Positions 1 through 64,000 of a DNA stretch of 64,000 bases are shown here, one piece after another. The DNA is from Sanguibacter keddieii DSM 10542 (lineage in GTDB: Bacteria > Actinomycetota > Actinomycetes > Actinomycetales > Cellulomonadaceae). A program made the translations under genes and the position numbers. Position 1 is the stretch's first letter. Every line of letters starts with the position of its first letter. The notes beneath the pieces were generated by a model. That model saw only the letters and a list, made by a program, of their open reading frames with translations. It was not told where the DNA came from and did not search any database. The DNA lies in contig NC_013521.1 in the NCBI RefSeq assembly GCF_000024925.1, positions 3,906,001 to 3,970,000 on the forward strand, read 5' to 3'.

Positions 1-712
1 CGTTGATCCCCAGGTAGCGGAGCTTGTCGACCGTCGGCTTTCCCTCTTCCCAGTAGTTCGGGTTCTTGGTGAGGGTGAAGGCCTGCGACGAGGTGGACTC
101 GACCATGTACGGCCCGGTCCCGACGGCCTCTTCGTTGGTCCAGGCACCAGCCTCTTCCGGCGTGATGTCCTTCCAGATGTGCTCGGGGACGATCGCGGCC
201 ATGAAGAGCCCGGCGGCGGTCGTGTACTGCGCGGTCTCGAAGGTCGCGACGACGGTGGTGTCGTCGGTGGCCTCGGCCGAGACGAGGCCGATCGGCTTGG
301 CCGGCTCGTAGTTCCAGGTGAAGGCGACGTCCTTCGCGGTGAAGGGTGTGCCGTCGTTCCAGGTGACGCCCTCGCGGGTCTTCACGGTGAGCTGGGTGCC
401 GTCCTCGTTGAACTCGAAGCTCTCGCCGAGCATGGGGACCGGGTCACCCGAGGCGGCGCGGTTGTAGTAGAAGAGCGGCTCGTAGATGGGGCCGAGCGTG
501 CCGTTCTGGATGCCGGTCGAGTACGGGTTGAAGTTCGCCACGAGCGGGGTCTGCGCGCCTGCCCACACGTTGAGGACGGTGCCCTCGGCGTCGTCGCCGC
601 CTCCTCCTCCGCCCCCGTTCGAGTCGCTGCTGCACCCTGAGACGATCAGGGCGAGGCTCGAGGCCAGCGCGGCTGCGGGGAGCAGTCGCCTGAGGCCCTC
701 AGTTCGGATCAT
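1..712 (-). CDS. ABC transporter substrate-binding lipoprotein, family 5 (oligopeptide type), partial
   Basis: The first 237 residues of an extracellular solute-binding protein of family 5; the C-terminal half lies beyond the window start. The N-terminus has a basic start, a hydrophobic stretch and the lipobox IVSGC with the lipidated cysteine at residue 27, then a Gly-rich linker. The mature part has the family order: NFNPYS, IYEPLFYYN, a TWNDGTPFTAKDV block (about residues 125-137) and VGTGPY. The start ATG follows AAAGGA at suitable spacing. Such lipoproteins capture peptides, nickel or haem-like ligands outside the membrane for an ABC importer; permease genes would be expected beyond the left edge. 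Ligand not predictable here. An AT-rich imperfect palindrome lies 60 nt upstream. Confidence 0.93.
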   Translation of the reverse strand, partial: MIRTEGLRRLLPAAALASSLALIVSGCSSDSNGGGGGGGDDAEGTVLNVWAGAQTPLVANFNPYSTGIQNGTLGPIYEPLFYYNRAASGDPVPMLGESFEFNEDGTQLTVKTREGVTWNDGTPFTAKDVAFTWNYEPAKPIGLVSAEATDDTTVVATFETAQYTTAAGLFMAAIVPEHIWKDITPEEAGAWTNEEAVGTGPYMVESTSSQAFTLTKNPNYWEEGKPTVDKLRYLGIN

Positions 713-771
713 CGTCGGTCCTTTCGTCGTGCGACGTCGTGACGTCGCTCACGCCCCGGTCGTCAGAGGCT

Positions 772-788
772 TTAGTAAGGGAACCTAA
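772..788 (-). promoter_or_regulatory. AT-rich imperfect palindrome upstream of the solute-binding protein, possible metal-regulator half site
   Basis: On the minus strand this reads TTAGGTTCCCTTACTAA. The left half TTAGGTT equals one arm of the DtxR/IdeR box, but the right half fits poorly, so only the half site is convincing. It is AT-rich in a GC-rich background and lies in the promoter region of the solute-binding gene. It could equally be ordinary promoter sequence. Confidence 0.25.
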
Positions 789-976
789 CGAACAGACTAG
801 GGCTGTGGATGAAGTTTCGCCGACTGTTACCTAATCGAGACGCAGGACACACCCCACCAGTGGCGATGCGTCCCGTCCTGTCCGGTTACGCGCGGTCCGG
901 GACAGACGATGGACACGATCCCACGCGGCGGATGGTCGGGGGCCTTCGCCGGGAGGGACGTCGCCGGACCTCGACG

Positions 977-1717
977 TCAGGGGCGGGCGACCGCCGATCG
1001 GAGCGCCTCCGCGGCGGCCAGCGCCACAGCAGGGTCCGTGACCTCGAGGCCGGCGCCGGCACCGCCGCCCACTCCCCCGTCGGCGCTCCGGACCGCCTTC
1101 GCCGACAGGTGCACCGCGTCGACGCCGACGGCCACGAGGGCCGCGACGTCCTCGGGGCGGACCCCACCACCAGCCATGACCTGGAGCCGACCCGCGGCTG
1201 CGTCGACCATGGCACGCAGCACGGCGAGCCCGTCGAGGCTCCGCGCCGCGCCGCCCGAGGTCAGCACACGGGTCACCCCGAGCGCGCAGAGCGCCTCGAC
1301 GGCCGACGCCGGGTCGTCGAGGGTGTCGACCGCCCGGTGGAAGGTCACCTCGGCGCCGTCCGCCGCCTCGACGAGGCGGGCGACCGCGTCATGGTCGACG
1401 GTCCCCGACGGGGTGAGCGCACCGACGACCACACCGGACGCGCCAGCAGCCACGAGCGCACGGACGTCGCGCAGGTGGACGCCGGTCTCGGTCTCGTCGT
1501 AGACGAACCCACCGGCACGGCACCGGACGAGGGGGTGGATCTCGAGCCTCGCCTCTGCCGCGGCGACCGCAGCCGCGACGAGCCCGACGCTCGGCGTGAG
1601 CCCGCCGGTCGCCCCGAGGGCGACGCACAGCTCCGCCCGCACCGCTCCGACGTCGGCGGCGACGCGCACCCCGGCGACGTCTTGGACGGCGATCTCCAGC
1701 ACGGGCGTGCGCAGCAC
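977..1717 (-). CDS. cutC: CutC family protein (copper homeostasis)
   Basis: A 246-residue TIM-barrel protein of the CutC family, usual length about 240. It opens with LEIAVQDVAG and contains the family blocks RAELCVALGATGGLTPS, EIHPLVRCRAGGFVYDE, VTFHRAVD, RVLTSGGA and VMAGGGVRPEDV. A longer frame exists, but I chose the GTG at 1717 because GAGGAG lies 6 nt upstream and the family starts just before LEIAV. CutC is linked by name to copper tolerance, though its biochemical role is not settled. The gene stands alone, divergent from the lipid operon. Confidence 0.9.
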   Translation of the reverse strand: MLRTPVLEIAVQDVAGVRVAADVGAVRAELCVALGATGGLTPSVGLVAAAVAAAEARLEIHPLVRCRAGGFVYDETETGVHLRDVRALVAAGASGVVVGALTPSGTVDHDAVARLVEAADGAEVTFHRAVDTLDDPASAVEALCALGVTRVLTSGGAARSLDGLAVLRAMVDAAAGRLQVMAGGGVRPEDVAALVAVGVDAVHLSAKAVRSADGGVGGGAGAGLEVTDPAVALAAAEALRSAVARP

Positions 1718-1825
1718 CTGCAGCTCCTCGGGGTCGGACGACGCACTAGCCGCGGCGGCCGTGCACACCCGGGTCAGCGTAGGGCCTCGTCCACAGCCCG
1801 GGCCTCTCACCGGGACCGCGACCGA

Positions 1826-1838
1826 GGTACCAGGTACC
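1826..1838. promoter_or_regulatory. Inverted repeat GGTACC-A-GGTACC, candidate operator of the lipid operon
   Basis: Two GGTACC hexamers separated by one base form a perfect 13-base inverted repeat about 90 nt upstream of the thiolase start and also upstream of cutC. Short symmetric sites like this are typical of TetR-type repressors. No regulator gene is adjacent, so the binding protein is unknown. Confidence 0.4.
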
Positions 1839-1926
1839 GTGGGTGTCGGTAAGTCTTCGCGCTGTCCGGCCGGGACCTGCCCACCGCACCAGAGCGACAC
1901 CCGAGCGACGACGCGAGGAGACGAAC

Positions 1927-3339
1927 GTGCCCCGAAGGACCCCTGCAGCACCCGGTGAGGACCACAGCTCGACAGCCCAGGCCGAGGCGCGACGAGCGCT
2001 CCGGGACGCGGTGATCGTCGGCGGGAACCGCATCCCCTTCGCCCGCGCGGGCGGCACCTACGCCGACGCCGGCAACAAGGACATGCTGACCGCCGCCCTC
2101 GACGGGCTGGTCGCCCGGTTCGGGCTGCAGGGCGAGCGCCTCGGCGAGGTCGTGGCGGGCTCGGTCCTCAAGCACTCCCGCGACTTCAACCTCACCCGCG
2201 AGTGCGTCCTCGGGTCCGCGCTCTCCCCCACCACGCCGGCCTACGACCTCCAGCAGGCCTGCGCGACGGGTCTCGAGGCCGTGGTCTCGGTGAGCAACAA
2301 GATCCGGCTCGGGCAGATCGAGTCCGGCGTCGCCGGTGGTACCGACACCATCTCGGACGCCCCGATCGCGGTGAGCGAGGGGCTGCGGCACGCGATCCTC
2401 AAGGCCTCGCAGGCCAAGACGCTCAGTGCCCGCCTCAAGGCCTTCGCCGCCGTGCGCCCGGGCGACCTCGCACCCGCAGCCCCGCGGACCGACGAGCCGC
2501 GCACCGGGCTGTCGATGGGCGAGCACCAGGCGCTCACCACCGCGCGCTGGGGCATCAGCCGCGAGGACCAGGACGCCGTCGCCCTCGCGAGCCATCAGAA
2601 CCTCGCCGCCGCCTACGAGGCCGGGTTCTTCGACGACCTCGTCACGCCGTTCCGCGGGCTGGCCCGCGACCAGAACCTGCGCGCGGACACCTCCGCCGAG
2701 AAGCTCGGCTCGCTCAAGCCCGCCTTCGGCACCTCGCTGCCGACACCGGCCACCATGACCGCCGGGAACTCGACGCCGCTCACCGACGGCGCCTCCGTGG
2801 TGCTCCTCGCGTCACGCGACTGGGCCGACGAGCACGACCTGCCAGTGCTGGCGCGGGTCGTCGACGCCGAGACCGCCGCGGTGGACTACGTGCACGGCCA
2901 CGACGGGCTGCTCATGGCACCCGCCCACGCGGTGCCGCGTCTGCTCGCCCGCGCCGGGCTCTCCCTCGACGACCTCGACTTCGTGGAGATCCACGAGGCC
3001 TTCGCGTCGACGGTGCTCACGACGCTCGCGGCGTGGGAGGACGACGAGTACTGCCGCACCGAGCTCGGCCTCGACGGCGCCCTCGGGTCGGTCGACCGCA
3101 GCCGCCTCAACGTCGTCGGCTCCTCCCTCGCGGCCGGTCACCCCTTCGCCGCGACGGGCGGGCGCATCGTCGCCACGGCCGCCAAGCTCGTGGCAGCCCG
3201 CGCTGCCGAGACCGGCCAGGTGTCACGCGCGCTCGTCTCCGTCTGCGCCGCAGGAGGCCTCGGCGTCGCCGCCCTCATCGAGTCCGTCCCCGGGGACACC
3301 ACCACGACCGACGCGACTGCGGACGGAGGACGGCGATGA
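1927..3339 (+). CDS. Acetyl-CoA C-acetyltransferase (thiolase), FadA2/FadI-like
   Basis: A 470-residue thiolase joining or cleaving acyl-CoA chains. The nucleophile cysteine is in QQACATG (about residue 112), the catalytic histidine in EIHEAFA (about 355), followed by AAGHPFAATG and the second cysteine in SVCAAGG (about 439). A frame opens upstream, but the GTG at 1927 has GAGGAG at good spacing and avoids a basic non-family leader. It is first of three coupled genes; its TGA overlaps the ATG of the next by 4 nt. The order thiolase, high-molecular-weight FabG, MaoC-type dehydratase parallels fadA2, fabG4 and htdX of mycobacteria, so beta-oxidation or chain elongation on CoA substrates is likely. 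Confidence 0.93.
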   Translation: MPRRTPAAPGEDHSSTAQAEARRALRDAVIVGGNRIPFARAGGTYADAGNKDMLTAALDGLVARFGLQGERLGEVVAGSVLKHSRDFNLTRECVLGSALSPTTPAYDLQQACATGLEAVVSVSNKIRLGQIESGVAGGTDTISDAPIAVSEGLRHAILKASQAKTLSARLKAFAAVRPGDLAPAAPRTDEPRTGLSMGEHQALTTARWGISREDQDAVALASHQNLAAAYEAGFFDDLVTPFRGLARDQNLRADTSAEKLGSLKPAFGTSLPTPATMTAGNSTPLTDGASVVLLASRDWADEHDLPVLARVVDAETAAVDYVHGHDGLLMAPAHAVPRLLARAGLSLDDLDFVEIHEAFASTVLTTLAAWEDDEYCRTELGLDGALGSVDRSRLNVVGSSLAAGHPFAATGGRIVATAAKLVAARAAETGQVSRALVSVCAAGGLGVAALIESVPGDTTTTDATADGGRR

Positions 3340-4706
3340 GCGACGGCTACATCTCCCTGGTCAACGGTGGTCTCGGCGCGAAGGTCGCCAAGACCCTCGG
3401 GCTGCCCCGCCCGTCGGTGCTGCGCCGCTTCACCGAGGGCGCCCCGCTCACCGCGGGTCCCGTGCTCGTGCTGGGCGCCACCACCGGCACGGGCGAGGAC
3501 TCCGACATCCTCGCCCAGCTGCTCATGTCGACCGGCTTCGCCGCAGCCGACCTCGAGGTGCACCGCACGGTCGTGGGGACCGAGCACGTCCCGTGGGGTG
3601 CGGTCGTGCTCGTGCTCACCGAGGTGACGCACCCGGACGACCTCTCGGCCCCGGCGCTCGACCTCGCCTCGACGCTGCGCTCCCTCGCCCCGGGAGGGCG
3701 CGTGGTCACCGTGTCCCGCACGGCGACCGCCGACGACGCACCTGCCGTCGCCGCAGCACGCCAGGGCGTCGAGGGCCTCCTGCGCTCGGTCGCCAAGGAG
3801 CTCCGCGGCGGCGCGACGGCCAACGGCGTCGTGCTGACCGACGACGTCGACCTCGCCGCCCCGTCGGTGGGAGCGGCGCTGCGGTTCCTGCTCTCGGCGA
3901 AGTCCGCCTACGTCGACGGCCAGACCCTCACCGTCGGCTCGGCAGCCGGGTCGGCCGTCGACTGGTCCAGCCCGCTCGACGGCCGCGTCGCCGTCGTGAC
4001 CGGTGCCGCGCGAGGCATCGGCGCAGCGATCGCCGAGACGCTGGCGCGCGACGGGGCCCGCGTGGTCGTGGTCGACGTCCCGGCGGCCGGCGAGTCCCTC
4101 GCTGCCGTCGCCAACCGCATCAAGGGCACCGCCCTCCAGCTCGACATCACCGCCCCCGACGCCGGCGAGCGGATCATCGAGCACGCCGTGTCCCGGCACG
4201 GGAGCATCGACATCGTGGTGCACAACGCGGGGATCACCCGCGACAAGCTCCTGGCCAACATGACGCCCGAGAAGTGGGACGCCGTCCTCGCCGTGAACCT
4301 CGCGGCCCAGCTGCGGATCGACGACGCGCTCATGCGGTCCGAGCACTTCACCGACGCGCCGCGCATCGTGTCGTTGGCCTCGACGAGCGGCATCGCGGGC
4401 AATCGTGGTCAGACGAACTACGCGACCTCCAAGGCCGGGGTCATCGGCATGGTCCGGTCGACCGGCCGGCTCATGGCGAAGGTCGACGGGACGGCGAACG
4501 CCGTCGCCCCCGGGTTCATCGAGACCGAGATGACGGCCCGCATGCCCTTCGCGACCCGCGAGGTCGCCCGCCGCCTCAGCTCGGTGCAGCAGGGCGGCCT
4601 GCCGATCGACGTCGCCGAGGCGGTCGCCTTCCTCGCCGGGCCTGCCGCCGGCGGGATCAACGGCACGACGCTGCGCGTCTGCGGGCAGAACATGGTCGGC
4701 GCATGA
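3336..4706 (+). CDS. fabG4: 3-oxoacyl-(ACP/CoA) reductase, high-molecular-weight FabG4 type
   Basis: A 456-residue reductase. Residues 1-205 form a flavodoxin-like N-terminal domain without a conserved cofactor loop; residues 210-456 are a classical short-chain dehydrogenase. The latter shows the nucleotide loop TGAARGIG, the NAG motif (VVHNAGI), the serine block SLASTSGIAG and the catalytic Tyr/Lys pair YATSKAG, then PGFIETEMT. This two-domain layout is specific to HMwFabG proteins, which prefer NADH and can use CoA esters. It overlaps the thiolase by ATGA and the dehydratase likewise, so the three are translationally coupled. Mycobacterial FabG4 is the named relative; substrate chain length cannot be read from sequence. 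Confidence 0.93.
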   Translation: MSDGYISLVNGGLGAKVAKTLGLPRPSVLRRFTEGAPLTAGPVLVLGATTGTGEDSDILAQLLMSTGFAAADLEVHRTVVGTEHVPWGAVVLVLTEVTHPDDLSAPALDLASTLRSLAPGGRVVTVSRTATADDAPAVAAARQGVEGLLRSVAKELRGGATANGVVLTDDVDLAAPSVGAALRFLLSAKSAYVDGQTLTVGSAAGSAVDWSSPLDGRVAVVTGAARGIGAAIAETLARDGARVVVVDVPAAGESLAAVANRIKGTALQLDITAPDAGERIIEHAVSRHGSIDIVVHNAGITRDKLLANMTPEKWDAVLAVNLAAQLRIDDALMRSEHFTDAPRIVSLASTSGIAGNRGQTNYATSKAGVIGMVRSTGRLMAKVDGTANAVAPGFIETEMTARMPFATREVARRLSSVQQGGLPIDVAEAVAFLAGPAAGGINGTTLRVCGQNMVGA

Positions 4707-5722
4707 CGGGCTCCCTGCGGACGGTCAAGACCCTCGCCTCTGTCCCCGAGCTGCGCGGCCTCTACGCGAGGGCGCTGCTGCCGCGCCGCACACCCGACCC
4801 GGCGACGGCCACCCTGCCGTCGGTCACCTACCGGGTGGCCGACGTGGTGGCCGAGCCCGAGCACCTCGTCGCGTACCAGCGGCTCCTCGGCGAGCCGGTG
4901 GACGGCACGCTCCCGGCCGGGTTCGTGCACGTCCTCGCCTTCCCGGTCGCGACGGCCCTCATGGTGCGCGACGACTTCCCGCTGCGCGTCGCCGGGATGG
5001 TGCACCTGGCGAATGCCGTCACCGTGCACCGCGCCGTGGGCGTCGCCGAGCAGCTGCTCGTCGAGGCCCACGCCGAGAACCTCCGCCCGCACCGCACGGG
5101 CACGCAGGTCGACCTCGTCACCGAGGTCTCCGCGCGCTACGGCGCAGGCGACAGCACCGAGGTCGTGTGGCGCGGGGTGTCGACGTACCTCGCCAAGGGC
5201 GTCCACGCCGGTGGTGCGCCGCGCGCCGACGACCCGACGGTGCGCGCCGCGTCGGACGGCAGTGCGTCGACAGCCTCCACGTCAGCCGGCGACCGCCCGA
5301 CCTTCACGCCGCCGACCCCGACCGCCCGGTGGTCCCTCGACGCCGGGGCCGGCCGTCGCTACGCCGCGGTGTCGGGCGACCACAACCCGATCCACCTGTC
5401 CGCGCTGACCGCGAAGGCTTTCGGGTTCCGGCGGGCGATCGCCCACGGCATGTACACGGCCAGCCGCGCCCTCGCCCAGGTGGGGCCCACCCGCGGCGAG
5501 GCCTTCGACTGGACGGTCGACTTCGCGTCGCCCGTGCTGCTCCCGGGGACGGTCGACCTCGCGTTCACGCCGCGCGGGGACGTCCGAGGTGCTGAGGCTG
5601 CTGCCCCGGGCGGGTCGGGCCTCTCGGGTGCCTCGGACCACGGCGCTGGCTTCGACTACGTCGGCTGGGATGCTCGCCGGTCCCGTCTGCACCTCTCCGG
5701 CTCAGTGGTCCCGCGGGGCTGA
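4703..5722 (+). CDS. MaoC-type (R)-3-hydroxyacyl thioester dehydratase, HtdX-like
   Basis: A 339-residue double hotdog protein. The C-terminal hotdog carries the hydratase-2 motif: YAAVSGDHNPIHLS with Asp and His at about residues 229-234, then GFRRAIAHGMYTASRAL. The N-terminal hotdog (about residues 45-160) lacks the catalytic pair, as usual in the HtdX/HtdY group. The start ATG overlaps the fabG4 stop. It would dehydrate the 3-hydroxyacyl product of the upstream reductase, completing the reduction-dehydration steps of chain elongation, or hydrate enoyl thioesters in reverse. A low-complexity Ser/Thr/Ala stretch separates the hotdogs. Confidence 0.9.
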   Translation: MTGSLRTVKTLASVPELRGLYARALLPRRTPDPATATLPSVTYRVADVVAEPEHLVAYQRLLGEPVDGTLPAGFVHVLAFPVATALMVRDDFPLRVAGMVHLANAVTVHRAVGVAEQLLVEAHAENLRPHRTGTQVDLVTEVSARYGAGDSTEVVWRGVSTYLAKGVHAGGAPRADDPTVRAASDGSASTASTSAGDRPTFTPPTPTARWSLDAGAGRRYAAVSGDHNPIHLSALTAKAFGFRRAIAHGMYTASRALAQVGPTRGEAFDWTVDFASPVLLPGTVDLAFTPRGDVRGAEAAAPGGSGLSGASDHGAGFDYVGWDARRSRLHLSGSVVPRG

Positions 5723-5821
5723 TCCGGCCAAGCCCGGCACGACCAGACGCAAGGACCGGCCGCTCCGGCACACAGTCATGTCGTGGGGTGCACCAGCGCC
5801 TCCGTGACGCAGGGGGCAGTC

Positions 5822-6463
5822 ATGATCTCGACCAGGCAGAAGGGCATCGCCGGTGTGCTCACGCTCGGGCTGGTCCTCGCCGGCTGCGCGGACGGTGGCG
5901 CCGTCCTCGCGGCACCGGCCCCCGACCCGCTGGGCGAGCCGCAGCGATACACCACGTCGGCATTCATCATCCAGCAGGGTGACGAACCTCCGGAGCTCTG
6001 CCTGAGCACGGTCATGGAGTCCAACCCACCGCAGTGCGGTGGGCCGACGGTCGTCGGCCTCGACTGGGCCGACGTCCCCGACGCCGAGACGGTCATGGGT
6101 GTCACCTTCGGCTCGGCCTGGGTGGTCGGGACCTACGCCGACGAGACCTTCACGCTCACCGAACCGGTGAGCAGCGACCCGCCGGCAGGGCACGTCCCGC
6201 CCGGCTCGACGCCTCCCACCTACTCCCCGCCCAGCGGCGACGCGCCGTCGGCCGAGGACGGGGAGGCGGCCATGAGCGCTCTCGGCGAGCACGCCACCGA
6301 GGTCGGGCTGCTCGTCTGGTCGCCCGACCCGACCACCGGACGGTTCAGCGCGGACGTGATCCGGCTCGACGCCAGCACGGAGGCGCGCATCCACGAGATC
6401 CTCGCGTCCTGGTACGAGGCCGACCAGATCGACCTGTACAGCAGGCTGGAGCCTCTCCGCTAG
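5822..6463 (+). CDS. Putative lipoprotein, unknown function
   Basis: A 213-residue secreted protein. MISTRQKG is followed by a hydrophobic segment and the lipobox VLAGC, lipidated cysteine at residue 22. The chosen ATG follows GGGGG 6 nt upstream; a longer frame would put non-signal residues before the signal. The mature part has paired cysteines (LCLSTVMESNPPQCGG), a Pro-rich linker and an acidic C-terminal half. The C-terminus LLVWSPDPTTGRFSADVIRLDA resembles small actinobacterial lipoproteins of unknown function. No partner genes next to it. Confidence 0.7.
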   Translation: MISTRQKGIAGVLTLGLVLAGCADGGAVLAAPAPDPLGEPQRYTTSAFIIQQGDEPPELCLSTVMESNPPQCGGPTVVGLDWADVPDAETVMGVTFGSAWVVGTYADETFTLTEPVSSDPPAGHVPPGSTPPTYSPPSGDAPSAEDGEAAMSALGEHATEVGLLVWSPDPTTGRFSADVIRLDASTEARIHEILASWYEADQIDLYSRLEPLR

Positions 6464-6519
6464 CCCGAACCAGTCGCCTGCGACATACCGGCGGCAGGCC
6501 AGCACCCGTGGCAGCCACC

Positions 6520-7605
6520 TCAGGCTGCGCGGCGCGCCACGGCCGCGAGCGCCGCGGCCCTCCCCGCGCGGGTGGCGCCGATGGTCGACGCACCTGAGCC
6601 GTAGCCGGCGAGGAGCACGCGGGGGTCGCGGTCGACGTGGACGCCGTCCGTCGCGATGCCACCGCCGGGCTCGCGCAGGCGCAACTGCGCGAGGTGGTCG
6701 ACGGCGGGCCGGAAGCCGGTGGCCCAGAGGATGACGTCGGCGCGGACCTCTCCGTCGGGGAACACGACCCCGGTGGGCGTGATCTCGGTGAACATCCCGC
6801 GGGAGACGAGCACGCCGTCGTCGATGCCCTGCTGGTAGACGGGCGTGAGCGGAAGGCCGGTGGCACCGACGACGCTCAGGGTGGTCAGGCCGGCGGAGGT
6901 CCGCTCGACCACGCGGCGCTCGACGTCGCGCCCCCACTCCTGGTCGAAGGCTCGGTCGTCGAAGACGGGCGGCCGCCGGGTGGCCCAGGTGGTCGTGGTG
7001 ACCTTGGCGAGCTGCAGCAGGAACTGGACGGCCGAGGCCCCACCGCCGACGACGACCACGTGCTGGCCGCGGAGCTCCTCGGCGGAGACGAAGTCGTGGG
7101 TGTGGAGCTGCCGCCCGAGGAAGGTCTCGCGCCCGGGGTACGCGGGCCAGTAGGGCCGCGTCCAGGTGCCGGTGGCGCTGACGACCGTGCGGGTGGTCCA
7201 CGAGCCTGCGTCGGAGCTGACGACGAGCGGTGAGCCTCGGTCGACACCGCGGTCGTCGACGTCCACGGGCCCGTCGGGCCCCTCGAGCGGGCGGACGTCG
7301 CGCACGCGGACCGGTCGGACGACGTCGAGCCCGAAGGTCTCCTCGTAGGTGCCGTAGTAGCGGCTGACCGCGACCGACGCGGGCTCGGTCGGGTCGGGGG
7401 CACCGATCGGCAGGCCGGGCAGGTCGTGGATGCCGTGGGCGGCGCCGAGGGTGAGGGAGTCCCAGCGTTCGCGCCAGGCGCCGCCGGGCCCGTCGCTCGA
7501 GTCCAGCACGACCATGTGCTCGCCAGGCTCGAGCCCGCTCCGGCGCAGGTGGTAGGCGGCCGACAGCCCGGCCTGCCCTGCCCCGATGACCACGACGTCG
7601 TACAC
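6520..7605 (-). CDS. FAD-dependent monooxygenase/oxidoreductase (flavin-containing monooxygenase-like)
   Basis: A roughly 360-residue flavoprotein with two Rossmann loops: GAGQAG at residue 8 for FAD and GGGASA near 190 for NAD(P)H. Between them lie PGGAWRERWDSL, typical of flavin-containing monooxygenases, and FLGRQLHTHDF, close to the FxGxxxHxxxY/W fingerprint of this class. ATGFRP near the C-terminus is also family-typical. It lacks a long C-terminal BVMO domain. GTG codons at 7611 and 7605 are possible starts; GGAG sits 5 nt before 7605 but only 1 nt before 7611, so 7605 is preferred. A TTGAACGTTCAA palindrome lies directly upstream. Substrate unknown. Confidence 0.85.
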   Translation of the reverse strand: MYDVVVIGAGQAGLSAAYHLRRSGLEPGEHMVVLDSSDGPGGAWRERWDSLTLGAAHGIHDLPGLPIGAPDPTEPASVAVSRYYGTYEETFGLDVVRPVRVRDVRPLEGPDGPVDVDDRGVDRGSPLVVSSDAGSWTTRTVVSATGTWTRPYWPAYPGRETFLGRQLHTHDFVSAEELRGQHVVVVGGGASAVQFLLQLAKVTTTTWATRRPPVFDDRAFDQEWGRDVERRVVERTSAGLTTLSVVGATGLPLTPVYQQGIDDGVLVSRGMFTEITPTGVVFPDGEVRADVILWATGFRPAVDHLAQLRLREPGGGIATDGVHVDRDPRVLLAGYGSGASTIGATRAGRAAALAAVARRAA

Positions 7606-7618
7606 CTGCACTCCTTGC

Positions 7619-7630
7619 TTGAACGTTCAA
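7619..7630. promoter_or_regulatory. Perfect 12-bp palindrome TTGAACGTTCAA, candidate operator
   Basis: A perfect palindrome ends about 14 nt before the monooxygenase start and sits in the 111-bp divergent gap shared with the pentapeptide-repeat gene. Its place near the start and its TTGAAC/GTTCAA symmetry suggest a TetR- or MarR-type repressor site. No regulator gene adjoins. Confidence 0.5.
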
Positions 7631-7716
7631 CTGCTAGCGTAACCGCCTCCACCACCCGGATGTTCCCGTCCGCCTCTGGACGACGTGCTGTCAGCCCTCC
7701 GTGAGAACCTGGACGC

Positions 7717-8367
7717 ATGCCCACCTCGGAGACCACCGGACACGACAGCGCCCCGAGCAGCACCTCGACAGGATCCGCATCAGCCTTCGCCCCCGAGGCC
7801 TACGTCGAGGTCCTCACCTTCGACGGGACGGACCTCAGCGGGATCGACGCGGTCGACTCCCGGATCATCGAGTGCTCCTTCACCGGCACAGACCTCTCCG
7901 GCGCCGAGCTCGCCTCGTCCCGTGTGAGCGACTGCACCTTCGACGCGGTCAACGCCTCGACGCTCGACGTCTCCTCAGGCGACTGGCAGGACGTGACGGT
8001 CCGCGCGAGCCGGCTCGGCGGGGTCCAGGCCTACGGCTCGCAGTGGTCCCGGGTGACCTTCGAGGGCACCAAGATCGACTACCTCAACCTGCGCGAGGCC
8101 CGGCTGACGGACGTGACCTTCACCGACTGCGTCATCGGCGAGCTCGACCTGGCGTCCGTCCGCGGCACCCGGATGAGCTTTGTCGGGACGCGCATCGCCC
8201 AGCTCACGCTGTCCCGGGCCACCTTGACCCGCGCGGACCTGCGCGGCGCCGACCTCGGCCAGATCACCGGGATCACCGGCCTCAAGGGCACCACGGTGAG
8301 CACCGACCAGTTCCTCGACCTCGCGCCGCTGCTCGCCGCCCACCTGGGCATCTCGATCCAGCCCTGA
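7717..8367 (+). CDS. Pentapeptide-repeat protein
   Basis: A 216-residue protein. After a Ser/Thr-rich N-terminal tail (residues 1-25), the rest is built from five-residue A(D/N)Lxx-like repeats: FDGTDLSGIDAVDSRI, FTGTDLSGAEL, LTDVTFTDCVI, LTRADLRGADLG. These form a right-handed quadrilateral beta-helix. Some family members protect DNA gyrase (Qnr/MfpA); the regular 20-residue coils and the short C-terminal cap here do not decide between that and a structural role. Monocistronic; a strong hairpin follows the stop. Confidence 0.88.
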   Translation: MPTSETTGHDSAPSSTSTGSASAFAPEAYVEVLTFDGTDLSGIDAVDSRIIECSFTGTDLSGAELASSRVSDCTFDAVNASTLDVSSGDWQDVTVRASRLGGVQAYGSQWSRVTFEGTKIDYLNLREARLTDVTFTDCVIGELDLASVRGTRMSFVGTRIAQLTLSRATLTRADLRGADLGQITGITGLKGTTVSTDQFLDLAPLLAAHLGISIQP

Positions 8368-8394
8368 GGAGGGTCGCCGACACCCCCGGAACGG

Positions 8395-8429
8395 CTCCGC
8401 CCCGGCCGGGTGGACCAGCCGGGGCGGAG
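8395..8429. terminator. Bidirectional terminator hairpin
   Basis: Arms of 12 bp (CTCCGCCCCGGC and its complement) with an 11-nt loop lie between the convergent pentapeptide-repeat gene and the class V PLP enzyme. No clear T-tract, as is common in high-GC genomes. A second perfect palindrome, CACGGCTCGCGAGCCGTG, follows at 8465-8482. Confidence 0.65.
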
Positions 8430-8499
8430 TGCCGGGCGGGCTCCAGGAGCGCCCGCGGGGCGAGCACGGCTCGCGAGCCGTGAGACGAGAGGCCGGACG

Positions 8500-9948
8500 T
8501 CAGGCGTCGACCAGCGCACCCACCGGGCGGGCGACACCCTGGGCACCGGACCGTGCACCGGCCTCGGGCGCGGGGCCACAGCCCTCGGCGGCGGCGATGA
8601 AGCCGGCCGCAGCGGTCGCGATGAGGCCCGAGAGCCCGCTGCCCTCGGGCAGCGGACGGGGGTCGTCGGCCACGGTCCAGCAGGCGTCGACGATCTCGTA
8701 ACGGGCCGTCGGGCCGTCGGTGACGTAGCTCTCGAGGGCGGAGACCAGGCGGTCGACCTCTTCCTGCGTGGTCCCGACGCCGACGCTCGCGCGCACCGCC
8801 CCCGAGGCGTAGCCGAGGCGGGCAAGGAGCGGGTGGGCGCAGAAGCGACCGTCGCGCACGCCGATGCCGTGCTCGGCCGACAGGTACGCGGCCACGAGGC
8901 CCGGGTCGTGCCCGACGACCGAGAAGGTCACCACGCCGACCGGGTCTGCGGCGTCGGCCCAGGCGCGCACCACCTGGACGCCGGGGATCGACTCGAGCCC
9001 GGTCACCAGCCGCTCGCGCAGGAACGCCTCGTGCGCCTCGAGCGTGCCGGCGGGCAGCGCCGCGAGGGCGTCGCAGGCAGCGGCCAGTGCGACCGCGCCG
9101 ACCACGTTGGGCGAGCCGGCCTCGTGGCGGGCCGGGGCGTTCGTCCAGACGACCTCGTCGATGTCGACCTGACGGACGGCGCCGCCTCCGGCGAGGTACG
9201 GGGTACCGGCGTCGAGCCAGTCGCGACGGCCCACGAGCGCGCCGGACCCGAAGGGCGCGTAGGTCTTGTGCCCCGAGAACGAGATGTAGTCGACGTCCGT
9301 GGCCTCGAGCGAGAACCGGCGGTGCGGGACCAGCTGGGCACCGTCGAGTGCGACCCGCGTCCCGGCGGCGTGGGCGATCGCGACGACCTCGGCGACGGGC
9401 AGCAGCTCACCGGTGACGTTCGACGCCCCGGTGAGGGCGAGCAGCGCGTAGGGGGCGCGGGCCAGCTCGTCACGGATCGCCTCGAGCGTCTCGGCGACGG
9501 TTGCGGCGCCGTGCAGCACGGTCGCGCCGCCGGCCGACCGCTGCCAGGGCAGCAGGTTGGCGTGGTGCTCGACGTCGAGGACGAGCACCCGGCCCGGGGT
9601 GCCGTCGGCGTCGGCCGGGATGCAGCCGGCGAGCAGGTTGAGGGAGTCCGTGGTGTTGCGGGTGACGACGGTGACGTCGTCGCCGCGCGCCCCGACGAAG
9701 GCGCCGATCGTCTGGCGCGAGGCCTCGTAGAGGGCCGTCGACACCTGCGAGAGGTACCCGGCGCCGCGGTGCACGGACGCGTAGAGCGGCAGCACCTGGG
9801 TCACGCGGTCGGCGACGGCCTGGAGCGCGGGGGCGCTCGCTGCGCAGTCGAGATTGGCGTAGGTGACCGTGCGGCCGTCGACGAGCGGGACGAGGGTGTC
9901 CGAGCCGACGACCGGCAGGCAGGACTGGGACTCAGGGGTGGCAGACAT
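8500..9948 (-). CDS. Aminotransferase class V / cysteine desulfurase-like PLP enzyme, SAM-IV riboswitch controlled
   Basis: A 482-residue fold-type I PLP enzyme. The Schiff-base lysine is in FSGHKTYAPFG (about residue 227); EHHANLLPW, LDGAQLVPH and GAVRASVGVGTTQEEVDRL match cysteine desulfurases of the Csd/SufS type. About 80 residues after the core (TARYEIVDACWTV and an Ala/Gly-rich tail) are extra compared with the family. The ATG has GGAGG at 6-nt spacing. The leader contains a SAM-IV-type riboswitch, and rhodanese-metZ diverge on the other side. I infer a role in moving sulfur for methionine/cysteine metabolism rather than general Fe-S assembly; no suf genes adjoin. The exact reaction is unknown. 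Confidence 0.85.
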   Translation of the reverse strand: MSATPESQSCLPVVGSDTLVPLVDGRTVTYANLDCAASAPALQAVADRVTQVLPLYASVHRGAGYLSQVSTALYEASRQTIGAFVGARGDDVTVVTRNTTDSLNLLAGCIPADADGTPGRVLVLDVEHHANLLPWQRSAGGATVLHGAATVAETLEAIRDELARAPYALLALTGASNVTGELLPVAEVVAIAHAAGTRVALDGAQLVPHRRFSLEATDVDYISFSGHKTYAPFGSGALVGRRDWLDAGTPYLAGGGAVRQVDIDEVVWTNAPARHEAGSPNVVGAVALAAACDALAALPAGTLEAHEAFLRERLVTGLESIPGVQVVRAWADAADPVGVVTFSVVGHDPGLVAAYLSAEHGIGVRDGRFCAHPLLARLGYASGAVRASVGVGTTQEEVDRLVSALESYVTDGPTARYEIVDACWTVADDPRPLPEGSGLSGLIATAAAGFIAAAEGCGPAPEAGARSGAQGVARPVGALVDA

Positions 9949-10030
9949 GGATCCTCCAGGACGGTGTGGGGATCGACGCACCTGGGTCCGACCGAGTCCC
10001 GCGCTTGCCGGAGCCCGTCTGGGTCCGGCC

Positions 10031-10110
10031 AGGTCGTCACCCGGGGCACCCCACCGCGGAGGAGGGTTGCCGGCCAGCAAACCGGGGTTACGCGCTGGCA
10101 CTCATGACCT
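10031..10110 (-). promoter_or_regulatory. SAM-IV riboswitch
   Basis: On the minus strand the leader of the class V PLP gene opens GGTCATGAGTGCCAGC, continues through GCTGGCCGGCAACCCTCC and the pseudoknot-type strand GGGGTGCCCCGGGTGA, and closes with GACC pairing to the opening GGTC (P1). GCCAGC/GCTGGC forms P2, and GCAACC is the SAM-binding core shared by SAM-I and SAM-IV. This matches the SAM-IV class known from actinobacteria, recognised from memory of the consensus. Downstream, before the start codon, further GC-rich hairpins could act as expression platform. Expected effect: repression when SAM is plentiful. Confidence 0.85.
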
Positions 10111-10223
10111 GCGTCAAGGATTGGCGCGCCTCGGCGTCCATGTCAATCAGCGAGCACACTCTGTCTTGCATGCTGGACTGGCTGTCTCATTCTGGCGGTC
10201 GGGGGTGATGCTCAGGGGGACAA

Positions 10224-10320
10224 CCATCCAGAGCGGCTGAGTGACCTGGCACGACGACGCCGCAGCAACCCCTCCACGCACCGCGCGTCGGGGCGAGGGT
10301 GCTACCGCCAGGACCGATGG
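10224..10320 (+). promoter_or_regulatory. SAM riboswitch, SAM-I type
   Basis: CCATC at 10224-10228 pairs with GATGG at 10316-10320 (P1). Inside are CAGAGCGG, a kink-turn-like CTGAGTGACCTGGC ... GACGACGCC, the core GCAACC, and GGGTGCTACCGCCAGG, matching the SAM-I element (GAG, UGA, GCAACC, GGUGC-AA-UCC, GAUG). It lies 10 nt before the rhodanese ATG. The Shine-Dalgarno GGAGG (10319-10323) shares two bases with the 3' strand of P1, so ligand-stabilised P1 should limit ribosome access: translational control. It heads rhodanese-metZ. Confidence 0.85.
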
Positions 10321-10329
10321 AGGATCCTC

Positions 10330-10761
10330 ATGAGCTACGCAGGCGACCTGACCCCCCAGCAGGCGTGGGACCTGCTCGAGTCCACCCCCGACGCCGTCCT
10401 CGTGGACGTGCGCACCGTGGGCGAGTGGCAGCAGGTCGGTGTCCCCGACATCGCCGACCTCGACGGCGACCGCGAGGTCGTGTTCGCCGAGTGGGCCACG
10501 GCCTTCGGCCCCAACCCGACCTTCGTCGAGCAGCTCACCGAGGCGGGTCTCGCCCCCGGCGACGGCCGCCCGGTGATCTTCCTGTGCCGCTCGGGCAACC
10601 GGTCGATCGGCGCAGCCGTCGACGCCACGGCCGCGGGCCTCGGGCCGTCGTACAACGTGCTCGAGGGCTTCGAGGGCGACACCGACCTCTACGGCCAGCG
10701 CACCGTGAACGGCTGGCGCCTGCGGGGCCTGCCGAGCACCACCTACACCGCCGGGGAGTGA
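10330..10761 (+). CDS. Rhodanese-like sulfurtransferase
   Basis: A 143-residue single-domain rhodanese. The active-site loop is CRSGNRS with the persulfide cysteine at about residue 86; VLVDVRTVGEW near residue 24 is the first conserved block. It has no signal peptide, so acts in the cytosol. It follows a SAM-I riboswitch and precedes metZ by 6 nt, so the two are one operon. The pairing suggests that the rhodanese supplies or carries sulfane sulfur for homocysteine formation; this is inference. Confidence 0.9.
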   Translation: MSYAGDLTPQQAWDLLESTPDAVLVDVRTVGEWQQVGVPDIADLDGDREVVFAEWATAFGPNPTFVEQLTEAGLAPGDGRPVIFLCRSGNRSIGAAVDATAAGLGPSYNVLEGFEGDTDLYGQRTVNGWRLRGLPSTTYTAGE

Positions 10762-10767
10762 GCCCCG

Positions 10768-12021
10768 ATGTCGACCGCCCCCGACGCCTCGACCTCCGCC
10801 CCTGCCGATGACGGCTCCCCCGCCGTCCGCTCCCTGCGTCCTGCGACGGTCTCCGTCCGCGGCGGCCAGGTGCGCTCGGAGTTCCAGGAGACCTCCGAGC
10901 CGATCTACCTCACGCAGGGCTACGTCTACGACCGTGCCGCCGACGCCGAGGCCGCCTTCAAGGGCGAGACCGACCGGTTCATCTACTCCCGGTACGGCAA
11001 CCCGACGGTCCACATGTTCGAGGAGCGCCTGCGGCTCCTCGACGGTGCCGAGGCCTGCTACGCGACGGCGACCGGCATGTCCGCCGTCTTCACCTCGCTC
11101 GCCGCGCTCGTCCGGTCCGGCTCTCGCATCGTCTCGGCCCGCGCACTCTTCGGGTCGACCGTCGTCATCTTCGACGAGATCTTCGCGGACTGGGGTGTGA
11201 CGGTCGACTACGTGGACGGCCACGAGACCGACCAGTGGGAGGCGGCGCTGGCCACCCAGGCCGACGTCGTGTTCTTCGAGACGCCGTCCAACCCCATGCA
11301 GGACATCGTCGACGTCGAGCGGGTCTGCGAGCTCGCGCACGCGGCCGGCGCCGTCGTGGTGCTGGACAACGTGTTCGCGACACCCATCCTCCAGAAGCCC
11401 TTCGAGCTCGGCGCGGACGTCGTCGTCTACTCGGCGACCAAGCACATCGACGGGCAGGGCCGGGTGCTCGGCGGCGCGATCCTCGGCTCGACCGAGTACA
11501 TCGAGGGGCCGGTGCAGAAGTTCATCAGGAACACCGGGCCCTCGCTCAGCGCCTTCAACGCCTGGGTGCTGCTCAAGGGTCTCGAGACCCTGCCGATCCG
11601 CGTCGCCGCGCAGACGGCCGCCGCCCTGAAGGTCGCCGAGCACCTCGAGACGCTGCCGGGGATCACCCGGGTGCGCTACCCGTTCCTGCCCTCGCACCCG
11701 CAGCACGCGCTCGCCCTCAAGCAGCAGACGGGCGGCGGGACCGTGGTGACCTTCGACCTCGCCGTGCCCGAGGGCACCGACCCGGAGGCCGCCAAGAAGC
11801 GCACCTTCGCGTTCCTCGACGCCCTCGAGGTCATCGACATCTCGAACAACCTCGGCGACGCCAAGTCGCTCATCACACACCCGGCGACCACCACCCACCG
11901 ACGTCTCGGCCCCGAGGGGCGCGCCGCGGTGGGCATCGCGGAGACGACGGTGCGCCTGAGCGTCGGCCTCGAGGACGTGCAGGACCTCATCGACGACGTG
12001 GAGATCGCGCTGCAGGCCTGA
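10768..12021 (+). CDS. metZ: O-succinylhomoserine sulfhydrylase
   Basis: A 417-residue PLP enzyme of the Cys/Met metabolism family, making homocysteine directly from an activated homoserine and sulfide. It shows YSRYGNPTV, the cofactor region ATATGMSAVF, VFFETPSNPMQDIVD, VLDNVFATP and the lysine in SATKHIDGQGR (about residue 225). GPSLSAFNAW and the C-terminal SVGLEDVQDLIDD complete the family pattern. It is closer to MetZ than to the larger MetY. Under the same SAM riboswitch as the rhodanese, fitting feedback by the pathway end product. Whether succinyl- or acetyl-homoserine is used cannot be settled from sequence. Confidence 0.9.
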   Translation: MSTAPDASTSAPADDGSPAVRSLRPATVSVRGGQVRSEFQETSEPIYLTQGYVYDRAADAEAAFKGETDRFIYSRYGNPTVHMFEERLRLLDGAEACYATATGMSAVFTSLAALVRSGSRIVSARALFGSTVVIFDEIFADWGVTVDYVDGHETDQWEAALATQADVVFFETPSNPMQDIVDVERVCELAHAAGAVVVLDNVFATPILQKPFELGADVVVYSATKHIDGQGRVLGGAILGSTEYIEGPVQKFIRNTGPSLSAFNAWVLLKGLETLPIRVAAQTAAALKVAEHLETLPGITRVRYPFLPSHPQHALALKQQTGGGTVVTFDLAVPEGTDPEAAKKRTFAFLDALEVIDISNNLGDAKSLITHPATTTHRRLGPEGRAAVGIAETTVRLSVGLEDVQDLIDDVEIALQA

Positions 12022-12086
12022 TCCTTCACCCAGAGGCTGGGCCCGTGCGCCAGGGGCCCAGGCGCGGCGGACGATGGTTGACTGGC

Positions 12087-12755
12087 GTGGTGACCGAGCA
12101 GCCCGCACCGCAGTCCGCCGCGCGCCGCGCCGCGTCGAGCACCACCCCGATGACCCGCCTGCTGGTGGGCCTGCTGGTCGGAGCGGCGGGCACCGCGGCC
12201 ACGGCGGTCCTCGGCGAGCTGCTGGTCGCGCCCCTCGTCGGCTGGGCAGCCGCCGCGCTGGCCTTCACCGCGTGGACCTGGTGGGACGTGTGGACGATGG
12301 ACCCGTCCGAGACGGCGGCGCACGCCACCCGCGAGGAGCCGACCCGTCGGGTGGCGCACCTCGTCGTGCTCGCGGCGGCGCTCGCGAGCCTCGTCGGGGT
12401 CGGCGTCCTGCTGCTCGCCTCTCCGGAGGACCACCGGTCGCAGGTGGTCGCGGCCGTGGTCGCCGTCGTGAGCGTGGTGGTGTCGTGGCTGGCCGTGCAC
12501 ACGCTCTTCGGGCTGCACTACGCGCAGGCGTACTTCTCCGAGCCGGCCGGGGGCATCGACTTCAACCAGGACGACCCGCCCCGCTACTCGGACTTCTTGT
12601 ACGTGGCCTTCACGATCGGCATGAGCTTCGCGATCTCGGACACGGACGTCAGGACGTCGGAGCTGCGCGCCGCGGTGCTGCGCCACGCGCTGCTGTCGTA
12701 CCTCTTCGGCTCGGTGATCATCGCGTCGGTGGTCAACCTCGTCGCAGGCCTCTGA
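12087..12755 (+). CDS. DUF1345 family membrane protein
   Basis: About 222 residues with five hydrophobic segments. The C-terminal half is highly characteristic of DUF1345: DFLYVAFTIGMSFAISDTDV, then RHALLSYLFGSVIIASVVNLVAGL. Function is unknown for the family. Two adjacent GTG codons (12087, 12090) and a later ATG could start it; none has a strong ribosome site, so the start is uncertain. The last 16 nt of the gene, with the stop, are repeated three more times right behind it (12740-12803). Confidence 0.8.
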   Translation: MVTEQPAPQSAARRAASSTTPMTRLLVGLLVGAAGTAATAVLGELLVAPLVGWAAAALAFTAWTWWDVWTMDPSETAAHATREEPTRRVAHLVVLAAALASLVGVGVLLLASPEDHRSQVVAAVVAVVSVVVSWLAVHTLFGLHYAQAYFSEPAGGIDFNQDDPPRYSDFLYVAFTIGMSFAISDTDVRTSELRAAVLRHALLSYLFGSVIIASVVNLVAGL

Positions 12756-12803
12756 TGTCACAGGTCTCTGATGTCGCAGCGCTCTGACGCCCCAGGGCTC
12801 TGA
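12740..12803 (+). repeat. 16-bp tandem repeat, four copies, spanning a stop codon
   Basis: Four consecutive 16-nt units (12740, 12756, 12772, 12788), each ending CTCTGA. The first is the 3' end of the DUF1345 gene, so its stop codon TGA is copied in every unit. Copies have drifted by several substitutions, so this is not a fresh slip. Confidence 0.85.
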
Positions 12804-12830
12804 CCCCGGGCGCTGCACCCACCGCGACGC

Positions 12831-12868
12831 GCACGAGGCCCCGGTCAGGTTCGACCGAGGCCTCGTGC
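12831..12868. terminator. Bidirectional terminator hairpin
   Basis: GCACGAGGCC and its complement GGCCTCGTGC enclose a second short pairing, GGTC/GACC. It sits between the convergent DUF1345 gene and purQ. Confidence 0.75.
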
Positions 12869-12881
12869 GGGCGGGTGCGCG

Positions 12882-13598
12882 TCAGGCGGTGACGAGCGTC
12901 CCGAGGACCGAGGTGAAGAAGGTCAGACCGTCGGTGCCGGCACGGGGGCCGGCTTCGGCGGCCGTCCCGAAGCCCACCTCGACGGCGTGCTCGGGGTGCG
13001 GCATGAGACCGACGACGTTGCCCGCCGCGTTGGTGATGCCGGCGATGCCGCGGCGCGAGCCGTTGGGGTTCTCGCCCGCGTAGCGGAACACGACGCGCCC
13101 CTCGCCCTCGAGCTCGTCGAGGGTGTGCTCGTCGGCGACGAACTGGCCGTCCTGGTTCTTCAGCGGGATGGTGATCTCCTGGCCGGCACGGAAGCCGCGG
13201 GTCCAGGCGGTGTCCGCGTTCTCGACCGTGAGGCGCTGCTCGCGGCACAGGAAGGACAGCGAGTCGTTCTTGATCATCGAGCCGGGCAGCAGGTGCGACT
13301 CGGTGAGGATCTGGAAGCCGTTGCAGATGCCCAGGACGGGCAGGCCGCCCTTCGCGGCGTCCACGAGGACGTCCATGACCGGGGCGAAGCGCGAGATCGC
13401 ACCGGCGCGGAGGTAGTCGCCGTAGGAGAACCCGCCCGGCAGGACCACGGCGTCGACGCCGTGCAGGTCGGCGTCGGCGTGCCACAGCGGCACGGCGGTG
13501 GCGCCAGCGATGCGGACGGCGCGGGCGGCGTCGCGGTCGTCGAGCGTGCCGGGGAAGGTGATGACTCCTATCCGCGCGCCGGTGAGGACGTCGCTCAT
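12882..13598 (-). CDS. purQ: Phosphoribosylformylglycinamidine synthase, glutaminase subunit
   Basis: A 238-residue class I glutamine amidotransferase that releases ammonia for the fourth step of purine synthesis. The nucleophile is in LGICNGFQ (about residue 90) and the His/Glu pair in MPHPEHAVE near the end; [15 protein letters not shown] is a purQ signature. Its ATG overlaps the purS stop (ATGA), so the two subunits are co-translated. The large subunit purL is not in the window. Confidence 0.96.
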
Positions 13599-13873
13599 GC
13601 CTGGGCGCCCGGGACGGCCTCGAGGCTCGCGGCGTCGATCACGGCAACGACGTCCTCGATGACGGGGTTGGACAGCACGGTCGCGGCGGCCTCGCGGGCG
13701 GCGGCGAGGACCTCGTCGGTCACCGGCCCGTCGACCTCGAGCTCGAAGCGCTTGCCCTGGCGGACGCTCGTGAAGCCGGTGAAGCCGAGCCGCGGCAGGG
13801 CGCCGGCGACGGCCTTCCCCTGCGGGTCGAGGATCTCGGGCTTGGGCATGACGTCGACGACTACGCGTCCCAC
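13595..13873 (-). CDS. purS: Phosphoribosylformylglycinamidine synthase subunit PurS
   Basis: A 92-residue ferredoxin-like protein that bridges PurQ and Pur[20 protein letters not shown] at the N-terminus and [12 protein letters not shown] are typical. A longer frame exists, but the GTG at 13873 has AGGAG 5 nt upstream and gives the usual length of about 80-90. The stop overlaps the purQ ATG. Confidence 0.93.
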
Positions 13874-14035
13874 GGGGGCTCCTAGTGCTCGGTTCTGGTC
13901 ACGCGAGGGCGTGAGGGCGGAGGCACTGCGAGGCTCGGGCGTCAGACGCCCGGTCGGTCCCCTGCGTGCTTCGCGCACAGTTTATCGCGCGGGCGCACGG
14001 GCGGGGGCCGCGTCTCGCGGCCGTACCGACCACGG

Positions 14036-14572
14036 TCATCGACCCGACGTGCCGCCCTCGGACGCCTCGTCGAGCCAGGCCGTGAGGAGCGGGCCGACCG
14101 GGTTGAGACGACGCGCGAAGGCTGCGTCCGTCTCGTCCGGCGGCAGGGTCGTGACGAGGAGCAGGACCTGCTCGCGGGCGACGCCCGTCCCGAAGAGCCC
14201 CTCGACGTCGAGGGCTCGCAGAGCCGCCTCCATGGCCGCGAGCCGGAGGTCGTGCTCCGTGGCGGCATCGGCCGGCGACATGTCGAAGAGGTCACCGCGC
14301 GCGGTGAACAGGTGCTCGAGGCTGGCGAGGTGCTCGTCGCCGTAGACCGCGAACGGGCTGTCGGGGAGGTCCCACCGGGTCTCGCCGTCAGGCGTCACGA
14401 CCAGGTAGGGGCGCAGCGCCTCGCCGCTCGTGGCGAGCGCGTACACGCAGAAGGGCCCGTCGTGCTCGGCGTGCAGCTGCTCGACCGCCTGCCGGGTGGC
14501 GTGGGCGATCACTGCCGTCAGGGCGACGTCCCCCTCCGGCACGCTGCCGGCTCCGCGACCGGCGGCGGTCAC
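14036..14572 (-). CDS. DUF4303 family protein
   Basis: A 178-residue protein with the DUF4303 layout: GPFCVYALATSGEALRPYLVVTP near residue 35, RWDLPDSPFAVYG, and the C-terminal block LEGLFGTG followed by LPPDETD and RLNP. The role is unknown; relatives are often linked to polymorphic-toxin immunity families. The frame extends upstream into the siderophore-interacting gene, so I take the GTG at 14572, 11 nt after that gene's stop, with AGGAG close before it. Cotranscription is likely. No toxin gene is nearby. Confidence 0.72.
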   Translation of the reverse strand: MTAAGRGAGSVPEGDVALTAVIAHATRQAVEQLHAEHDGPFCVYALATSGEALRPYLVVTPDGETRWDLPDSPFAVYGDEHLASLEHLFTARGDLFDMSPADAATEHDLRLAAMEAALRALDVEGLFGTGVAREQVLLLVTTLPPDETDAAFARRLNPVGPLLTAWLDEASEGGTSGR

Positions 14573-14580
14573 GGCTCCTG

Positions 14581-15618
14581 TCAGCCCTCGGCCTTGCCGC
14601 GGCGCCAGTAGCCCATGAAGGCGACGGAGCGGCGGTCGATGCCGAGGTCGCTCACGAGGTGGCGGCGGAGGAGCTTGATGACGCCAGCCTCTCCGGCGAT
14701 CCAGGCGTAGCAGTCGGTGAGGGGCCCGGCCGACGTGTCGGCGGTCGGGACCTCCCAGAGGATGGTGGTGTCGACGTCGACGTCCTCGAGCTCCGCAGCG
14801 GGCTGGCCCTTGGGCAGGCTGATGCGCTCGATGGGCACGTCGTGGCACGAGGTGTCGCACAGGCCGGCAGCCTGCTTGGCGGCGCAGAGCTGCATGTGGG
14901 CGCGGACCGCGCCGTCGAGGAGGCTGCCGTGCTCGACGGGGTCGGATCCGCCGCGGCTGCGCGGCAGCCAGGTGATCGACGCCCCGGCAGGCAGGGTGAG
15001 CGAGAGTGCGTCGGCCTCGAGCGGGACCTCGACGAAGGCTTGCGCCTCGGTACCGGGGGCGAGGGACTCGAGGATGGAGCAGATGGCCGGGGCCGCGGTC
15101 TCGTCACCCGCGAGGACGAGGGTGGTGGCCGACGCGGGCGGCGCCCACTCGATGCCCGACGCCGGGCCGTCGTAGCGAGCGTTCGGACCGATGAGGACGC
15201 AGGGCGTGCCGGTCTCGACGGTCTGGAGCCAGCGCGCGGCGGGGCCGTCGTGGCCGTCGTCGGACACGTGGACCACCATGTCGACGTCGACCTCGCCGAG
15301 GCCGACGTGCGGACGGACGGCGCGGACCGTGTAGGTGCGCAGCGGGCAGCGGAGCTCGTCAGGGAGCTCGCGCCACGCGGCGTACCAGGAGTCACCCTCG
15401 AAGTCGGCGGCGTCGGGACGGTGCCCGGCCTCGTTGGGGAGCACCAGCTTGATGCGCTGGTCGAGCCCGTCGGTGCCGAAGGCCGCAGCGTCAGGCCCCG
15501 TGAAGGTGACACGCACGAACGACGGGCTGAGCTCCTGCACCCGGGCGACGGTGACGTCGAAGACACGGTAGGCGGGCTCGGCACGCGTGACGGTCTCGGT
15601 CGTCGCTGTCGTCGTCAT
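14581..15618 (-). CDS. Siderophore-interacting protein (NAD(P)H-dependent ferric-siderophore reductase)
   Basis: A 345-residue flavin reductase of the ViuB/SIP family that frees iron by reducing imported ferric siderophores in the cytosol. The FAD-binding domain has RTYTVR at about residue 93 with FVRVTFTGPD before it; the nucleotide domain has LVLAGDETAAPAICSILE. The C-terminal ITWLPR and the final AFMGYWRRGKAEG are family endings. The promoter contains an inverted repeat and a DtxR/IdeR-like box within 50 nt of the start. Siderophore biosynthesis and import genes are not in the window. Confidence 0.93.
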   Translation of the reverse strand: MTTTATTETVTRAEPAYRVFDVTVARVQELSPSFVRVTFTGPDAAAFGTDGLDQRIKLVLPNEAGHRPDAADFEGDSWYAAWRELPDELRCPLRTYTVRAVRPHVGLGEVDVDMVVHVSDDGHDGPAARWLQTVETGTPCVLIGPNARYDGPASGIEWAPPASATTLVLAGDETAAPAICSILESLAPGTEAQAFVEVPLEADALSLTLPAGASITWLPRSRGGSDPVEHGSLLDGAVRAHMQLCAAKQAAGLCDTSCHDVPIERISLPKGQPAAELEDVDVDTTILWEVPTADTSAGPLTDCYAWIAGEAGVIKLLRRHLVSDLGIDRRSVAFMGYWRRGKAEG

Positions 15619-15634
15619 GCTTCGAGTATGGCAT

Positions 15635-15665
15635 GCCTTACCTTGGAGAGGTAAGGCTCAACTCA
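15635..15665 (-). promoter_or_regulatory. Iron-box region with 9-bp inverted repeat
   Basis: GCCTTACCT and AGGTAAGGC form a perfect inverted repeat with a 5-nt spacer (15635-15657), centred 28 nt before the siderophore-interacting start. The overlapping 19-mer at 15647-15665 matches the DtxR/IdeR consensus TTAGGTTAGGCTAACCTAA at 13 of 19 positions. The element AGGTAAGGCT resembles one upstream of the HtaA surface gene. Repression by iron-loaded DtxR/IdeR is expected. Confidence 0.7.
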
Positions 15666-15737
15666 GCAGGACGGTGTGCGAGATCCCACACGCAGCACCG
15701 CCCGAGGCGACACCAGCCCCGTGTGAGGGAGGCGCTG

Positions 15738-16355
15738 TCAGCCCCGTGCGAGCGGGCTGCTCGGCCCCTCGTACCCGCTCGCCGCCCGGAACTCGGCGAG
15801 CTCACGCACCGCCTCGGCGCGCTGTCGACGAGGGCGAAGCTCGGGCGGGACCCAGCCGCTGACGTGCTTGCGCCAGACCTTCCGCGCGCTGTACCGAGGC
15901 CCGACGACAGTGCTGAGGACCCCGAAGGCGACCCACCACGGCCAACCGGAGAGCATCTGCGTCCACACGTCTAGGTCTCCGACCACACCGAAGAACATTC
16001 CCATGGAGACGACGAGCAGGACGAGATAGGCGACGAACCACCGCAGCGCATGCAGCCGCCCGAGGAGGTCGTCGATCATCCACACCCGGTAATCGACAGG
16101 AAGGTCGGCTCCGAAGAGCCGGTACCGCAGCCACGGCAGCAGCGGCGGGTGCTCGCGGAACCGCAGCGCCCACCCGGCCCACAGTACGGAGAGCCCGTCA
16201 CGGAGACGGACCGTCCGCGCATCCGGCCCGGCGAGGTCGAGCAGCGTCCCGACGAGGTCCTCGCCGCAGGAGAACCGCCACCGGCGCGGGTAGGCCCGCA
16301 GCCAGAGACGGGCGGACTGCTCCAGGAGAGTGCGCGAGTCACCCACGACCTGCAC
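15738..16355 (-). CDS. Membrane protein, paralogue of the upstream gene
   Basis: A 205-residue protein that shares with its neighbour the start ARLWLRAYPRRWRF, GEDLVGTLLDLAGPDARTVRL, DLLGRLHALR and VSGWVPPELRPR. Two hydrophobic segments lie at about residues 110-160. The conserved basic N-terminal block precedes the membrane part, as in PadR-linked actinobacterial membrane proteins of unknown role. It starts inside the end of the preceding gene (GTG 16355 or 16346). Third gene of a padR operon. Confidence 0.75.
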   Translation of the reverse strand: MQVVGDSRTLLEQSARLWLRAYPRRWRFSCGEDLVGTLLDLAGPDARTVRLRDGLSVLWAGWALRFREHPPLLPWLRYRLFGADLPVDYRVWMIDDLLGRLHALRWFVAYLVLLVVSMGMFFGVVGDLDVWTQMLSGWPWWVAFGVLSTVVGPRYSARKVWRKHVSGWVPPELRPRRQRAEAVRELAEFRAASGYEGPSSPLARG

Positions 16356-17001
16356 CCCCGTCGGTCGCGAACCCGTCCATGCCGTCGTAGCCGTCGCCGT
16401 CCCGGCGCAGGCTCGCGCGGTACTGGGCGAGCTCGACCTCGGCCTTCCACCGCTCTCCTCGAGGGCGGAGCTCGGGCGGGAGCCACCCGCTCACGTCGCG
16501 CTGCCAGATGTGGCGCGCACGAGCACGTGGCTGGACCACCGCCGTCACGAGCAGCATGCCACCGAAGCCCGTCACGATGGCCTCGGGGGCCACCGCGAGC
16601 AACGGCGCGAGGAAGGGCAGGACTGCGACGAGACCCAAGAGCACCACGGCAGCCGCAACGATGCCGGTCCCGGTGCTCCGGAGCGCGTGGAACCGGCCGA
16701 GGAGGTCGTCCATCAGCCACGGCCGGTACTGCGCGGGCAGCCCGCGCTCACGCAGCCTGTACGCGAGCCACGGCCCCAGTGGCGGGTGCTCGCGCCACCG
16801 CAGCGCCCACCCGGCGCGCACCACCGACACCCCGTCGCCCAGCCGCACCGTCCGTGCGTCCGGCCCGGCGAGGTCGAGCAGCGTCCCGACGAGGTCCTCG
16901 CCGTAGGCGTAGCGCCACCGCCGCGGGTAGGCCCGCAGCCACAGCCGTGCTGTGCGCTCGGTCGTCGTCATCGTCGTGGTCCCCCTGCCAGCCATGCTCA
17001 C
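16339..17001 (-). CDS. Membrane protein in PadR operon
   Basis: A 220-residue protein with ARLWLRAYPRRWRYAYGEDLVGTLLDLAG near the start and two to three hydrophobic stretches around residues 110-160. It is clearly the paralogue of the next gene, pointing to a tandem duplication. The GTG at 17001 overlaps the padR stop as GTGA; the ATG at 16971 (before TTTERTARLW) has GGGG upstream and is an alternative. Genes in this position next to padR often encode the regulated membrane component; function unknown. Confidence 0.75.
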   Translation of the reverse strand: MSMAGRGTTTMTTTERTARLWLRAYPRRWRYAYGEDLVGTLLDLAGPDARTVRLGDGVSVVRAGWALRWREHPPLGPWLAYRLRERGLPAQYRPWLMDDLLGRFHALRSTGTGIVAAAVVLLGLVAVLPFLAPLLAVAPEAIVTGFGGMLLVTAVVQPRARARHIWQRDVSGWLPPELRPRGERWKAEVELAQYRASLRRDGDGYDGMDGFATDGGAGRG

Positions 17002-17351
17002 GCACCCCCTAGTGCTGGGCGTCCGAGCGCCCGTGGTCGGTCGAGCACCCGCTGCGCGCGGGCAGCGAGCCTCGCGAGGTTCTCGGTCTCGGTCTGCGCC
17101 GCCTGCGCGCCGAGGTCGGTCGCGCGGTAGTAGCGGCGCAGCCGACCGTCGACGATCTCCTCGCCGTCGGCGACGACGAACGCTGCGGCGAGCAGGCGGT
17201 CGAGGTTGCCGTACAGCGTCCCGGCGGCGAGCCTCACCTCGCCGCCCGAGATCTCGGCGACCTGCTTGATGACGCCGTAGCCGTGCTGGCGCTCCTGCAC
17301 GAGCGTGAGCAGGATGAGGTACGCCTGCTGCGTCATCTTGAACGAGGTCAT
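16998..17351 (-). CDS. PadR family transcriptional regulator
   Basis: A 117-residue winged-helix regulator: KMTQQAYLILLTLVQERQHGYGVIKQVAEISGGEV and AGTLYGNLDRLLAAAFV are the PadR core, followed by RRYYRATDLG and a C-terminal dimer helix. The ATG at 17351 is preceded in frame by a GTG; either is possible. It leads an operon with two membrane proteins. A perfect 16-bp palindrome lies 17 nt before the start, a probable autoregulatory operator. Confidence 0.92.
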   Translation of the reverse strand: MTSFKMTQQAYLILLTLVQERQHGYGVIKQVAEISGGEVRLAAGTLYGNLDRLLAAAFVVADGEEIVDGRLRRYYRATDLGAQAAQTETENLARLAARAQRVLDRPRALGRPALGGA

Positions 17352-17368
17352 CACCCGACCGTAGCCAC

Positions 17369-17384
17369 GACGATATATATCGTC
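17369..17384. promoter_or_regulatory. Perfect 16-bp palindrome GACGATATATATCGTC, probable PadR operator
   Basis: This AT-centred palindrome lies just upstream of padR, in the divergent gap with the small membrane ORF. PadR proteins bind short AT-centred dyads and usually repress their own operon. It would overlap a −10 region. Confidence 0.7.
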
Positions 17385-17488
17385 AAGCGAACTATGCGGG
17401 TGCGCGCGACCAGGCTGTGCGCTCGACCTTCACACGAACCCGTGGCGACCTGACCGACCCGGTCACACCCATACCGGACACTTGGTGC

Positions 17489-17716
17489 ATGCGTGCCTCA
17501 CCGCCACACCCCACCGCCCGACCGCCTCTCGACGCCCGCTCGGCTCGCGCCCCACGACGGTGGCTGTGGGTGGTCTCGGCGACGTGCCTCGTCGCCCTCG
17601 GCACGGGCGCTGCGATCGGGTACTCGCTCACCCGCGACACGCACGTCGGCCGCGGCTCGGTCGGGAACGCGCACGCACCCGAGCACGAGGTGCCGCCTGC
17701 TCAGACCTTGGCGTGA
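17489..17716 (+). CDS. Small single-pass membrane protein, hypothetical
   Basis: A 75-residue frame: a basic, Pro-rich N-terminus (about 25 residues), one hydrophobic helix (WLWVVSATCLVALGTGAAIGYSL) and a polar tail. This topology makes it plausible as a real small protein. The ATG has no visible ribosome site; the same frame opens 72 nt earlier. Its last 16 nt overlap the end of the convergent DUF1206 gene. It could be spurious. Confidence 0.4.
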   Translation: MRASPPHPTARPPLDARSARAPRRWLWVVSATCLVALGTGAAIGYSLTRDTHVGRGSVGNAHAPEHEVPPAQTLA

Positions 17717-18471
17717 CGCGCCCGGCCGAAGGCGTAGACGCCGTAGGCGGCAAAACCGATCGCGACGAGCGTGAGGATCACGGCGCCGTAGGGAAGTCCT
17801 GCGAGCGCGTGGAGCGCGGAGTCGAGACCCTCGGCCTGCTCCGGGTCGCTCTGCACCGCGGCGACCACGAGCAGCACACCGACCACACCGAGCGCGGCCC
17901 CCTTGCCGACGTAGCCGACCCGACCGGCACGGCGGACCCAGCGTGACGGGCTCGACTCGAGGTCCTCGAGGAACTTCTCCTTCCAGCCCTTCACCACGTG
18001 GTAGACGCCGACCGCGACCACACCGACCCCGGCGACCCCCACGAGCACGCGACCCGCGCCCGACGACATCAGGCTCGACGTGGCGCTGCTGGACCCGCCG
18101 CCGGAGTCGCTGGTCAGCACCGTCACGGTGGTGAAGGCGAGCACACCGTAGGTCACGGCCTTGGCGGCGGCCTTGACGCGGTCCTTGGCCTCGCCCCAGG
18201 CGATCGCCTCGGTGGCCTGCCACAGCGCGAGCAGCACGAAGCCGACGAGCAGCACCCAGAGCAGCACCTGACCGGCGCCGTCGCCGGCGAGCTTCTGGAG
18301 CGCGCCCTCCTGGTCGGCCTGCTCGCCGCCGGAGGTCCACGCCAGCTGGACGGTCACCCAGGCCAGCAGGAGGTGCAGGACACCGCTCGCGGCGTACCCG
18401 AGCCGGGCGCCCTTCTCGACGAGGGGGTGGTCGCCGGCGCGGGAGGCTGCTTGCTGCACGTGTCCAGTCAT
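17701..18471 (-). CDS. DUF1206 domain membrane protein
   Basis: A 256-residue protein with six hydrophobic segments in three pairs. DUF1206 repeats are visible as ARLGYAASGVLHLLLAW, GAGRVLVGVAGVGVVAVGVYHVVKG and RVGYVGKGAALGVVGVLLV, each starting with an R-x-GY/G-x-G element. The ATG at 18471 gives MTGHVQQAASRAGDHPLVEKGAR; the frame extends upstream without a sensible start. Function unknown, predicted in the cytoplasmic membrane; a single-gene unit. Confidence 0.85.
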   Translation of the reverse strand: MTGHVQQAASRAGDHPLVEKGARLGYAASGVLHLLLAWVTVQLAWTSGGEQADQEGALQKLAGDGAGQVLLWVLLVGFVLLALWQATEAIAWGEAKDRVKAAAKAVTYGVLAFTTVTVLTSDSGGGSSSATSSLMSSGAGRVLVGVAGVGVVAVGVYHVVKGWKEKFLEDLESSPSRWVRRAGRVGYVGKGAALGVVGVLLVVAAVQSDPEQAEGLDSALHALAGLPYGAVILTLVAIGFAAYGVYAFGRARHAKV

Positions 18472-18600
18472 GCGACGAGCCTGGCACCGGGTGACTCTCA
18501 GCGCACGCCCAGGCGCCGCCGACGTGACGCCCGCCACGTCGGCGCGAGCACCCGACGGTCAGCGGGAACGGCGAAGACCGGGCCTAGAGCCCGCCAGCCC

Positions 18601-19554
18601 TCAGAGCTCGGCGCCCGTGAGCCTGCGGTAGGCGTCGAGATACCGGGCACGCGTCGTCTCGACGACCTCGTCCGACAGGAGCGGCGGTGCGTCGACGCCG
18701 TCCTTGTCCCACCCGGACTCGGCCGAGACCAGCCAGTCGCGGATCGGCTGCTTGTCGAAGCTCGGCTGGGACTGCCCCGGGACCCAGCGGTCGGCGGCCC
18801 AGAAGCGCGAGGAGTCGGGGGTGAGCACCTCGTCGCCGAGGATGATCTCGCCCGTCGCCGGGTCGACCCCGAACTCGAGCTTGGTGTCGGCGAGGATGAT
18901 GCCGCGCTCGCGAGCGATGCCCTCGGCCCGCGCGTAGACGGCCAGGGTCAGGTCGCGCAGCCTGGTCGCGTCTTCCAGCCCGATGGTCGAGGCCACGACC
19001 TCGAAGCTGACGTTCTCGTCGTGCTCGCCGACCTCGGCCTTGGTGGCCGGCGTGAAGATGGGCTCGGGCAGGCGTGAGCCGTCGACGAGCCCCTCGGGCA
19101 GCGGCACCTCGCACACGGAGCGGCTCTGCCGGTACTCGACGAGGCCCGACCCGGTGAGGTACCCGCGGACCACGCACTCGACCGGGAACATCTCGAGTCG
19201 GCGGCAGACCATGGCGCGCCCTGCGACGGCGTCGGGCACGAGGCCGTCGCCGGGCATCGAGGACGCCTCGACGCTGACGACGTGGTTACCGACGATGTCG
19301 GTGAGCTGCTCGAACCACCACAGGCTGAGCTGGGTGAGCACGGTGCCCTTGTCGGGGATCCCGGGGCTGAGCACGTGGTCGTAGGCGCTCACGCGGTCCG
19401 AGGCGACGACGAGCACCACGTCGCCGAGGGGGTGCACACCGCCGTAGTGGGCGAGGTCGGGCTCGTAGAGGTCGCGGACCTTGCCGGAGTAGACGTGCCG
19501 CCAGCCAGTGAGGTGGAGCGGCGCGTCGTCCGGCGACTGTACCTGCGCGCTCAT
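18601..19554 (-). CDS. purC: Phosphoribosylaminoimidazole-succinocarboxamide synthase
   Basis: A 317-residue SAICAR synthetase joining aspartate to CAIR in purine synthesis. YSGKVRDLYEP, VASDRVSAYDHVL, CVVRGYLTGSGLVEYR, LADTKLEFGVDPATGEIILGDEVLTPDSSRFW and SFDKQPIRDWL are all present. It is the long, eukaryote-like form common in actinobacteria. The ATG overlaps the purD stop by ATGA, so purD-purC are coupled. Confidence 0.96.
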   Translation of the reverse strand: MSAQVQSPDDAPLHLTGWRHVYSGKVRDLYEPDLAHYGGVHPLGDVVLVVASDRVSAYDHVLSPGIPDKGTVLTQLSLWWFEQLTDIVGNHVVSVEASSMPGDGLVPDAVAGRAMVCRRLEMFPVECVVRGYLTGSGLVEYRQSRSVCEVPLPEGLVDGSRLPEPIFTPATKAEVGEHDENVSFEVVASTIGLEDATRLRDLTLAVYARAEGIARERGIILADTKLEFGVDPATGEIILGDEVLTPDSSRFWAADRWVPGQSQPSFDKQPIRDWLVSAESGWDKDGVDAPPLLSDEVVETTRARYLDAYRRLTGAEL

Positions 19555-20840
19555 CGGGCGTCCGCCGCAGCCTGCTCGGCGATGTCGGTGCGGTGGTGCG
19601 AGCCCGGCAGCACGATGCGGTCGACCCCCGAGTACGCCAGGCGTCGTGCCTCGGCGAGCGTCTCGCCGACACCCACGACGGAGAGCACCCGGCCGCCCGC
19701 GCTGCGCAGCACGCCCTCGTCGTCCGTCGACGTGCCCGCGTGCAGCACGTGCACCCCGGGCAGGTTCTCCGCCTCGGAGACGCCCGTGACCGGGCCGCCG
19801 GTCTGCGGGGCAGCGGGGTACCCGCCCGAGGCGATCACCACGGTGACGGCCGCGTCGTCGCGCCAGTGCAGCGGCGGCAGCTCGTCGAGGTGCCCGGTCG
19901 AGGCGGACAGCAGCAGAGCGGAGAGCGGCGTCTCGAGGCGCGAGAGCACCACCTGGGTCTCCGGGTCGCCGAAGCGCGCGTTGAACTCGATGACGCGGGT
20001 GCCACGGCTGGTGAGCGCGAGCCCCACGTAGAGCACCCCGACGAAGGGGATCCCGCGCGAGCGCATCTCGTCGACCGTCGGCTGCGCGATCCGCGTCAGC
20101 ACCTCGTCGGTCAGGCCCTCCGGGGCCCACGGCAGCGGGCTGTACGCGCCCATGCCGCCGGTGTTGGGGCCGGCGTCGCCGTCGAAGGCACGCTTGAAGT
20201 CCTGAGCCGGTGCGAGCGGGACGACGGTCTCGCCGTCGCTGATGCAGAACAGCGACACCTCGGGTCCGTCGAGGAACTCCTCGATGACCACGCGCGGGTC
20301 TCCCCCGCGGTCCGGGTTGGCGAAGCACTCCTGCGCGTGGCGCAGCGCCTCGAGCCTGTCGGTCGTGACGACGACGCCCTTGCCGGCGGCGAGCCCGTCG
20401 TCCTTGACCACGAAGGGCGGGCCGAAGGCGTCGAGCGCGTCGCCCACCTGGTCGACCGTCGAGCAGACGCGGGCCATCGCGGTCGGGACGTCCGCGGCGG
20501 CCATGACGTCCTTGGCGAAGGCCTTGGACCCCTCGAGGCGGGCGGCGTCGGCGCTCGGGCCGAAGACCGGCGTGCCCGTCGCGCGCACGGCGTCGGCGAC
20601 CCCGGCGACGAGCGGCGCCTCAGGACCGACGACCACGAGGTCGGCACCGATCTGCTCGGTGAGCGCGGCGACCGCGCTGCCGTCGAGCGCGTCGACCCGG
20701 TGCAGGGTCGCGAGCGCTGCGATGCCCGGGTTCCCGGGCGCCGCGTGCAGCTCGTGCGGTCCCCCGGCGGGGGTCTCCTGCGCGAGCGAGTGGACGATGG
20801 CGTGCTCACGAGCACCGGACCCGACGACAAGAATCTTCAC
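19551..20840 (-). CDS. purD: Phosphoribosylamine-glycine ligase
   Basis: A 429-residue ATP-grasp enzyme adding glycine to phosphoribosylamine. It has VVGSGAREHA at the start, LVVVGPEAPLVAGV, VKDDGLAAGKGVVV (ATP-grasp), GPNTGGMGAYSP and EFNARFGDPETQ. The GTG at 20840 gives KILVVGSG, the usual start, though its ribosome site is weak. It reads into purC. A strong hairpin separates it from purA upstream, so it probably has its own promoter. Confidence 0.95.
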   Translation of the reverse strand: MKILVVGSGAREHAIVHSLAQETPAGGPHELHAAPGNPGIAALATLHRVDALDGSAVAALTEQIGADLVVVGPEAPLVAGVADAVRATGTPVFGPSADAARLEGSKAFAKDVMAAADVPTAMARVCSTVDQVGDALDAFGPPFVVKDDGLAAGKGVVVTTDRLEALRHAQECFANPDRGGDPRVVIEEFLDGPEVSLFCISDGETVVPLAPAQDFKRAFDGDAGPNTGGMGAYSPLPWAPEGLTDEVLTRIAQPTVDEMRSRGIPFVGVLYVGLALTSRGTRVIEFNARFGDPETQVVLSRLETPLSALLLSASTGHLDELPPLHWRDDAAVTVVIASGGYPAAPQTGGPVTGVSEAENLPGVHVLHAGTSTDDEGVLRSAGGRVLSVVGVGETLAEARRLAYSGVDRIVLPGSHHRTDIAEQAAADAR

Positions 20841-20876
20841 GAGACGTGAGTCTACTGATGACGTCCGGACGCAGGG

Positions 20877-20912
20877 ACGGGCGGGACCCGTCCTGAGACA
20901 GGTCCCGCCCGT
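20877..20912. terminator. Terminator hairpin downstream of purA
   Basis: Twelve-base arms (ACGGGCGGGACC and complement) with a 12-nt loop lie between the purA stop and the purD start, on the same strand. No T-tract follows, so this is a probable high-GC terminator. Confidence 0.7.
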
Positions 20913-20925
20913 TCGTGCTGATGCT

Positions 20926-20950
20926 GCTGGTGCTGGTGCTGGTGCTGGTG
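20926..20950. repeat. 6-bp microsatellite (GCTGGT)n downstream of purA
   Basis: Four perfect units of GCTGGT plus a partial fifth lie 10-35 nt after the purA stop, before the terminator. Together with similar repeats at other gene ends it forms part of a pattern described in the findings. Confidence 0.75.
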
Positions 20951-20959
20951 CGTCGAGCC

Positions 20960-22249
20960 TCAGTCGTCGATGAGGTCGTGGCGCTGGATCGTGGCCTCGC
21001 GGCCGGGGCCGACGCCGATCGAGGAGATCCGTGCACCGGACATCGCCTCGAGGGCGAGGACGTACGCCTTCGCGTTCTCGGGGAGCTCGTCGAAGGTGCG
21101 CACGCCGGAGATGTCCTCGGTCCAGCCGGGGAACTCTTCGTAGATCGGCGTCGCGTGGTGGAAGGCGCTCTGGTCGGTCGGCATCTCGTCGTAGCGGACA
21201 CCGTCGACGTCGTATGCGACGCAGACCGGGATCTTCTCGATGCCGGTGAGCACGTCCAGCTTGGTCATCACGAGGTCCGTGAGGCCGTTGACGCGCGAGG
21301 CGTACCGGGCGATCACGGCGTCGTACCAGCCGCAGCGGCGGGCACGGCCGGTGGTCACGCCGACCTCGCCGCCGACGCGGGCGAGGAAGGAGCCCCACTC
21401 GTCGAAGAGCTCGGTCGGGAACGGGCCCTCACCCACGCGGGTGGTGTACGCCTTGATGACGCCGACCACGCGGTCGATGCGCGTCGGGCCGATGCCCGCA
21501 CCCGTGAGCACGCCGCCGGCGGTCGCGTTGGACGACGTGACGAAGGGGTACGTGCCGTGGTCGATGTCGAGCATCGTGGCCTGGCCGCCCTCGAAGAGCA
21601 CCGTCTTGCCCTCGTCGAGCGCGGTGTTGAGCACGAGCGAGGTGTCCGCGACCATCGGGCGCAGGCGCTCGGCGTACTGCATGAGCTCCTCGACCGTCTC
21701 GTCGACGGTGATCGCGCGCCGGTTGTAGACCTTCACGAGCAGGTGGTTCTTCTGCTCGAGGGCGCCCTCGACCTTGGCGCGCAGGATCTTCTCGTCGAAG
21801 AGGTCCCAGACGCGGATGCCGACGCGGTTGATCTTGTCGGAGTACGTCGGGCCGATCCCGCGACCGGTCGTGCCGATCTTGCGCTTGCCGAGGAAGCGCT
21901 CGGTGACCTTGTCCATGATGCGGTTGTACGGCGCGATGACGTGCGCGCTGCCGGACACCAGCAGGCGCGAGACGTCGACGCCACGCGCGATGAGCGCGTC
22001 GAGCTCTTGGTAGAGGACCTCGATGTCGATGACGACACCGTTGCCGATGACGGGGGTGACGCCAGGCGAGAGGATCCCGGAGGGCAGCAGGTGCAGGGCG
22101 TACTTGTCGCCGTTGATGACGACCGTGTGCCCGGCGTTGTTCCCGCCGTTGAACTTCACGACGTAGTCGACCCGAGAGCCGAGCTGGTCCGTCGCCTTGC
22201 CCTTGCCTTCGTCGCCCCACTGGGCACCGACGACGATCACGGCTGGCAT
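20960..22249 (-). CDS. purA: Adenylosuccinate synthetase
   Basis: A 429-residue GTP-dependent enzyme converting IMP to adenylosuccinate. The N-terminus has the P-loop-like [61 protein letters not shown] and [12 protein letters not shown] follow. The ATG at 22249 is used because [16 protein letters not shown] is the normal start, with GGTGGGG upstream. A TAAACT −10-like hexamer lies about 100 nt upstream. Single gene. Confidence 0.97.
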
Positions 22250-22400
22250 GGAATCCCCACCTTCAACCTGCCTGTCTGTGGGCAGCACAGCGGCTCGACT
22301 TCGCGCTGGTGCTCGGGACTCTCGGGCGGCAGTGACCCGATCTCCCCGGCGAGTTTACCGTTTGTCGCAGTTCGGCGCACCGCGCCCTCGGGGGTGGGGG

Positions 22401-22841
22401 TCAGCGCAGGGCGGCGACGGCGTCGGCCGAGACGCCGGAGTCCACGAGGAAGGTCTGGCAGCGGGCGGCCTCGTCGTCCTCGCCGATCGCCTCGGCGGCC
22501 TCCGCGAGCGCGAGCAGCGCCCGCAGGAACCCCTGGTTGGGGGCGTGCGTGACGGGGATCGGACCCTGGCCGCGCCAGCCGGCGCGGCGCAGCGAGTCGA
22601 GGCCGCGGTGGTAGCCGGTGCGTGCGAAGGCGTACGCGGTGACGTCGTCGCCGCGGTCCAGCGCGCCCTCGGCGAGCAGCGCCCAGGCGTAGGACGACGA
22701 CGGCACGTCGCGGGCGACGTCCTGCGCGCTGCGACCGCCGTCGATCTCCGCGCGGGCGGCGACGTCGGGGTGGTCGGCGCCGAGCAGGGTGGGTGCGGGG
22801 CCGAGGAGGTTCGCGGACGGGTCGAGGGGTGCGTGGCTCAT
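22401..22841 (-). CDS. DUF3151 family protein
   Basis: A 146-residue protein with the pattern NLLGPAPTLL, VARDVPSSSYAWALLAEGAL, AYAFARTGYHRGLDSLRRAGWRGQGPIPV and NQGFLRALLALAEAA. This helical family is restricted to actinobacteria and usually lies near purA and fbaA, as here; function unknown. The ATG at 22841 is chosen over one 9 nt upstream. Confidence 0.88.
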   Translation of the reverse strand: MSHAPLDPSANLLGPAPTLLGADHPDVAARAEIDGGRSAQDVARDVPSSSYAWALLAEGALDRGDDVTAYAFARTGYHRGLDSLRRAGWRGQGPIPVTHAPNQGFLRALLALAEAAEAIGEDDEAARCQTFLVDSGVSADAVAALR

Positions 22842-22968
22842 GCGACCCATTGTGCCCCGTCCGTCCCGGCGGGCGTCGTGCGCCCCGTCGGGCCCTGCGG
22901 GCGTCCGTTGCCGAGTCGTGACCGGACCAGGGTGCGGCTGCCGGGGGGCGTCGATAGAGTCGGGCCTC

Positions 22969-23343
22969 ATGATCGAGATCGCGACCTCACCTGCGACCAC
23001 CACCCTCGTGATCGCCGGTGATCTCGACCTCGCCGAGCGGGACCAGTTCCCCGAGATCGCCGCGCGCGTGGTCGGCCTGCGCCGCCAGCTGCTGGTCATC
23101 GACATGTGCCGCGTGACCTTCATGGACTCCACCGGCGCAGCGTTCCTCATCTCCCTCGCCGACTCCGGCCGCAAGCGCGGCGGAGCCACCGTGCTCCGCG
23201 GCTGCGACGACCGCGACCTGTTCGTCCTCGAGGTCTGCGGCGCCCTCGAGCTGTTCCGCATCGACCCGGACCACGCCTGCGCGCCCAAGACGCCGGCGAC
23301 GGGCGTCCCGGCGGTCGAGGAACGCCCCGGCCGGACCCGCTGA
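22969..23343 (+). CDS. STAS-domain anti-sigma factor antagonist
   Basis: A 124-residue SpoIIAA/RsbV-like protein. The fold is visible as TTLVIAGDLDLAERDQFP, then LLVIDMCRVTFMDSTGAAFLISL with the phosphorylatable serine in MDSTG. In partner switching such a protein binds an anti-sigma kinase when unphosphorylated and releases the sigma factor. The second STAS protein and the SpoIIE phosphatase 2.3-5 kb downstream are likely partners. It precedes the AIM24 operon by 154 nt. No anti-sigma kinase or sigma gene is in the window. Confidence 0.9.
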   Translation: MIEIATSPATTTLVIAGDLDLAERDQFPEIAARVVGLRRQLLVIDMCRVTFMDSTGAAFLISLADSGRKRGGATVLRGCDDRDLFVLEVCGALELFRIDPDHACAPKTPATGVPAVEERPGRTR

Positions 23344-23497
23344 GGCGGCCCGACCTCCGCACCACCGTCGCCCGAGGCGCGAGAGGTGGAGCACTCCCCA
23401 TGTCCTCGTCGGGCGCTCAGCCCCTACTGTCTCCATGATGTCGAGGGAGGGCGCGCAGCAGCGCAGCCCACCTCGAGGAACAGACGATGGAGACCAC

Positions 23498-24121
23498 GTG
23501 GCACAGCTACGGATGACCGGGCACAGAGTCCTGGTCGCGGACCTGCGGGGCGAGACGATCCGGGCGATCACCGGCTCGATGGTCGCCTACGAGGGCGACA
23601 TGACCTTCAAGAACGCCGGCATGGGCGGCGGCGACGGCTTCAAGGCCGCGTTCAAGCGCAAGATGACGGGCGAGTCGATCTCGCTCATGGAGATCAGCGG
23701 GACGGGCAGCGTCCACCTCGCGGTCGACGCCCAGCACATCACCCTGGTGAACCTGCAGGACGACACCATGAGCGTCGAGGCCTCCCAGCTCCTCGCGCTC
23801 GACGGGCCGCTGCGCACCGACGTAAAGTTCTCCGGGCTGCGCGGGGCCACGTCGGGTCAGGGGCTGTTCACCACGACGGTCTCGGGCACCGGGACGATCG
23901 CGCTGCTGTCCTCCGGAGGACCGCTCATCGCGCTCGGCGTGACCCAGCAGACCCCGCTGGTCGCCGACCCGGACGCGTTCGTCGCGTTCCACGGGCAGCT
24001 CAACCAGAGCTTCGTCACCGACGTGACGTGGCGGTCCGCGGTCGGCGGAGGCAGCGGCGAGGCCTTCTCGCTGCGGTTCGACGGCCACGGCGTGGTCTAC
24101 ATCCAGCCCGAGGAGCGGTAG
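23498..24121 (+). CDS. AIM24 family protein (1 of 3)
   Basis: A 207-residue beta-rich protein of the AIM24/TIGR00266 family. ITGSMVAYEGDMTFKN, ISGTGSVHLAVD, MSVEASQLLALDGPLR and SGQGLFTTTVSGTGTIALLSSGG are the repeat-like strands. The GTG at 23498 (VAQLRMTGHRV) has GGAG 6 nt upstream and is preferred over the upstream ATG. It heads three paralogues with gaps of 2 and 13 nt. Role unknown; the family is found in bacteria and mitochondria and forms a double-stranded beta-helix-like sandwich. Confidence 0.88.
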   Translation: MAQLRMTGHRVLVADLRGETIRAITGSMVAYEGDMTFKNAGMGGGDGFKAAFKRKMTGESISLMEISGTGSVHLAVDAQHITLVNLQDDTMSVEASQLLALDGPLRTDVKFSGLRGATSGQGLFTTTVSGTGTIALLSSGGPLIALGVTQQTPLVADPDAFVAFHGQLNQSFVTDVTWRSAVGGGSGEAFSLRFDGHGVVYIQPEER

Positions 24122-24123
24122 AG

Positions 24124-24798
24124 ATGACCCTGGAGATCGAGAACGGCAAGGTCCTCAAGGCCACCATCACCCCGGGCGCCCAGCTGACGGCGCGCAAGGG
24201 CAGCATGCTCTACTACCGCGGCGACGTGCGGTTCGTCCCGCACTCGATGGGCGGCGGGGGCGGCATGCCGGGCTTCGGCGCGGTGGCCGGCGCCGCCGGT
24301 CGGATGATGCAGGGCGAGCACGTCGCGATGATGACCGTCGAGGGCCAGGGCGAGTCCTACTTCGGCCACGAGGGCCTGTACGTGGACGTCGTGGAGCTCG
24401 ACGGGGTGAACCAGCTGACGGTCGAGGCCAGCCGGCTGCTGGCCCACGAGGGCTACCTGCAGACGTCGATCGTCCCGCTCACCGCCCAGGGCGGGGTGCG
24501 GGGCGCGGTCCGCGGCGCCGTCACCGGGCAGGGCATGTTCACCACCCAGCTGAGCGGCCAGGGCACCGTGGCGATCCTGTCGCACGGCGGCACCTTCGCC
24601 CTCGAGGTCGGCAACGGCCACCCCGAGGTGGTCGTCGACCCGCAGGCCTACGTGGGCCACCGCGGGCCGATCACCGTCGACCTCTCCGCGAAGGTCGGCT
24701 TCCGCGACGTGGTCGGCAAGGGGTCCGGCGAGGCCACCCAGCTGCGGTTCACCGGCCAGGGCACCGTGTGGGTCCAGGCGTCCGAGCAGAAGTTCTGA
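24124..24798 (+). CDS. AIM24 family protein (2 of 3)
   Basis: A 224-residue paralogue. ITPGAQLTARKGSMLYYRGDVRF is the family N-terminus, followed by a Gly/Met-rich insert (MGGGGGMPGFGAVAGAAGRMMQG, about residues 43-64), QLTVEASRLLAHEGYLQTS, GQGMFTTQLSGQGTVAILSHGG and a final LRFTGQGTVWVQ. The Gly-rich loop is typical of the most common AIM24 subtype. Start ATG 2 nt after the previous stop, so the genes are coupled. Confidence 0.9.
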   Translation: MTLEIENGKVLKATITPGAQLTARKGSMLYYRGDVRFVPHSMGGGGGMPGFGAVAGAAGRMMQGEHVAMMTVEGQGESYFGHEGLYVDVVELDGVNQLTVEASRLLAHEGYLQTSIVPLTAQGGVRGAVRGAVTGQGMFTTQLSGQGTVAILSHGGTFALEVGNGHPEVVVDPQAYVGHRGPITVDLSAKVGFRDVVGKGSGEATQLRFTGQGTVWVQASEQKF

Positions 24799-24811
24799 GC
24801 AGGAGAACGAC

Positions 24812-25555
24812 ATGAGCATCCAGATCCTCGACCCGTCGACGCTGCCGACGGACGACAACCTCCCCGGCAACTCGTACGCCTTCTGCGTCGACCTCACCGG
24901 CACCCCGTGGTTCACCTCCAAGGGCGCGATGATCGCGTACTACGGGACCGTGCAGTTCGAGCCGCTGAGCCGCACGAGCGTCACCGGCATGGTGGCGTCG
25001 CAGTTCTCCTCGCCGCTCTACGCGGACGACTGGGTGGTGGCCCAGGGCAAGGGCAAGCTGATCCTCGGCGACCGTGGCTTCGACATCAACTCCTTCGACC
25101 TCGACGACGGCAACCTCACCATCAGGGCGTCGAGCCTGCTCGCCTTCGAGCCGGGGCTGAGCCTCAAGCAGTCGATCGTGCCCGGGTTCCTCACCCTGCT
25201 CGGGACGGGCAAGTTCCTCGCCTCGTCGAACGGCCCGGTGATGTTCGCCGAGCCTCCGCTGCGCGTCGACCCGCAGGCCCTCGTGGGCTGGGCGGACACC
25301 CCGGCTCCCTCGCACCACTTCGACGCGCAGTGGATGTCGTCGTTCCTCAGCGCGACCGCGGGGTTCTTCGGCATGGACTCCGGCGAGGAGCGCCAGTTCG
25401 ACTTCACCGGGACGGGGACGGTGCTCATCCAGTCGAGCGAGAAGGTCCTCGACGACAAGCACCTGTTCCGGCACGTGGAGTCGCAGACCGCGAGCCTGAG
25501 CCAGGTGAGCCTGCAGCAGCTGCACCGGTCGATCGGCGCGCGCCTGCAGCAGTGA
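24812..25555 (+). CDS. AIM24 family protein (3 of 3)
   Basis: A 247-residue paralogue, more divergent: NSYAFCVDLTGTPWFTSKGAMIAYYGTVQF, LTIRASSLLAFEPGLSLKQSIVPG, LTLLGTGKFLASSNGP and FDFTGTGTVLIQSSE. A C-terminal tail of about 30 residues (SLSQVSLQQLHRSIG) is Gln/Leu-rich and helical, absent from the other two. AGGAG precedes the ATG. Three neighbours of different subtypes suggest a hetero-oligomeric complex; this is inference. Confidence 0.87.
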   Translation: MSIQILDPSTLPTDDNLPGNSYAFCVDLTGTPWFTSKGAMIAYYGTVQFEPLSRTSVTGMVASQFSSPLYADDWVVAQGKGKLILGDRGFDINSFDLDDGNLTIRASSLLAFEPGLSLKQSIVPGFLTLLGTGKFLASSNGPVMFAEPPLRVDPQALVGWADTPAPSHHFDAQWMSSFLSATAGFFGMDSGEERQFDFTGTGTVLIQSSEKVLDDKHLFRHVESQTASLSQVSLQQLHRSIGARLQQ

Positions 25556-25561
25556 CACCGA

Positions 25562-25602
25562 CGGCTGCTCCCCGGGCGAGGCCCTGCCTCGGGGAGCAGC
25601 CG
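25562..25602. terminator. Bidirectional terminator hairpin
   Basis: GGCTGCTCCCC pairs with GGGGAGCAGCC, extended inward by CGAGG/CCTCG, between the convergent AIM24 operon and the SpoIIE phosphatase gene. Confidence 0.78.
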
Positions 25603-25654
25603 TACAGGTCGAGCCGGTCGAGCCGGTCGAGCGAGTAGAGCAGGTCGAGCAGGG

Positions 25655-27970
25655 TCAGGCGCCGGGCTGCGCCGGCCGTGGGGTGACGGGCCGGACCTTC
25701 GCCCACACGAGCTTCCCCGTGCCGCTCGGGCGCCAGCCCCAGTCGGCCAGCCGCTCGACGATCTGCATGCCGTAGCCGCCGAGCCGGTTGGCGTGCCCGT
25801 CGGTCGTCACGGGCGGGGACGGGTTCGAGTCCTCGACCTCGATGCGCAGCCCGTCGCCCGTGTCGAACAGGCGCAGGGCGATGTGGCCCCACCCGTGCAG
25901 GACGCCGTTGGCGACGAGCTCGGAGACCACCAGCTCCGCGCTGGACACGTCGGCGATCTCCCACGCCTGGCACGTGCGCAGCACGGCGTGCCGGGCACGC
26001 CCGATGGACGCCGGCTCGCTCGGCAGCACCCAGCGGCGCGAGCGCGGGCTGACCGTGGGCAGCAGTCCGTCCCTGGCCGGGTCGGGCACGCGGACGACGA
26101 CGACGGCGACGTCGTCCTCGGGCGCCTCCGCGAGCCGCGCGAGGAGCTCTTCGCCGATGCCGGCGGCGTCGGTCGCCGTGATGCTCGCCGCCGTGCTCAC
26201 GAGCGCGTCGAGCCCCTGGCGCAGGGCCCGGTCCCGGCGCTCGATGAGCCCGTCCGTGTAGAGGACGAGGGTGTCCCCGGGCTCGAGGGTCGTCGCGGCG
26301 GTCGTCCGGGCCCGCGACCCGAAGCCGACGAGCGCCCCTCCGGCGCCGTCGAGCTGCGTGACGACGCCCCGTCGCACGAGCAGGGGTGGCAGGTGCCCTG
26401 CCCGGGAGTACTCGAGCCGCCACCGGACCCCGCGGCCCGCGTCGGAGGCCGAGGCGCCCGAGGCCGCGGCAGAGCCCGACACCTCGTCGGACCGCGCGGG
26501 ACGCGGCCCCGTGGTGCGGCGCAGCGTCGCGTAGACGAGGCTCGCCGAGCGCTGCACGCGCATGCCCGCGACCAGCTGGTCGACGCGCTCGAGCACGGGG
26601 CCCGGGACGGTGAGCTCGAAGGCGTAGGACCGCACCACGGAGCGCAGCTGACCCATGGTCGCGGCCGCCTCGATGTCGTGCCCCACGACGTCGCCGATCA
26701 CGACCCCCGCGATCTCCTCGTCGATCTGCAGGATGTCGTACCAGTCGCCGCCGATCTGCGCGTCGTCGGAGGTCGGTGCGTAGTACGTCCACACGTCGAG
26801 GCCGGCCACCTCGACCTGCTCGGGGAGCATCGACCGCTGGAGCGTCTCGGCGAGCGTGTGCTCCCGGGCGTGCAGACGCAGCGTGTCGACCCCGACGGCA
26901 ACCCGGTCGACGAGCGCCGTGACAAGCCGGGCCGAGGTCTCGTCGTCGACCCCGTCCACCGTGCGCAGCGACACGAAGACGCCGTGCACGGCGCGCCGCC
27001 CGGGGACGACCACCACCTGGGCCACCGGGACCCCGGGACCGTCGCCCGGCGCGTCGAGCAGGCCGGCGCGCTCACGGACCTCCGCGGACACCGTCGCGGC
27101 GTCGCTCCCCGCGGGGTAGGTGGTCGCGAGCGGGAAGTCGACGGGACCGGTGACGTAACCGTCGACCAGCTCGCGGAGCGGGTCGATGAAGGTGGTCACG
27201 TCGGTCGGGGTCCCAGCCGACTCCCCGACCACCCGGGCGTCGCCGAGGGCGTCGGTCGAGACCGGCGACCGGCGCGGTCGGGACAGCGCGACCGGTGGCA
27301 CCCCGTCGGAGTAGCCCAGCCCGCCGTCGTCCAGGAAGAACCCGCCCCAGGCCACCACGCCGCGACCGTAGGCGGCGCAGATGTCGCGCAGGACGAAGGG
27401 GTACTCCATGTCGTTGAGCAGCCGCGAGACGCCGCTGACCATCGAGACGACCGACTCGGCCGTCTCGGCACGACGCACGGCACCGGCACGCCCGGCCGCG
27501 TCGCGCACCTGCCCGGAGACGTCGCTCAGCAGCGCGAGCCACGCCTCGACCTGCCCGTCGCCGCCACGGACCTGCGAGAGCGCGTACTCGCACCAGAGGT
27601 GCGCGCCGTCGGCGCGCCGGTTGAGCATCCGCCAGGTGACAGGCGTCCCGTCGGACGAGGGGCCCATCGCCGCCCGGACCGCGTCGAGGTCGAGGGCACT
27701 GCCCTCGTCGGACTCCAGCACGGTGACGGGAAGGCCCACCACGTCGTCCGGGAGGTGACCGGTCAGGCGCCCGAAGGAGTCGTTGGCCCAGAGGATCGTC
27801 GGGACCGGTGCGGTCGGGTCGAGCAGGACCGCTGCGACCCCGGCACCCTGGAGGGCGCGGCCGAGGACAGGCAGCGGGAGGCCCGGTGCCTCGTCGTGCG
27901 TCACGGGACGGTGGTCTCCGAGGTCCGGCGCGTCACCTGACACGCCGCGACGCGGTCTCGCGGACTCCAC
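25655..27970 (-). CDS. PAS-SpoIIE phosphatase-HATPase regulator
   Basis: A 771-residue signalling protein. Residues about 38-150 form a PAS domain (ILWANDSFGRLTGHLPDDVVG), then a central GAF-like region, a PP2C/SpoIIE phosphatase (GGDWYDI near 408, VIGDVVGHDIEAA, LVLYTDGLIERRD near 573) and a C-terminal histidine-kinase-like ATPase (SELVVSELVANGVLHG, near 690; VEDSNPSPP). Such proteins dephosphorylate STAS antagonists and may carry their own anti-sigma kinase domain. The GTG at 27970 has GGAGGGG 5 nt upstream. Two STAS proteins flank it, the obvious substrates. Confidence 0.9.
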   Translation of the reverse strand: MESARPRRGVSGDAPDLGDHRPVTHDEAPGLPLPVLGRALQGAGVAAVLLDPTAPVPTILWANDSFGRLTGHLPDDVVGLPVTVLESDEGSALDLDAVRAAMGPSSDGTPVTWRMLNRRADGAHLWCEYALSQVRGGDGQVEAWLALLSDVSGQVRDAAGRAGAVRRAETAESVVSMVSGVSRLLNDMEYPFVLRDICAAYGRGVVAWGGFFLDDGGLGYSDGVPPVALSRPRRSPVSTDALGDARVVGESAGTPTDVTTFIDPLRELVDGYVTGPVDFPLATTYPAGSDAATVSAEVRERAGLLDAPGDGPGVPVAQVVVVPGRRAVHGVFVSLRTVDGVDDETSARLVTALVDRVAVGVDTLRLHAREHTLAETLQRSMLPEQVEVAGLDVWTYYAPTSDDAQIGGDWYDILQIDEEIAGVVIGDVVGHDIEAAATMGQLRSVVRSYAFELTVPGPVLERVDQLVAGMRVQRSASLVYATLRRTTGPRPARSDEVSGSAAASGASASDAGRGVRWRLEYSRAGHLPPLLVRRGVVTQLDGAGGALVGFGSRARTTAATTLEPGDTLVLYTDGLIERRDRALRQGLDALVSTAASITATDAAGIGEELLARLAEAPEDDVAVVVVRVPDPARDGLLPTVSPRSRRWVLPSEPASIGRARHAVLRTCQAWEIADVSSAELVVSELVANGVLHGWGHIALRLFDTGDGLRIEVEDSNPSPPVTTDGHANRLGGYGMQIVERLADWGWRPSGTGKLVWAKVRPVTPRPAQPGA

Positions 27971-28126
27971 TCGAACCCCTCCACATGGTCTGTGCGGACA
28001 GCATAGAGGGTCGCCGCCGGGCGCGTCCGGCGGCGCTCACGGGCCCGCGCGTGTCGCCCGCCGGACCTCGCAACTAGTCAACCGGGCCTCGTCACGACAC
28101 AATGGTCCCCTGTCGAAGGGAGCATC

Positions 28127-28576
28127 GTGGGCGAAGCCAATACCCCGCACGCCGTCGGGTCTGTCGAGCCGGCAGCAGCACCAGGCCGTGACGACGTCGC
28201 GCTGGTGGGAACGGACGAGATCGAGCCCGGCTCGGTCCACGTCATCGTCGACGACATCCACGCGCGCGTGGTGCTGTCGGGAGAGATCGACGCCGACCTC
28301 TCGGCCGACCTGCAGCAGGCCACCGAGGACGTCCGCGAGGCGGGGCTGCCCGTCGACGTCGACGTCCACCACGTGACGTTCATGGACTCGTCGGGCGTGG
28401 CCTTCCTCGCGCGGCTGACCTCGGTGACCCCGGGGCGCGTCCGCCTGCACAACACACCGCCGACCGTGAAGTTCCTGCTCGAGGTGACGAGCATCGGGAC
28501 GATGCTCGACATCGTCGAGGACGAGGCCGACGGCGGGCCCGGCGCACCCCGCGCCACGGAGCCCGCCGAGGGCTGA
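28127..28576 (+). CDS. STAS-domain anti-sigma factor antagonist
   Basis: A 149-residue protein with about 40 residues of disordered N-terminus, then HARVVLSGEIDADLSADLQQATEDV and the phospho-site HHVTFMDSSGVAFLARL, then VTSIGTMLDIVEDE. It diverges from the SpoIIE phosphatase gene across 156 nt, so the two may share control. Paralogous to the STAS protein at 22969. GGGAG lies before the GTG start. Confidence 0.9.
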   Translation: MGEANTPHAVGSVEPAAAPGRDDVALVGTDEIEPGSVHVIVDDIHARVVLSGEIDADLSADLQQATEDVREAGLPVDVDVHHVTFMDSSGVAFLARLTSVTPGRVRLHNTPPTVKFLLEVTSIGTMLDIVEDEADGGPGAPRATEPAEG

Positions 28577-28625
28577 GCGGGTCGCCGCGCGCCTGCGCGA
28601 GACCCGGCACAGCACGAAGGACGCC

Positions 28626-28661
28626 CGAAGGGCCCGGTGGAGATCTCCACCGGGCCCTTCG
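28626..28661. terminator. Bidirectional terminator, perfect 36-bp palindrome
   Basis: The whole element is a perfect palindrome (arms begin CGAAGGGCCCGGTGGAGA). It lies between the convergent STAS and aldolase genes; T-rich sequence follows on the plus strand (TCTGTCTCG). Confidence 0.8.
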
Positions 28662-28724
28662 TCTGTCTCGATCGTGCGTCACGCCCCGGCACAGGGCCGG
28701 GGCGTGAGCGCTGCGTCGGTCAGG

Positions 28725-29747
28725 TCAGCCGATCGACTGGCCGGCCGAGCGGAGCTGCTGGGCAGCCTCGACGATGCGCTGGGCCATGCCGGCCTCAGCA
28801 GCCTTGCCCCAGGCGCGCGGGTCGTAGGACTTCTTGTTGCCCACCTCGCCGTCGACCTTGAGGACGCCGTCGTAGTTGCGGAAGAAGTGGTCCGCGACCG
28901 GACGCGAGTACGCGTACTGGGTGTCGGTGTCGACGTTCATCTTGATGACGCCGTTGTCGACAGCCTCGGAGATCTCCTCGGCCGTGGAGCCGGAGCCGCC
29001 GTGGAAGACGAGGTCGAAGGGGTTCTCCTTGCCGATGACCGAGCCGACGCCCTCCTGGATCTCCTTGAGGAGCGACGGGCGCAGCTTGACCGCACCCGGC
29101 TTGTACACGCCGTGCACGTTGCCGAAGGTGAGGGCCGTGAGGTAGCGGCCCTTCTCGCCGGTGCCGAGGGCACGAACGGTCGCGAGGCCGTCCTCGACGG
29201 TCGTGTAGAGCTTCTCGTTGATCTCGGCCTCGTGGCCGTCCTCCTCGCCACCGACGACGCCGACCTCGATCTCGAGGATGGTGCGCGCCGCGACGGAGAG
29301 CTCGAGGAGCTCCTCGGCGATGATGAGGTTCTCGTCGAGCGGCACGGTCGAGCCGTCCCACATGTGCGACTGGAAGGTGGGGAGCTTGCCGGCCTTGACC
29401 TGCTCGGCCTCGAGGGCGAGGAGCGGGCGGACCCAGGAGTCGAGGTTCTGCTTGGCGCAGTGGTCCGTGTGGATGGCGACGGTGATGCCGTAGCCCTTGG
29501 CGACCTCGGTCGCGTACGCGGCGAGGGCGAGCGAGCCGGCGACGCGGTCCTTGACGGTCGAGCCGGACGCGTACTCCGCGCCACCGACGGACACCTGGAT
29601 GATGCCGTCGCTCTCAGCCTCAGCGAAGCCCTGGAGGGCTGCGGTGACGGTCGAGGACGACGTGATGTTCACGGCGGGGTAGGCGAACTTGCCTGCCTTC
29701 GCGCGGTCGATCATCTCGGCGTAGACCTCGGGGGTTGCGATGGCCAT
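28725..29747 (-). CDS. fbaA: Class II fructose-bisphosphate aldolase
   Basis: A 340-residue zinc-dependent glycolytic aldolase. Zinc and substrate motifs are visible: AIHTDHCAK (about residues 92-100), EIEVGVVGGEEDGH, YLTALTFGNVHGVYKPG, LVFHGGSGSTAEEI and VIKMNVDTDTQYAYSRP. The ATG has AGGAG 6 nt upstream. A single gene with its own promoter. Full length for class IIA. Confidence 0.97.
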   Translation of the reverse strand: MAIATPEVYAEMIDRAKAGKFAYPAVNITSSSTVTAALQGFAEAESDGIIQVSVGGAEYASGSTVKDRVAGSLALAAYATEVAKGYGITVAIHTDHCAKQNLDSWVRPLLALEAEQVKAGKLPTFQSHMWDGSTVPLDENLIIAEELLELSVAARTILEIEVGVVGGEEDGHEAEINEKLYTTVEDGLATVRALGTGEKGRYLTALTFGNVHGVYKPGAVKLRPSLLKEIQEGVGSVIGKENPFDLVFHGGSGSTAEEISEAVDNGVIKMNVDTDTQYAYSRPVADHFFRNYDGVLKVDGEVGNKKSYDPRAWGKAAEAGMAQRIVEAAQQLRSAGQSIG

Positions 29748-29876
29748 CGATAGCTCCTGTACAAGAGGGTGTGCATGGGTGGGACTTCGAGAGAAAGTCT
29801 GTCACGAAAACGCGTCGGCATCCCTGGGCCGTTCGACCCGTGGGCGCGTGGGACCGACCTGTGGTCCCCTGCGGCC

Positions 29877-30590
29877 TCAGCCGACCTGGGCGTGCTGGAC
29901 CACCCACGCGTGCATCGCGACGGCGGCCGCCGCGCCCGCGTTGATGGACCGCGTCGACCCGAACTGCGTGATGTGCACCAGGTCGACGCTGGCCGAGCGG
30001 GCCTCGGGGGTCAGACCTGCTCCTTCCTGGCCGAAGAGCATGACGCAGCGCTCCGGGAAGGCGTACCGCTCGATCGCGACGGACCCGGGCACGTTGTCGA
30101 TCCCGACGACGGGCAGGCCCGCGTCCTGCGCCCACGCGAGGAAGGCCTCGACGTCGGGGTGGTGGCGCACGTGCTGGTACCGGTCGGTGACCATCGCGCC
30201 ACGGCGGTTCCAGCGCCTGCGACCCACGATGTGGATCTCTGCGGCCGCGAAGGCGTTCGCGGTGCGCACGACCGACCCGATGTTGAGGTCGTGGCCCCAG
30301 TTCTCGATCGCCACGTGCAGCGGGTGCCGACGGGTGTCGAGCTCGGCGACGACGGCCTCGACCGTGAGGTAGCGGAACTCGTCGACGACGTTCCGGCGGT
30401 CGCCGTGCTCGAGGAGGTCGGGGTCGTACCGCGGGTCGAGGGCGCCGTCGTCCGTGCGGGGCCAGGCGTCGTGGCCCCCGGGCCACGGTCCGACGCCGAC
30501 CTCGTGGTCGGGCCGCCCGGCGCGCTCGTCTGCCGGGGCGTCGGGCTGCTCGGACCGGTCGGCCACGGCTCGGGGCTGCGGTGTCACCAT
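29877..30590 (-). CDS. SpoU/TrmH family RNA methyltransferase
   Basis: A 237-residue SAM-dependent RNA 2'-O-methyltransferase with the trefoil-knot motifs: VAIENWGHDLNIGSVVRTANAFAAAEIHIVG (motif 1), CVMLFGQEGAGL (motif 2) and VHITQFGSTRSINAGAAAAVAMHAW (motif 3). The first 65 residues are polar and probably disordered. Target RNA cannot be named. The ATG at 30590 is chosen, since the frame upstream has no family content. Confidence 0.9.
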   Translation of the reverse strand: MVTPQPRAVADRSEQPDAPADERAGRPDHEVGVGPWPGGHDAWPRTDDGALDPRYDPDLLEHGDRRNVVDEFRYLTVEAVVAELDTRRHPLHVAIENWGHDLNIGSVVRTANAFAAAEIHIVGRRRWNRRGAMVTDRYQHVRHHPDVEAFLAWAQDAGLPVVGIDNVPGSVAIERYAFPERCVMLFGQEGAGLTPEARSASVDLVHITQFGSTRSINAGAAAAVAMHAWVVQHAQVG

Positions 30591-30756
30591 GACCTCTAGT
30601 CTGCCGTGGCACCCCGCCTGCGCCTCCGCCAGCACCACGCAGACCGCGACCCTCGCACCACCTGGTGACGGCTCAGAGGTGCTCACACGGTGCGCATCTG
30701 GTGCTGAGGTACCCCGTCCCGCCCTGTGCGGAAGGGCAGCACGTACTCTGGTGCCC

Positions 30757-31590
30757 GTGATCTCAGCTGACATCCTCGCGTCCGCCGGCGACCAGGTCGT
30801 GGCCCTCGGACCCGACTGGCTCAACGCCGACAGCCTCATCTCCTCCTTCGGAGGGTATGCGCTCATCGGCATCTGCCTGGTGATCTTCGTGGAGACGGGG
30901 CTGCTGTTCCCGTTCCTCCCCGGAGACTCGCTGCTGTTCACCGCCGGGATGCTCGTCGCGCAGGACCAGCTCGACTTCCCGCTGTGGCTGCTGTGCATCC
31001 TGCTGTTCCTCGCCGCCTTCGCAGGGGACCAGTGCTCCTACCTCATCGGTCGGACGGTCGGTCCCAAGATCTTCAACAAGCCGGACTCGCGGTTCTTCAA
31101 GCAGTCCTACGTCGACCAGACCAACGCGTTCTTCGACAAGTACGGGGGCCGGGCGCTCATCCTGGCGCGCTTCGCGCCCTTCGTGCGGACCTACGCGCCC
31201 GTCGCCGCAGGCGTCGGCAAGATGTCGTACCGCCACTTCGTCAGCTACAACGTCATCGGCGCGCTGCTGTGGGGCGTGGGGATCACGGTCCTCGGGTACT
31301 TCCTCGGTCAGATCAGCTTCGTCCACGACAACATCGAGGTGATCCTGGTGATCATCGTCTTCGTGTCGGTGCTGCCGATCATCATCGAGGTCAGCCGCGG
31401 CTGGGTGTCCAAGCGCAAGGCTGCTGGCACCGCCGGGACCGAGGGCGCCGAGGACACTGCGGGCACGGCGGGCACCGCCGCGCTCTCGCCCGCTGCTGCC
31501 TCCGCTGCACCGGGGTCGCCGGCCGTAGCATCTGAGGCAGAGGCCTCCGACGTCGTCGAGGGCACCACCTCCGACGACAGGGAGCACTGA
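30757..31590 (+). CDS. DedA family membrane protein
   Basis: A 277-residue integral membrane protein. FVETGLLFPFLPGDSLLFTAGMLV, the re-entrant GDQCSYLIGRTVG, the R-x(3)-P block ARFAPFVRTYAPVAAGVGKMSYRHFVSYNVIGALLWG and IEVILVIIVFVSVLPIIIE define the DedA/SNARE-associated fold, implicated in lipid carrier recycling and proton-dependent homeostasis. A disordered 60-residue tail (GTAGTEGAEDTAGTAG) follows. The GTG at 30757 is the most likely start. It overlaps the HAD gene by one base (TGATG). Confidence 0.87.
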   Translation: MISADILASAGDQVVALGPDWLNADSLISSFGGYALIGICLVIFVETGLLFPFLPGDSLLFTAGMLVAQDQLDFPLWLLCILLFLAAFAGDQCSYLIGRTVGPKIFNKPDSRFFKQSYVDQTNAFFDKYGGRALILARFAPFVRTYAPVAAGVGKMSYRHFVSYNVIGALLWGVGITVLGYFLGQISFVHDNIEVILVIIVFVSVLPIIIEVSRGWVSKRKAAGTAGTEGAEDTAGTAGTAALSPAAASAAPGSPAVASEAEASDVVEGTTSDDREH

Positions 31591-32363
31591 TGACCCGCAC
31601 GATCGAGTCCTGGCTGACCGACATGGACGGGGTCCTCGTCCACGAGGGCCACGCGATCCCGGGCGCCGCGGAGTTCATCAAGACCCTGCGCGACAAGGAA
31701 CGTCCGTTCCTCATCCTCACGAACAACTCGATCTTCACGGCGCGCGACCTGCGCGCCCGGCTCTACGCGTCGGGCATCGACGTCCCCGAGTCGGCGATCT
31801 GGACCTCCGCCCTCGCGACCGCCCAGTTCCTCTCGGACCAGATCCCCGGGGGCAGCGCGTACGCGATCGGCGAGGCGGGCCTGACGACGGCGCTGTACGA
31901 GGCCGGCTACACGCTCACCGAGTCGGACCCTGACTACGTGGTCCTCGGCGAGACGCGCACCTACTCCTTCGAGGCGATCACCAAGGCCGTCCGGCTGATC
32001 CTCGGCGGTGCACGGTTCATCTGCACCAACCCCGACGCCACGGGGCCCAGCGCCGAGGGGCCGCTGCCCGCCACGGGTGCGGTCGCCGCGATGATCACGC
32101 GCGCCACCGGTCGCGAGCCGTACTTCGTGGGGAAGCCCAACCCGATGATGTTCCGCTCGGCACTCAACCGGATCGACGCGCACTCGGAGTCGACCGCCAT
32201 GGTGGGCGACCGCATGGACACCGACGTGGTCGCCGGCATCGAGGCCGGCCTGCACACGTTCCTGGTGCTCACCGGCTCGACCACCGTGAAGGACGTCGAC
32301 CGGTACCCGTTCCGGCCGAGCACCGTCGTGGACTCGGTCGCGAACCTCATCGAGCGCATCTGA
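31590..32363 (+). CDS. HAD-IIA family hydrolase, NagD-like
   Basis: A 257-residue phosphatase. Motif I is LTDMDGVLVHEG (catalytic Asp pair near residue 10), motif II LTNNS, and motifs III/IV are the lysine in FVGKPNP with AMVGDRMDTDVVAG. The C2 cap region is NagD-like. Sugar-phosphate or nucleotide phosphatase activity is likely; the substrate is not predictable. Translationally coupled to the DedA gene. Confidence 0.92.
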   Translation: MTRTIESWLTDMDGVLVHEGHAIPGAAEFIKTLRDKERPFLILTNNSIFTARDLRARLYASGIDVPESAIWTSALATAQFLSDQIPGGSAYAIGEAGLTTALYEAGYTLTESDPDYVVLGETRTYSFEAITKAVRLILGGARFICTNPDATGPSAEGPLPATGAVAAMITRATGREPYFVGKPNPMMFRSALNRIDAHSESTAMVGDRMDTDVVAGIEAGLHTFLVLTGSTTVKDVDRYPFRPSTVVDSVANLIERI

Positions 32364-32379
32364 CAGCGCGCCGCGTACG

Positions 32380-32432
32380 ACGAGAGGCCCTCCTCCCCCG
32401 ACAGGCTGTCGGGGGAAGAGGGCCTCTCTCGT
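32380..32432. terminator. Bidirectional terminator hairpin
   Basis: GAGAGGCCCTC and TCCCCCGACA pair with their complements across a tight loop; each arm is about 22 nt with one mismatch. Between the convergent HAD gene and the HtaA surface gene. Confidence 0.85.
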
Positions 32433-32450
32433 CCCTCGCGGGACCCTGGC

Positions 32451-35400
32451 TCAGACCGTGCGGCGCTGGCGACGCGCGAGCGCGACCGCCCCGACACCGG
32501 CGAGGAGCGTGAGGAACGCCGCCAGCCCTGTGGTGACCGACGCGTCGGCTCCCGTGGTGGCGAGCGCACCGGCGCCGTTGGCACCGGAGGTGACGTCGCA
32601 CTCGACCTCGGCGCCCAGCGGGAACGCGAAGGTGACGGGGTCCATGGCGTCACCGGCGTTGTAGAACCCGCCGAAGGCGCTGGCGCCGGCCGAGGTGAGC
32701 GAGGCGCTCGCCCCGGTCCAGGTGACGGTGCCGCCGGTCGTGGACTTCGTGCCGGTGAGGTTGAGCGACGCGATGGTGACGCCGCTCTGCTGGTTCTTGG
32801 TGCCCTCCATGTCGGAGGACGCCACGTCGGCGATCAGCGACCCGGTCGAGGCGCTGTTCACCTGGACGCGGACGTTGGAGATCGTCAGGTCGAGGATCCC
32901 GCCGTGCCCGCTGAAGCCCACCGAGCCGGGGAACGAGACGCGTCCCTGGTCGACGTCGGAGTTGAACTTCCCGCTGCCGCCGCTCCAGCCGAAGCTGGAG
33001 CCCGAGCTCGTCACGCCGGAGGGCGTGATGGCGCCCTTGGCGATGGGGCCGGTGATGTAGGTGCGGAACGACTCCTTGACGCCCCAGCTCAGGGTGGCAC
33101 CGGAGACCGAGCGTGCGACGCACTGCTGGGCTGCGGTCGGGACGACGGGCGCCTCGACCGTGATCTGCACCTGCGACCTCACGCCGTCGGGCGACTCGAG
33201 CGAGAGCGTGTGCACTCCCGGCGTGAGGTCGGCCGGGATGGTGACGGTCGCCGATGCCTGCCCGGCCGCGTCGGCGGTGATGCCCGACGCGAGGAGCTGG
33301 CGCTCGGAGTAGATCGCGGCCTCGATGCCCTCGGTGCCGGAGCCGAAGCCCTGACCGATGAAGGTGACCTCGCCGCCCGCGACGACGGTCGTCGCGCTCG
33401 CCGCGGCGTTGGCGTAGACACCCGGCGCGAAGGGCGCGACGACGCCGGGCTGCTCGGTGCCGGGCTCGCCGGGCGTGCCCGGGGTGCCCGGCTCCGTGGG
33501 GACGCCGGTGCTGGCGCCCACGGTGAAGGTCACCGGGTCGATGGCCTCGCCGGCCTGGTAGAAGCCGGAGAACGCCTCGGCGCCAGCCGCGGTGAGCGTC
33601 GCCGGAGCAGAGGCCCAGGTGGTGACGCCGTCGCTGGTGGTCGAGGCCGGCAGCGCGAGGGCTGCGAAGTCCACGGCCTTCAGGTCGAAGGTGCCGCCGT
33701 CGAGGGTGGTGCCGCGGGCGTCGACGACCAGCGTGGCGGTCGAGGCTCCGGTAAGGCGGACCGAGGGGTTGCTCAGCGTGAGGCTGAGTGCGCCCGAGTG
33801 TCCCGAGAAGCTCACGGCACCGGTGTAGCCGGCGGTGCCGGTCGTCCCGTCGACGTCCGAGGACGACTGCGGGAAGGCGAAGAGCGAGCCAGCCCTCGAG
33901 GCGCCGTCGGCGACGGAGACCGTGCCCGAGGCGATCGGTCCGACGATGTAGCTGCGGAAGGACTCCTTGACGCCCCAGGTGAGCGTGCCGCGGGCGACCG
34001 GGTTCTCCGGCGTGACCGGGGTCTCGGGGTCGACCGGGGGCACGGGGACCTCCGGGTCGACGGGGACCTCGGGGTCGACCGGCGTGGTCGGCGTGCCCGG
34101 CTTCACGGTGATGGCCGTGCGGGTGTCGATGCTGCGGTCGGTGGCCGAGAGACCGTGAGCCGCCGAGGTCGCCACCATGTAGCTCTTGGACGGGTCGAGG
34201 GTGCCTGCGGGGATGGTGACCTGCGTGCTGAACGCACCGTCGCGGAACTGCGGCGCGGGCACGAAGGCCTGCACGGCCCAGCCGGCGCCCGGGAGCGCGG
34301 TGCCGGTCGGCCAGGTGGAGGTCTCACCGACGAGGACGTAGGCGCCGTTCGCGGCGCCCGGTCCGGTGAAGCCGGTACCCGAGACCGTGAGGACGTTGGC
34401 GACGGAGGGGTCGAGGGCGGTCGACGGGGTGACCGTGACGGCCGGCTTGACCTCGGGCGTGCCCGGGTCGGTCGGGACCTCGGGGTCGACCGGTGCGCCC
34501 GCGAGGGTGACCGGTGCGTAGAGCTCCTGGGTGGGGCTGGTCACGCCGCCGGCACCGTAGGTGTAGACACCGGTGTTCCCGGTCGCAGGCCACCCCGAGG
34601 TGCTCTCCTTGACCGTCAGCGTCGCCTCGAAGGTCCCGTCCGGCTGGACCACGACGAGCTGACCACGGATCGACGCCTGGAAGGCCGTGGGCACGGCGTC
34701 GAAGGCCGCCTGGCTCAGCGCCCAGCGCTGGTCACCGACCGCACGCGCGCTGCTCGGCGCACCCGCAGACGGCTTCCACGAGTCCGCGAACTTGCCGAAC
34801 ACCACGTACGTGCCCGCAGGGCTGCCGGCCGCGATCGGCGGACGACCACCCGCAGGAGCGATGTTCCCGGCCGGGTCGAAGCCCGAACCCTTCACCACGA
34901 CCGTCGAGCCCAGCTCGACCGAACCCGACAACGGCGTCGTGCCGTCAGCAGCGAAGAGCGAGACCTTCGGGGTGTAGACCGGCTTGACGGTGACCGGTGC
35001 GTAGAGCTCCTGGGTGGGGCTGGTCACGCCGCCGGCACCGTAGGTGTAGACACCGGTGTTCCCGGTCGCAGGCCACCCCGAGGTGCTCTCCTTGACCGTC
35101 AGCGTCGCCTCGAAGGTCCCGTCCGGCTGGACCACGACGAGCTGACCACGGATCGACGCCTGGAAGGCCGTGGGCACGGCGTCGAAGGCCGCCTGGCTCA
35201 GCGCCCAGCGCTGGTCACCGACCGCACGCGCGCTGCTCGGCGCACCCGCAGACGGCTTCCACGAGTCCGCGAACTTGCCGAACACCACGTACGTGCCCGC
35301 AGGGCTGCCGGCCGCGATCGGCGGACGACCACCCGCAGGAGCGATGTTCCCGGCCGGGTCGAAGCCCGAACCCTTCACCACGACCGTCGAGCCCAGCTCG

Positions 35401-36089
35401 ACCGAACCCGACAACGGCGTCGTGCCGTCAGCAGCGAAGAGCGAGACCGCGGGCGTGTAGACGACTGGCTCGGGGTCCGTGGGCTCCGGTGACGGCTCGG
35501 GGTCGGTCGGCTCCGGCGTCGGCTCGGGGTCCGTGGGCTCGGGCGTCGGCTCGGGGTCCGTGGGCTCCGGCGTCGGCTCGGGGTCGGTCGGCTCCGGGGT
35601 CGGCTCGGGCTCGGCCTGCTTGAGGGTGATCGGCGTCCGGGTGTCGAGGCTCCGGTCGGAGGTCGACAGCCAGTGCGCGGCCGAGGTTGCCACGACGTAG
35701 CTCTTGGTGGGGTCGAGCGCGCCGGCTGCGACCGGGACGGTCCCGGTGAAGGCCCCGGCGGTGAACTGCGCGGCGGGGACGTGGATCTGCGCGACCCAGC
35801 CGTCGCCGGGCAGCGGGGTGCCTGGTGCCCAGGCTCCGGCCTCGCCGACCAGGACGTACGCGCCGTTCGCGGCGCCCGGTCCGGTGAACCCGGTGCCCGA
35901 GACGACGAGCTGGTTCGCCACCGTCGGGTCGATGTCGGTCGACGGGTTGACCGTGACGACGGGGTTGGGCGCGTCGTCTGCCGCCTGCGCCGGCGCGAGG
36001 ACGCCGACGAGGGACAGCCCGGCGGTCAACGCCATGACGGTCAGGGTGGCGAGCAGGCGTCGTACGCGATGCTCGAGGACGGTGGGCAC
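32451..36089 (-). CDS. Cell-surface HtaA-domain (haem-binding) protein with LAxTG-like anchor
   Basis: A 1212-residue secreted, wall-anchored protein. Signal peptide residues 1-37 (ending APAQA). Two diverged adhesin-like repeats (VVSGTGFTGPGAANGAYVLVG; about 45-150 and 545-660), a Pro/Glu linker (TDPEPTPEP units), and two identical 153-residue segments (about 215-367 and 376-528). HtaA domain 1 begins LTWGVKESFRSYIVGPIASG (about 702), domain 2 begins LSWGVKESFRTYITGPIAKG (about 1001). The end is LATTG (about 1176), a hydrophobic helix and ARRQRRTV. HtaA domains bind haem in Corynebacterium. GTG start has AGGAGG upstream. An iron box is in the promoter, but no hmuTUV haem transporter genes are nearby. 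Confidence 0.9.
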   Translation of the reverse strand: MPTVLEHRVRRLLATLTVMALTAGLSLVGVLAPAQAADDAPNPVVTVNPSTDIDPTVANQLVVSGTGFTGPGAANGAYVLVGEAGAWAPGTPLPGDGWVAQIHVPAAQFTAGAFTGTVPVAAGALDPTKSYVVATSAAHWLSTSDRSLDTRTPITLKQAEPEPTPEPTDPEPTPEPTDPEPTPEPTDPEPTPEPTDPEPSPEPTDPEPVVYTPAVSLFAADGTTPLSGSVELGSTVVVKGSGFDPAGNIAPAGGRPPIAAGSPAGTYVVFGKFADSWKPSAGAPSSARAVGDQRWALSQAAFDAVPTAFQASIRGQLVVVQPDGTFEATLTVKESTSGWPATGNTGVYTYGAGGVTSPTQELYAPVTVKPVYTPKVSLFAADGTTPLSGSVELGSTVVVKGSGFDPAGNIAPAGGRPPIAAGSPAGTYVVFGKFADSWKPSAGAPSSARAVGDQRWALSQAAFDAVPTAFQASIRGQLVVVQPDGTFEATLTVKESTSGWPATGNTGVYTYGAGGVTSPTQELYAPVTLAGAPVDPEVPTDPGTPEVKPAVTVTPSTALDPSVANVLTVSGTGFTGPGAANGAYVLVGETSTWPTGTALPGAGWAVQAFVPAPQFRDGAFSTQVTIPAGTLDPSKSYMVATSAAHGLSATDRSIDTRTAITVKPGTPTTPVDPEVPVDPEVPVPPVDPETPVTPENPVARGTLTWGVKESFRSYIVGPIASGTVSVADGASRAGSLFAFPQSSSDVDGTTGTAGYTGAVSFSGHSGALSLTLSNPSVRLTGASTATLVVDARGTTLDGGTFDLKAVDFAALALPASTTSDGVTTWASAPATLTAAGAEAFSGFYQAGEAIDPVTFTVGASTGVPTEPGTPGTPGEPGTEQPGVVAPFAPGVYANAAASATTVVAGGEVTFIGQGFGSGTEGIEAAIYSERQLLASGITADAAGQASATVTIPADLTPGVHTLSLESPDGVRSQVQITVEAPVVPTAAQQCVARSVSGATLSWGVKESFRTYITGPIAKGAITPSGVTSSGSSFGWSGGSGKFNSDVDQGRVSFPGSVGFSGHGGILDLTISNVRVQVNSASTGSLIADVASSDMEGTKNQQSGVTIASLNLTGTKSTTGGTVTWTGASASLTSAGASAFGGFYNAGDAMDPVTFAFPLGAEVECDVTSGANGAGALATTGADASVTTGLAAFLTLLAGVGAVALARRQRRTV
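34506..34965 (-). repeat. Second copy of exact 460-bp duplication in the surface protein gene
   Basis: Read along the gene, this is copy 2. By eye it is identical base for base to 34989-35448, offset 483 bp (161 codons), so frame is kept. It encodes the segment starting VSLFAADGTTPLSGSVELGS. Confidence 0.9.
34989..35448 (-). repeat. First copy of exact 460-bp duplication in the surface protein gene
   Basis: Identity between the copies, including third codon positions, means a very recent duplication or ongoing gene conversion. Sequence outside the borders differs at once. Confidence 0.9.
35471..35620 (-). repeat. Pro/Glu-rich tandem repeat (TDPEPTPEP units) in surface protein
   Basis: Degenerate 24-27-nt units alternating GGGTCGGTCGGCTC and GGGTCCGTGGGCTC encode five DPEPTPEP blocks, a wall-spanning style linker. 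Confidence 0.8.
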
Positions 36090-36178
36090 CGTGGGGCCTC
36101 CTGGGGTCGGCGCCTCGCGGCGCGGTCTCGGCGCGCTCGCGAGTCCGCGACCTGCACACCTGTATGGACCGGACCATA

Positions 36179-36197
36179 TAAGGAGAGCCTTACCAAA
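36179..36197 (-). promoter_or_regulatory. DtxR/IdeR-like iron box in promoter of the HtaA surface gene
   Basis: On the minus strand: TTTGGTAAGGCTCTCCTTA, matching TTAGGTTAGGCTAACCTAA at 14 of 19 positions. It lies between TTGCTT (−35-like) and TTATAT/TATATG (−10-like), where repressor binding would block polymerase. It shares GGTAAGGCTC with the box at the siderophore-interacting gene. A short dyad TTAGGcactCCTAA lies upstream at 36204-36217. Confidence 0.7.
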
Positions 36198-36297
36198 GCA
36201 AGCTTAGGCACTCCTAAACTCCACCTGGTGGACACCTGAGAACCGCCGGCACCCGTCGGGAGCCGCTACGTGTCGACGACGACGCCCTTCGCGACCC

Positions 36298-36885
36298 TCA
36301 GCCAGCAGCCCCGCGGGTGCCTCCGCCGAGGTCAACCACGGGCACCTGACGGGCGGCCGGGTCGGCGAGCGCGAAGTACTCGGCCGGCTGGAACCCGAAC
36401 CCCCGTCCGACGACCCCGGAGGGGAAGGACTCCAGCCGCGTGCTCAGCGCGCGGACGTTCGCGTCGTAGAACCGGCGGGCAGCGGCGATGCGGTCCTCCG
36501 TGGTCGCGAGCTCACGCTGGAGCTCGACGAACCCCGCGGACGCGCGGAGCTCCGGGTACGCCTCCGCGACCGCGAGCAGCCCACCGAGGGCGCGGCCGAG
36601 GTCGGACTCCTGGGCCGCCTGCTCCGCCGGGCCCGACGCCTGCCGCAGCGCCTGCGCCCGGGCGGCCGAGACGGCGTCGACGACCGACCGCTCGTGGACC
36701 ACGTAGGCCTGCACGGCCTCGACGAGGTTGGGCACCAGCTCGTGGCGGCGGTTCAGCTCGACGTCGATCTGCCGCCAGGACTCCTGCACCAGGTTCCGGA
36801 GGCTCACGAAGCCGTTGTAGGTGGCGACCACCCACCCAGCAGCGACCAGCAGGAGCACTCCGAGGAGGACGAGGGCGACGATCAT
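36298..36885 (-). CDS. lemA: LemA family protein
   Basis: A 195-residue protein with one N-terminal membrane helix (residues 2-22) and the LemA signature YNGFVSLRNLVQESWRQIDVELNRRHELVPNLVEAVQAY, then AAARRFYDANVRALSTRLESFPS. The bulk is a helical bundle outside the membrane. Function poorly known; often linked with proteases or DUF3137 genes. It lies downstream of the 37670 gene on the same strand, 83 nt apart, probably an operon. Confidence 0.93.
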   Translation of the reverse strand: MIVALVLLGVLLLVAAGWVVATYNGFVSLRNLVQESWRQIDVELNRRHELVPNLVEAVQAYVVHERSVVDAVSAARAQALRQASGPAEQAAQESDLGRALGGLLAVAEAYPELRASAGFVELQRELATTEDRIAAARRFYDANVRALSTRLESFPSGVVGRGFGFQPAEYFALADPAARQVPVVDLGGGTRGAAG

Positions 36886-36968
36886 GGCAGACCTCCGGTG
36901 ATGGCAGAGCCGGTACGGGCAGAGCAGCTACGGGCAGAGCGGGCCCACGGCGCCGGTCGAGGCTGGGA

Positions 36969-37670
36969 TCAGCCCGTCGGGCTCGCACCGCCGCTGGGCG
37001 AGCGGTCCTGCCACACGTACGGCGGGACCAGGTCGATCATCTCGTCCAGGCGGGCCGCGGTCCACCGGACGGTGTCGAGCCGCGGGCGACCGCTGGTCCA
37101 GGTGAGGAGCGCGTCGCCGGCGAACCTGAGCCGCAGGTCCGCGACGTCGGGCTCGAGCAGCCGAGCCATGGTGCGCGGGTGCACCACGTCGTGGGCGAGC
37201 CGAAGGTCCGGCGAGGTCACCCTCCACCGCCGGTTGAAGTCGTCGGACTCGAAGACGATGTCCTGGCCGCCGAGGGCCGTGGCGATCCTGGTGCCGAGGT
37301 TCGCGGGCACCAGGTCGAGCTGCGGCAGGGCCGCGGGGAGCATCACGGCGACGACGTGGTACTCGTGCACCCTCGGTCCGCTGCCGTCGCCGGAGTCGGG
37401 CGTCTGGTAGCTGTACCTGAAGGAGACGGCGAGCCGTCCGCTGCCGGCCGAGGCCGGACCGGAGACCACCTCGGTCGCCCGTCGCACCGCGCCCGTGCCG
37501 AAGGGGCGCTCGGACCACCGCGAGACGAGCGAGCGGTCGCTCGCGCGCCACGACCAGCCGTTCGCCTCGGCCCAGACGCGGACCGCGTCACGCCGTCTGC
37601 GCGCGACGAGCAGCCCGAGGCCGCCGAGGGCGAGGATCGCCACCAGCCCGACGGCGAGGAGCGACCCCAC
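36969..37670 (-). CDS. Hypothetical membrane-anchored protein linked to LemA
   Basis: A 233-residue protein: an N-terminal helix (residues 2-22), basic ARRRRD, then a globular part with AEANGWSWRASD, FRYSYQTPDSG, HVVAVMLPAALPQLDLVP and LLTWTSGRPRLDTVRW. The globular part resembles proteins next to lemA in other actinobacteria, which I cannot name with certainty. GTG start at 37670 with a weak AGTAGG. Possibly an operon with lemA and pyrE. Confidence 0.65.
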   Translation of the reverse strand: MGSLLAVGLVAILALGGLGLLVARRRRDAVRVWAEANGWSWRASDRSLVSRWSERPFGTGAVRRATEVVSGPASAGSGRLAVSFRYSYQTPDSGDGSGPRVHEYHVVAVMLPAALPQLDLVPANLGTRIATALGGQDIVFESDDFNRRWRVTSPDLRLAHDVVHPRTMARLLEPDVADLRLRFAGDALLTWTSGRPRLDTVRWTAARLDEMIDLVPPYVWQDRSPSGGASPTG

Positions 37671-37678
37671 GTCGAGAC

Positions 37679-38263
37679 CTACTCGAGGCCGAGGTCGGCG
37701 AGCCCGAAGAGCGAGTGGTACGGCACGCCGAGCGCCTCGATCTTCTCGCGCGCCCCGGTCGCACGGTCGACGATCGTGGCGACGCCGACGACCTCGGCCC
37801 CTGCCGCACGGGCAGCCTCGATCGCGGCGATAGGCGAGCCACCCGTCGTCGTCGTGTCCTCGACGACGACCACGCGGCGGCCGCTGATGTCCGGTCCTTC
37901 GATCTGGCGCTGCATCCCGTGCGCCTTGGCGGCCTTGCGGACCACGAAGGCGTCGAGGTCGAGACCACGCGAGGCGGCTGCGTGCAGCAGCGCGGTCGCG
38001 ATCGGGTCGGCACCGAGGGTGAGCCCGCCGACGGCGTCGACCTCGGCGGTGCCGAGCCCGGCCTCCTCGAGGGCGTCGAGCATGACGTGCCCGATGAGCG
38101 GGGCGGCCCGGTGGTGCAGCGTCACGCGACGCAGGTCGACGTAGTAGTCCGCCTCCTTGCCGGAGGAGAGCGTCACCTTGCCGTGCACGACGGCGAGGGA
38201 CGTGATGAGGTCGCGCAGCTGCTCGCGGGGGGTGGGGCCGGTGAAGGAGTCGGTGGTCGTCAC
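37679..38263 (-). CDS. pyrE: Orotate phosphoribosyltransferase
   Basis: A 194-residue enzyme of pyrimidine synthesis that joins orotate to PRPP. The PRPP loop is VVVVEDTTTTGGSP (about residues 130-143); DAVGGLTLGADPIATA and FVVRKAAKAHG are also PyrE-specific. GTG codons at 38272 and 38263 are both possible; 38263 follows GGTGG at short spacing. Directly upstream of the hypothetical gene by 8 nt. Confidence 0.94.
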   Translation of the reverse strand: MTTTDSFTGPTPREQLRDLITSLAVVHGKVTLSSGKEADYYVDLRRVTLHHRAAPLIGHVMLDALEEAGLGTAEVDAVGGLTLGADPIATALLHAAASRGLDLDAFVVRKAAKAHGMQRQIEGPDISGRRVVVVEDTTTTGGSPIAAIEAARAAGAEVVGVATIVDRATGAREKIEALGVPYHSLFGLADLGLE

Positions 38264-38360
38264 GCCGCCCACCTTATCGCCAGGCCTGGTCGCTCCACCG
38301 GCAGCGCGAGCCCACGACGTCGGGAGGCCGGGTTGGCGGGTAGCCGGGTGGCCGGTCGAC

Positions 38361-38469
38361 TTCGTGACTTTCGAGCGAGTTCGTGACTTTCGAGCGAGTT
38401 CGGCACCTACATGTCACGAACTCGCTCCCAGCTCACGAACTCGCTCCGAACTCACGAACTCGAAGGTGC
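38361..38469. repeat. 19-bp repeat array, two direct then three inverted units
   Basis: Two tandem 19-mers (TTCGTGACTTTCGAGCGAG at 38361 and 38380) are followed, after GGCACCTACATG, by three inverted units starting TCACGAACTCG at 38414, 38433 and 38452, also 19 nt apart. GAGCGAGTTCGTGA pairs with TCACGAACTCGCTC, so long hairpins form; GCACCT/AGGTGC brackets the right part. Not a CRISPR, since there are no unique spacers. Confidence 0.85.
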
Positions 38470-38470
38470 A

Positions 38471-38560
38471 GGGGGGCAGGGATCAGGGTGCCGGGGATGG
38501 CTGGGGAGGGCGGACAGCTGGGGTGGGGGCGGCTGGGGATGACGGACGGGGCGGGGTGGG
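38471..38560 (+). other. G-rich tract with many GGG runs
   Basis: At least eight runs of three to six G within 90 nt (GGGGGG, GGG, GGGG, GGGGAGGG, GGGGTGGGGG and others) make this strand a strong G-quadruplex candidate, directly after the SDR stop and next to the repeat array. Confidence 0.6.
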
Positions 38561-38562
38561 TC

Positions 38563-39312
38563 TCAGCGGGCTTCGGCGGCGCGGACGGCTGACCTCGGGG
38601 CGAGGCGGAGGAGGCCGGCGGCGAGCCGGTACCGGATCGACGGGGTGGAGATGACGGCGCCGCGGCGGACGTCGCGCAGGGCGGCGGTGACGACGGCACC
38701 GGCGTCGAGCCAGGCGACCGCGGGGAAGGACGAGTAGTCGAGCTGCGCCCGCTCGTGGAACTCGGTCCGGGTCAGGCCGGGGCACAGTGCGGTCGCGGTG
38801 ACGCCGGTGCCGCGCAGGTCGACGGCGAGCCCCTCGGTGAAGGTCCGCACCCAGGCCTTGTGGGCGGAGTACGTCCCCGACGCGGTGAGCGCCGCGACCG
38901 ACGAGACGTTGAGGATCGCGCCGCGGGACCGCGAGCGCATCGCCCCCGCCGCAGCGTGGGACAGCACGAGCACGGCACGGACCATGACGTCGAGCGACGC
39001 CTCCTGATCGGCGACGTCGCCTGCCAGGAAGCGGTCGTGGACGGCGTACCCGGCGTTGTTGACGAGCAGGCTCACGGGGCGCTCGGTGCTGCGCAGCCGC
39101 TCGGCAACGCGCTCGGTCTGCTCGCGGTCGGAGAGGTCGGCCCCGAGCACCTCCACGTCGACCCCGGCGGCGGAACGGATCTGGTGGGCCAGCCGCTCGA
39201 GCCGCTCGGTGTCGCGGGCGACGAGGACGAGGTCGTGGTGCCCGGTCGCGAGCTGCCAGGCGAACTCGACGCCGAGCCCGGCGCTCGCGCCGGTGATGAG
39301 TGCTGTAGCCAT
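38563..39312 (-). CDS. Short-chain dehydrogenase/reductase (SDR)
   Basis: A 249-residue classical SDR: ITGASAGLGVEFA (nucleotide loop TGxxxGxG), LLVNNAGYA, LNVSSVAAL with the catalytic serine, and the Tyr/Lys pair in YSAHKAWVRTF; PGLTRTEF follows. This DltE/YqjQ-like type has a short C-terminus. Substrate unknown. ATG 39312 fits the usual start. It diverges from xth by 70 nt. Confidence 0.9.
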   Translation of the reverse strand: MATALITGASAGLGVEFAWQLATGHHDLVLVARDTERLERLAHQIRSAAGVDVEVLGADLSDREQTERVAERLRSTERPVSLLVNNAGYAVHDRFLAGDVADQEASLDVMVRAVLVLSHAAAGAMRSRSRGAILNVSSVAALTASGTYSAHKAWVRTFTEGLAVDLRGTGVTATALCPGLTRTEFHERAQLDYSSFPAVAWLDAGAVVTAALRDVRRGAVISTPSIRYRLAAGLLRLAPRSAVRAAEAR

Positions 39313-39382
39313 GGGCGCCAGCCTACCGAGCAGCCCGCTCTCCCGGGTGAGCAGGGCTGCCCGGGCGGCTAGCCTGGACCTC

Positions 39383-40174
39383 ATGCGCCTCGCGACCTGG
39401 AACATCAACTCGATCCGTGCCCGTGTCGACCGTGCGGTCGCCTTCCTCGAGCGGTCGGGCACCGACGTGCTCGCGCTGCAGGAGACCAAGGCCAAGGACT
39501 CGCAGTTCCCCTTCGAGGCCTTCGAGGCGGCGGGCTACGAGGTGGCGCACTTCGGCCTCTCGCAGTGGAACGGTGTGGCGATCATCAGCCGGGTAGGGCT
39601 CGAAGACGTCTCGCTCGGGTTCCCCGACCAGCCGCAGTTCGGCGAGGAGCCGGTGGTCGAGGCCCGGGCGATCGGGGCGACCTGCGGCGGTGTCCGGGTG
39701 TGGAGCCTGTACGTGCCGCACGGGCGCGCGCTCGACAACCCGCACTACGCCTACAAGCTCGACTGGCTGTCGACGCTGCGCGGTCACGCGCAGTCCTGGG
39801 TAGAGGCGGACCCGCAGGCGAAGGTCGCGCTGGTGGGCGACTGGAACGTCGCGCCGCGGGACACCGACGTGTGGGACATGGCGGTGTTCGAGGGCCAGAC
39901 GCACGTGAGCCAGCCGGAGCGTGACGCCTTCGCGGCCTTCGAGGGGGCGGGCTACACCGAGGTCAGCCGGGAGTTCGTCCCGGAGGACCGCAAGTACACG
40001 TACTGGGACTACCAGCAGCTGCGGTTCCCCAAGAACCAGGGGCTGCGCATCGACTTCGCGTACACCTCCCCCGCGCTGACCTCGGCGGTCACCGGGGTCG
40101 AGATCGACCGTGACGAGCGCAAGGGCAAGGGCGCCTCCGACCACGTGCCGGTGATCGTCGACATCGCGGACTGA
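39383..40174 (+). CDS. xth: Exodeoxyribonuclease III
   Basis: A 263-residue AP endonuclease/3'-exonuclease of the EEP fold. LATWNINSIRAR, LALQETKAKDSQFP (Mg-binding Glu), SLYVPHGR (Tyr), VGDWNVAPRDTDVWD (Asp/Asn) and the final KGKGASDHVPVIVD (catalytic His) are complete. It repairs abasic sites. ATG without strong ribosome site; a hairpin follows the stop. Confidence 0.95.
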   Translation: MRLATWNINSIRARVDRAVAFLERSGTDVLALQETKAKDSQFPFEAFEAAGYEVAHFGLSQWNGVAIISRVGLEDVSLGFPDQPQFGEEPVVEARAIGATCGGVRVWSLYVPHGRALDNPHYAYKLDWLSTLRGHAQSWVEADPQAKVALVGDWNVAPRDTDVWDMAVFEGQTHVSQPERDAFAAFEGAGYTEVSREFVPEDRKYTYWDYQQLRFPKNQGLRIDFAYTSPALTSAVTGVEIDRDERKGKGASDHVPVIVDIAD

Positions 40175-40189
40175 CGAGGGCCGCCGGTG

Positions 40190-40221
40190 GGGTGCCAGGT
40201 GCGACGGCGCACCTGGCACCC
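40190..40221 (+). terminator. Terminator hairpin of xth
   Basis: 14-bp arms GGGTGCCAGGTGCG and complement with a 4-nt loop, then TTCGTCGT, 16 nt after the stop. Confidence 0.8.
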
Positions 40222-40328
40222 TTCGTCGTGCCGGCGACCGCGGGTGGTCGCCGGCAGCGCCTCGCACCACGTGCACCCCGGTGCCGGAGCGCACCCCGAC
40301 GCCGGTCCGGATCTTCACACAGCCTGCT

Positions 40329-40340
40329 TACCGCGCGGTA
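40329..40340. promoter_or_regulatory. Palindrome TACCGCGCGGTA, candidate TetR operator
   Basis: A perfect 12-bp palindrome in the promoter of the GH3 gene, between TTCACA and the AT-richer GTTTTGAGGTTAG. TACCGNNCGGTA is a common TetR-type core; a TetR gene lies at the far end of the GH3 gene. Confidence 0.55.
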
Positions 40341-40363
40341 GGTTTTGAGGTTAGGGTGGGTCA

Positions 40364-40383
40364 GACGCGCACCGGTGCGCGTC
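40364..40383. promoter_or_regulatory. Perfect 20-bp palindrome in the GH3 leader
   Basis: GACGCGCACC followed by its exact complement, ending 23 nt before the ATG. It is either a second operator or a leader hairpin affecting translation. Confidence 0.5.
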
Positions 40384-40406
40384 CGTCGACCCCGAGGAGT
40401 GCTCGC

Positions 40407-42740
40407 ATGCCGTCCGCATCCACGCCCAAGACCACCTCCGGCCCGCTCGACATCGAGCGCCTGATCCAGGACCTCACGCTCGAGGAGAAGGCGTCGCTGA
40501 CGTCAGGGCTGGACTTCTGGAACACCCAGCCGGTCGACCGCCTGGGCATCCCGTCCGTCATGGTCACCGACGGGCCGCACGGGCTCCGCAAGCAGGACAC
40601 CTCGGCCGACCACCTCGGCCTCGCCGACTCGGTACCCGCCACCTGCTTCCCCACGGCTGCCGCCCTCGGCTCCACCTGGGACGCCGCGCTCCTCCGCCGC
40701 GTCGGCACGGCCCTCGGCCGAGAGACCCGCGCGAACGACGTCGCCGTGCTCCTCGGCCCCGGCATCAACATCAAGCGCTCACCCCTGTGCGGCCGCAACT
40801 TCGAGTACTTCTCCGAGGACCCCGTCGTCTCGGGCGACCTCGGTGCTGCGCTCATCGAGGGCATCCAGTCCGAGGGCGTCGGCACCTCGCTCAAGCACTA
40901 CGCCGTGAACAACCAGGAGACCGACCGCATGCGCGTCTCGGCCGACGTCGACGAGCGCACCCTGCGCGAGATCTACCTCACCGGATTCGAGCGCGCCGTG
41001 ACCCGGGCGAACCCGTGGACCGTCATGTGCGCCTACAACAAGGTCAACGGGACCTACGCCTCCGAGCACCCGTGGCTGCTCACCGAGGTGCTCCGTGACG
41101 AGTGGGGCTACGACGGCGTCGTGGTCTCCGACTGGGGTGCTGTCGCCGACCGCGTCCCGTCGCTCGCCGCGGGCCTCGACCTCGAGATGCCCAACTCGGG
41201 CAACATCGGCGACGCCCAGGTCGTCGAGGCGGTCCGCTCCGGCGCTCTCGACGAGGCCGTCCTCGACCAGGCCGTCCGCCGCCTGCTCACCCTCCTCTCG
41301 CGTTCCCTCCCCGCCGCCGGGACCGACGCCCCCGTCGACGCCGCCGCCCACCACGCCCTCGCCCGCGAGGCTGCCGCCGCCGGGTCCGTCCTGCTCAAGA
41401 ACGACCCGGTCGACGGCGCCCCGCTGCTCCCGCTCCAGGCAGCCGACGCGCCCGGCATCCTCGTCGTCGGCGAGTTCGCCCGCACGCCCCGCTACCAGGG
41501 CGCCGGCTCGTCGCAGGTGAACCCCACGCGCCTCGACGACGCGCTCACCTCGATCGCCGACCTCACCGGGACCGAGGTCGCCTTCGCCCCCGGCTTCACC
41601 ATCGAGGGCGTCACCGAGGGCGACGACGCCCAGCTCCGCGAGGAGGCCGTCACGGCCGCGCGCGGCGCGACGACCGTCGTGCTCCTCGCCGGGCTCCCCG
41701 CGGCCGACGAGTCCGAGGGCTACGACCGCGACCACATGGACCTCCCGGCCAACCAGGTCGAGCTGATCCACGCGCTCGCCGCAGCGAACCCGCGCCTCGT
41801 CGTGGTGCTGGCCAACGGCTCCGCGGTGACCGTCGCCGGGTGGCAGGACGACGTCCCCGCCCTCCTCGAGACGTGGCTCGGCGGACAGGCGGGCGGCGGC
41901 GCGGTCGCCGACGTGCTCTTCGGCGCACAGGCACCGTCCGGCCGCCTCACCGAGACGATCCCGACCGACCTGCGGGACACCCCGGCCTACGGCAGCTTCC
42001 CCGGGGAGCTCGGCCACGTCCGCTACGGCGAGGGCGTCCTCGTCGGGTACCGCTACTACGACACCAAGGGCATCGACGTCGCCTACCCCTTCGGGCACGG
42101 CCTCACGTACACGACCTTCGACCACGGCGACGTCACGGCGGTCGTCGACGGTGAGGGCGACGCCACCACTGTCACGGTGCGTGCGCGCGTCACCAACACC
42201 GGCGACCGGGCCGGCGCCGAGGTGGTCCAGGTCTACGTGGGCGACCCTCAGTCTGCGGTGATGCGCCCCGAGCGCGAGCTCAAGGGCTTCGTCAAGGTCG
42301 CGCTCGAGCCGGGCGAGTCCCGCGAGGTCGAGGTGGTCCTCGACGCACGCGACCTCTCGTACTGGCACCCGACCCTGCGGGCCTGGACCCTCGAGGCCGG
42401 CGAGTTCGTCGTGTCGGTCGGGGCGTCGTCACGCGACCTGCGAGCGCAGGTCACGGTCGAGGTGACCGCTCCCGCCCTGGCGGCACCGCTCTCGGACGAC
42501 TCGACCTTCGGCGAGTGGCTCGAGCACCCCGTCGGCGGCGAGCTGCTGCGCGCCGAGCTCGCCCGTCCGGAGACCCCGGGCGCCGGCGCTGACGGCGAGC
42601 TCGAGATCGACGACACGATGGCCAAGATGATGCTCGACATGCCGGTCCGCGTCATCGCGAACTTCGCGGGGATGCTGTTCGACCGCGACGGCCTCGCCCG
42701 CCTGCTCGACCAGGCCGAGGAGCGCTCCGTCCGCGCCTGA
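40407..42740 (+). CDS. Glycoside hydrolase family 3 beta-glucosidase
   Basis: A 777-residue enzyme with no signal peptide, so cytoplasmic. N-terminal barrel: VTDGPHGLRKQ, LGPGINIKRSPLCGRNFEYFSEDP, KHYAVNNQETDR, and the nucleophile in VVSDWGA (about residue 241). C-terminal sandwich: GAGSSQVNP and acidic DESEGYDRDHMDLP; then a fibronectin III-like domain (YFGHGLTYTTF region: AYPFGHGLTYTTF ... AGAEVVQVYV). A last 80-residue helical tail is extra. It probably hydrolyses imported short beta-glucosides. Two palindromes upstream and TetR downstream suggest sugar-responsive control. ATG with GAGGAG. Confidence 0.93.
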   Translation: MPSASTPKTTSGPLDIERLIQDLTLEEKASLTSGLDFWNTQPVDRLGIPSVMVTDGPHGLRKQDTSADHLGLADSVPATCFPTAAALGSTWDAALLRRVGTALGRETRANDVAVLLGPGINIKRSPLCGRNFEYFSEDPVVSGDLGAALIEGIQSEGVGTSLKHYAVNNQETDRMRVSADVDERTLREIYLTGFERAVTRANPWTVMCAYNKVNGTYASEHPWLLTEVLRDEWGYDGVVVSDWGAVADRVPSLAAGLDLEMPNSGNIGDAQVVEAVRSGALDEAVLDQAVRRLLTLLSRSLPAAGTDAPVDAAAHHALAREAAAAGSVLLKNDPVDGAPLLPLQAADAPGILVVGEFARTPRYQGAGSSQVNPTRLDDALTSIADLTGTEVAFAPGFTIEGVTEGDDAQLREEAVTAARGATTVVLLAGLPAADESEGYDRDHMDLPANQVELIHALAAANPRLVVVLANGSAVTVAGWQDDVPALLETWLGGQAGGGAVADVLFGAQAPSGRLTETIPTDLRDTPAYGSFPGELGHVRYGEGVLVGYRYYDTKGIDVAYPFGHGLTYTTFDHGDVTAVVDGEGDATTVTVRARVTNTGDRAGAEVVQVYVGDPQSAVMRPERELKGFVKVALEPGESREVEVVLDARDLSYWHPTLRAWTLEAGEFVVSVGASSRDLRAQVTVEVTAPALAAPLSDDSTFGEWLEHPVGGELLRAELARPETPGAGADGELEIDDTMAKMMLDMPVRVIANFAGMLFDRDGLARLLDQAEERSVRA

Positions 42741-42745
42741 GCCGC

Positions 42746-42806
42746 GCACGACAGAGGGCGGACCGTCAGCCACGACGTGCGCCTGACGGTCCGCCCTCTG
42801 TCGTGC
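42746..42806. terminator. Bidirectional terminator with 24-bp perfect arms
   Basis: GCACGACAGAGGGCGGACCG continues to a full 24-bp arm (42746-42769) matched exactly by 42783-42806; loop 13 nt. Lies between convergent GH3 and tetR. Confidence 0.88.
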
Positions 42807-42814
42807 TCGTGCCG

Positions 42815-43447
42815 TCAGTCTCGCCGCTCTGCCGCGCCGACCACGTACAGGTCGAGGGCGTCGCGCATCACGGCCGCCATGTCGACCTGGTCGTCGGCAC
42901 CGCGCTCGAGCAGCCACTGGACCTGCAGCCCGTCCATGAGGGCGGTGAGCGCGCGGGCCGCGGCCGCCGGCTCGACGGAGGGGCGCAGCGCACCGTCGGC
43001 GCGGAGCGTCTCGAGCTCGCGGGTCAGCAGCGCGAGCGTGGTCGCGTACCGCTCGCGGAAGTACTGGTGCGCGGGGTGGTCGGGGGCCGTGGCCTCGGCG
43101 GCCAGCGTGGTGAAGAGCTCGACGATCCCGGGGCGCTCGGAGTTGCGCCGGACCAGGCGCACGACGGCGTCCATGAGCCCGGTGCCCGAGGCCAGGTCGG
43201 CCGACAGCTCGGAGTCGTCCATCTCGTCGCGGTGCTCGAGCACGGCGGCGAGCAGCACCTCCTTGGTCGGGAAGTGGTGGATGAGGCCCGGGTGGGAGAT
43301 GCCGACGCGCGAGGCGATCTCGCGCAGCGACGCCGAGCGGTACCCGACCTCGCCGAACAAGACCATCGCGGCCTCGACGATCTGGACGCGGGTCGCCCGC
43401 CCCTTGGCGTAGCCCCGCTCGCGAGGCGGCTGCGCGGATTCTGACAC
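42815..43447 (-). CDS. TetR family transcriptional regulator
   Basis: A 210-residue regulator. The N-terminal HTH reads RVQIVEAAMVLFGEVGYRSASLREIASRVGISHPGLIHHFPTKEVLLAAVLEH (residues about 18-70), with a helical ligand domain after it. A GTG at 43447 (SESAQPPRERGY) is chosen; a frame opens at 43486 without a ribosome site. The C-terminal TetR_C type recalls regulators beside glycosidases. It probably acts on the convergent GH3 gene through TACCGCGCGGTA. Confidence 0.9.
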   Translation of the reverse strand: MSESAQPPRERGYAKGRATRVQIVEAAMVLFGEVGYRSASLREIASRVGISHPGLIHHFPTKEVLLAAVLEHRDEMDDSELSADLASGTGLMDAVVRLVRRNSERPGIVELFTTLAAEATAPDHPAHQYFRERYATTLALLTRELETLRADGALRPSVEPAAAARALTALMDGLQVQWLLERGADDQVDMAAVMRDALDLYVVGAAERRD

Positions 43448-43632
43448 GGTCTGACCCCGTTCGTGGACGAAGGCTGCCCACGGCACCCCTGACGCTCAGC
43501 GACTCTACCGCTGGCAGGCACGGTGGCCGCCTGCTGGCGGGCCCGCGACCTCCCACGACGCACCGACGACGGCTAGGCTGCCCAGGAGACGACTCCCGGC
43601 GGTCCGGCCGCCACGAACCAAGGCGGTTGACC

Positions 43633-44586
43633 ATGAGCCACGTTCCCCCTCCCCCGCCCGGAAGTGGCGACCCGACGCCCAGGAAGCCTGGGGAGCACGG
43701 AGAGCACCCCGCCCCCGAGGTGCCCGGCCAGCCCGCGTGGGGAGGGCAGCCCACCCCGCCGGACCCGCAGCAGACGCAGCAGTGGGGGCAGCAGCCCGGG
43801 CAGCAGGGCCACCCCCAGCAGCCTGGCCAGTGGGCCCCGCCCGGCGAGCCGCAGGCCCCGTGGGCCCAGCAGGGCCAGCAGGGCCAGCAGGGCCAGCAGC
43901 CGACCCCGGGCTACGGGCAGCCGGGCGGGGCGACAGGCCAGCACCAGGGTCAGCAGTGGGGTCAGCAGTGGGGTCAGCCCGGTCAGCCCACGCAGCCGCA
44001 GCACGGATACCCCGGCCAGCAGGGCCAGCCCTACCAGCAGGGCCAGCAGTGGCAGCAGCCCGGCCAGCAGGGCCAGCAGGGCCAGCAGTGGGGCCCGCCT
44101 GCTCCCACGAAGAAGGGCTCGCGCGGCCTGCTCGTCGGGATCCTCGTAGCCGTCGTGGTCGTCGCGCTCGGCGTGACGGCGTTCTTCGTGTTCTTCGCCG
44201 GGTCCGACCCTGAGGCCCTCGAGCCGGACGTCTCCTCGAGCACCCAGGCGACCGTCGGGCAGCTCGTCGTGGGCAACTGCCTCGAGGACATCAGCGGCAG
44301 CGGCTCGGTCGGCGACGTGAGCGTCGTGCCCTGCGCCGACGACCACACCTCCCAGGTGATCGGCAGCACGACCTTCACCGACGGCGACTTCCCCGGCCAG
44401 CCCACCCTCGTGGCGCAGACCACCGCAGCCTGCACCCCGGACCTCGTGACCAGCGGCGACGTGCCCGCCGAGGACCTCGCCCTCGTGGTGTGGACGCCGA
44501 GCGAGACGTCCTGGTCGGGCGGCGACAGGGTCGGCCTGTGCATCGCCACGGTCGACGGGAGCACCACCGGCAGCCTCGTCGACTGA
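43633..44586 (+). CDS. Septum formation family protein with PQ-rich cytoplasmic tail
   Basis: A 317-residue single-pass protein. Residues 1-155 are low-complexity (PGQQGQ, QQWGQQ repeats), then KKGSRGLLVGILVAVVVVALG is a membrane helix and the outer part is a Septum_form domain: VGNCLEDISG, VVPCADDHTSQVIG, and C-terminal GLCIATV with conserved cysteines. The ATG follows AAGGCGG. The domain is named from a mycobacterial gene; direct evidence is slight. The tail resembles that of the LppM-like gene at 50415. Confidence 0.82.
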   Translation: MSHVPPPPPGSGDPTPRKPGEHGEHPAPEVPGQPAWGGQPTPPDPQQTQQWGQQPGQQGHPQQPGQWAPPGEPQAPWAQQGQQGQQGQQPTPGYGQPGGATGQHQGQQWGQQWGQPGQPTQPQHGYPGQQGQPYQQGQQWQQPGQQGQQGQQWGPPAPTKKGSRGLLVGILVAVVVVALGVTAFFVFFAGSDPEALEPDVSSSTQATVGQLVVGNCLEDISGSGSVGDVSVVPCADDHTSQVIGSTTFTDGDFPGQPTLVAQTTAACTPDLVTSGDVPAEDLALVVWTPSETSWSGGDRVGLCIATVDGSTTGSLVD

Positions 44587-44619
44587 GCGGGTCGGGCGCA
44601 CCACCCGTCCGACCTGCTG

Positions 44620-44644
44620 GCCGGGTGCTCGACGCGCACCCGGC
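44620..44644 (+). terminator. Terminator-like hairpin
   Basis: GCCGGGTGC and its complement with a 7-nt loop, 34 nt after the stop of the septum formation gene. Confidence 0.6.
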
Positions 44645-44728
44645 TCCTGACCTCCGCACCCGGCCCTCGACGGACCCTCTCGAGACGTTCTGGGATGCTT
44701 CACCCTTCCTGCGTGACCTGACCGTATC

Positions 44729-47383
44729 GTGCAGAGCATGCCTTTTTCAGCACGAGTCCACCGGCAGACCAGCGGGCGCGTCCTGTCGCACCTGCGGTCC
44801 GGCGTCAGCGTCGAGCTCATCGGCCCTCCGGGCTCGGGAAGGTCAGCGCTCGCCGAGGACGTCCGGACCACCCTCGCCCGGGAGGGGTACCAGACGCTGG
44901 CCGTCCGAGGGCTGCCCCACCTGCGGGGTCGTCCGCTCGAGGCCTTCTACGTCTCTGGGATCGTCGGGCCGTCTTCGACCACGCGCGGGCAGTCGGTCCT
45001 GGCCGCGGCGGTGGACTCGCTCACCGCAGTCACCTCGCGAGGCCCGACGGTGCTGGTGGTCGACGATCTCGACGACGTGGACGACACCACGCTGGGGGTG
45101 CTCAGCGCCGCGCACCAGAGGCTCGGGCATGCCGTCCTCAGCGTCGCCCGACCCTCGCCCGGAGCACCGGCCGGTTCACCCCGGCCGCAGGGCCTGGCCT
45201 TCCGCCCGGGAGTGCAGGAGCGCGTCTCACCCCTGCGGTTCGACGACGTCCACGCCCTCGTGGTCCACATGCTGAGCGGACCTGTCGACCCAGAGTCCGT
45301 CCGTTGGGTCGCACGGAGGTCTGGCGGGCTCGCGGGGCTCGTCCGCGCCGTCACGGACAGCGCGCGCCACGACGGTTCTCTCGCGCTGCGCGACGGCACC
45401 TGGACCGTCCAGCGCCACCGGTGGTCCCCCCTGCTCTCCGCGGTGGTCGACCGCATGACCGAGCACCTCAGCCCGGAGGCCCTCGAAGGGCTTCACAAGC
45501 TCTCGCTCGTGGGCAGCTGCGAGCACACCACCGCGCGGCTCCTCGTCGGCCCGGAGGTGCTCGAGGAGCTCGACGACCGCCAGCTGGTCCACCTGGTCCC
45601 GACCGCCGACCACCTCGTCGCGGCCGTCTACCCCCCGCTCGTCGCAGAGCACTTCCGCAGCTCGAGCGTGAGCGCTCGGCGCACGAGGCTGCTCGAGGAG
45701 ATCGTGGAAGCGATGCCGGAGGCGACCCGGGCCTCGGTGGACGAGCTGCACGAGCATCTCCCCGCCACCAGCACCGTGGGCGACGCGCGCAGGTCCGACC
45801 TGGCGAAGACCTCGACCCGCCAGTCCGACACGGTCCTCTCCCTGATGCTCGCCGAGCGCAGGTCGACGACCACCGAGGAGCACCGCGCAGCGTGGGAGGC
45901 TGCGCCGTCGTGGCGGACCGCGGAGCCGTACCTGCGCGCGGTGCTGCTCGGCGACCCCGACCTGACCACCGTCGAGGCCGTCCTGGCGGCCACCCCGGAC
46001 GACGGAGACGTGAGCGCTCTCGTCGACTGCACGCTGTGGCACGCCCGCAGCCTCGCGATCCTGGGCCACGACCTTCCGGCCGCGGTGCGGCTCCTCGCCG
46101 ACCTCGAGCCTCGGGCTGCGGCGCTCGGTGCGTCGGAAGGCGAGCTCTGGAACCTGCGGCTGAGCAGGCTCTGGCTGGAGACGACCTTCGACCAGGCCTC
46201 GCCCGACCACACCGAGCTCTTGCTCCGGGCCGACCGCGCCTCCCCCACCGTCCGTGCGGCCGCCTCGGTGCTCCGCGCCGAGCTGCTGGTCGTCGCGGGC
46301 CGACCGCAGCAGGCGCTCGGCCTGCTGGACGTGGCGACCGCGGACCGAGACCTCACCGCGCACCGCGACGTGGTCCGCGGTCTGGCCCTGGCCCTCTCGG
46401 GCGACGTCGACGGGGCTCTCGCCTGGTCTCGCCGGCACCTGCACGAGGGCCGGGCGACCCTCTCGGTCGACCGCCTGCACGCCCACGCGTACGTCGCCTC
46501 GCTCGTGCTGTCCGTCCAGGGCCGCACGCGCGAGCTCCGGGAGAACCTCAGCAGCGCCCTGACGCTCGGGGGCTCGCCCGTCACCATGCGGTACTTCCAG
46601 GCGGGGAACCTCTCGGTCGCGGCCACCGTCGCCGTGCTCGACGGCCGCCAGGCGACCGCGGTCGCCCTCGTCGAGGAGATCCAGGCCCTGGGCCTCCCGT
46701 CCGGGAACCTCCCGGCGATGAGCCCGGTCTGGACCCGGGCGGCGGTGACTCACCTCGGAGGCAGCGCAGGAGTCGGAGGCATGAGCGCGACGCCCGCCGA
46801 CGACCTGTGGGCAGAGGCCGTGCGCCTCCTGGACCGAGGGTTCGTGGCGGCCGGGCTCTTCACCGGAGTCGGCGCCGTCGAGCTGAGGCCAGACCCGGGC
46901 TGGGCTCAGCGCCTCGTCTCGGAGGCCGAGGGGACCGACGGCACTCTCCTCGCAGACCTCGCCGACTACGCGTCAGCGATCTGCTCGACGGACGCCACGA
47001 GGATGGCTGCCGTCGGCGACCGCCTCGTCGCAGGCGACAGACCGCTCTACGGGCTGCGCGCGTACACGGCGGCCGTCCGGACCTGGAGGTCTCAGGGGCT
47101 GCTCGGGCGGGCGTCTGCGCAGTTCGCCGAGGCCCAGCAGATCGCGGCCGACCTCGGTCCGGGGTACCTCGAGCGCCTCGACCACTTCGAGGTCGGGGCC
47201 GACCTCACCCACCGGGAGCAGGAGGTCGCTCGGCTCGTCTCGCAGGGCTGGACCAACCAGGAGATCGCCGACACCCTGGTGCTGAGCGTCCGGACGGTCG
47301 AGAACCACCTGCACCGTGCGTACCGGAAGGTGGGCGTCGACAACCGGCAAGACCTGTGCGCGGCGCTCACGCTCGACGACTGA
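44729..47383 (+). CDS. Large ATP-binding LuxR (LAL) family regulator
   Basis: An 884-residue regulator. N-terminal P-loop GPPGSGRSAL (about residues 32-41) and Walker B VLVVDDLDDVDD; a long helical, TPR-like middle; and a C-terminal LuxR HTH: LTHREQEVARLVSQGWTNQEIADTLVLSVRTVENHLHRAYRKVGV. This is the STAND/LAL layout, where ligand and ATP control DNA binding. The start is GTG 44729 or ATG 44738; no strong ribosome site. Targets unknown; no biosynthetic cluster adjoins. Confidence 0.9.
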   Translation: MQSMPFSARVHRQTSGRVLSHLRSGVSVELIGPPGSGRSALAEDVRTTLAREGYQTLAVRGLPHLRGRPLEAFYVSGIVGPSSTTRGQSVLAAAVDSLTAVTSRGPTVLVVDDLDDVDDTTLGVLSAAHQRLGHAVLSVARPSPGAPAGSPRPQGLAFRPGVQERVSPLRFDDVHALVVHMLSGPVDPESVRWVARRSGGLAGLVRAVTDSARHDGSLALRDGTWTVQRHRWSPLLSAVVDRMTEHLSPEALEGLHKLSLVGSCEHTTARLLVGPEVLEELDDRQLVHLVPTADHLVAAVYPPLVAEHFRSSSVSARRTRLLEEIVEAMPEATRASVDELHEHLPATSTVGDARRSDLAKTSTRQSDTVLSLMLAERRSTTTEEHRAAWEAAPSWRTAEPYLRAVLLGDPDLTTVEAVLAATPDDGDVSALVDCTLWHARSLAILGHDLPAAVRLLADLEPRAAALGASEGELWNLRLSRLWLETTFDQASPDHTELLLRADRASPTVRAAASVLRAELLVVAGRPQQALGLLDVATADRDLTAHRDVVRGLALALSGDVDGALAWSRRHLHEGRATLSVDRLHAHAYVASLVLSVQGRTRELRENLSSALTLGGSPVTMRYFQAGNLSVAATVAVLDGRQATAVALVEEIQALGLPSGNLPAMSPVWTRAAVTHLGGSAGVGGMSATPADDLWAEAVRLLDRGFVAAGLFTGVGAVELRPDPGWAQRLVSEAEGTDGTLLADLADYASAICSTDATRMAAVGDRLVAGDRPLYGLRAYTAAVRTWRSQGLLGRASAQFAEAQQIAADLGPGYLERLDHFEVGADLTHREQEVARLVSQGWTNQEIADTLVLSVRTVENHLHRAYRKVGVDNRQDLCAALTLDD

Positions 47384-47403
47384 CGGTCCCGTCCGGACGC
47401 GAC

Positions 47404-47435
47404 GGAGGGCGACGGCACCATGGCCGTCGCCCTCC
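47404..47435. terminator. Bidirectional terminator hairpin
   Basis: 13-bp arms (GGAGGGCGACGGC and complement) with loop ACCATG between convergent LuxR and clpB genes. Confidence 0.8.
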
Positions 47436-47437
47436 GC

Positions 47438-47477
47438 ACGCAGTCACGCAGTCACGCAGTCACGTAGTCACGCAGTC
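47438..47477. repeat. 8-bp tandem repeat (ACGCAGTC), five copies, downstream of clpB
   Basis: Five contiguous 8-mers, the fourth ACGTAGTC, lie 23-62 nt after the clpB stop. On the clpB strand each unit reads GACTGCGT, carrying TGA in all three frames because 8 is not a multiple of 3. Confidence 0.85.
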
Positions 47478-47499
47478 ACCGTCAGACCGACATGCACTC

Positions 47500-50115
<2,616 letters not shown>

Positions 50116-50166
50116 GCACGTCCTCCAAGGTCGGGAAAAGGTTCTGCAGACGACAACGTCTCTAAA

Positions 50167-50187
50167 GTTGAGCGTATTCCACTCAAC
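50167..50187 (-). promoter_or_regulatory. HAIR (HspR) operator of clpB
   Basis: GTTGAGC-N7-ACTCAAC matches the HAIR consensus CTTGAGT-N7-ACTCAAG at 11 of 14 defined bases with the exact 7-nt spacer. HspR-DnaK co-repressor binding here is known from other actinobacteria at clpB and dnaK. Neither hspR nor dnaK is in the window. Confidence 0.88.
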
Positions 50188-50414
50188 TCTGCTCCGCCAG
50201 TGTTTCCCGGGGCGGGACGAGGAGCAGCGGGTGAACCCGCGACGCCCGAGCGGGTGAGAAGTGCCCTCTGCGGCCCTCCACACCTGGGGAGAAGTCCCCG
50301 GACCCCCCAGATCGTGGGGCACCCGGTGACTCGGCATGCCAGAGTGGATGCCAGTCGAATCCTCACCCGTCGTCACCCCCCGGTGCGCGACCCGTCTCTA
50401 GGAGCTCACCGGCC

Positions 50415-51692
50415 ATGAAACGACTCACCGCACTAGCCGCCGGCGCCGTCGTCGCCCTGTCGCTCACCGGGTGCATGCGCGTCCAGGCAGACTTCGTCCT
50501 CAGCGAGGACGACACGGTCAACCTCGACATGGTCATGGCCATCGAGGACGCCACCATCGAGCAGCTCGGCCTGAGCGCCGACGACTTCCTCGGGCAGATG
50601 GACACCGAGCTCGGCGACGACCTCTTCATGCCGGGCATGGACCGCGAGGAGTACAAGGAGGACGGCCACACCGGGTACCGGTACTCCTCCGAGGACGCGC
50701 CGCTCGCGGTCGTGTCCGACGAGGTCATGTCCTTCACGCGTGACGGCGACGAGTACGTGGTGAGCGGCCAGCTCGAGAACTCCGACATGGGCTTCACCGA
50801 GAGCGACATCGCCGACTTCGAGGCCTTCGGGATGAGCGAGCCGGACATCACCTTCTCGGTGACGTTCCCCGGCGAGGTCACCGACGCGAACGGCGTGATC
50901 GACGGCAACACGGTCACCTGGACCTACGTGCTCGGCGAGACCCTCGACTTCGACGCCCGCGGTTCTGCCGGCGGCTCCGGGTCGGGCGGCTCGAGCGGCG
51001 ACGCGACCGACGCGGCCACCGACGACGCCACGGACGAGGCGACCGACGGCGCGACCGACTCCACCGACGAGGCCACCGAGGCTGCGGGCGACGAGCCCAC
51101 CGAGGCTGCGAGCTCCTCGGACGACGAGGGCGTGAGCTGGCTGCTGTGGGCCGGGATCGGCCTCGGCGCCCTCGCCCTCGTGGGCCTCGCCGCATGGCTG
51201 ATCGCCCGCAACCGCAAGGGTGGCGGACAGGGTGGCCCCGGCGGACCCGGTGCGTACGCAGCGGCCGGCGCCCCGGCGTGGGGACAGCAGCAGGGTCAGC
51301 AGCAGTGGGGCCAGCAGCCCGGTCAGAACCAGCAGTGGGGACAGCCGGACCAGACCCAGCAGTGGCCGCAGCAGCCCGGCCAGCAGGGACAGCAGGGCCA
51401 GCAGCAGTGGGGACAGCAGCCCGGCCAGCCCGACCAGCAGTGGGGACAGCAGCCGGGTCAGGGTCAGCAGCCCGGCCAGCAGGGTCAGCAGTGGGGTCAG
51501 CAGCCCGGCCAGCAGGGCCAGCAGCAGTGGGGACAGCAGCCCGGCCAGGACCAGCAGTGGGGACAGCCGGACCAGACCCAGCAGTGGCCGCAGCAGCCCG
51601 GCCAGCAGGGCCAGCCCGGTCAGCAGCAGTGGGGCCAGCCCGGCACCCCGGGCGACGAGCCCCCGGCTCCCGACCAGCAGCCCTGGCGCTGA
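50415..51692 (+). CDS. LppM-like lipoprotein with Gln/Trp-rich tail
   Basis: A 425-residue protein. Signal and lipobox SLTGC (Cys20), then MRVQADFVLSEDDTVNLDMVMAIED as in mycobacterial LppM, a C-terminal acidic Asp/Thr linker (about 180-235), a membrane helix (about 240-262) and a cytoplasmic tail of QQWGQQPGQ repeats (about 275-425). LppM of M. tuberculosis is linked to phagosome effects; here it is an envelope protein of unknown role. ATG start lies after GGAG. Tail repeats resemble the gene at 43633. Confidence 0.82.
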   Translation: MKRLTALAAGAVVALSLTGCMRVQADFVLSEDDTVNLDMVMAIEDATIEQLGLSADDFLGQMDTELGDDLFMPGMDREEYKEDGHTGYRYSSEDAPLAVVSDEVMSFTRDGDEYVVSGQLENSDMGFTESDIADFEAFGMSEPDITFSVTFPGEVTDANGVIDGNTVTWTYVLGETLDFDARGSAGGSGSGGSSGDATDAATDDATDEATDGATDSTDEATEAAGDEPTEAASSSDDEGVSWLLWAGIGLGALALVGLAAWLIARNRKGGGQGGPGGPGAYAAAGAPAWGQQQGQQQWGQQPGQNQQWGQPDQTQQWPQQPGQQGQQGQQQWGQQPGQPDQQWGQQPGQGQQPGQQGQQWGQQPGQQGQQQWGQQPGQDQQWGQPDQTQQWPQQPGQQGQPGQQQWGQPGTPGDEPPAPDQQPWR

Positions 51693-51755
51693 CTCGGGAC
51701 CCGTCTCGGACCACCGAGCACGGCACCGCACGACACAGCACGACCTAGAGCGACG

Positions 51756-51803
51756 ACAGACGCCCGTGCCCCCTCCCTCACCGGAGGCGGCACGGGCGTC
51801 TGT
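51756..51803 (+). terminator. Terminator hairpin after the LppM-like gene
   Basis: 15-bp perfect arms (ACAGACGCCCGTGCC and complement), 18-nt loop, just before the next start codon. Confidence 0.75.
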
Positions 51804-51814
51804 ACTGTGGGCCG

Positions 51815-52834
51815 ATGAGCCCCGACCTCGCCGCAGACCCCCGCTGGACCCCTGACGTCCTCGGAGGGTCCTGGCTCGCGCAGACCCTCGAGCTGCGCCC
51901 GGACGACGAGGGCGAGGTCGTGGCGACCCTGGTGACCGACGGCGGTCGTCCGAGGACCGAGAAGGCCGTGCTGTACGTCCACGGGTTCGTCGACTACTTC
52001 TTCCAGACGCACATGGCCGACGCGCTCGCCGAGGACGGCTGGACGTTCTACGCGCTCGACCTGCGCAAGTACGGCCGCTCGCTGCGCCCGCACCAGACGC
52101 CCAACTACGTCACGCGCCTGTCGGACTACGCCGAGGAGCTCGACGCGGCCGCGCGCACCGTCACCGGCGAGCTCGGGCACAGCACCTTCGTGGTGATGGG
52201 CCACTCGACCGGCGGCCTGGTGACGTCGCTCTGGGCCGACGCCCGGACCGGGGCAGCCGGCAGCGCGGGCACCGCCGGCACTGCTGCTGGCCCGCACGTC
52301 GACGCCCTGGTGCTCAACTCCCCCTGGTTCGACCTCAACAAGCCGTGGTTCGACCGTGTCGTCTCGACGCGCCTGGTGGACCTCTTCGGCCCGCTGGCCC
52401 CGCGCGTCCCGGTCGGTCGGCTGGCGCCGCACTACGGGAGGGCGCTGCACCGGGAGTCGGGCGGGGAGTGGGACTACGACCTGACGCTCAAGCCGCACGA
52501 GGGCTTCCCGGTGCGGGCGGGGTGGCTGCGGGCGATCCGTCGCGGTCACGCCCAGGTGGCGCGCGGTCTCGACATCAGGTGCCCAGTGCTGGTCCTCACC
52601 TCGGACGCGACGGGCGACGCGACGCGCCACCACGACGCGCTGCTCACGACCGACAGCGTCCTCGACGTCGAGCAGACCGTCCGGGTCGCCCCGGGCATCG
52701 GCCCGGACGTCACCCTGGTGCGGGTGCCCGGCGGGGCGCACGACCTCAGCCTGTCCCCCGAGCCGGCGCGCAGCCGGTTCTTCACCGAGGTCACCACCTG
52801 GCTGGACGCCCGGACCGCGCACACAGACGGCTGA
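51815..52834 (+). CDS. Alpha/beta hydrolase (serine aminopeptidase S33/monoacylglycerol lipase-like)
   Basis: A 339-residue hydrolase. VLYVHGFVDYFFQTHMADALAEDGWTFYALDLRKYGRS is the family start, the nucleophile serine is in MGHSTGG (about residue 131), an Asp lies in LVLTSDATG, and the histidine in VPGGAHDLSLSP. SAGTAGTAAG is an Ala/Gly insert. No signal peptide. Substrate unknown, likely an ester of lipid or short acyl group. The ATG follows a hairpin with weak ribosome site. Confidence 0.88.
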   Translation: MSPDLAADPRWTPDVLGGSWLAQTLELRPDDEGEVVATLVTDGGRPRTEKAVLYVHGFVDYFFQTHMADALAEDGWTFYALDLRKYGRSLRPHQTPNYVTRLSDYAEELDAAARTVTGELGHSTFVVMGHSTGGLVTSLWADARTGAAGSAGTAGTAAGPHVDALVLNSPWFDLNKPWFDRVVSTRLVDLFGPLAPRVPVGRLAPHYGRALHRESGGEWDYDLTLKPHEGFPVRAGWLRAIRRGHAQVARGLDIRCPVLVLTSDATGDATRHHDALLTTDSVLDVEQTVRVAPGIGPDVTLVRVPGGAHDLSLSPEPARSRFFTEVTTWLDARTAHTDG

Positions 52835-52858
52835 CGCCTGTCCGCACCCCGGCCTGTC

Positions 52859-52940
52859 TCAGGCCCTGTGCGCCTCGGGCTAGGCGCTGTGCGCCTCAGG
52901 CTGTGCCTTTGCGCCTCAGGCTAGGCCTTGGGCGCCTCGG
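52859..52940 (-). repeat. 20-21-bp tandem repeat, four copies, over the mrpG stop
   Basis: GAGGCGC recurs at spacings of 20-21 nt (plus-strand GCGCCTC at 52870, 52891, 52911, 52932). The first unit on the minus strand is the mrpG C-terminus with its TAG; the next three lie beyond the stop. Confidence 0.8.
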
Positions 52941-53355
52941 GCTCGTGCTTCGCCCGGCGTGCCGGGTTGTCGAGCCCGTGGTCGTCCTCGCAGCGCTCCG
53001 GCTTGGCGGGGGCGCGGAAGTGGTCCTCGGTGAGCTCGTCGAGGACCAGCAGGTCGTTGCGGACCTTCCCGGTGCGGTAGCCGGCGCGGCCGACCATGTG
53101 CGCGGCGACGGGCGCGGTGAGCAGCTGGAACACGACGATGAGCACGAGCATGCCGAGCACCTGCATGTTGCGCACACGCAGGGCCTCACCGGTGAGCAGC
53201 AGGATGAGGCCGAGCACCTGCGGCTTGGTGCCGGCGTGCATGCGGGCGAGCAGGTCGGGGAAGCGCAGCACACCGACGCCGGCGGCGAGCGCGAGGAAGG
53301 ACCCTCCGATGAGGCAGGCGTAGGCCGCGATGTCAGCCACGGCGGTCCAGCTCAT
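52921..53355 (-). CDS. mrpG: Na+/H+ antiporter subunit G
   Basis: A 144-residue membrane protein of the PhaG/MnhG family: LIGGSFLALAAGVGVLRFPDLLARMHAGTKPQVLGLILLLTG is the family core, with three membrane helices and a hydrophilic cytoplasmic tail. The ATG overlaps the mrpF stop (ATGA). Last gene of the operon. Confidence 0.93.
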   Translation of the reverse strand: MSWTAVADIAAYACLIGGSFLALAAGVGVLRFPDLLARMHAGTKPQVLGLILLLTGEALRVRNMQVLGMLVLIVVFQLLTAPVAAHMVGRAGYRTGKVRNDLLVLDELTEDHFRAPAKPERCEDDHGLDNPARRAKHEPEAPKA

Positions 53356-53819
53356 CGCTCCTCCTTCGGTCCGGTGATGTCTTGCACGGTCTTGGCCGCC
53401 TGCGGGATGGCCCCGATGGTGGTCGAGTGCTCGGTGCCCTTCGGGTCCTTCGGCTCGATGAGGTCGCGCGGCTCGTCGAGCATCGGGTGGTCGATGTCGT
53501 GACCGGCACGGGCGGCCTCCTCCTGGGCGACCTCCTCGGCGGTCCGGACACGGCCCTCGCCCTCGGGCTCCACGGCGGCGAACCGGGCGATGGTCACCGA
53601 CCCGACGAAGCCCACGAGCGAGAGGACGACGAGGATCGGGAGGGTGTCGAGACGCCCGGACACGGCGGACTCCAGGACGATCCCACCCACGAGGGCGGTG
53701 ACGAACACGTCGAGGGCGACGGTGCGGTCGAGCATGCTCGGCCCGCGCTCGGCGCGGACCAGCGCGAGGATCGCGGCGACCACGAGCATGGTGCCGCAGA
53801 TGATGGCGACGACGGTCAT
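53352..53819 (-). CDS. mrpF: Na+/H+ antiporter subunit F
   Basis: A 155-residue protein; MnhF core ALVRAERGPSMLDRTVALDVFVTALVGGIVL and VLSLVGFVGSVTIARF with three membrane helices, plus a long 75-residue acidic tail (EGEGRVRTAEEVAQEE) not usual for MrpF. ATGA overlaps on both sides. Confidence 0.92.
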   Translation of the reverse strand: MTVVAIICGTMLVVAAILALVRAERGPSMLDRTVALDVFVTALVGGIVLESAVSGRLDTLPILVVLSLVGFVGSVTIARFAAVEPEGEGRVRTAEEVAQEEAARAGHDIDHPMLDEPRDLIEPKDPKGTEHSTTIGAIPQAAKTVQDITGPKEER

Positions 53820-54439
53820 GACGGGACCTCCGTGGTCGGGGTCGTGCCCTGCTCGGCGGAGCGGGCTGCGTCGAGCGCGGCCTGCCCGCGTCGGGTGCGG
53901 GCCACGCCGGCGAGGGCGAGCTCCTCGTCCGAGGCGAGGGCGCGCATGACGCGGGCCTCGAGCTCGAGGGTGTCCTGGCGGACCTTGTCCGGCCCACCGT
54001 AGGACTCGATGTCGAGGACGTGCAGGTAGAGCATGCCGGTGTTGCGGTGCGCCTCGATGACGAGCGAGCCGGGGACCAGCGAGCTGATCTCCGCGACGAT
54101 CGTCAGGTAGAGGTCCGAGGAGCTCCGCAGCCTCACGCCCACGACCGCACCGCGGGGCACCATGCGGAACCTGAAGGCGTAGAGGCTCACCTCGACGGAG
54201 GCGATCACGAGGTCCCACGCGAAGCGCAGGAGCAGGGCGATGATGCCCAGCGGCCGCACCCGCCCGTGGAAGTCGATGGTCGGGAGCGGCATGAGGACCG
54301 TGACGAGCACGGCGATGCCGAGACCCGCGAGGACGTTGCCCCACGTGAGCGAGCCCCAGAGCATCACCCACACGAGGGCGAGCCACAGGACCGTGGGCCA
54401 CTGCTCGAGGATCTTCCGGCGTCTGCGGTGGATCGTCAT
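53816..54439 (-). CDS. mrpE: Na+/H+ antiporter subunit E
   Basis: A 207-residue protein of the MnhE family: RRRKILEQWPTVLWLALVWVMLWGSLTWGNVLAGLGIAVLV, then IVAEISSLVPGSLVIEAHRNTGMLYLHVLD. The C-terminal 50 residues are a hydrophilic extension. Start ATG 54439 overlaps the mrpD stop. Confidence 0.93.
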   Translation of the reverse strand: MTIHRRRRKILEQWPTVLWLALVWVMLWGSLTWGNVLAGLGIAVLVTVLMPLPTIDFHGRVRPLGIIALLLRFAWDLVIASVEVSLYAFRFRMVPRGAVVGVRLRSSSDLYLTIVAEISSLVPGSLVIEAHRNTGMLYLHVLDIESYGGPDKVRQDTLELEARVMRALASDEELALAGVARTRRGQAALDAARSAEQGTTPTTEVPS

Positions 54440-56058
54440 GAGTCGCCTCCGTCCGTCGTGCCGGTCGAGCCGTCGTCGGGCGACGAGCTCTGCGAGGGGA
54501 CCGGGGTGTTGTCGATCCCCGGGTTGGGCACCGAGTCGGTCGAGTCGCCCTCGCCGCGCCCGTCCTCGCCGAGGACCGCGTCGATGTAGTTGCTGTTGTC
54601 CTGCATGGTCGCGGCGGCACGGTCGGCGTAGCCGTAGAGCGGTCCGGCGACGACGGTCAGCAGCAGGCCGACGGCCACGAGGGCCGTGGTCGGACCGACC
54701 ATGGTGCGCGGGAGCGTCGCCTCGGGCAGCGGCTCGGGCGGGGTCTGCCAGAACGCCTTGTTCCAGGCCTTGACGATCGCGTACAGCGTGAGCAGCGAGG
54801 TGACGACGCTGCCGACCACGAGCGTGTAGGCGAGGGCGGTGCCCTGCTCGACACCGGCCTCGAGCAGCCCGACCTTGCCGAGGAACCCGGACAGCGGCGG
54901 GATGCCGGCGAGGTTCATCGCGGGGATGAAGAAGAGGATCGCGAGGCCCGGGGCGATCTTCGCGAGACCGCCCAGCCGTTCGAGCGACGTGGACCCACCT
55001 CTGCGCTCGACCAGCCCCACCACGAGGAACAGCGTGGTCTGCACGGTGATGTGGTGCGCGACGTAGAAGATCGACGCACCGAGCCCCGCCTGGCTGGCGA
55101 GCGCGATGCCGAAGAGCATGTACCCGATGTGGCTGACCAGCGTGAAGGACAGCAGTCGTTTGATGTCGTTCTGCGCGACCGCTCCGAGGATCCCGATGAC
55201 CATCGTCGCGAGCGCGAGCCACATGAGGAGCGTGTCGAGACGACCGTCGGTGAAGAGCAGCGTCTGGGTGCGCATGATCGCGTAGACGCCCACCTTGGTG
55301 AGCAGTCCGGCGAACACCGCGGTGACCGGGGCCGGGGCCGTCGGGTAGGAGTCCGGCAGCCAGGCGGACAGCGGGAAGATCGCCGCCTTGATCCCGAAGG
55401 CGAGCAGCAGCAGCAGCTGCAGCACGAGGGCGACCCCGGGGTCGATCTCGGGGAGGCGCTGCGCGAGCTGCGCCATGTTGACGGTGCCGGTCGCGGCGTA
55501 GACGAGGGCGATCGCGACGAGGAAGATGATCGACGACAGCAGCGCGACGATGACGTAGATGGACCCGGCGCGGATCCGCTCGCCGGTCCCCCCGAGCGTC
55601 AGGAGCACGTAGCTGGCGGCCAGCAGGATCTCGAAGCCGACGTAGAGGTTGAAGAGGTCGCCGGCGAGGAACGCGTTGGACACGCCCGCCGCCAGGACGA
55701 GGTACGTCGGGTGGTAGATCGAGACGGGCGCGGCCTCGTCTCCGTCGGTGATGCCCTGCCCGAGGGAGTAGAGCAGGACGCAGAGCATCACGACGCTCGA
55801 CACCGTGAGCATGAGGGACGAGAGACGGTCGGCGACGAGGTCGATGCCGACCGGCGCCGCCCACCCGCCGATGTCGACGACCACGGGACCCGAGTCGGCG
55901 AGGAACAGCAGCCCGACCCCGACGGCCACCATGAGCGACAGGGCGACCACGGAGATGACGCGCTGGGCGCGGGGGTGCCGGTAGAGCGCGAGCGTCAGCC
56001 CGGCCGCGAACAGCGGCATGACGACGGGGAGCGGGACGAGCCAGGTGTACTCACTCAC
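54436..56058 (-). CDS. mrpD: Na+/H+ antiporter subunit D
   Basis: A 540-residue polytopic protein of the complex I NuoL/M/N family, with about 14 helices: NAFLAGDLFNLYVGFEILLAASYVLLTLGG, KAAIFPLSAWLPDSYPTAPAPVTAVFAGLLTKVGVYAI, KRLLSFTLVSHIGYMLFGIAL and AGIPPLSGFLGKVGLL. It has conserved lysine/glutamate of the proton path. A Ser/Asp-rich tail follows. GTG overlaps mrpC TGA. Confidence 0.95.
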   Translation of the reverse strand: MSEYTWLVPLPVVMPLFAAGLTLALYRHPRAQRVISVVALSLMVAVGVGLLFLADSGPVVVDIGGWAAPVGIDLVADRLSSLMLTVSSVVMLCVLLYSLGQGITDGDEAAPVSIYHPTYLVLAAGVSNAFLAGDLFNLYVGFEILLAASYVLLTLGGTGERIRAGSIYVIVALLSSIIFLVAIALVYAATGTVNMAQLAQRLPEIDPGVALVLQLLLLLAFGIKAAIFPLSAWLPDSYPTAPAPVTAVFAGLLTKVGVYAIMRTQTLLFTDGRLDTLLMWLALATMVIGILGAVAQNDIKRLLSFTLVSHIGYMLFGIALASQAGLGASIFYVAHHITVQTTLFLVVGLVERRGGSTSLERLGGLAKIAPGLAILFFIPAMNLAGIPPLSGFLGKVGLLEAGVEQGTALAYTLVVGSVVTSLLTLYAIVKAWNKAFWQTPPEPLPEATLPRTMVGPTTALVAVGLLLTVVAGPLYGYADRAAATMQDNSNYIDAVLGEDGRGEGDSTDSVPNPGIDNTPVPSQSSSPDDGSTGTTDGGDS

Positions 56059-56531
56059 GGTGTGCCCCTCTCCGTCTCGTCGCGTGCCTCGGCGGCCTGT
56101 TCATCGATGCTCTCGCTGTCCTCTTCGGCGTCGGTGTCGTTGTAGAGGGGCGCGTTCTTCGCGGCGAGCCGCACGATGCGCTTGTCCTCCAGGTCGTCCT
56201 GGACCTCGTCGTGGCCGTGGAGCTGCCAGGACCTGTAGGCCATGGCGAGCACGAAGGCCGTGAGCGCGAGGGTGATGACGATCGCCGTGAGGACCATGGC
56301 CTGCGGCAGCGGGTCGCTCATGTCGGCGGGGTCGGTCTCCCCGATGAGCGGCGCTCCCCCGGCGCGGCCACCGGCCACGAGGAACAGGAGGTTCGCGCCG
56401 TTACCCAGCAGGATGAAGCCGATGAGCACGCGGGTGAGGCTGCGTTCGAGGAGCAGGTACACGCCGGTGGTGAAGAGCACGCCGATCGCGACGACGAGCA
56501 GCAGGTTGGGGCTCATGTCGATGAGGTCCAT
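56055..56531 (-). CDS. mrpC: Na+/H+ antiporter subunit C
   Basis: A 158-residue NuoK-like protein: LFTTGVYLLLERSLTRVLIGFILLGNGANLLFLVAG and ADPLPQALVLTAIVI-like DPLPQAMVLTAIVITLALTAFVLAMAYR, three helices, then an acidic tail of about 45 residues. ATG shares one base with the mrpA stop (TGATG). Confidence 0.95.
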   Translation of the reverse strand: MDLIDMSPNLLLVVAIGVLFTTGVYLLLERSLTRVLIGFILLGNGANLLFLVAGGRAGGAPLIGETDPADMSDPLPQAMVLTAIVITLALTAFVLAMAYRSWQLHGHDEVQDDLEDKRIVRLAAKNAPLYNDTDAEEDSESIDEQAAEARDETERGTP

Positions 56532-59500
56532 CAGAGCCTCCCCTCGCGCTCGGTGGCCCCGCCGGTCGCGGAGCCGTCCTCGGTCGAGCGGGTGTTGCCG
56601 CGGCTGTCGCGTGTGCGGTGCGCCGCGTTCTCGCGGGAGTGCTCGACGGAGCTGGTCCCGACGCCGACGGAGATGCCCTCGACGGCGTTCTGCTGGACGG
56701 GCAGGGCAAGGTCGATCTGACGGTCGATCTCAGCTCCCAGGGATCGGAGGACGTCGAGGATGAGCCCGACGACCACGAGGAACACCCCGAGGTCGAAGAA
56801 CAGCGCGGTGACGAGCTTGACGTCACCGAAGAGCGGCAGGGTGAAGTCGACGATCTCGCTCTGCAGCACGCCGCCGCCGAAGATCAGCGACCCGAGGCCG
56901 ACGCCCGCGGAGAGGAACAGACCGACGCCGAGCAGCAGGCCGGGCTGGACCGGGAGGGCCTCGCCGAGCTCGTAGCGGCCGCCGGCGAGGTAGCGCACGA
57001 CGAGCGCGATGCCGACGACGATCCCTGCGGCGAAGCCACCGCCGGGCGCGTTGTGGCCGGCGAACAGCAGGAAGATCGCGTAGACGATCATCGAGTGGAA
57101 CAGCAGTCGTGTGACGACCTCGAAGATCACCGAGCGTCGGACCGGGGCGAGCGTCTTGCCGGCCGGCAGCCAGACGCGCTGCCGCATGGACTGGGCGGGC
57201 TGCGCAGGCGCTCCCTTGGCCGGCATGAGCGCGGCGACCTGCGGGCTGGCCTCGGCCTCGGTCTGCGCGGCCCACACCCGGTAGGCGTTGGCCGAGTCCG
57301 AGGTGACGTTCTGCGCGCGGAAGATCTCGCCTCCGCGGCGGCTGAGGAACACGAGCGACGCGACACCGGTGGCCGCGACGAGCAGCACCGAGATCTCGCC
57401 CATGGTGTCCCAGGCGCGGATGTCGACCAGGGTCACGTTGACGATGTTCTTGCCACCGCCGAACTCGTAGGCCTCGTCGGGGAACTTGGTCGAGACGGCC
57501 TCGTGGACGCGGGCGCCGGGGGCCACGAGCGCGAAGCCCATGACCACGACGCCGACCGCCACGGCGATCGCGAGGCGCACGTACCGCGAGAGCGCGAGCG
57601 GGCGGTCCGAGAAGTACGCGGGGAGCCTGCGGAGCACGAGGACCATGACCACGAGGGTGACGGTCTCGACGAGCACCTGCGTGAGGGCGAGGTCCGGGGC
57701 GCCGTGCAGCATGAAGAGGAAGGCCACCGAGTACCCGGCAAAACCGGCCAGCAGCACGGCCTTGAGGCGGCGGCGCGACCGCGCGGCGAGGATCGACGAG
57801 ACGACGATGACGAGCACGGGGGCGATCTGCGCGGCGGTGTCCCAGAGGCGCGTCTCGGTCGGCCAGGAGGTCTGCGTGAGCAGGATGCCACCGGGGCCGA
57901 CGACGAGCACGATGAGGATCGCGCCGAGGTAGAAGGGCAGCGAGCCACGCTGCGTCATGGCGGTGACGTCGGCGGCGAGGTCGTCGAGGGCGCGCATGGA
58001 GCGCCGGTAGGCCTTGTCGGCCTCGAGGGTGCGCGGCATCGCGGCCTGGAACCACTCGACGGCCCGGCGCTGCCAGAACAGCACCCCGCCGAGCCCGAGG
58101 ATCGCGACGGTCAGCCAGAACGCCGGCGTGATGCCCGCCCAGAGGACCAGGTGACCGGCCTCTCCCGTCGGGTAGCTGTCGGCGTGCGGCGCGAGGAGCC
58201 GCTCCCCGACCGCCGGGAAGAGCGCGGCGGCAAGACCGAGGACGGCGAGCACGAGCGCCGGGACGACCATGAGCAGCGACTGACGCTTGATGGCCGCGGT
58301 GTCGACCTGCGAGGTCTCGACGGCGTGGCCCTCGGCGTTGACCGCGACGAGCGGGATGGCGGGGGCGCCCTTCTTGGTGGCGAAGGCCCCCCAGAAGAAG
58401 CGGAGCCCGTAGGCCACCGTGAGCATCGAGCCGACCGCGACGGCGGCGATGACCAGCGGGCCGAGCCACGACGGCCCCACCGGGACGCCGTCGTGGACGA
58501 GGGCCTCGAGCGCGGCCTCCTTGGCGACGTAGCCCGCGAACGGCGGCAGGCCGATCATCGAGGCCGTCGCGAGACCACCGGCGAGAGCGGTGAGCGGCAT
58601 GGCGCGCCCGACCCCGGAGAGCCGGCGCAGGTCGCGGGTGCCGGTCGCGGCGTCGACGATGCCGACGGTGAGGAACAGCGCCGCCTTGAACATCGCGTGA
58701 GCGCCGATCATGGCGAGGCCGGCCAGCGCCGCGGCGCGGGACCCGAGCCCGACCATGAGGACGATGAGGCCGAGCTGGCTGACGGTGCCGTAGGCGAGGA
58801 CGAGCTTGAGGTCGTTCTGCCGCAGCGCGCGGTAGCCGCCGAGCAGCAGGGTCCCGCACCCGAGGACCACGATGATCGCGACCCACACCGTGAGGTGCGA
58901 GTACGCCGGTGCGAAGCGGGCGACGAGGTACACGCCGGCCTTCACCATCGCGGCGGCGTGCAGGTACGCGCTGACCGGGGTCGGGGCAGCCATCGCGGCG
59001 GGCAGCCAGAAGTGGGTGGGGATGAGCGCGGCCTTGGACGACGCACCCACGAGCAGGCAGACGACCGCAGCAGTCACGGCCGCACCCTCGGGCGGGTTCG
59101 CGAGGAGCCCGGAGAGGCTGTAGCCGGTCTCGGCGGTCTGGCCCAGGATCACCACGCCGACCAGCATGGCGAGGCCGCCCGCGGTGGTGACGATGATGGC
59201 CTGCATGGCGGCGCGGCGGCTCGCCTTGCGGTCGTGGTAGTGACCGATGAGCAGGTAGGAGAAGACGGTGGTGAGCTCCCAGAACATGAACATGAGGAGC
59301 ATGTCGTCAGCGGTGACGAGTCCTACCATCGCGCCGGCGAAGGCCGTGAGGACCCCGCCGAACTTGCGCAGGCCCGAGGCTGACGCGGCGAAGTACGCCG
59401 AGCAGTACACGAGGACCAGCGCGCCGACGCCGCCCACGAGGAGCAGCATGAGCCAGCCGAGGGTGTCGAGGCGGAACGACAGCTCGACGCCGAGCGCGGG

Positions 59501-59683
59501 GATCCAGCTGACCACCTCGGTGGGGTGGTCGCCGTCCATGACACGGCCGGTCTGGGAGAGTGCGTAGACAGCCGCCGAGGCGGGCGCGAGAGCCATCACG
59601 AGGAAGGCTCGACGCCCCAGCCAGGAGACCAGTGCGGGCGCGGCAAGTGCCATGACGACGTGGGCAACGAGCAAGAGCAGCAC
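56531..59683 (-). CDS. mrpA: Na+/H+ antiporter subunit A (with fused subunit B domain)
   Basis: A 1050-residue protein forming the bulk of the Mrp antiporter, which exports sodium for protons. NuoL-like half: LLMFMFWELTTVFSYLLIGHY, KAALIPTHFWLPAAMAAPTPVSAYLHAAAMVKAGVYLVARF, KLVLAYGTVSQLGLIVLMVGLG. Then MrpA C-terminal elements, and the last 200 residues are a MnhB domain (HSMIVYAIFLLFAGHNAPGGGFAAGIVVGIALVVRYLAGG), so mrpB is fused as in many actinobacteria. GTG start with GGAG. A TAAACT −10-like hexamer is 95 nt upstream. First gene of six overlapping genes. Confidence 0.95.
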   Translation of the reverse strand: MLLLLVAHVVMALAAPALVSWLGRRAFLVMALAPASAAVYALSQTGRVMDGDHPTEVVSWIPALGVELSFRLDTLGWLMLLLVGGVGALVLVYCSAYFAASASGLRKFGGVLTAFAGAMVGLVTADDMLLMFMFWELTTVFSYLLIGHYHDRKASRRAAMQAIIVTTAGGLAMLVGVVILGQTAETGYSLSGLLANPPEGAAVTAAVVCLLVGASSKAALIPTHFWLPAAMAAPTPVSAYLHAAAMVKAGVYLVARFAPAYSHLTVWVAIIVVLGCGTLLLGGYRALRQNDLKLVLAYGTVSQLGLIVLMVGLGSRAAALAGLAMIGAHAMFKAALFLTVGIVDAATGTRDLRRLSGVGRAMPLTALAGGLATASMIGLPPFAGYVAKEAALEALVHDGVPVGPSWLGPLVIAAVAVGSMLTVAYGLRFFWGAFATKKGAPAIPLVAVNAEGHAVETSQVDTAAIKRQSLLMVVPALVLAVLGLAAALFPAVGERLLAPHADSYPTGEAGHLVLWAGITPAFWLTVAILGLGGVLFWQRRAVEWFQAAMPRTLEADKAYRRSMRALDDLAADVTAMTQRGSLPFYLGAILIVLVVGPGGILLTQTSWPTETRLWDTAAQIAPVLVIVVSSILAARSRRRLKAVLLAGFAGYSVAFLFMLHGAPDLALTQVLVETVTLVVMVLVLRRLPAYFSDRPLALSRYVRLAIAVAVGVVVMGFALVAPGARVHEAVSTKFPDEAYEFGGGKNIVNVTLVDIRAWDTMGEISVLLVAATGVASLVFLSRRGGEIFRAQNVTSDSANAYRVWAAQTEAEASPQVAALMPAKGAPAQPAQSMRQRVWLPAGKTLAPVRRSVIFEVVTRLLFHSMIVYAIFLLFAGHNAPGGGFAAGIVVGIALVVRYLAGGRYELGEALPVQPGLLLGVGLFLSAGVGLGSLIFGGGVLQSEIVDFTLPLFGDVKLVTALFFDLGVFLVVVGLILDVLRSLGAEIDRQIDLALPVQQNAVEGISVGVGTSSVEHSRENAAHRTRDSRGNTRSTEDGSATGGATEREGRL

Positions 59684-59987
59684 GTCCGCTCCGTCCTGTT
59701 GTGGGCGGGTGGTCGGTCAGCCCCGCTGCGCGCGCGCAGGTCAGCACGCGCCCAGGGCAGGGTGGAGTTGTGGCGATCAGTTTACCAAGGCATGGGGTCG
59801 GCCGGTGCCACGGGAGGCTCCGGTGAGACCATTCTGCGGCACCACGGCGCTCGGCGCTCGGGCTAGGCCCGGCAGCACGGGGAGGCACCCGGACGAGACG
59901 AGACGAACGCCACGTCGAGACGTCCCGGGAGAGGGAGCCCAGGAGGGCTACCGGGCCGAGGTGACGGTGCGACTCCCGCCGCCGTCG
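59684..59987 (-). promoter_or_regulatory. 304-bp gene-free leader of the mrp operon
   Basis: Holds no convincing gene. A TAAACT −10-like hexamer reads on the minus strand at 59779-59784, within TTGGTAAACTGATCG, leaving about a 90-nt GC-rich leader. Weak hairpin CGGGC/GCCCG at 59859-59871 could terminate the upstream gene. No recognisable riboswitch. Confidence 0.45.
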
Positions 59988-61070
59988 TCAGATCTCGTCG
60001 GGCTCCACGAGGAACTCGTCCTGGTCGACGACCTCGCCGCCGACGGCGCCGTAGACCGCGCGGGCGAGCGCCGTGACGACCCCCACGGCGCGGGTGCGCG
60101 CGACCCGGTGCTCGAAGGACGGGAGCTCCCGTTGCCAGTCGACGAGGTCGTCGGGGGTCCAGCGCACCTGGTAGGCGATGGCCCCGTCGACCGCCCACTC
60201 GAGGCCGCGGAGCACGAGGGGCAGCTGCTCGACGCCGCTGACCTCGACCGACACGAGCCCGCCGTCCCCCAGGTCGACCTCGACGCCGTAGGCGGACAGC
60301 GTCTGGGGCCCGCTGAGCGCGGCGACGTCGACGTCCTCCGCGCGCGCGTGCAGCGCGGCGAGCTGCGCGGGCGTGAGCGGCCCGTCGCTCTCGACCGGGA
60401 CCGTGCCGGCGGTCGGAGGCGGTCCCTGCCAGGGCGTCCCGGTGCTCGCGAGGCGAGCCCCGGAGTCGGCCGCCACGCAGACGGCGAGCGCGGCGTCGGG
60501 CGAGAGCCAGACGTCGGAGAAGACCGTGAGGTCGACCGAGGCGGCCGGGTCGGGCACCACGAAGCGCGGCCCGGCGTCGCCGAGGTCGAAGCGCACGGCG
60601 CCGCAGAGGCGTCGCGCGACGGCGACGAGCCAGGTGGCGACGCGCGCCTCCTCGCGGATCGGGTACGCCTCGGAGTAGACCCGACCGAGCCCGTCGCGGT
60701 CTCCGCCCGGGTAGGGCGCCGCGCCACGCTCGCGCGGGCACAGCACCTCGTAGACCATGCCGACGGGGCCCTCGAAGCCCAGCCCGCTGCCGTCGGTGCT
60801 CTCGGGCGCGTAGGGACCCGAGATCGTCGTGTGGCGCGAGGTCCGCAGGGTCCCGGGGACGAGGCGGTCGCCACCCTTGGCGCGGGCGACCTCGGGGGCT
60901 TCTTCCCACCGGGTGGCGGGGAACCTGGACATGGCCAGGGCCTCGACCTCGGCGGGGTCGACGTCGTCCTCGACCGCGAGGAGGTGGCGGACGTAGAGGT
61001 CGGCGATCGGGTGCCCCGACACCGCCGGGAGCGGCTGCAGTCTCGGTCGGGCGTCGGCTGCGTCGTCCAC
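59988..61070 (-). CDS. Conserved hypothetical protein coupled to dcd
   Basis: A 360-residue soluble protein with no membrane helix. MDDAADARPRLQPLPAVSGHPIADLYVRHLLAVEDDVDP begins it; VGMVYEVLCPRERGAAPYPGG, EEARVATWLVAVARRLCGAVRF, VDLTVFSDVWLSP and LRGLEWAVDGAIAYQVRWTPDDL are other blocks. I do not recognise a domain. The GTG at 61070 starts one base after the dcd stop, so translation is coupled; a link to nucleotide metabolism is only contextual. Confidence 0.75.
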   Translation of the reverse strand: MDDAADARPRLQPLPAVSGHPIADLYVRHLLAVEDDVDPAEVEALAMSRFPATRWEEAPEVARAKGGDRLVPGTLRTSRHTTISGPYAPESTDGSGLGFEGPVGMVYEVLCPRERGAAPYPGGDRDGLGRVYSEAYPIREEARVATWLVAVARRLCGAVRFDLGDAGPRFVVPDPAASVDLTVFSDVWLSPDAALAVCVAADSGARLASTGTPWQGPPPTAGTVPVESDGPLTPAQLAALHARAEDVDVAALSGPQTLSAYGVEVDLGDGGLVSVEVSGVEQLPLVLRGLEWAVDGAIAYQVRWTPDDLVDWQRELPSFEHRVARTRAVGVVTALARAVYGAVGGEVVDQDEFLVEPDEI

Positions 61071-61071
61071 G

Positions 61072-61647
61072 TCAGACCTCGGAGCGGTGGAAGCCCTGCC
61101 AGGACCGCGAGGCCGTCGGGCCGCGCTGGCCCTGGTACCGGGAGCCGTAGCGCTCGGAGCCGTAGGGGTGCTCGGCGGGCGAGGAGAGACGGAAGAAGCA
61201 GAGCTGCCCGATCTTCATGCCGGGCCACAGCAGGATGGGGAGGGTCGCGACGTTGCTGAGCTCGAGGGTGACGTGGCCGGAGAACCCGGGGTCGATGAAC
61301 CCTGCGGTCGAGTGCGTCAGGAGCCCGAGCCGGCCGAGGGACGACTTGCCCTCGAGGCGCGCGGCGACGTCGTCGGGCAGCGTGACGGCCTCGAAGGTGG
61401 ACCCGAGGACGAACTCGCCGGGGTGCAGGATGAAGGACTCGCCCTGCTCGACCTCGACGGCGCGCGTGAGGTCGGGCTGCTCGGCCGCCGGGTCGATGAA
61501 CGGGTACTTGTGGTTGTCGAACAGCCGGAAGAACCTGTCGAGGCGCACGTCGATGCTCGACGGCTGGATCATCTCCGGCGCGTACGGGTCGAGCCTGACG
61601 CGCCCGAGGTCGAGCTCGGCACGGATGTCACGGTCTGAGAGCAGCAC
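61072..61647 (-). CDS. dcd: dCTP deaminase (probably bifunctional dCTP deaminase/dUTPase)
   Basis: A 191-residue trimeric enzyme making dUMP or dUTP from d[68 protein letters not shown] with the catalytic Glu, [11 protein letters not shown] and [13 protein letters not shown] are complete. The actinobacterial form is usually bifunctional. GTG start; weak ribosome site. Confidence 0.95.
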
Positions 61648-61734
61648 CCTGCAAAGGTAGCCGATCGGCTGCCGTCACCGGCCGGGCATCGACGGGCTTC
61701 GACCGGCATCGACGGGCATCGAGCCGTCGGGCCG

Positions 61735-61830
61735 CAGCCGCGCAGCGGCCATCGGACCGCAGCCGCGCAGCGGCCGTCGGACCACAGCCGCGCAGCGGCC
61801 GTCGAGCGTCAGCCGCGCAGCGGCCGTCCG
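61735..61830. repeat. 25-bp tandem repeat, four copies, at the TM2 gene end
   Basis: CAGCCGCGCAGCGGCC recurs at 61735, 61760, 61785 and 61810, exactly 25 nt apart. The copy at 61810 holds the last codons and stop of the TM2 gene; the other three lie beyond it. Shorter CATCGACGGG repeats precede at 61687-61722. Confidence 0.88.
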
Positions 61831-62447
61831 CGGGCGTCCCGGGAGTAGCTGCCGGTGCGGTCGGTGAGGTAGAGGATGCCCTCGACGAGACCCCAGACCC
61901 CGGTGACGAAGGACAGCGTGCCGAAGGACAGCACGGTGATGAGCAGCATGATCATGCCGACCCCGGTGTGGCCCGTGTAGAAGCGGTGCACCCCGAGCGC
62001 CCCGAGGAAGATGCCGAGCAGACCGGCGGCGACCCGTGACTTGGCGTAGGCGTCCGGCGCCCACGGGGCACCGGGCTGCGGGTAGCTGGCCTGCTGGTAC
62101 GCGGCCTGCTGGTACCCGGGCTGCTGGACGCCGTGACCCGTGCCCGGGTATCCCGCTGGCGGGACCGGCACGGTGTAGCCCTGCTGGGCGTAGGGCTGCT
62201 GGCCTGCCTGCTGCGGGGGCTGCTGCCCCGGGTAGGGGTGCACGGCGCCCGGTCCGGCGGGCGGCTGCGCCAGGTACGGCGGCTGGGCCGAGGACGGGCC
62301 GGGCGTGTCGAGGGCGTAACCGTACGGCGCGGTCGGCGGCTCGGCCGAGGTGCCCGGCAGGCCTGCGGCGGGGCGCATCCAGTCGGGTCGTTCGTGCTCG
62401 GGCAGAGGCTCCGACGGGACCGACCCGTAGCCTGAGAAGCTGCTCAC
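61809..62447 (-). CDS. TM2 domain-containing membrane protein
   Basis: A 212-residue protein. The first 135 residues are Pro/Gln/Tyr-rich (QQPPQQAGQQPYAQQGY); the last 75 form a TM2 domain: KSRVAAGLLGIFLGALGVHRFYTGHTGVGMIMLLITVLSFGTLSFVTGVWGLVEGILYLTD, two helices with the DRF-like HRFYTG turn. Function unknown. GTG at 62447 with GGGAG 10 nt upstream. Its 3' end is copied in a 25-bp repeat. Confidence 0.88.
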   Translation of the reverse strand: MSSFSGYGSVPSEPLPEHERPDWMRPAAGLPGTSAEPPTAPYGYALDTPGPSSAQPPYLAQPPAGPGAVHPYPGQQPPQQAGQQPYAQQGYTVPVPPAGYPGTGHGVQQPGYQQAAYQQASYPQPGAPWAPDAYAKSRVAAGLLGIFLGALGVHRFYTGHTGVGMIMLLITVLSFGTLSFVTGVWGLVEGILYLTDRTGSYSRDARGRPLRG

Positions 62448-62472
62448 TTGTCGTTCGCTCCCGTCGTATGGG

Positions 62473-62478
62473 TATGAT
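62473..62478 (+). promoter_or_regulatory. −10-like TATGAT of the tRNA-Gly gene
   Basis: TATGAT lies 26 nt before the mature tRNA 5' end; TTGTCG about 19 nt upstream is a possible −35. Confidence 0.45.
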
Positions 62479-62503
62479 CGTCGTCGCGCGATGGTTGCGC
62501 AGT

Positions 62504-62577
62504 GCGGATGTAGTTCAATGGTAGAACTTCAGCTTCCCAAGCTGATAGCGCGGGTTCGATTCCCGTCATCCGCTCCA
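62504..62577 (+). tRNA. tRNA-Gly (CCC)
   Basis: Acceptor GCGGATG pairs with CATCCGC; D-loop AGTTCAATGGTAGAACT; anticodon stem TCAGC/GCTGA around TTCCCAA, anticodon CCC; T-arm CGGGTTCGATTCCCG; discriminator T then encoded CCA. All stems pair. Confidence 0.95.
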
Positions 62578-62598
62578 CAGACTGGTCATGACGTGCTC

Positions 62599-64000
62599 TC
62601 ATCCGTCGACCGCCACCCCGAAGAGCCGGACAAGATCAGCGAGTCCTGACTCGTACCCCTGTCCTACAGCCCGGAACCGCCACGCCGTACCTCGTCGGTA
62701 GACGACGGCGAGGACCATGGACCGCTCGACCGTCCCCGCGTCGAGCGTCGAGCGGACGACCTGCGTGCCGTCGACGTCCCGCAGCACGAGCTCGATCGGT
62801 CCGACCTCCCCGAAGGCTGTCTCGCCCTCGGTCGAGGCCGCGACGACGATCCTCGTCGCCCCCTCGGGCAGGAGCTCCAGGTCGATCGCGACGAGCGTCT
62901 CGCCCGGCGCGTCTTCCGCGACGGACACGGATCCGCTCGGGTGCTCGGGAGAGTTGAAGAAGACCAGGCCCGAGTCGTCTGCGACCTTCTCGAGGTCGTC
63001 GGTGACGAACGCGACGACGTCGACGTCGGAAGTGTTCTCCGGTCGCCGCACGCTGAGCGACCACTGCTCGACGTCCGGGAGGTCGAGGACCCCGCCGCGC
63101 GGGAGCACGGGGACGTCGGCTCCGTGGACGACGCGACGGGCTGGCGGCGCCGCCGCAGCAGCAGACGGCAACGCGCCCGTCCCGGCGGGAGGCTGGACGG
63201 TCCGTCGCGGCGGGGCGACCGGGGTCAGCGTGACCGGGTCGAGGTGGTCGACGGCCGCCGTCGACTCGATCCGGGACCAGCGCGGGTCTGCGACCGCGCC
63301 GGGGAGCCCGACGACGTCGGTGACGGCTGCCGTGAGGTTGACCGCAGCGCGGCCCCCAGCAGCGACGACCCGCTCTCGGACCGCCGACGACTCGGTGTGC
63401 GTCCCACCCACGACCAGGACGCGTCGTCCGGTGAGAGGTCCGCTGGGACGGAGAGCTCCCTCGACGGCAGGAACCTGACGTGCGGCTCCCACCGGTCTGC
63501 CCGGGACCACACGTCCGACGAGGTCGAGGAACACACGCTCGTCGACGATCTCGATACCGTGGGCCCGGGCCGCTGCGAGCTTGCGCGTCGTGGCTGCCGG
63601 CGTCGCGCACACCACGACCGACGTCCGAGAGCTCGCCGAGTTCATGACGTCCAGCCCCGCACCGACCGCGAGCCGGACCAGGTCGTCGCGTGGGCGCTCG
63701 GTCGGCCCGGTGAAGACGATCTTCATGCCCTGGACCCAGGGCGACGCACCGTCCCAGCGGCCGGGCCAGGCCCAGTCGCACGGGACCCGTGGCGACGGGC
63801 TCGGGCGCACCGGGCCCCCGTCCCGTGCGCTTGGCTCACCGGGCCCGCAGGCTGCGACGGGGAGCGTCATGCCGAGCCGGTCCGCGGCTGCGAGCGAGTG
63901 CCGCAGGACCTCGACGAGCACGCGGACGTCGTCCTCGGCGTCGTGGGCACGCCGCTGCTGGACACCCCAGTGGGCCGCCACCGTGGCGAGCCTGAGGTCC
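62599..64000 (-). CDS. Exonuclease-BRCT-TerD fusion protein, partial
   Basis: The N-terminus lies beyond the window; 466 residues are visible. First, the end of a DEDDh 3'-5' exonuclease (RLATVAAHWGVQQRRAHDAEDDVRVLVEVLRHSL, with the catalytic His and Asp). Then a BRCT domain (MKIVFTGPTERPRDDLVRLAVGAGLDVMNSASSRTSVVV) and a second BRCT-like part (LTGRRVLVVGGTHTESSAV). Then a Pro/Ala linker and a TerD domain (LSVRRPENTSDVDVVAFVTDD, VFFNSPEHPSGSV, IVVAASTE). TerD proteins bind calcium and are linked to tellurite and stress responses. Fusion with a nuclease suggests DNA-damage or stress use. Confidence 0.85.
   Translation of the reverse strand, partial: DLRLATVAAHWGVQQRRAHDAEDDVRVLVEVLRHSLAAADRLGMTLPVAACGPGEPSARDGGPVRPSPSPRVPCDWAWPGRWDGASPWVQGMKIVFTGPTERPRDDLVRLAVGAGLDVMNSASSRTSVVVCATPAATTRKLAAARAHGIEIVDERVFLDLVGRVVPGRPVGAARQVPAVEGALRPSGPLTGRRVLVVGGTHTESSAVRERVVAAGGRAAVNLTAAVTDVVGLPGAVADPRWSRIESTAAVDHLDPVTLTPVAPPRRTVQPPAGTGALPSAAAAAPPARRVVHGADVPVLPRGGVLDLPDVEQWSLSVRRPENTSDVDVVAFVTDDLEKVADDSGLVFFNSPEHPSGSVSVAEDAPGETLVAIDLELLPEGATRIVVAASTEGETAFGEVGPIELVLRDVDGTQVVRSTLDAGTVERSMVLAVVYRRGTAWRFRAVGQGYESGLADLVRLFGVAVDG

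Follow-up and report, generated by a model that had tools for sequence, protein, structure and literature searches.

Rhodanese and metZ genes lie side by side in mycobacteria, in what we take to be the Rv0390-Rv0391 pair; we know of no divergent PLP gene or SAM-I element there. The MetJ protein uses SAM. In Vibrionales, MetJ is predicted to control the desulfurase gene csd (PMC4239095). A desulfurase would thus be under SAM-dependent control in Vibrionales as well as at the locus described here, although the regulator of these Proteobacteria is a protein repressor, whereas here it is RNA. Published annotations put a SAM-IV riboswitch before a cysteine desulfurase gene in Streptomyces lividans (SLIV_26975), whose genome has a separate SAM riboswitch at another site (PMC8079986). 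In S. clavuligerus the gene behind SAM-IV encodes a class V PLP protein (PMC8269248), and in other Actinobacteria SAM-IV has been described upstream of genes of metXY type (PMC4239095, PMC3774663). The features that define the two classes are listed in the structural literature: a double pseudoknot with P5 and PK-2 and no P4 for SAM-IV (PMC6890682), and a P4 hairpin, a kink-turn and the absence of a second pseudoknot for SAM-I (PMC7270179).

The locus analyzed here carries one element of each type, divergently arranged. A two-class divergent layout, a natural SAM-I element without P4 and the tail cysteine of the enzyme family described below were not found in the accessible parts of the open-licence literature, which is weak evidence of absence.

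Organization of the locus

The window is a 64 kb stretch of the Sanguibacter keddieii genome, which is 4.25 Mb long and in one contig. Scanning it with 4227 Rfam families, and keeping the best match among related families, gave three matches above cut-off: SAM-IV, SAM and one tRNA. The SAM-IV match (RF00634) is at 10109-9996 on the minus strand, with 110 bits and an E-value of 2.1e-19 (cut-off 38), and the SAM match (RF00162) is at 10221-10323 on the plus strand, with 53 bits and an E-value of 2.3e-9 (cut-off 44.4). The initial annotation had proposed two divergent SAM aptamer classes before a cysteine-desulfurase-like gene and a rhodanese-metZ unit, and had named these two Rfam models as the check; both exceed their gathering cut-offs, and the proposal is borne out. 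By the Rfam coordinates the aptamers are separated by 111 nt (10110-10220), not 113 nt as first given. This stretch is the presumed site of both promoters. No sigma-70-type promoter consensus was found in it, a scan that is uninformative for an actinobacterium. Two transcripts would start within the gap and run apart, each opening with a SAM aptamer.

The minus-strand unit encodes a SufS-like class V PLP enzyme of 482 residues (8500-9948). Its putative ribosome-binding site (RBS), GGAGG at 9953-9957 as read off the sequence, is 39-43 nt downstream of the aptamer and 4 nt 5' of the ATG at 9948. On the plus strand, a putative RBS GGAGG at 10319-10323 is followed by a rhodanese-like sulfurtransferase of 143 residues (10330-10761; PF00581, 28.4 bits, cut-off 22.2), which has the active-site loop CRSGNRS with Cys86. 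The next gene encodes MetZ, an O-succinylhomoserine sulfhydrylase of 417 residues (10768-12021; NCBIfam NF005870, 731 bits, cut-off 618; TIGR01325, 590 bits, cut-off 510).

The SAM-IV riboswitch

The minus-strand RNA can be assigned with strong confidence to the SAM-IV riboswitches, and it is predicted to bind SAM. The match to RF00634 is full-length, including P1, P2a/b, P3, P5 and both pseudoknots, and the aptamer does not differ from the family in any respect. It has the double pseudoknot with P5 and PK-2, and it has no P4. All 27 nested and 9 pseudoknot pairs of the written structure are Watson-Crick in the window. Among 17 sequences, 95.7% of the cells pair (100% in PK-1 and 86.2% in PK-2), and 13 pairs have changed on both sides, compared with 5.0 in shuffles and 6 in the best slid version. 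The plus element is absent from the genome-wide SAM-IV matches at E<=1 among the 150 candidates scored. The class named in the initial annotation is therefore right, but the extent given there, 10031-10110, is too short: the aptamer reaches 9996, 35 nt beyond 10031, since P5 lies at 10029-9996 together with the 3' strand of PK-2.

Two more SAM-IV elements are present in the same genome, ~80 kb from the locus and 8 kb apart (L002, 1501-1612, 79.6 bits; L003, 1501-1613, 66.8 bits). They precede a flavin reductase and a dipeptide/nickel-type ABC permease, and ABC ATPase domains are found near them. This region is likely a SAM-controlled sulfur-scavenging cluster.

A SAM-I-like riboswitch without P4

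There is also strong indication that the plus-strand RNA is a SAM-I-like riboswitch without P4, for which SAM binding is also predicted. Its written structure consists of P1 (10224-10228 with 10316-10320), P2a, P2b, P3 and PK-1 (10245-10249 with 10308-10312), and in the window each of its pairs, 20 nested and 5 in the pseudoknot, is Watson-Crick. In 18 sequences 98.4% of the cells pair (92.2% in PK-1). Five pairs have changed on both sides, compared with 2.0 in shuffles and 1 in the best slid version; P1 and P3 are invariant across the 18 rows and are uninformative on co-variation either way. The kink-turn in P2, a tandem G.A formed by G19, A20, G36 and A37, is found in all 18 rows, and the five pairs of PK-1 in the window connect the P2 loop with J3/4. 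The ligand-contact and kink-turn bases, as mapped to T. tengcongensis, are unchanged in 18 of 18 rows. As in SAM-I, PK-2 is absent: the aptamer stops at P1 and the RBS comes immediately after. The minus element is not among the genome-wide SAM matches at E<=1 (150 candidates scored), and the SAM-I-IV variant RF01725 has no match anywhere in the genome at E<=1, with all 53 candidates scored.

The P4 hairpin is missing. In all 18 rows only 2-3 nt separate the 3' strand of PK-1 from P1 (3 nt in the window). Compared with the translational form of SAM-I (S-box, RF00162), the element shares the core, the kink-turn, PK-1 and the position of the RBS on the 3' side of P1, and differs in the absence of P4. 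A SAM-I-type element had been annotated at 10224-10320; the RF00162 match, core, kink-turn and PK-1 agree with that, but P4 is absent and the span is 10221-10323.

An element of this kind could also be a decayed S-box that has lost P4 together with its response to SAM. The missing hairpin, the score of only 53 bits against RF00162 and the fact that 12 of 20 spread relatives fall below the cut-off would all fit decay. However, the core, the kink-turn and PK-1 have been kept over the 18 rows, and elements without P4 are found again in five other family codes, some of them before sulfur- or methionine-type ORFs. We consider decay extremely improbable.

The recurrence was seen with a model of our own. 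Among the 30 best phylum-wide matches to RF00162, GGTGC is followed by at least 32 nt in 25 of the 25 that are readable, compared with 21 nt in the window, with hairpins recognized by eye; this list leans toward P4-bearing elements because the Rfam model contains P4. Our model, R1, was trained on P4-less elements and its ranking therefore favors them. In a class-wide search it gave matches in 146 of 296 genomes. Twenty-nine R1 loci were taken (L185-L213), of which 28 are readable: 11 are P4-less, and 17 have a P4-looking insertion by eye, which is short in L212. The ten best readable loci (60 bits or more) are all P4-less, and one of them, L189, is from the window's own family. The 11 P4-less loci fall in family codes f1, f2, f7, f88, f96 and f102, five of which lie beyond the window's family. 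Since they are spread over several family codes, the P4-less form is, on sequence comparison, a wider actinobacterial variant and not a product of local decay. The putative targets, taken as the first long ORF downstream, were read for seven P4-less elements: one belongs to the nitrite/sulfite reductase family, one is methionine-synthase-like, two are ABC ATPases, and the remaining three code for a peroxiredoxin, an AMP-binding enzyme and a protein of 2OG-oxygenase type. A P4-less form of SAM-I would show that the class-defining P4 helix is dispensable in nature.

The same genome has a second SAM-I-like element, which is one of the 18 rows and also P4-less (L006, 1501-1605). It precedes metF, whose product, methylenetetrahydrofolate reductase, scores 232 bits, below the cut-off of 294. 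In a genome of another family (G684, contig C4, 121739-132568), three R1 matches are found within 11 kb; L185, the one that was read, is P4-less.

Probable control of translation

In the plus-strand leader, the 3' strand of P1 (GAUGG) runs on as the RBS GGAGG, such that the first two bases of the RBS are the last two of P1, and the ATG is 6 nt further. Since the RBS is part of P1, its anatomy suggests that control of this unit is most likely translational. Translational SAM-I riboswitches with the RBS built into P1 have been described (PMC2258182). GATGG leads straight into GGAGG or GGGAGG in 42 of the 49 matches to a strict pattern; these 49 were found in 130 loci (50 family and 80 named, some from the same genomes) and are not a full count. 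The RBS is further down in the other seven (L010-L013 and, from the same genomes, L074, L075 and L077), so that its inclusion in P1 is not universal. In 11 of the 49 the start codon was read directly from the sequence: it is an ATG 7-9 nt past P1 in ten, and a GTG 14 nt past P1 in one (L108).

No terminator-like site was found in the region. Neither leader showed two alternative states when its RNA was folded with and without P1; for the plus strand, translational control is therefore deduced from the anatomy, and for the minus strand it is only a guess. In the folding, the RBS of the SAM-IV leader is paired at four of its five bases in every modelled state. Part of the plus-strand RBS pairs with P1, and when the P1 5' strand is blocked, pairing of this RBS rises to four of its five bases. 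An antiterminator-type pairing of ACCUGG, on the P1 side of SAM-IV, with CCAGGU in the leader was rejected, as the RBS remains paired there too. With abundant SAM, each aptamer would fold, with its RBS becoming less accessible; under SAM shortage, both units would be translated.

The PLP enzyme and its C-terminal cysteine

The PLP enzyme (PF00266, 276 bits) shares with SufS-type cysteine desulfurases the fold, the PLP lysine and the catalytic-loop cysteine. The best Foldseek match of the predicted model (mean pLDDT 84) is 7ruj, a SufS-type protein, with a TMt of 0.85 and 32% identity. Lys228 and Cys370 align with the lysine of the SGHK motif and the active-site-loop cysteine of a solved desulfurase. 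We infer that the protein is a cysteine desulfurase, an activity predicted from these likenesses. It differs from SufS in its score of 287.7 bits against NCBIfam TIGR01979, which is below the cut-off of 475.1, and in a C-terminal extension of about 75 residues that includes an invariant cysteine, Cys457 (codon 8580-8578).

Lys228, Cys370 and Cys457 are each found in 50 of 50 family loci. In a cross-family alignment of 35 sequences, no position beyond residue 405 is invariant other than Tyr417 and Cys457. The tail at 444-482 is disordered and variable, with pLDDT under 50. A cysteine more than 30 residues after the catalytic one is present in all 127 readable loci (of 130), and in 120 it is at most 15 residues from the end; the 127 are loci and not distinct genomes, as the family and named sets overlap. 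The catalytic-motif pattern failed in the other three (L121, L123 and L132), whose tails also hold a near-end cysteine. In the Rhodococcus, Prescottella and Jiangella sequences, the tail cysteine is the last residue but one.

A precedent for a second cysteine comes from the ergothioneine synthase (MES) of Caldithrix abyssi. There, product formation requires both the catalytic Cys1074 and the tail Cys1135, a persulfide relay is proposed, and the desulfurase module is printed as residues 747-1136 (PMC9516567). Both proteins are of desulfurase type and have, besides the catalytic cysteine, one near the C-terminus, which was shown to be essential in Caldithrix. The Caldithrix module differs in being IscS/NifS-like, in its fusion to a metallopterin module and in delivering sulfur to trimethylhistidine. 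Because the tail cysteine is conserved, the tail has low pLDDT and the Caldithrix precedent exists, we propose by analogy that Cys457 may serve as a mobile sulfur relay. The conserved tail cysteine thus lets a built-in sulfur relay be predicted and tested directly, and together with the P4-less aptamer it is the part of the locus most worth a specialist's test.

The SufS fold and the PDB neighbors could instead indicate a second desulfurase for iron-sulfur assembly or tRNA thiolation, placed under SAM control by happenstance. Yet the genome has its own separate SufS (509 bits, cut-off 475.1), which has no such tail cysteine, as well as an IscS/NifS-like protein, and the SAM-IV leader points to methionine status. 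A role of this type is very unlikely.

Conservation across relatives

The family of the window genome is Cellulomonadaceae, and the members named in our sample include Cellulomonas, Oerskovia, Cellulosimicrobium, Promicromonospora and Isoptericola. Among 150 family genomes, the PLP gene is found in 123 (E<=1e-60), the rhodanese gene in 124 (E<=1e-20), and SAM-IV and SAM elements in 134 each (E<=0.01), with 130 above the SAM cut-off. For close reading, 50 PLP-gene loci were used, consisting of the 30 best matches (including that of the window) and 20 spread over genera. A plus-type element is present at 47 of the 50, namely the window and 46 of the 49 others by R1, whose 18 training rows include the window and 16 of these 49. 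It is missing at L040, L051 and L056, and L040 and L056 are also without an adjacent rhodanese or metZ gene. Judged by Rfam's own cut-off, the plus element is recognized in no more than 8 of the 20 spread loci and in 7 of the 8 named family loci, while SAM-IV is at the PLP gene in 20 of 20 and 8 of 8.

Eighty named loci were sorted by title and similarity into 49 inside and 31 outside the family; L130, from an unplaced member of Micrococcales with 61% identity, could belong inside. A plus-type element is present in 47 of the 49 (one is broken by a contig end). The outside loci come from Nocardioides, Geodermatophilaceae, Rhodococcus, Jiangella, Arthrobacter, Microbacteriaceae and others. None of the 31 has a plus-type element, and none has a rhodanese or metZ match at E<=1e-6 within about 3 kb on either side; in 25 of them Rfam places SAM-IV directly upstream of the PLP gene. 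Since SAM-IV accompanies the PLP gene outside the family without rhodanese or metZ, these two look like the older unit, judging from their distribution, to which the divergent rhodanese-metZ unit with its P4-less element was apparently added later in this family.

The initial annotation had called the coupling unusual. That does not apply to the desulfurase-like target of SAM-IV, which is already known from the two Streptomyces reports (PMC8079986, PMC8269248) and recurs in the outside loci. It does apply to the divergent rhodanese-metZ unit, which is special to the family; the two-class divergent layout is a family-level addition.

The six outside loci without SAM-IV are L135 (Nocardioides lianchengensis), L139 and L140 (Microbacteriaceae MAGs), L143 (Leifsonia), L144 (Cryobacterium) and L148 (Glaciihabitans). 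The last five, whose genera we presume to be Microbacteriaceae, have kept the PLP gene and the tail cysteine, and no Rfam SAM element was found upstream; another regulator likely acts on the PLP gene there. In L129, from a Klenkia MAG, two SAM-IV elements are back to back (2609-2718 and 2814-2926), one before the PLP gene and the other before ORFs that resemble flavin-dependent monooxygenases by eye.

A possible route from cysteine to homocysteine

The locus is probably a SAM-repressed sulfur-supply divergon that moves sulfur from cysteine to homocysteine. Placing the PLP enzyme in methionine sulfur supply, as was first suggested, remains the best reading, for which its SAM-IV leader and the rhodanese-metZ neighbor speak. 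In the proposed route, the PLP desulfurase would take the sulfur of cysteine as a persulfide on Cys370. The persulfide would pass to the mobile tail Cys457 and then to Cys86 of the rhodanese, and MetZ would use released sulfide or the bound persulfide to convert O-succinylhomoserine to homocysteine. Cys86 is present in 42 of 42 rhodanese homologues read, as counted in the aligned column, and the best PDB match of the rhodanese is 2fsx (E 5.8e-43), presumably the mycobacterial rhodanese mentioned above. No sulfite reductase of the PF01077 family was found in the genome, as its two PF01077 proteins are both NirB (above the TIGR02374 cut-off). Therefore, a supply of sulfide from sulfate is not apparent, and cysteine would be a plausible source.

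The two units may also be methionine-regulated but metabolically separate, in which case the PLP enzyme would be a general scavenging C-S lyase or desulfurase, adjacent to rhodanese-metZ by chance or through promoter sharing. The outside loci that keep SAM-IV at the PLP gene, none with rhodanese or metZ nearby, would be expected in that case, and they mean that the PLP enzyme may have a partner other than rhodanese-MetZ. The genome's two further SAM-IV elements precede scavenging-looking genes (the flavin reductase and the ABC permease), which fits as well. On the other hand, the PLP unit keeps a plus-type element next to it in nearly all of the closely read family loci, even with ~1 kb between the aptamers (e.g. 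L016). Separate roles are less likely than a shared one, although they deserve serious consideration.

The sulfur-supply divergon is our preferred reading, and a more specific form of it is tentative and somewhat doubtful. It holds that the locus encodes a distinct methionine route, in which a SAM-repressed desulfurase with a cysteine arm feeds the rhodanese and then MetZ, bypassing cystathionine and sulfite reductase; one unit would be controlled by SAM-IV and the other by the P4-less SAM-I as a separate architecture of the SAM clan. The same genome encodes two MetY-type proteins above the TIGR01326 cut-off, so that MetZ is not the sole sulfhydrylase, and a cystathionine-lyase-like protein below its cut-off.

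At this locus two SAM aptamer classes would serve one pathway within one cell, which allows a natural comparison of the two, and the locus suggests a function for an enzyme family under SAM-IV control that is found in several actinobacterial families. The neighbors of the PLP gene on its other side are a pentapeptide-repeat protein (7717-8367, plus strand) and an ArsO-like flavin monooxygenase (6520-7611, minus strand), the latter scoring below its cut-off.
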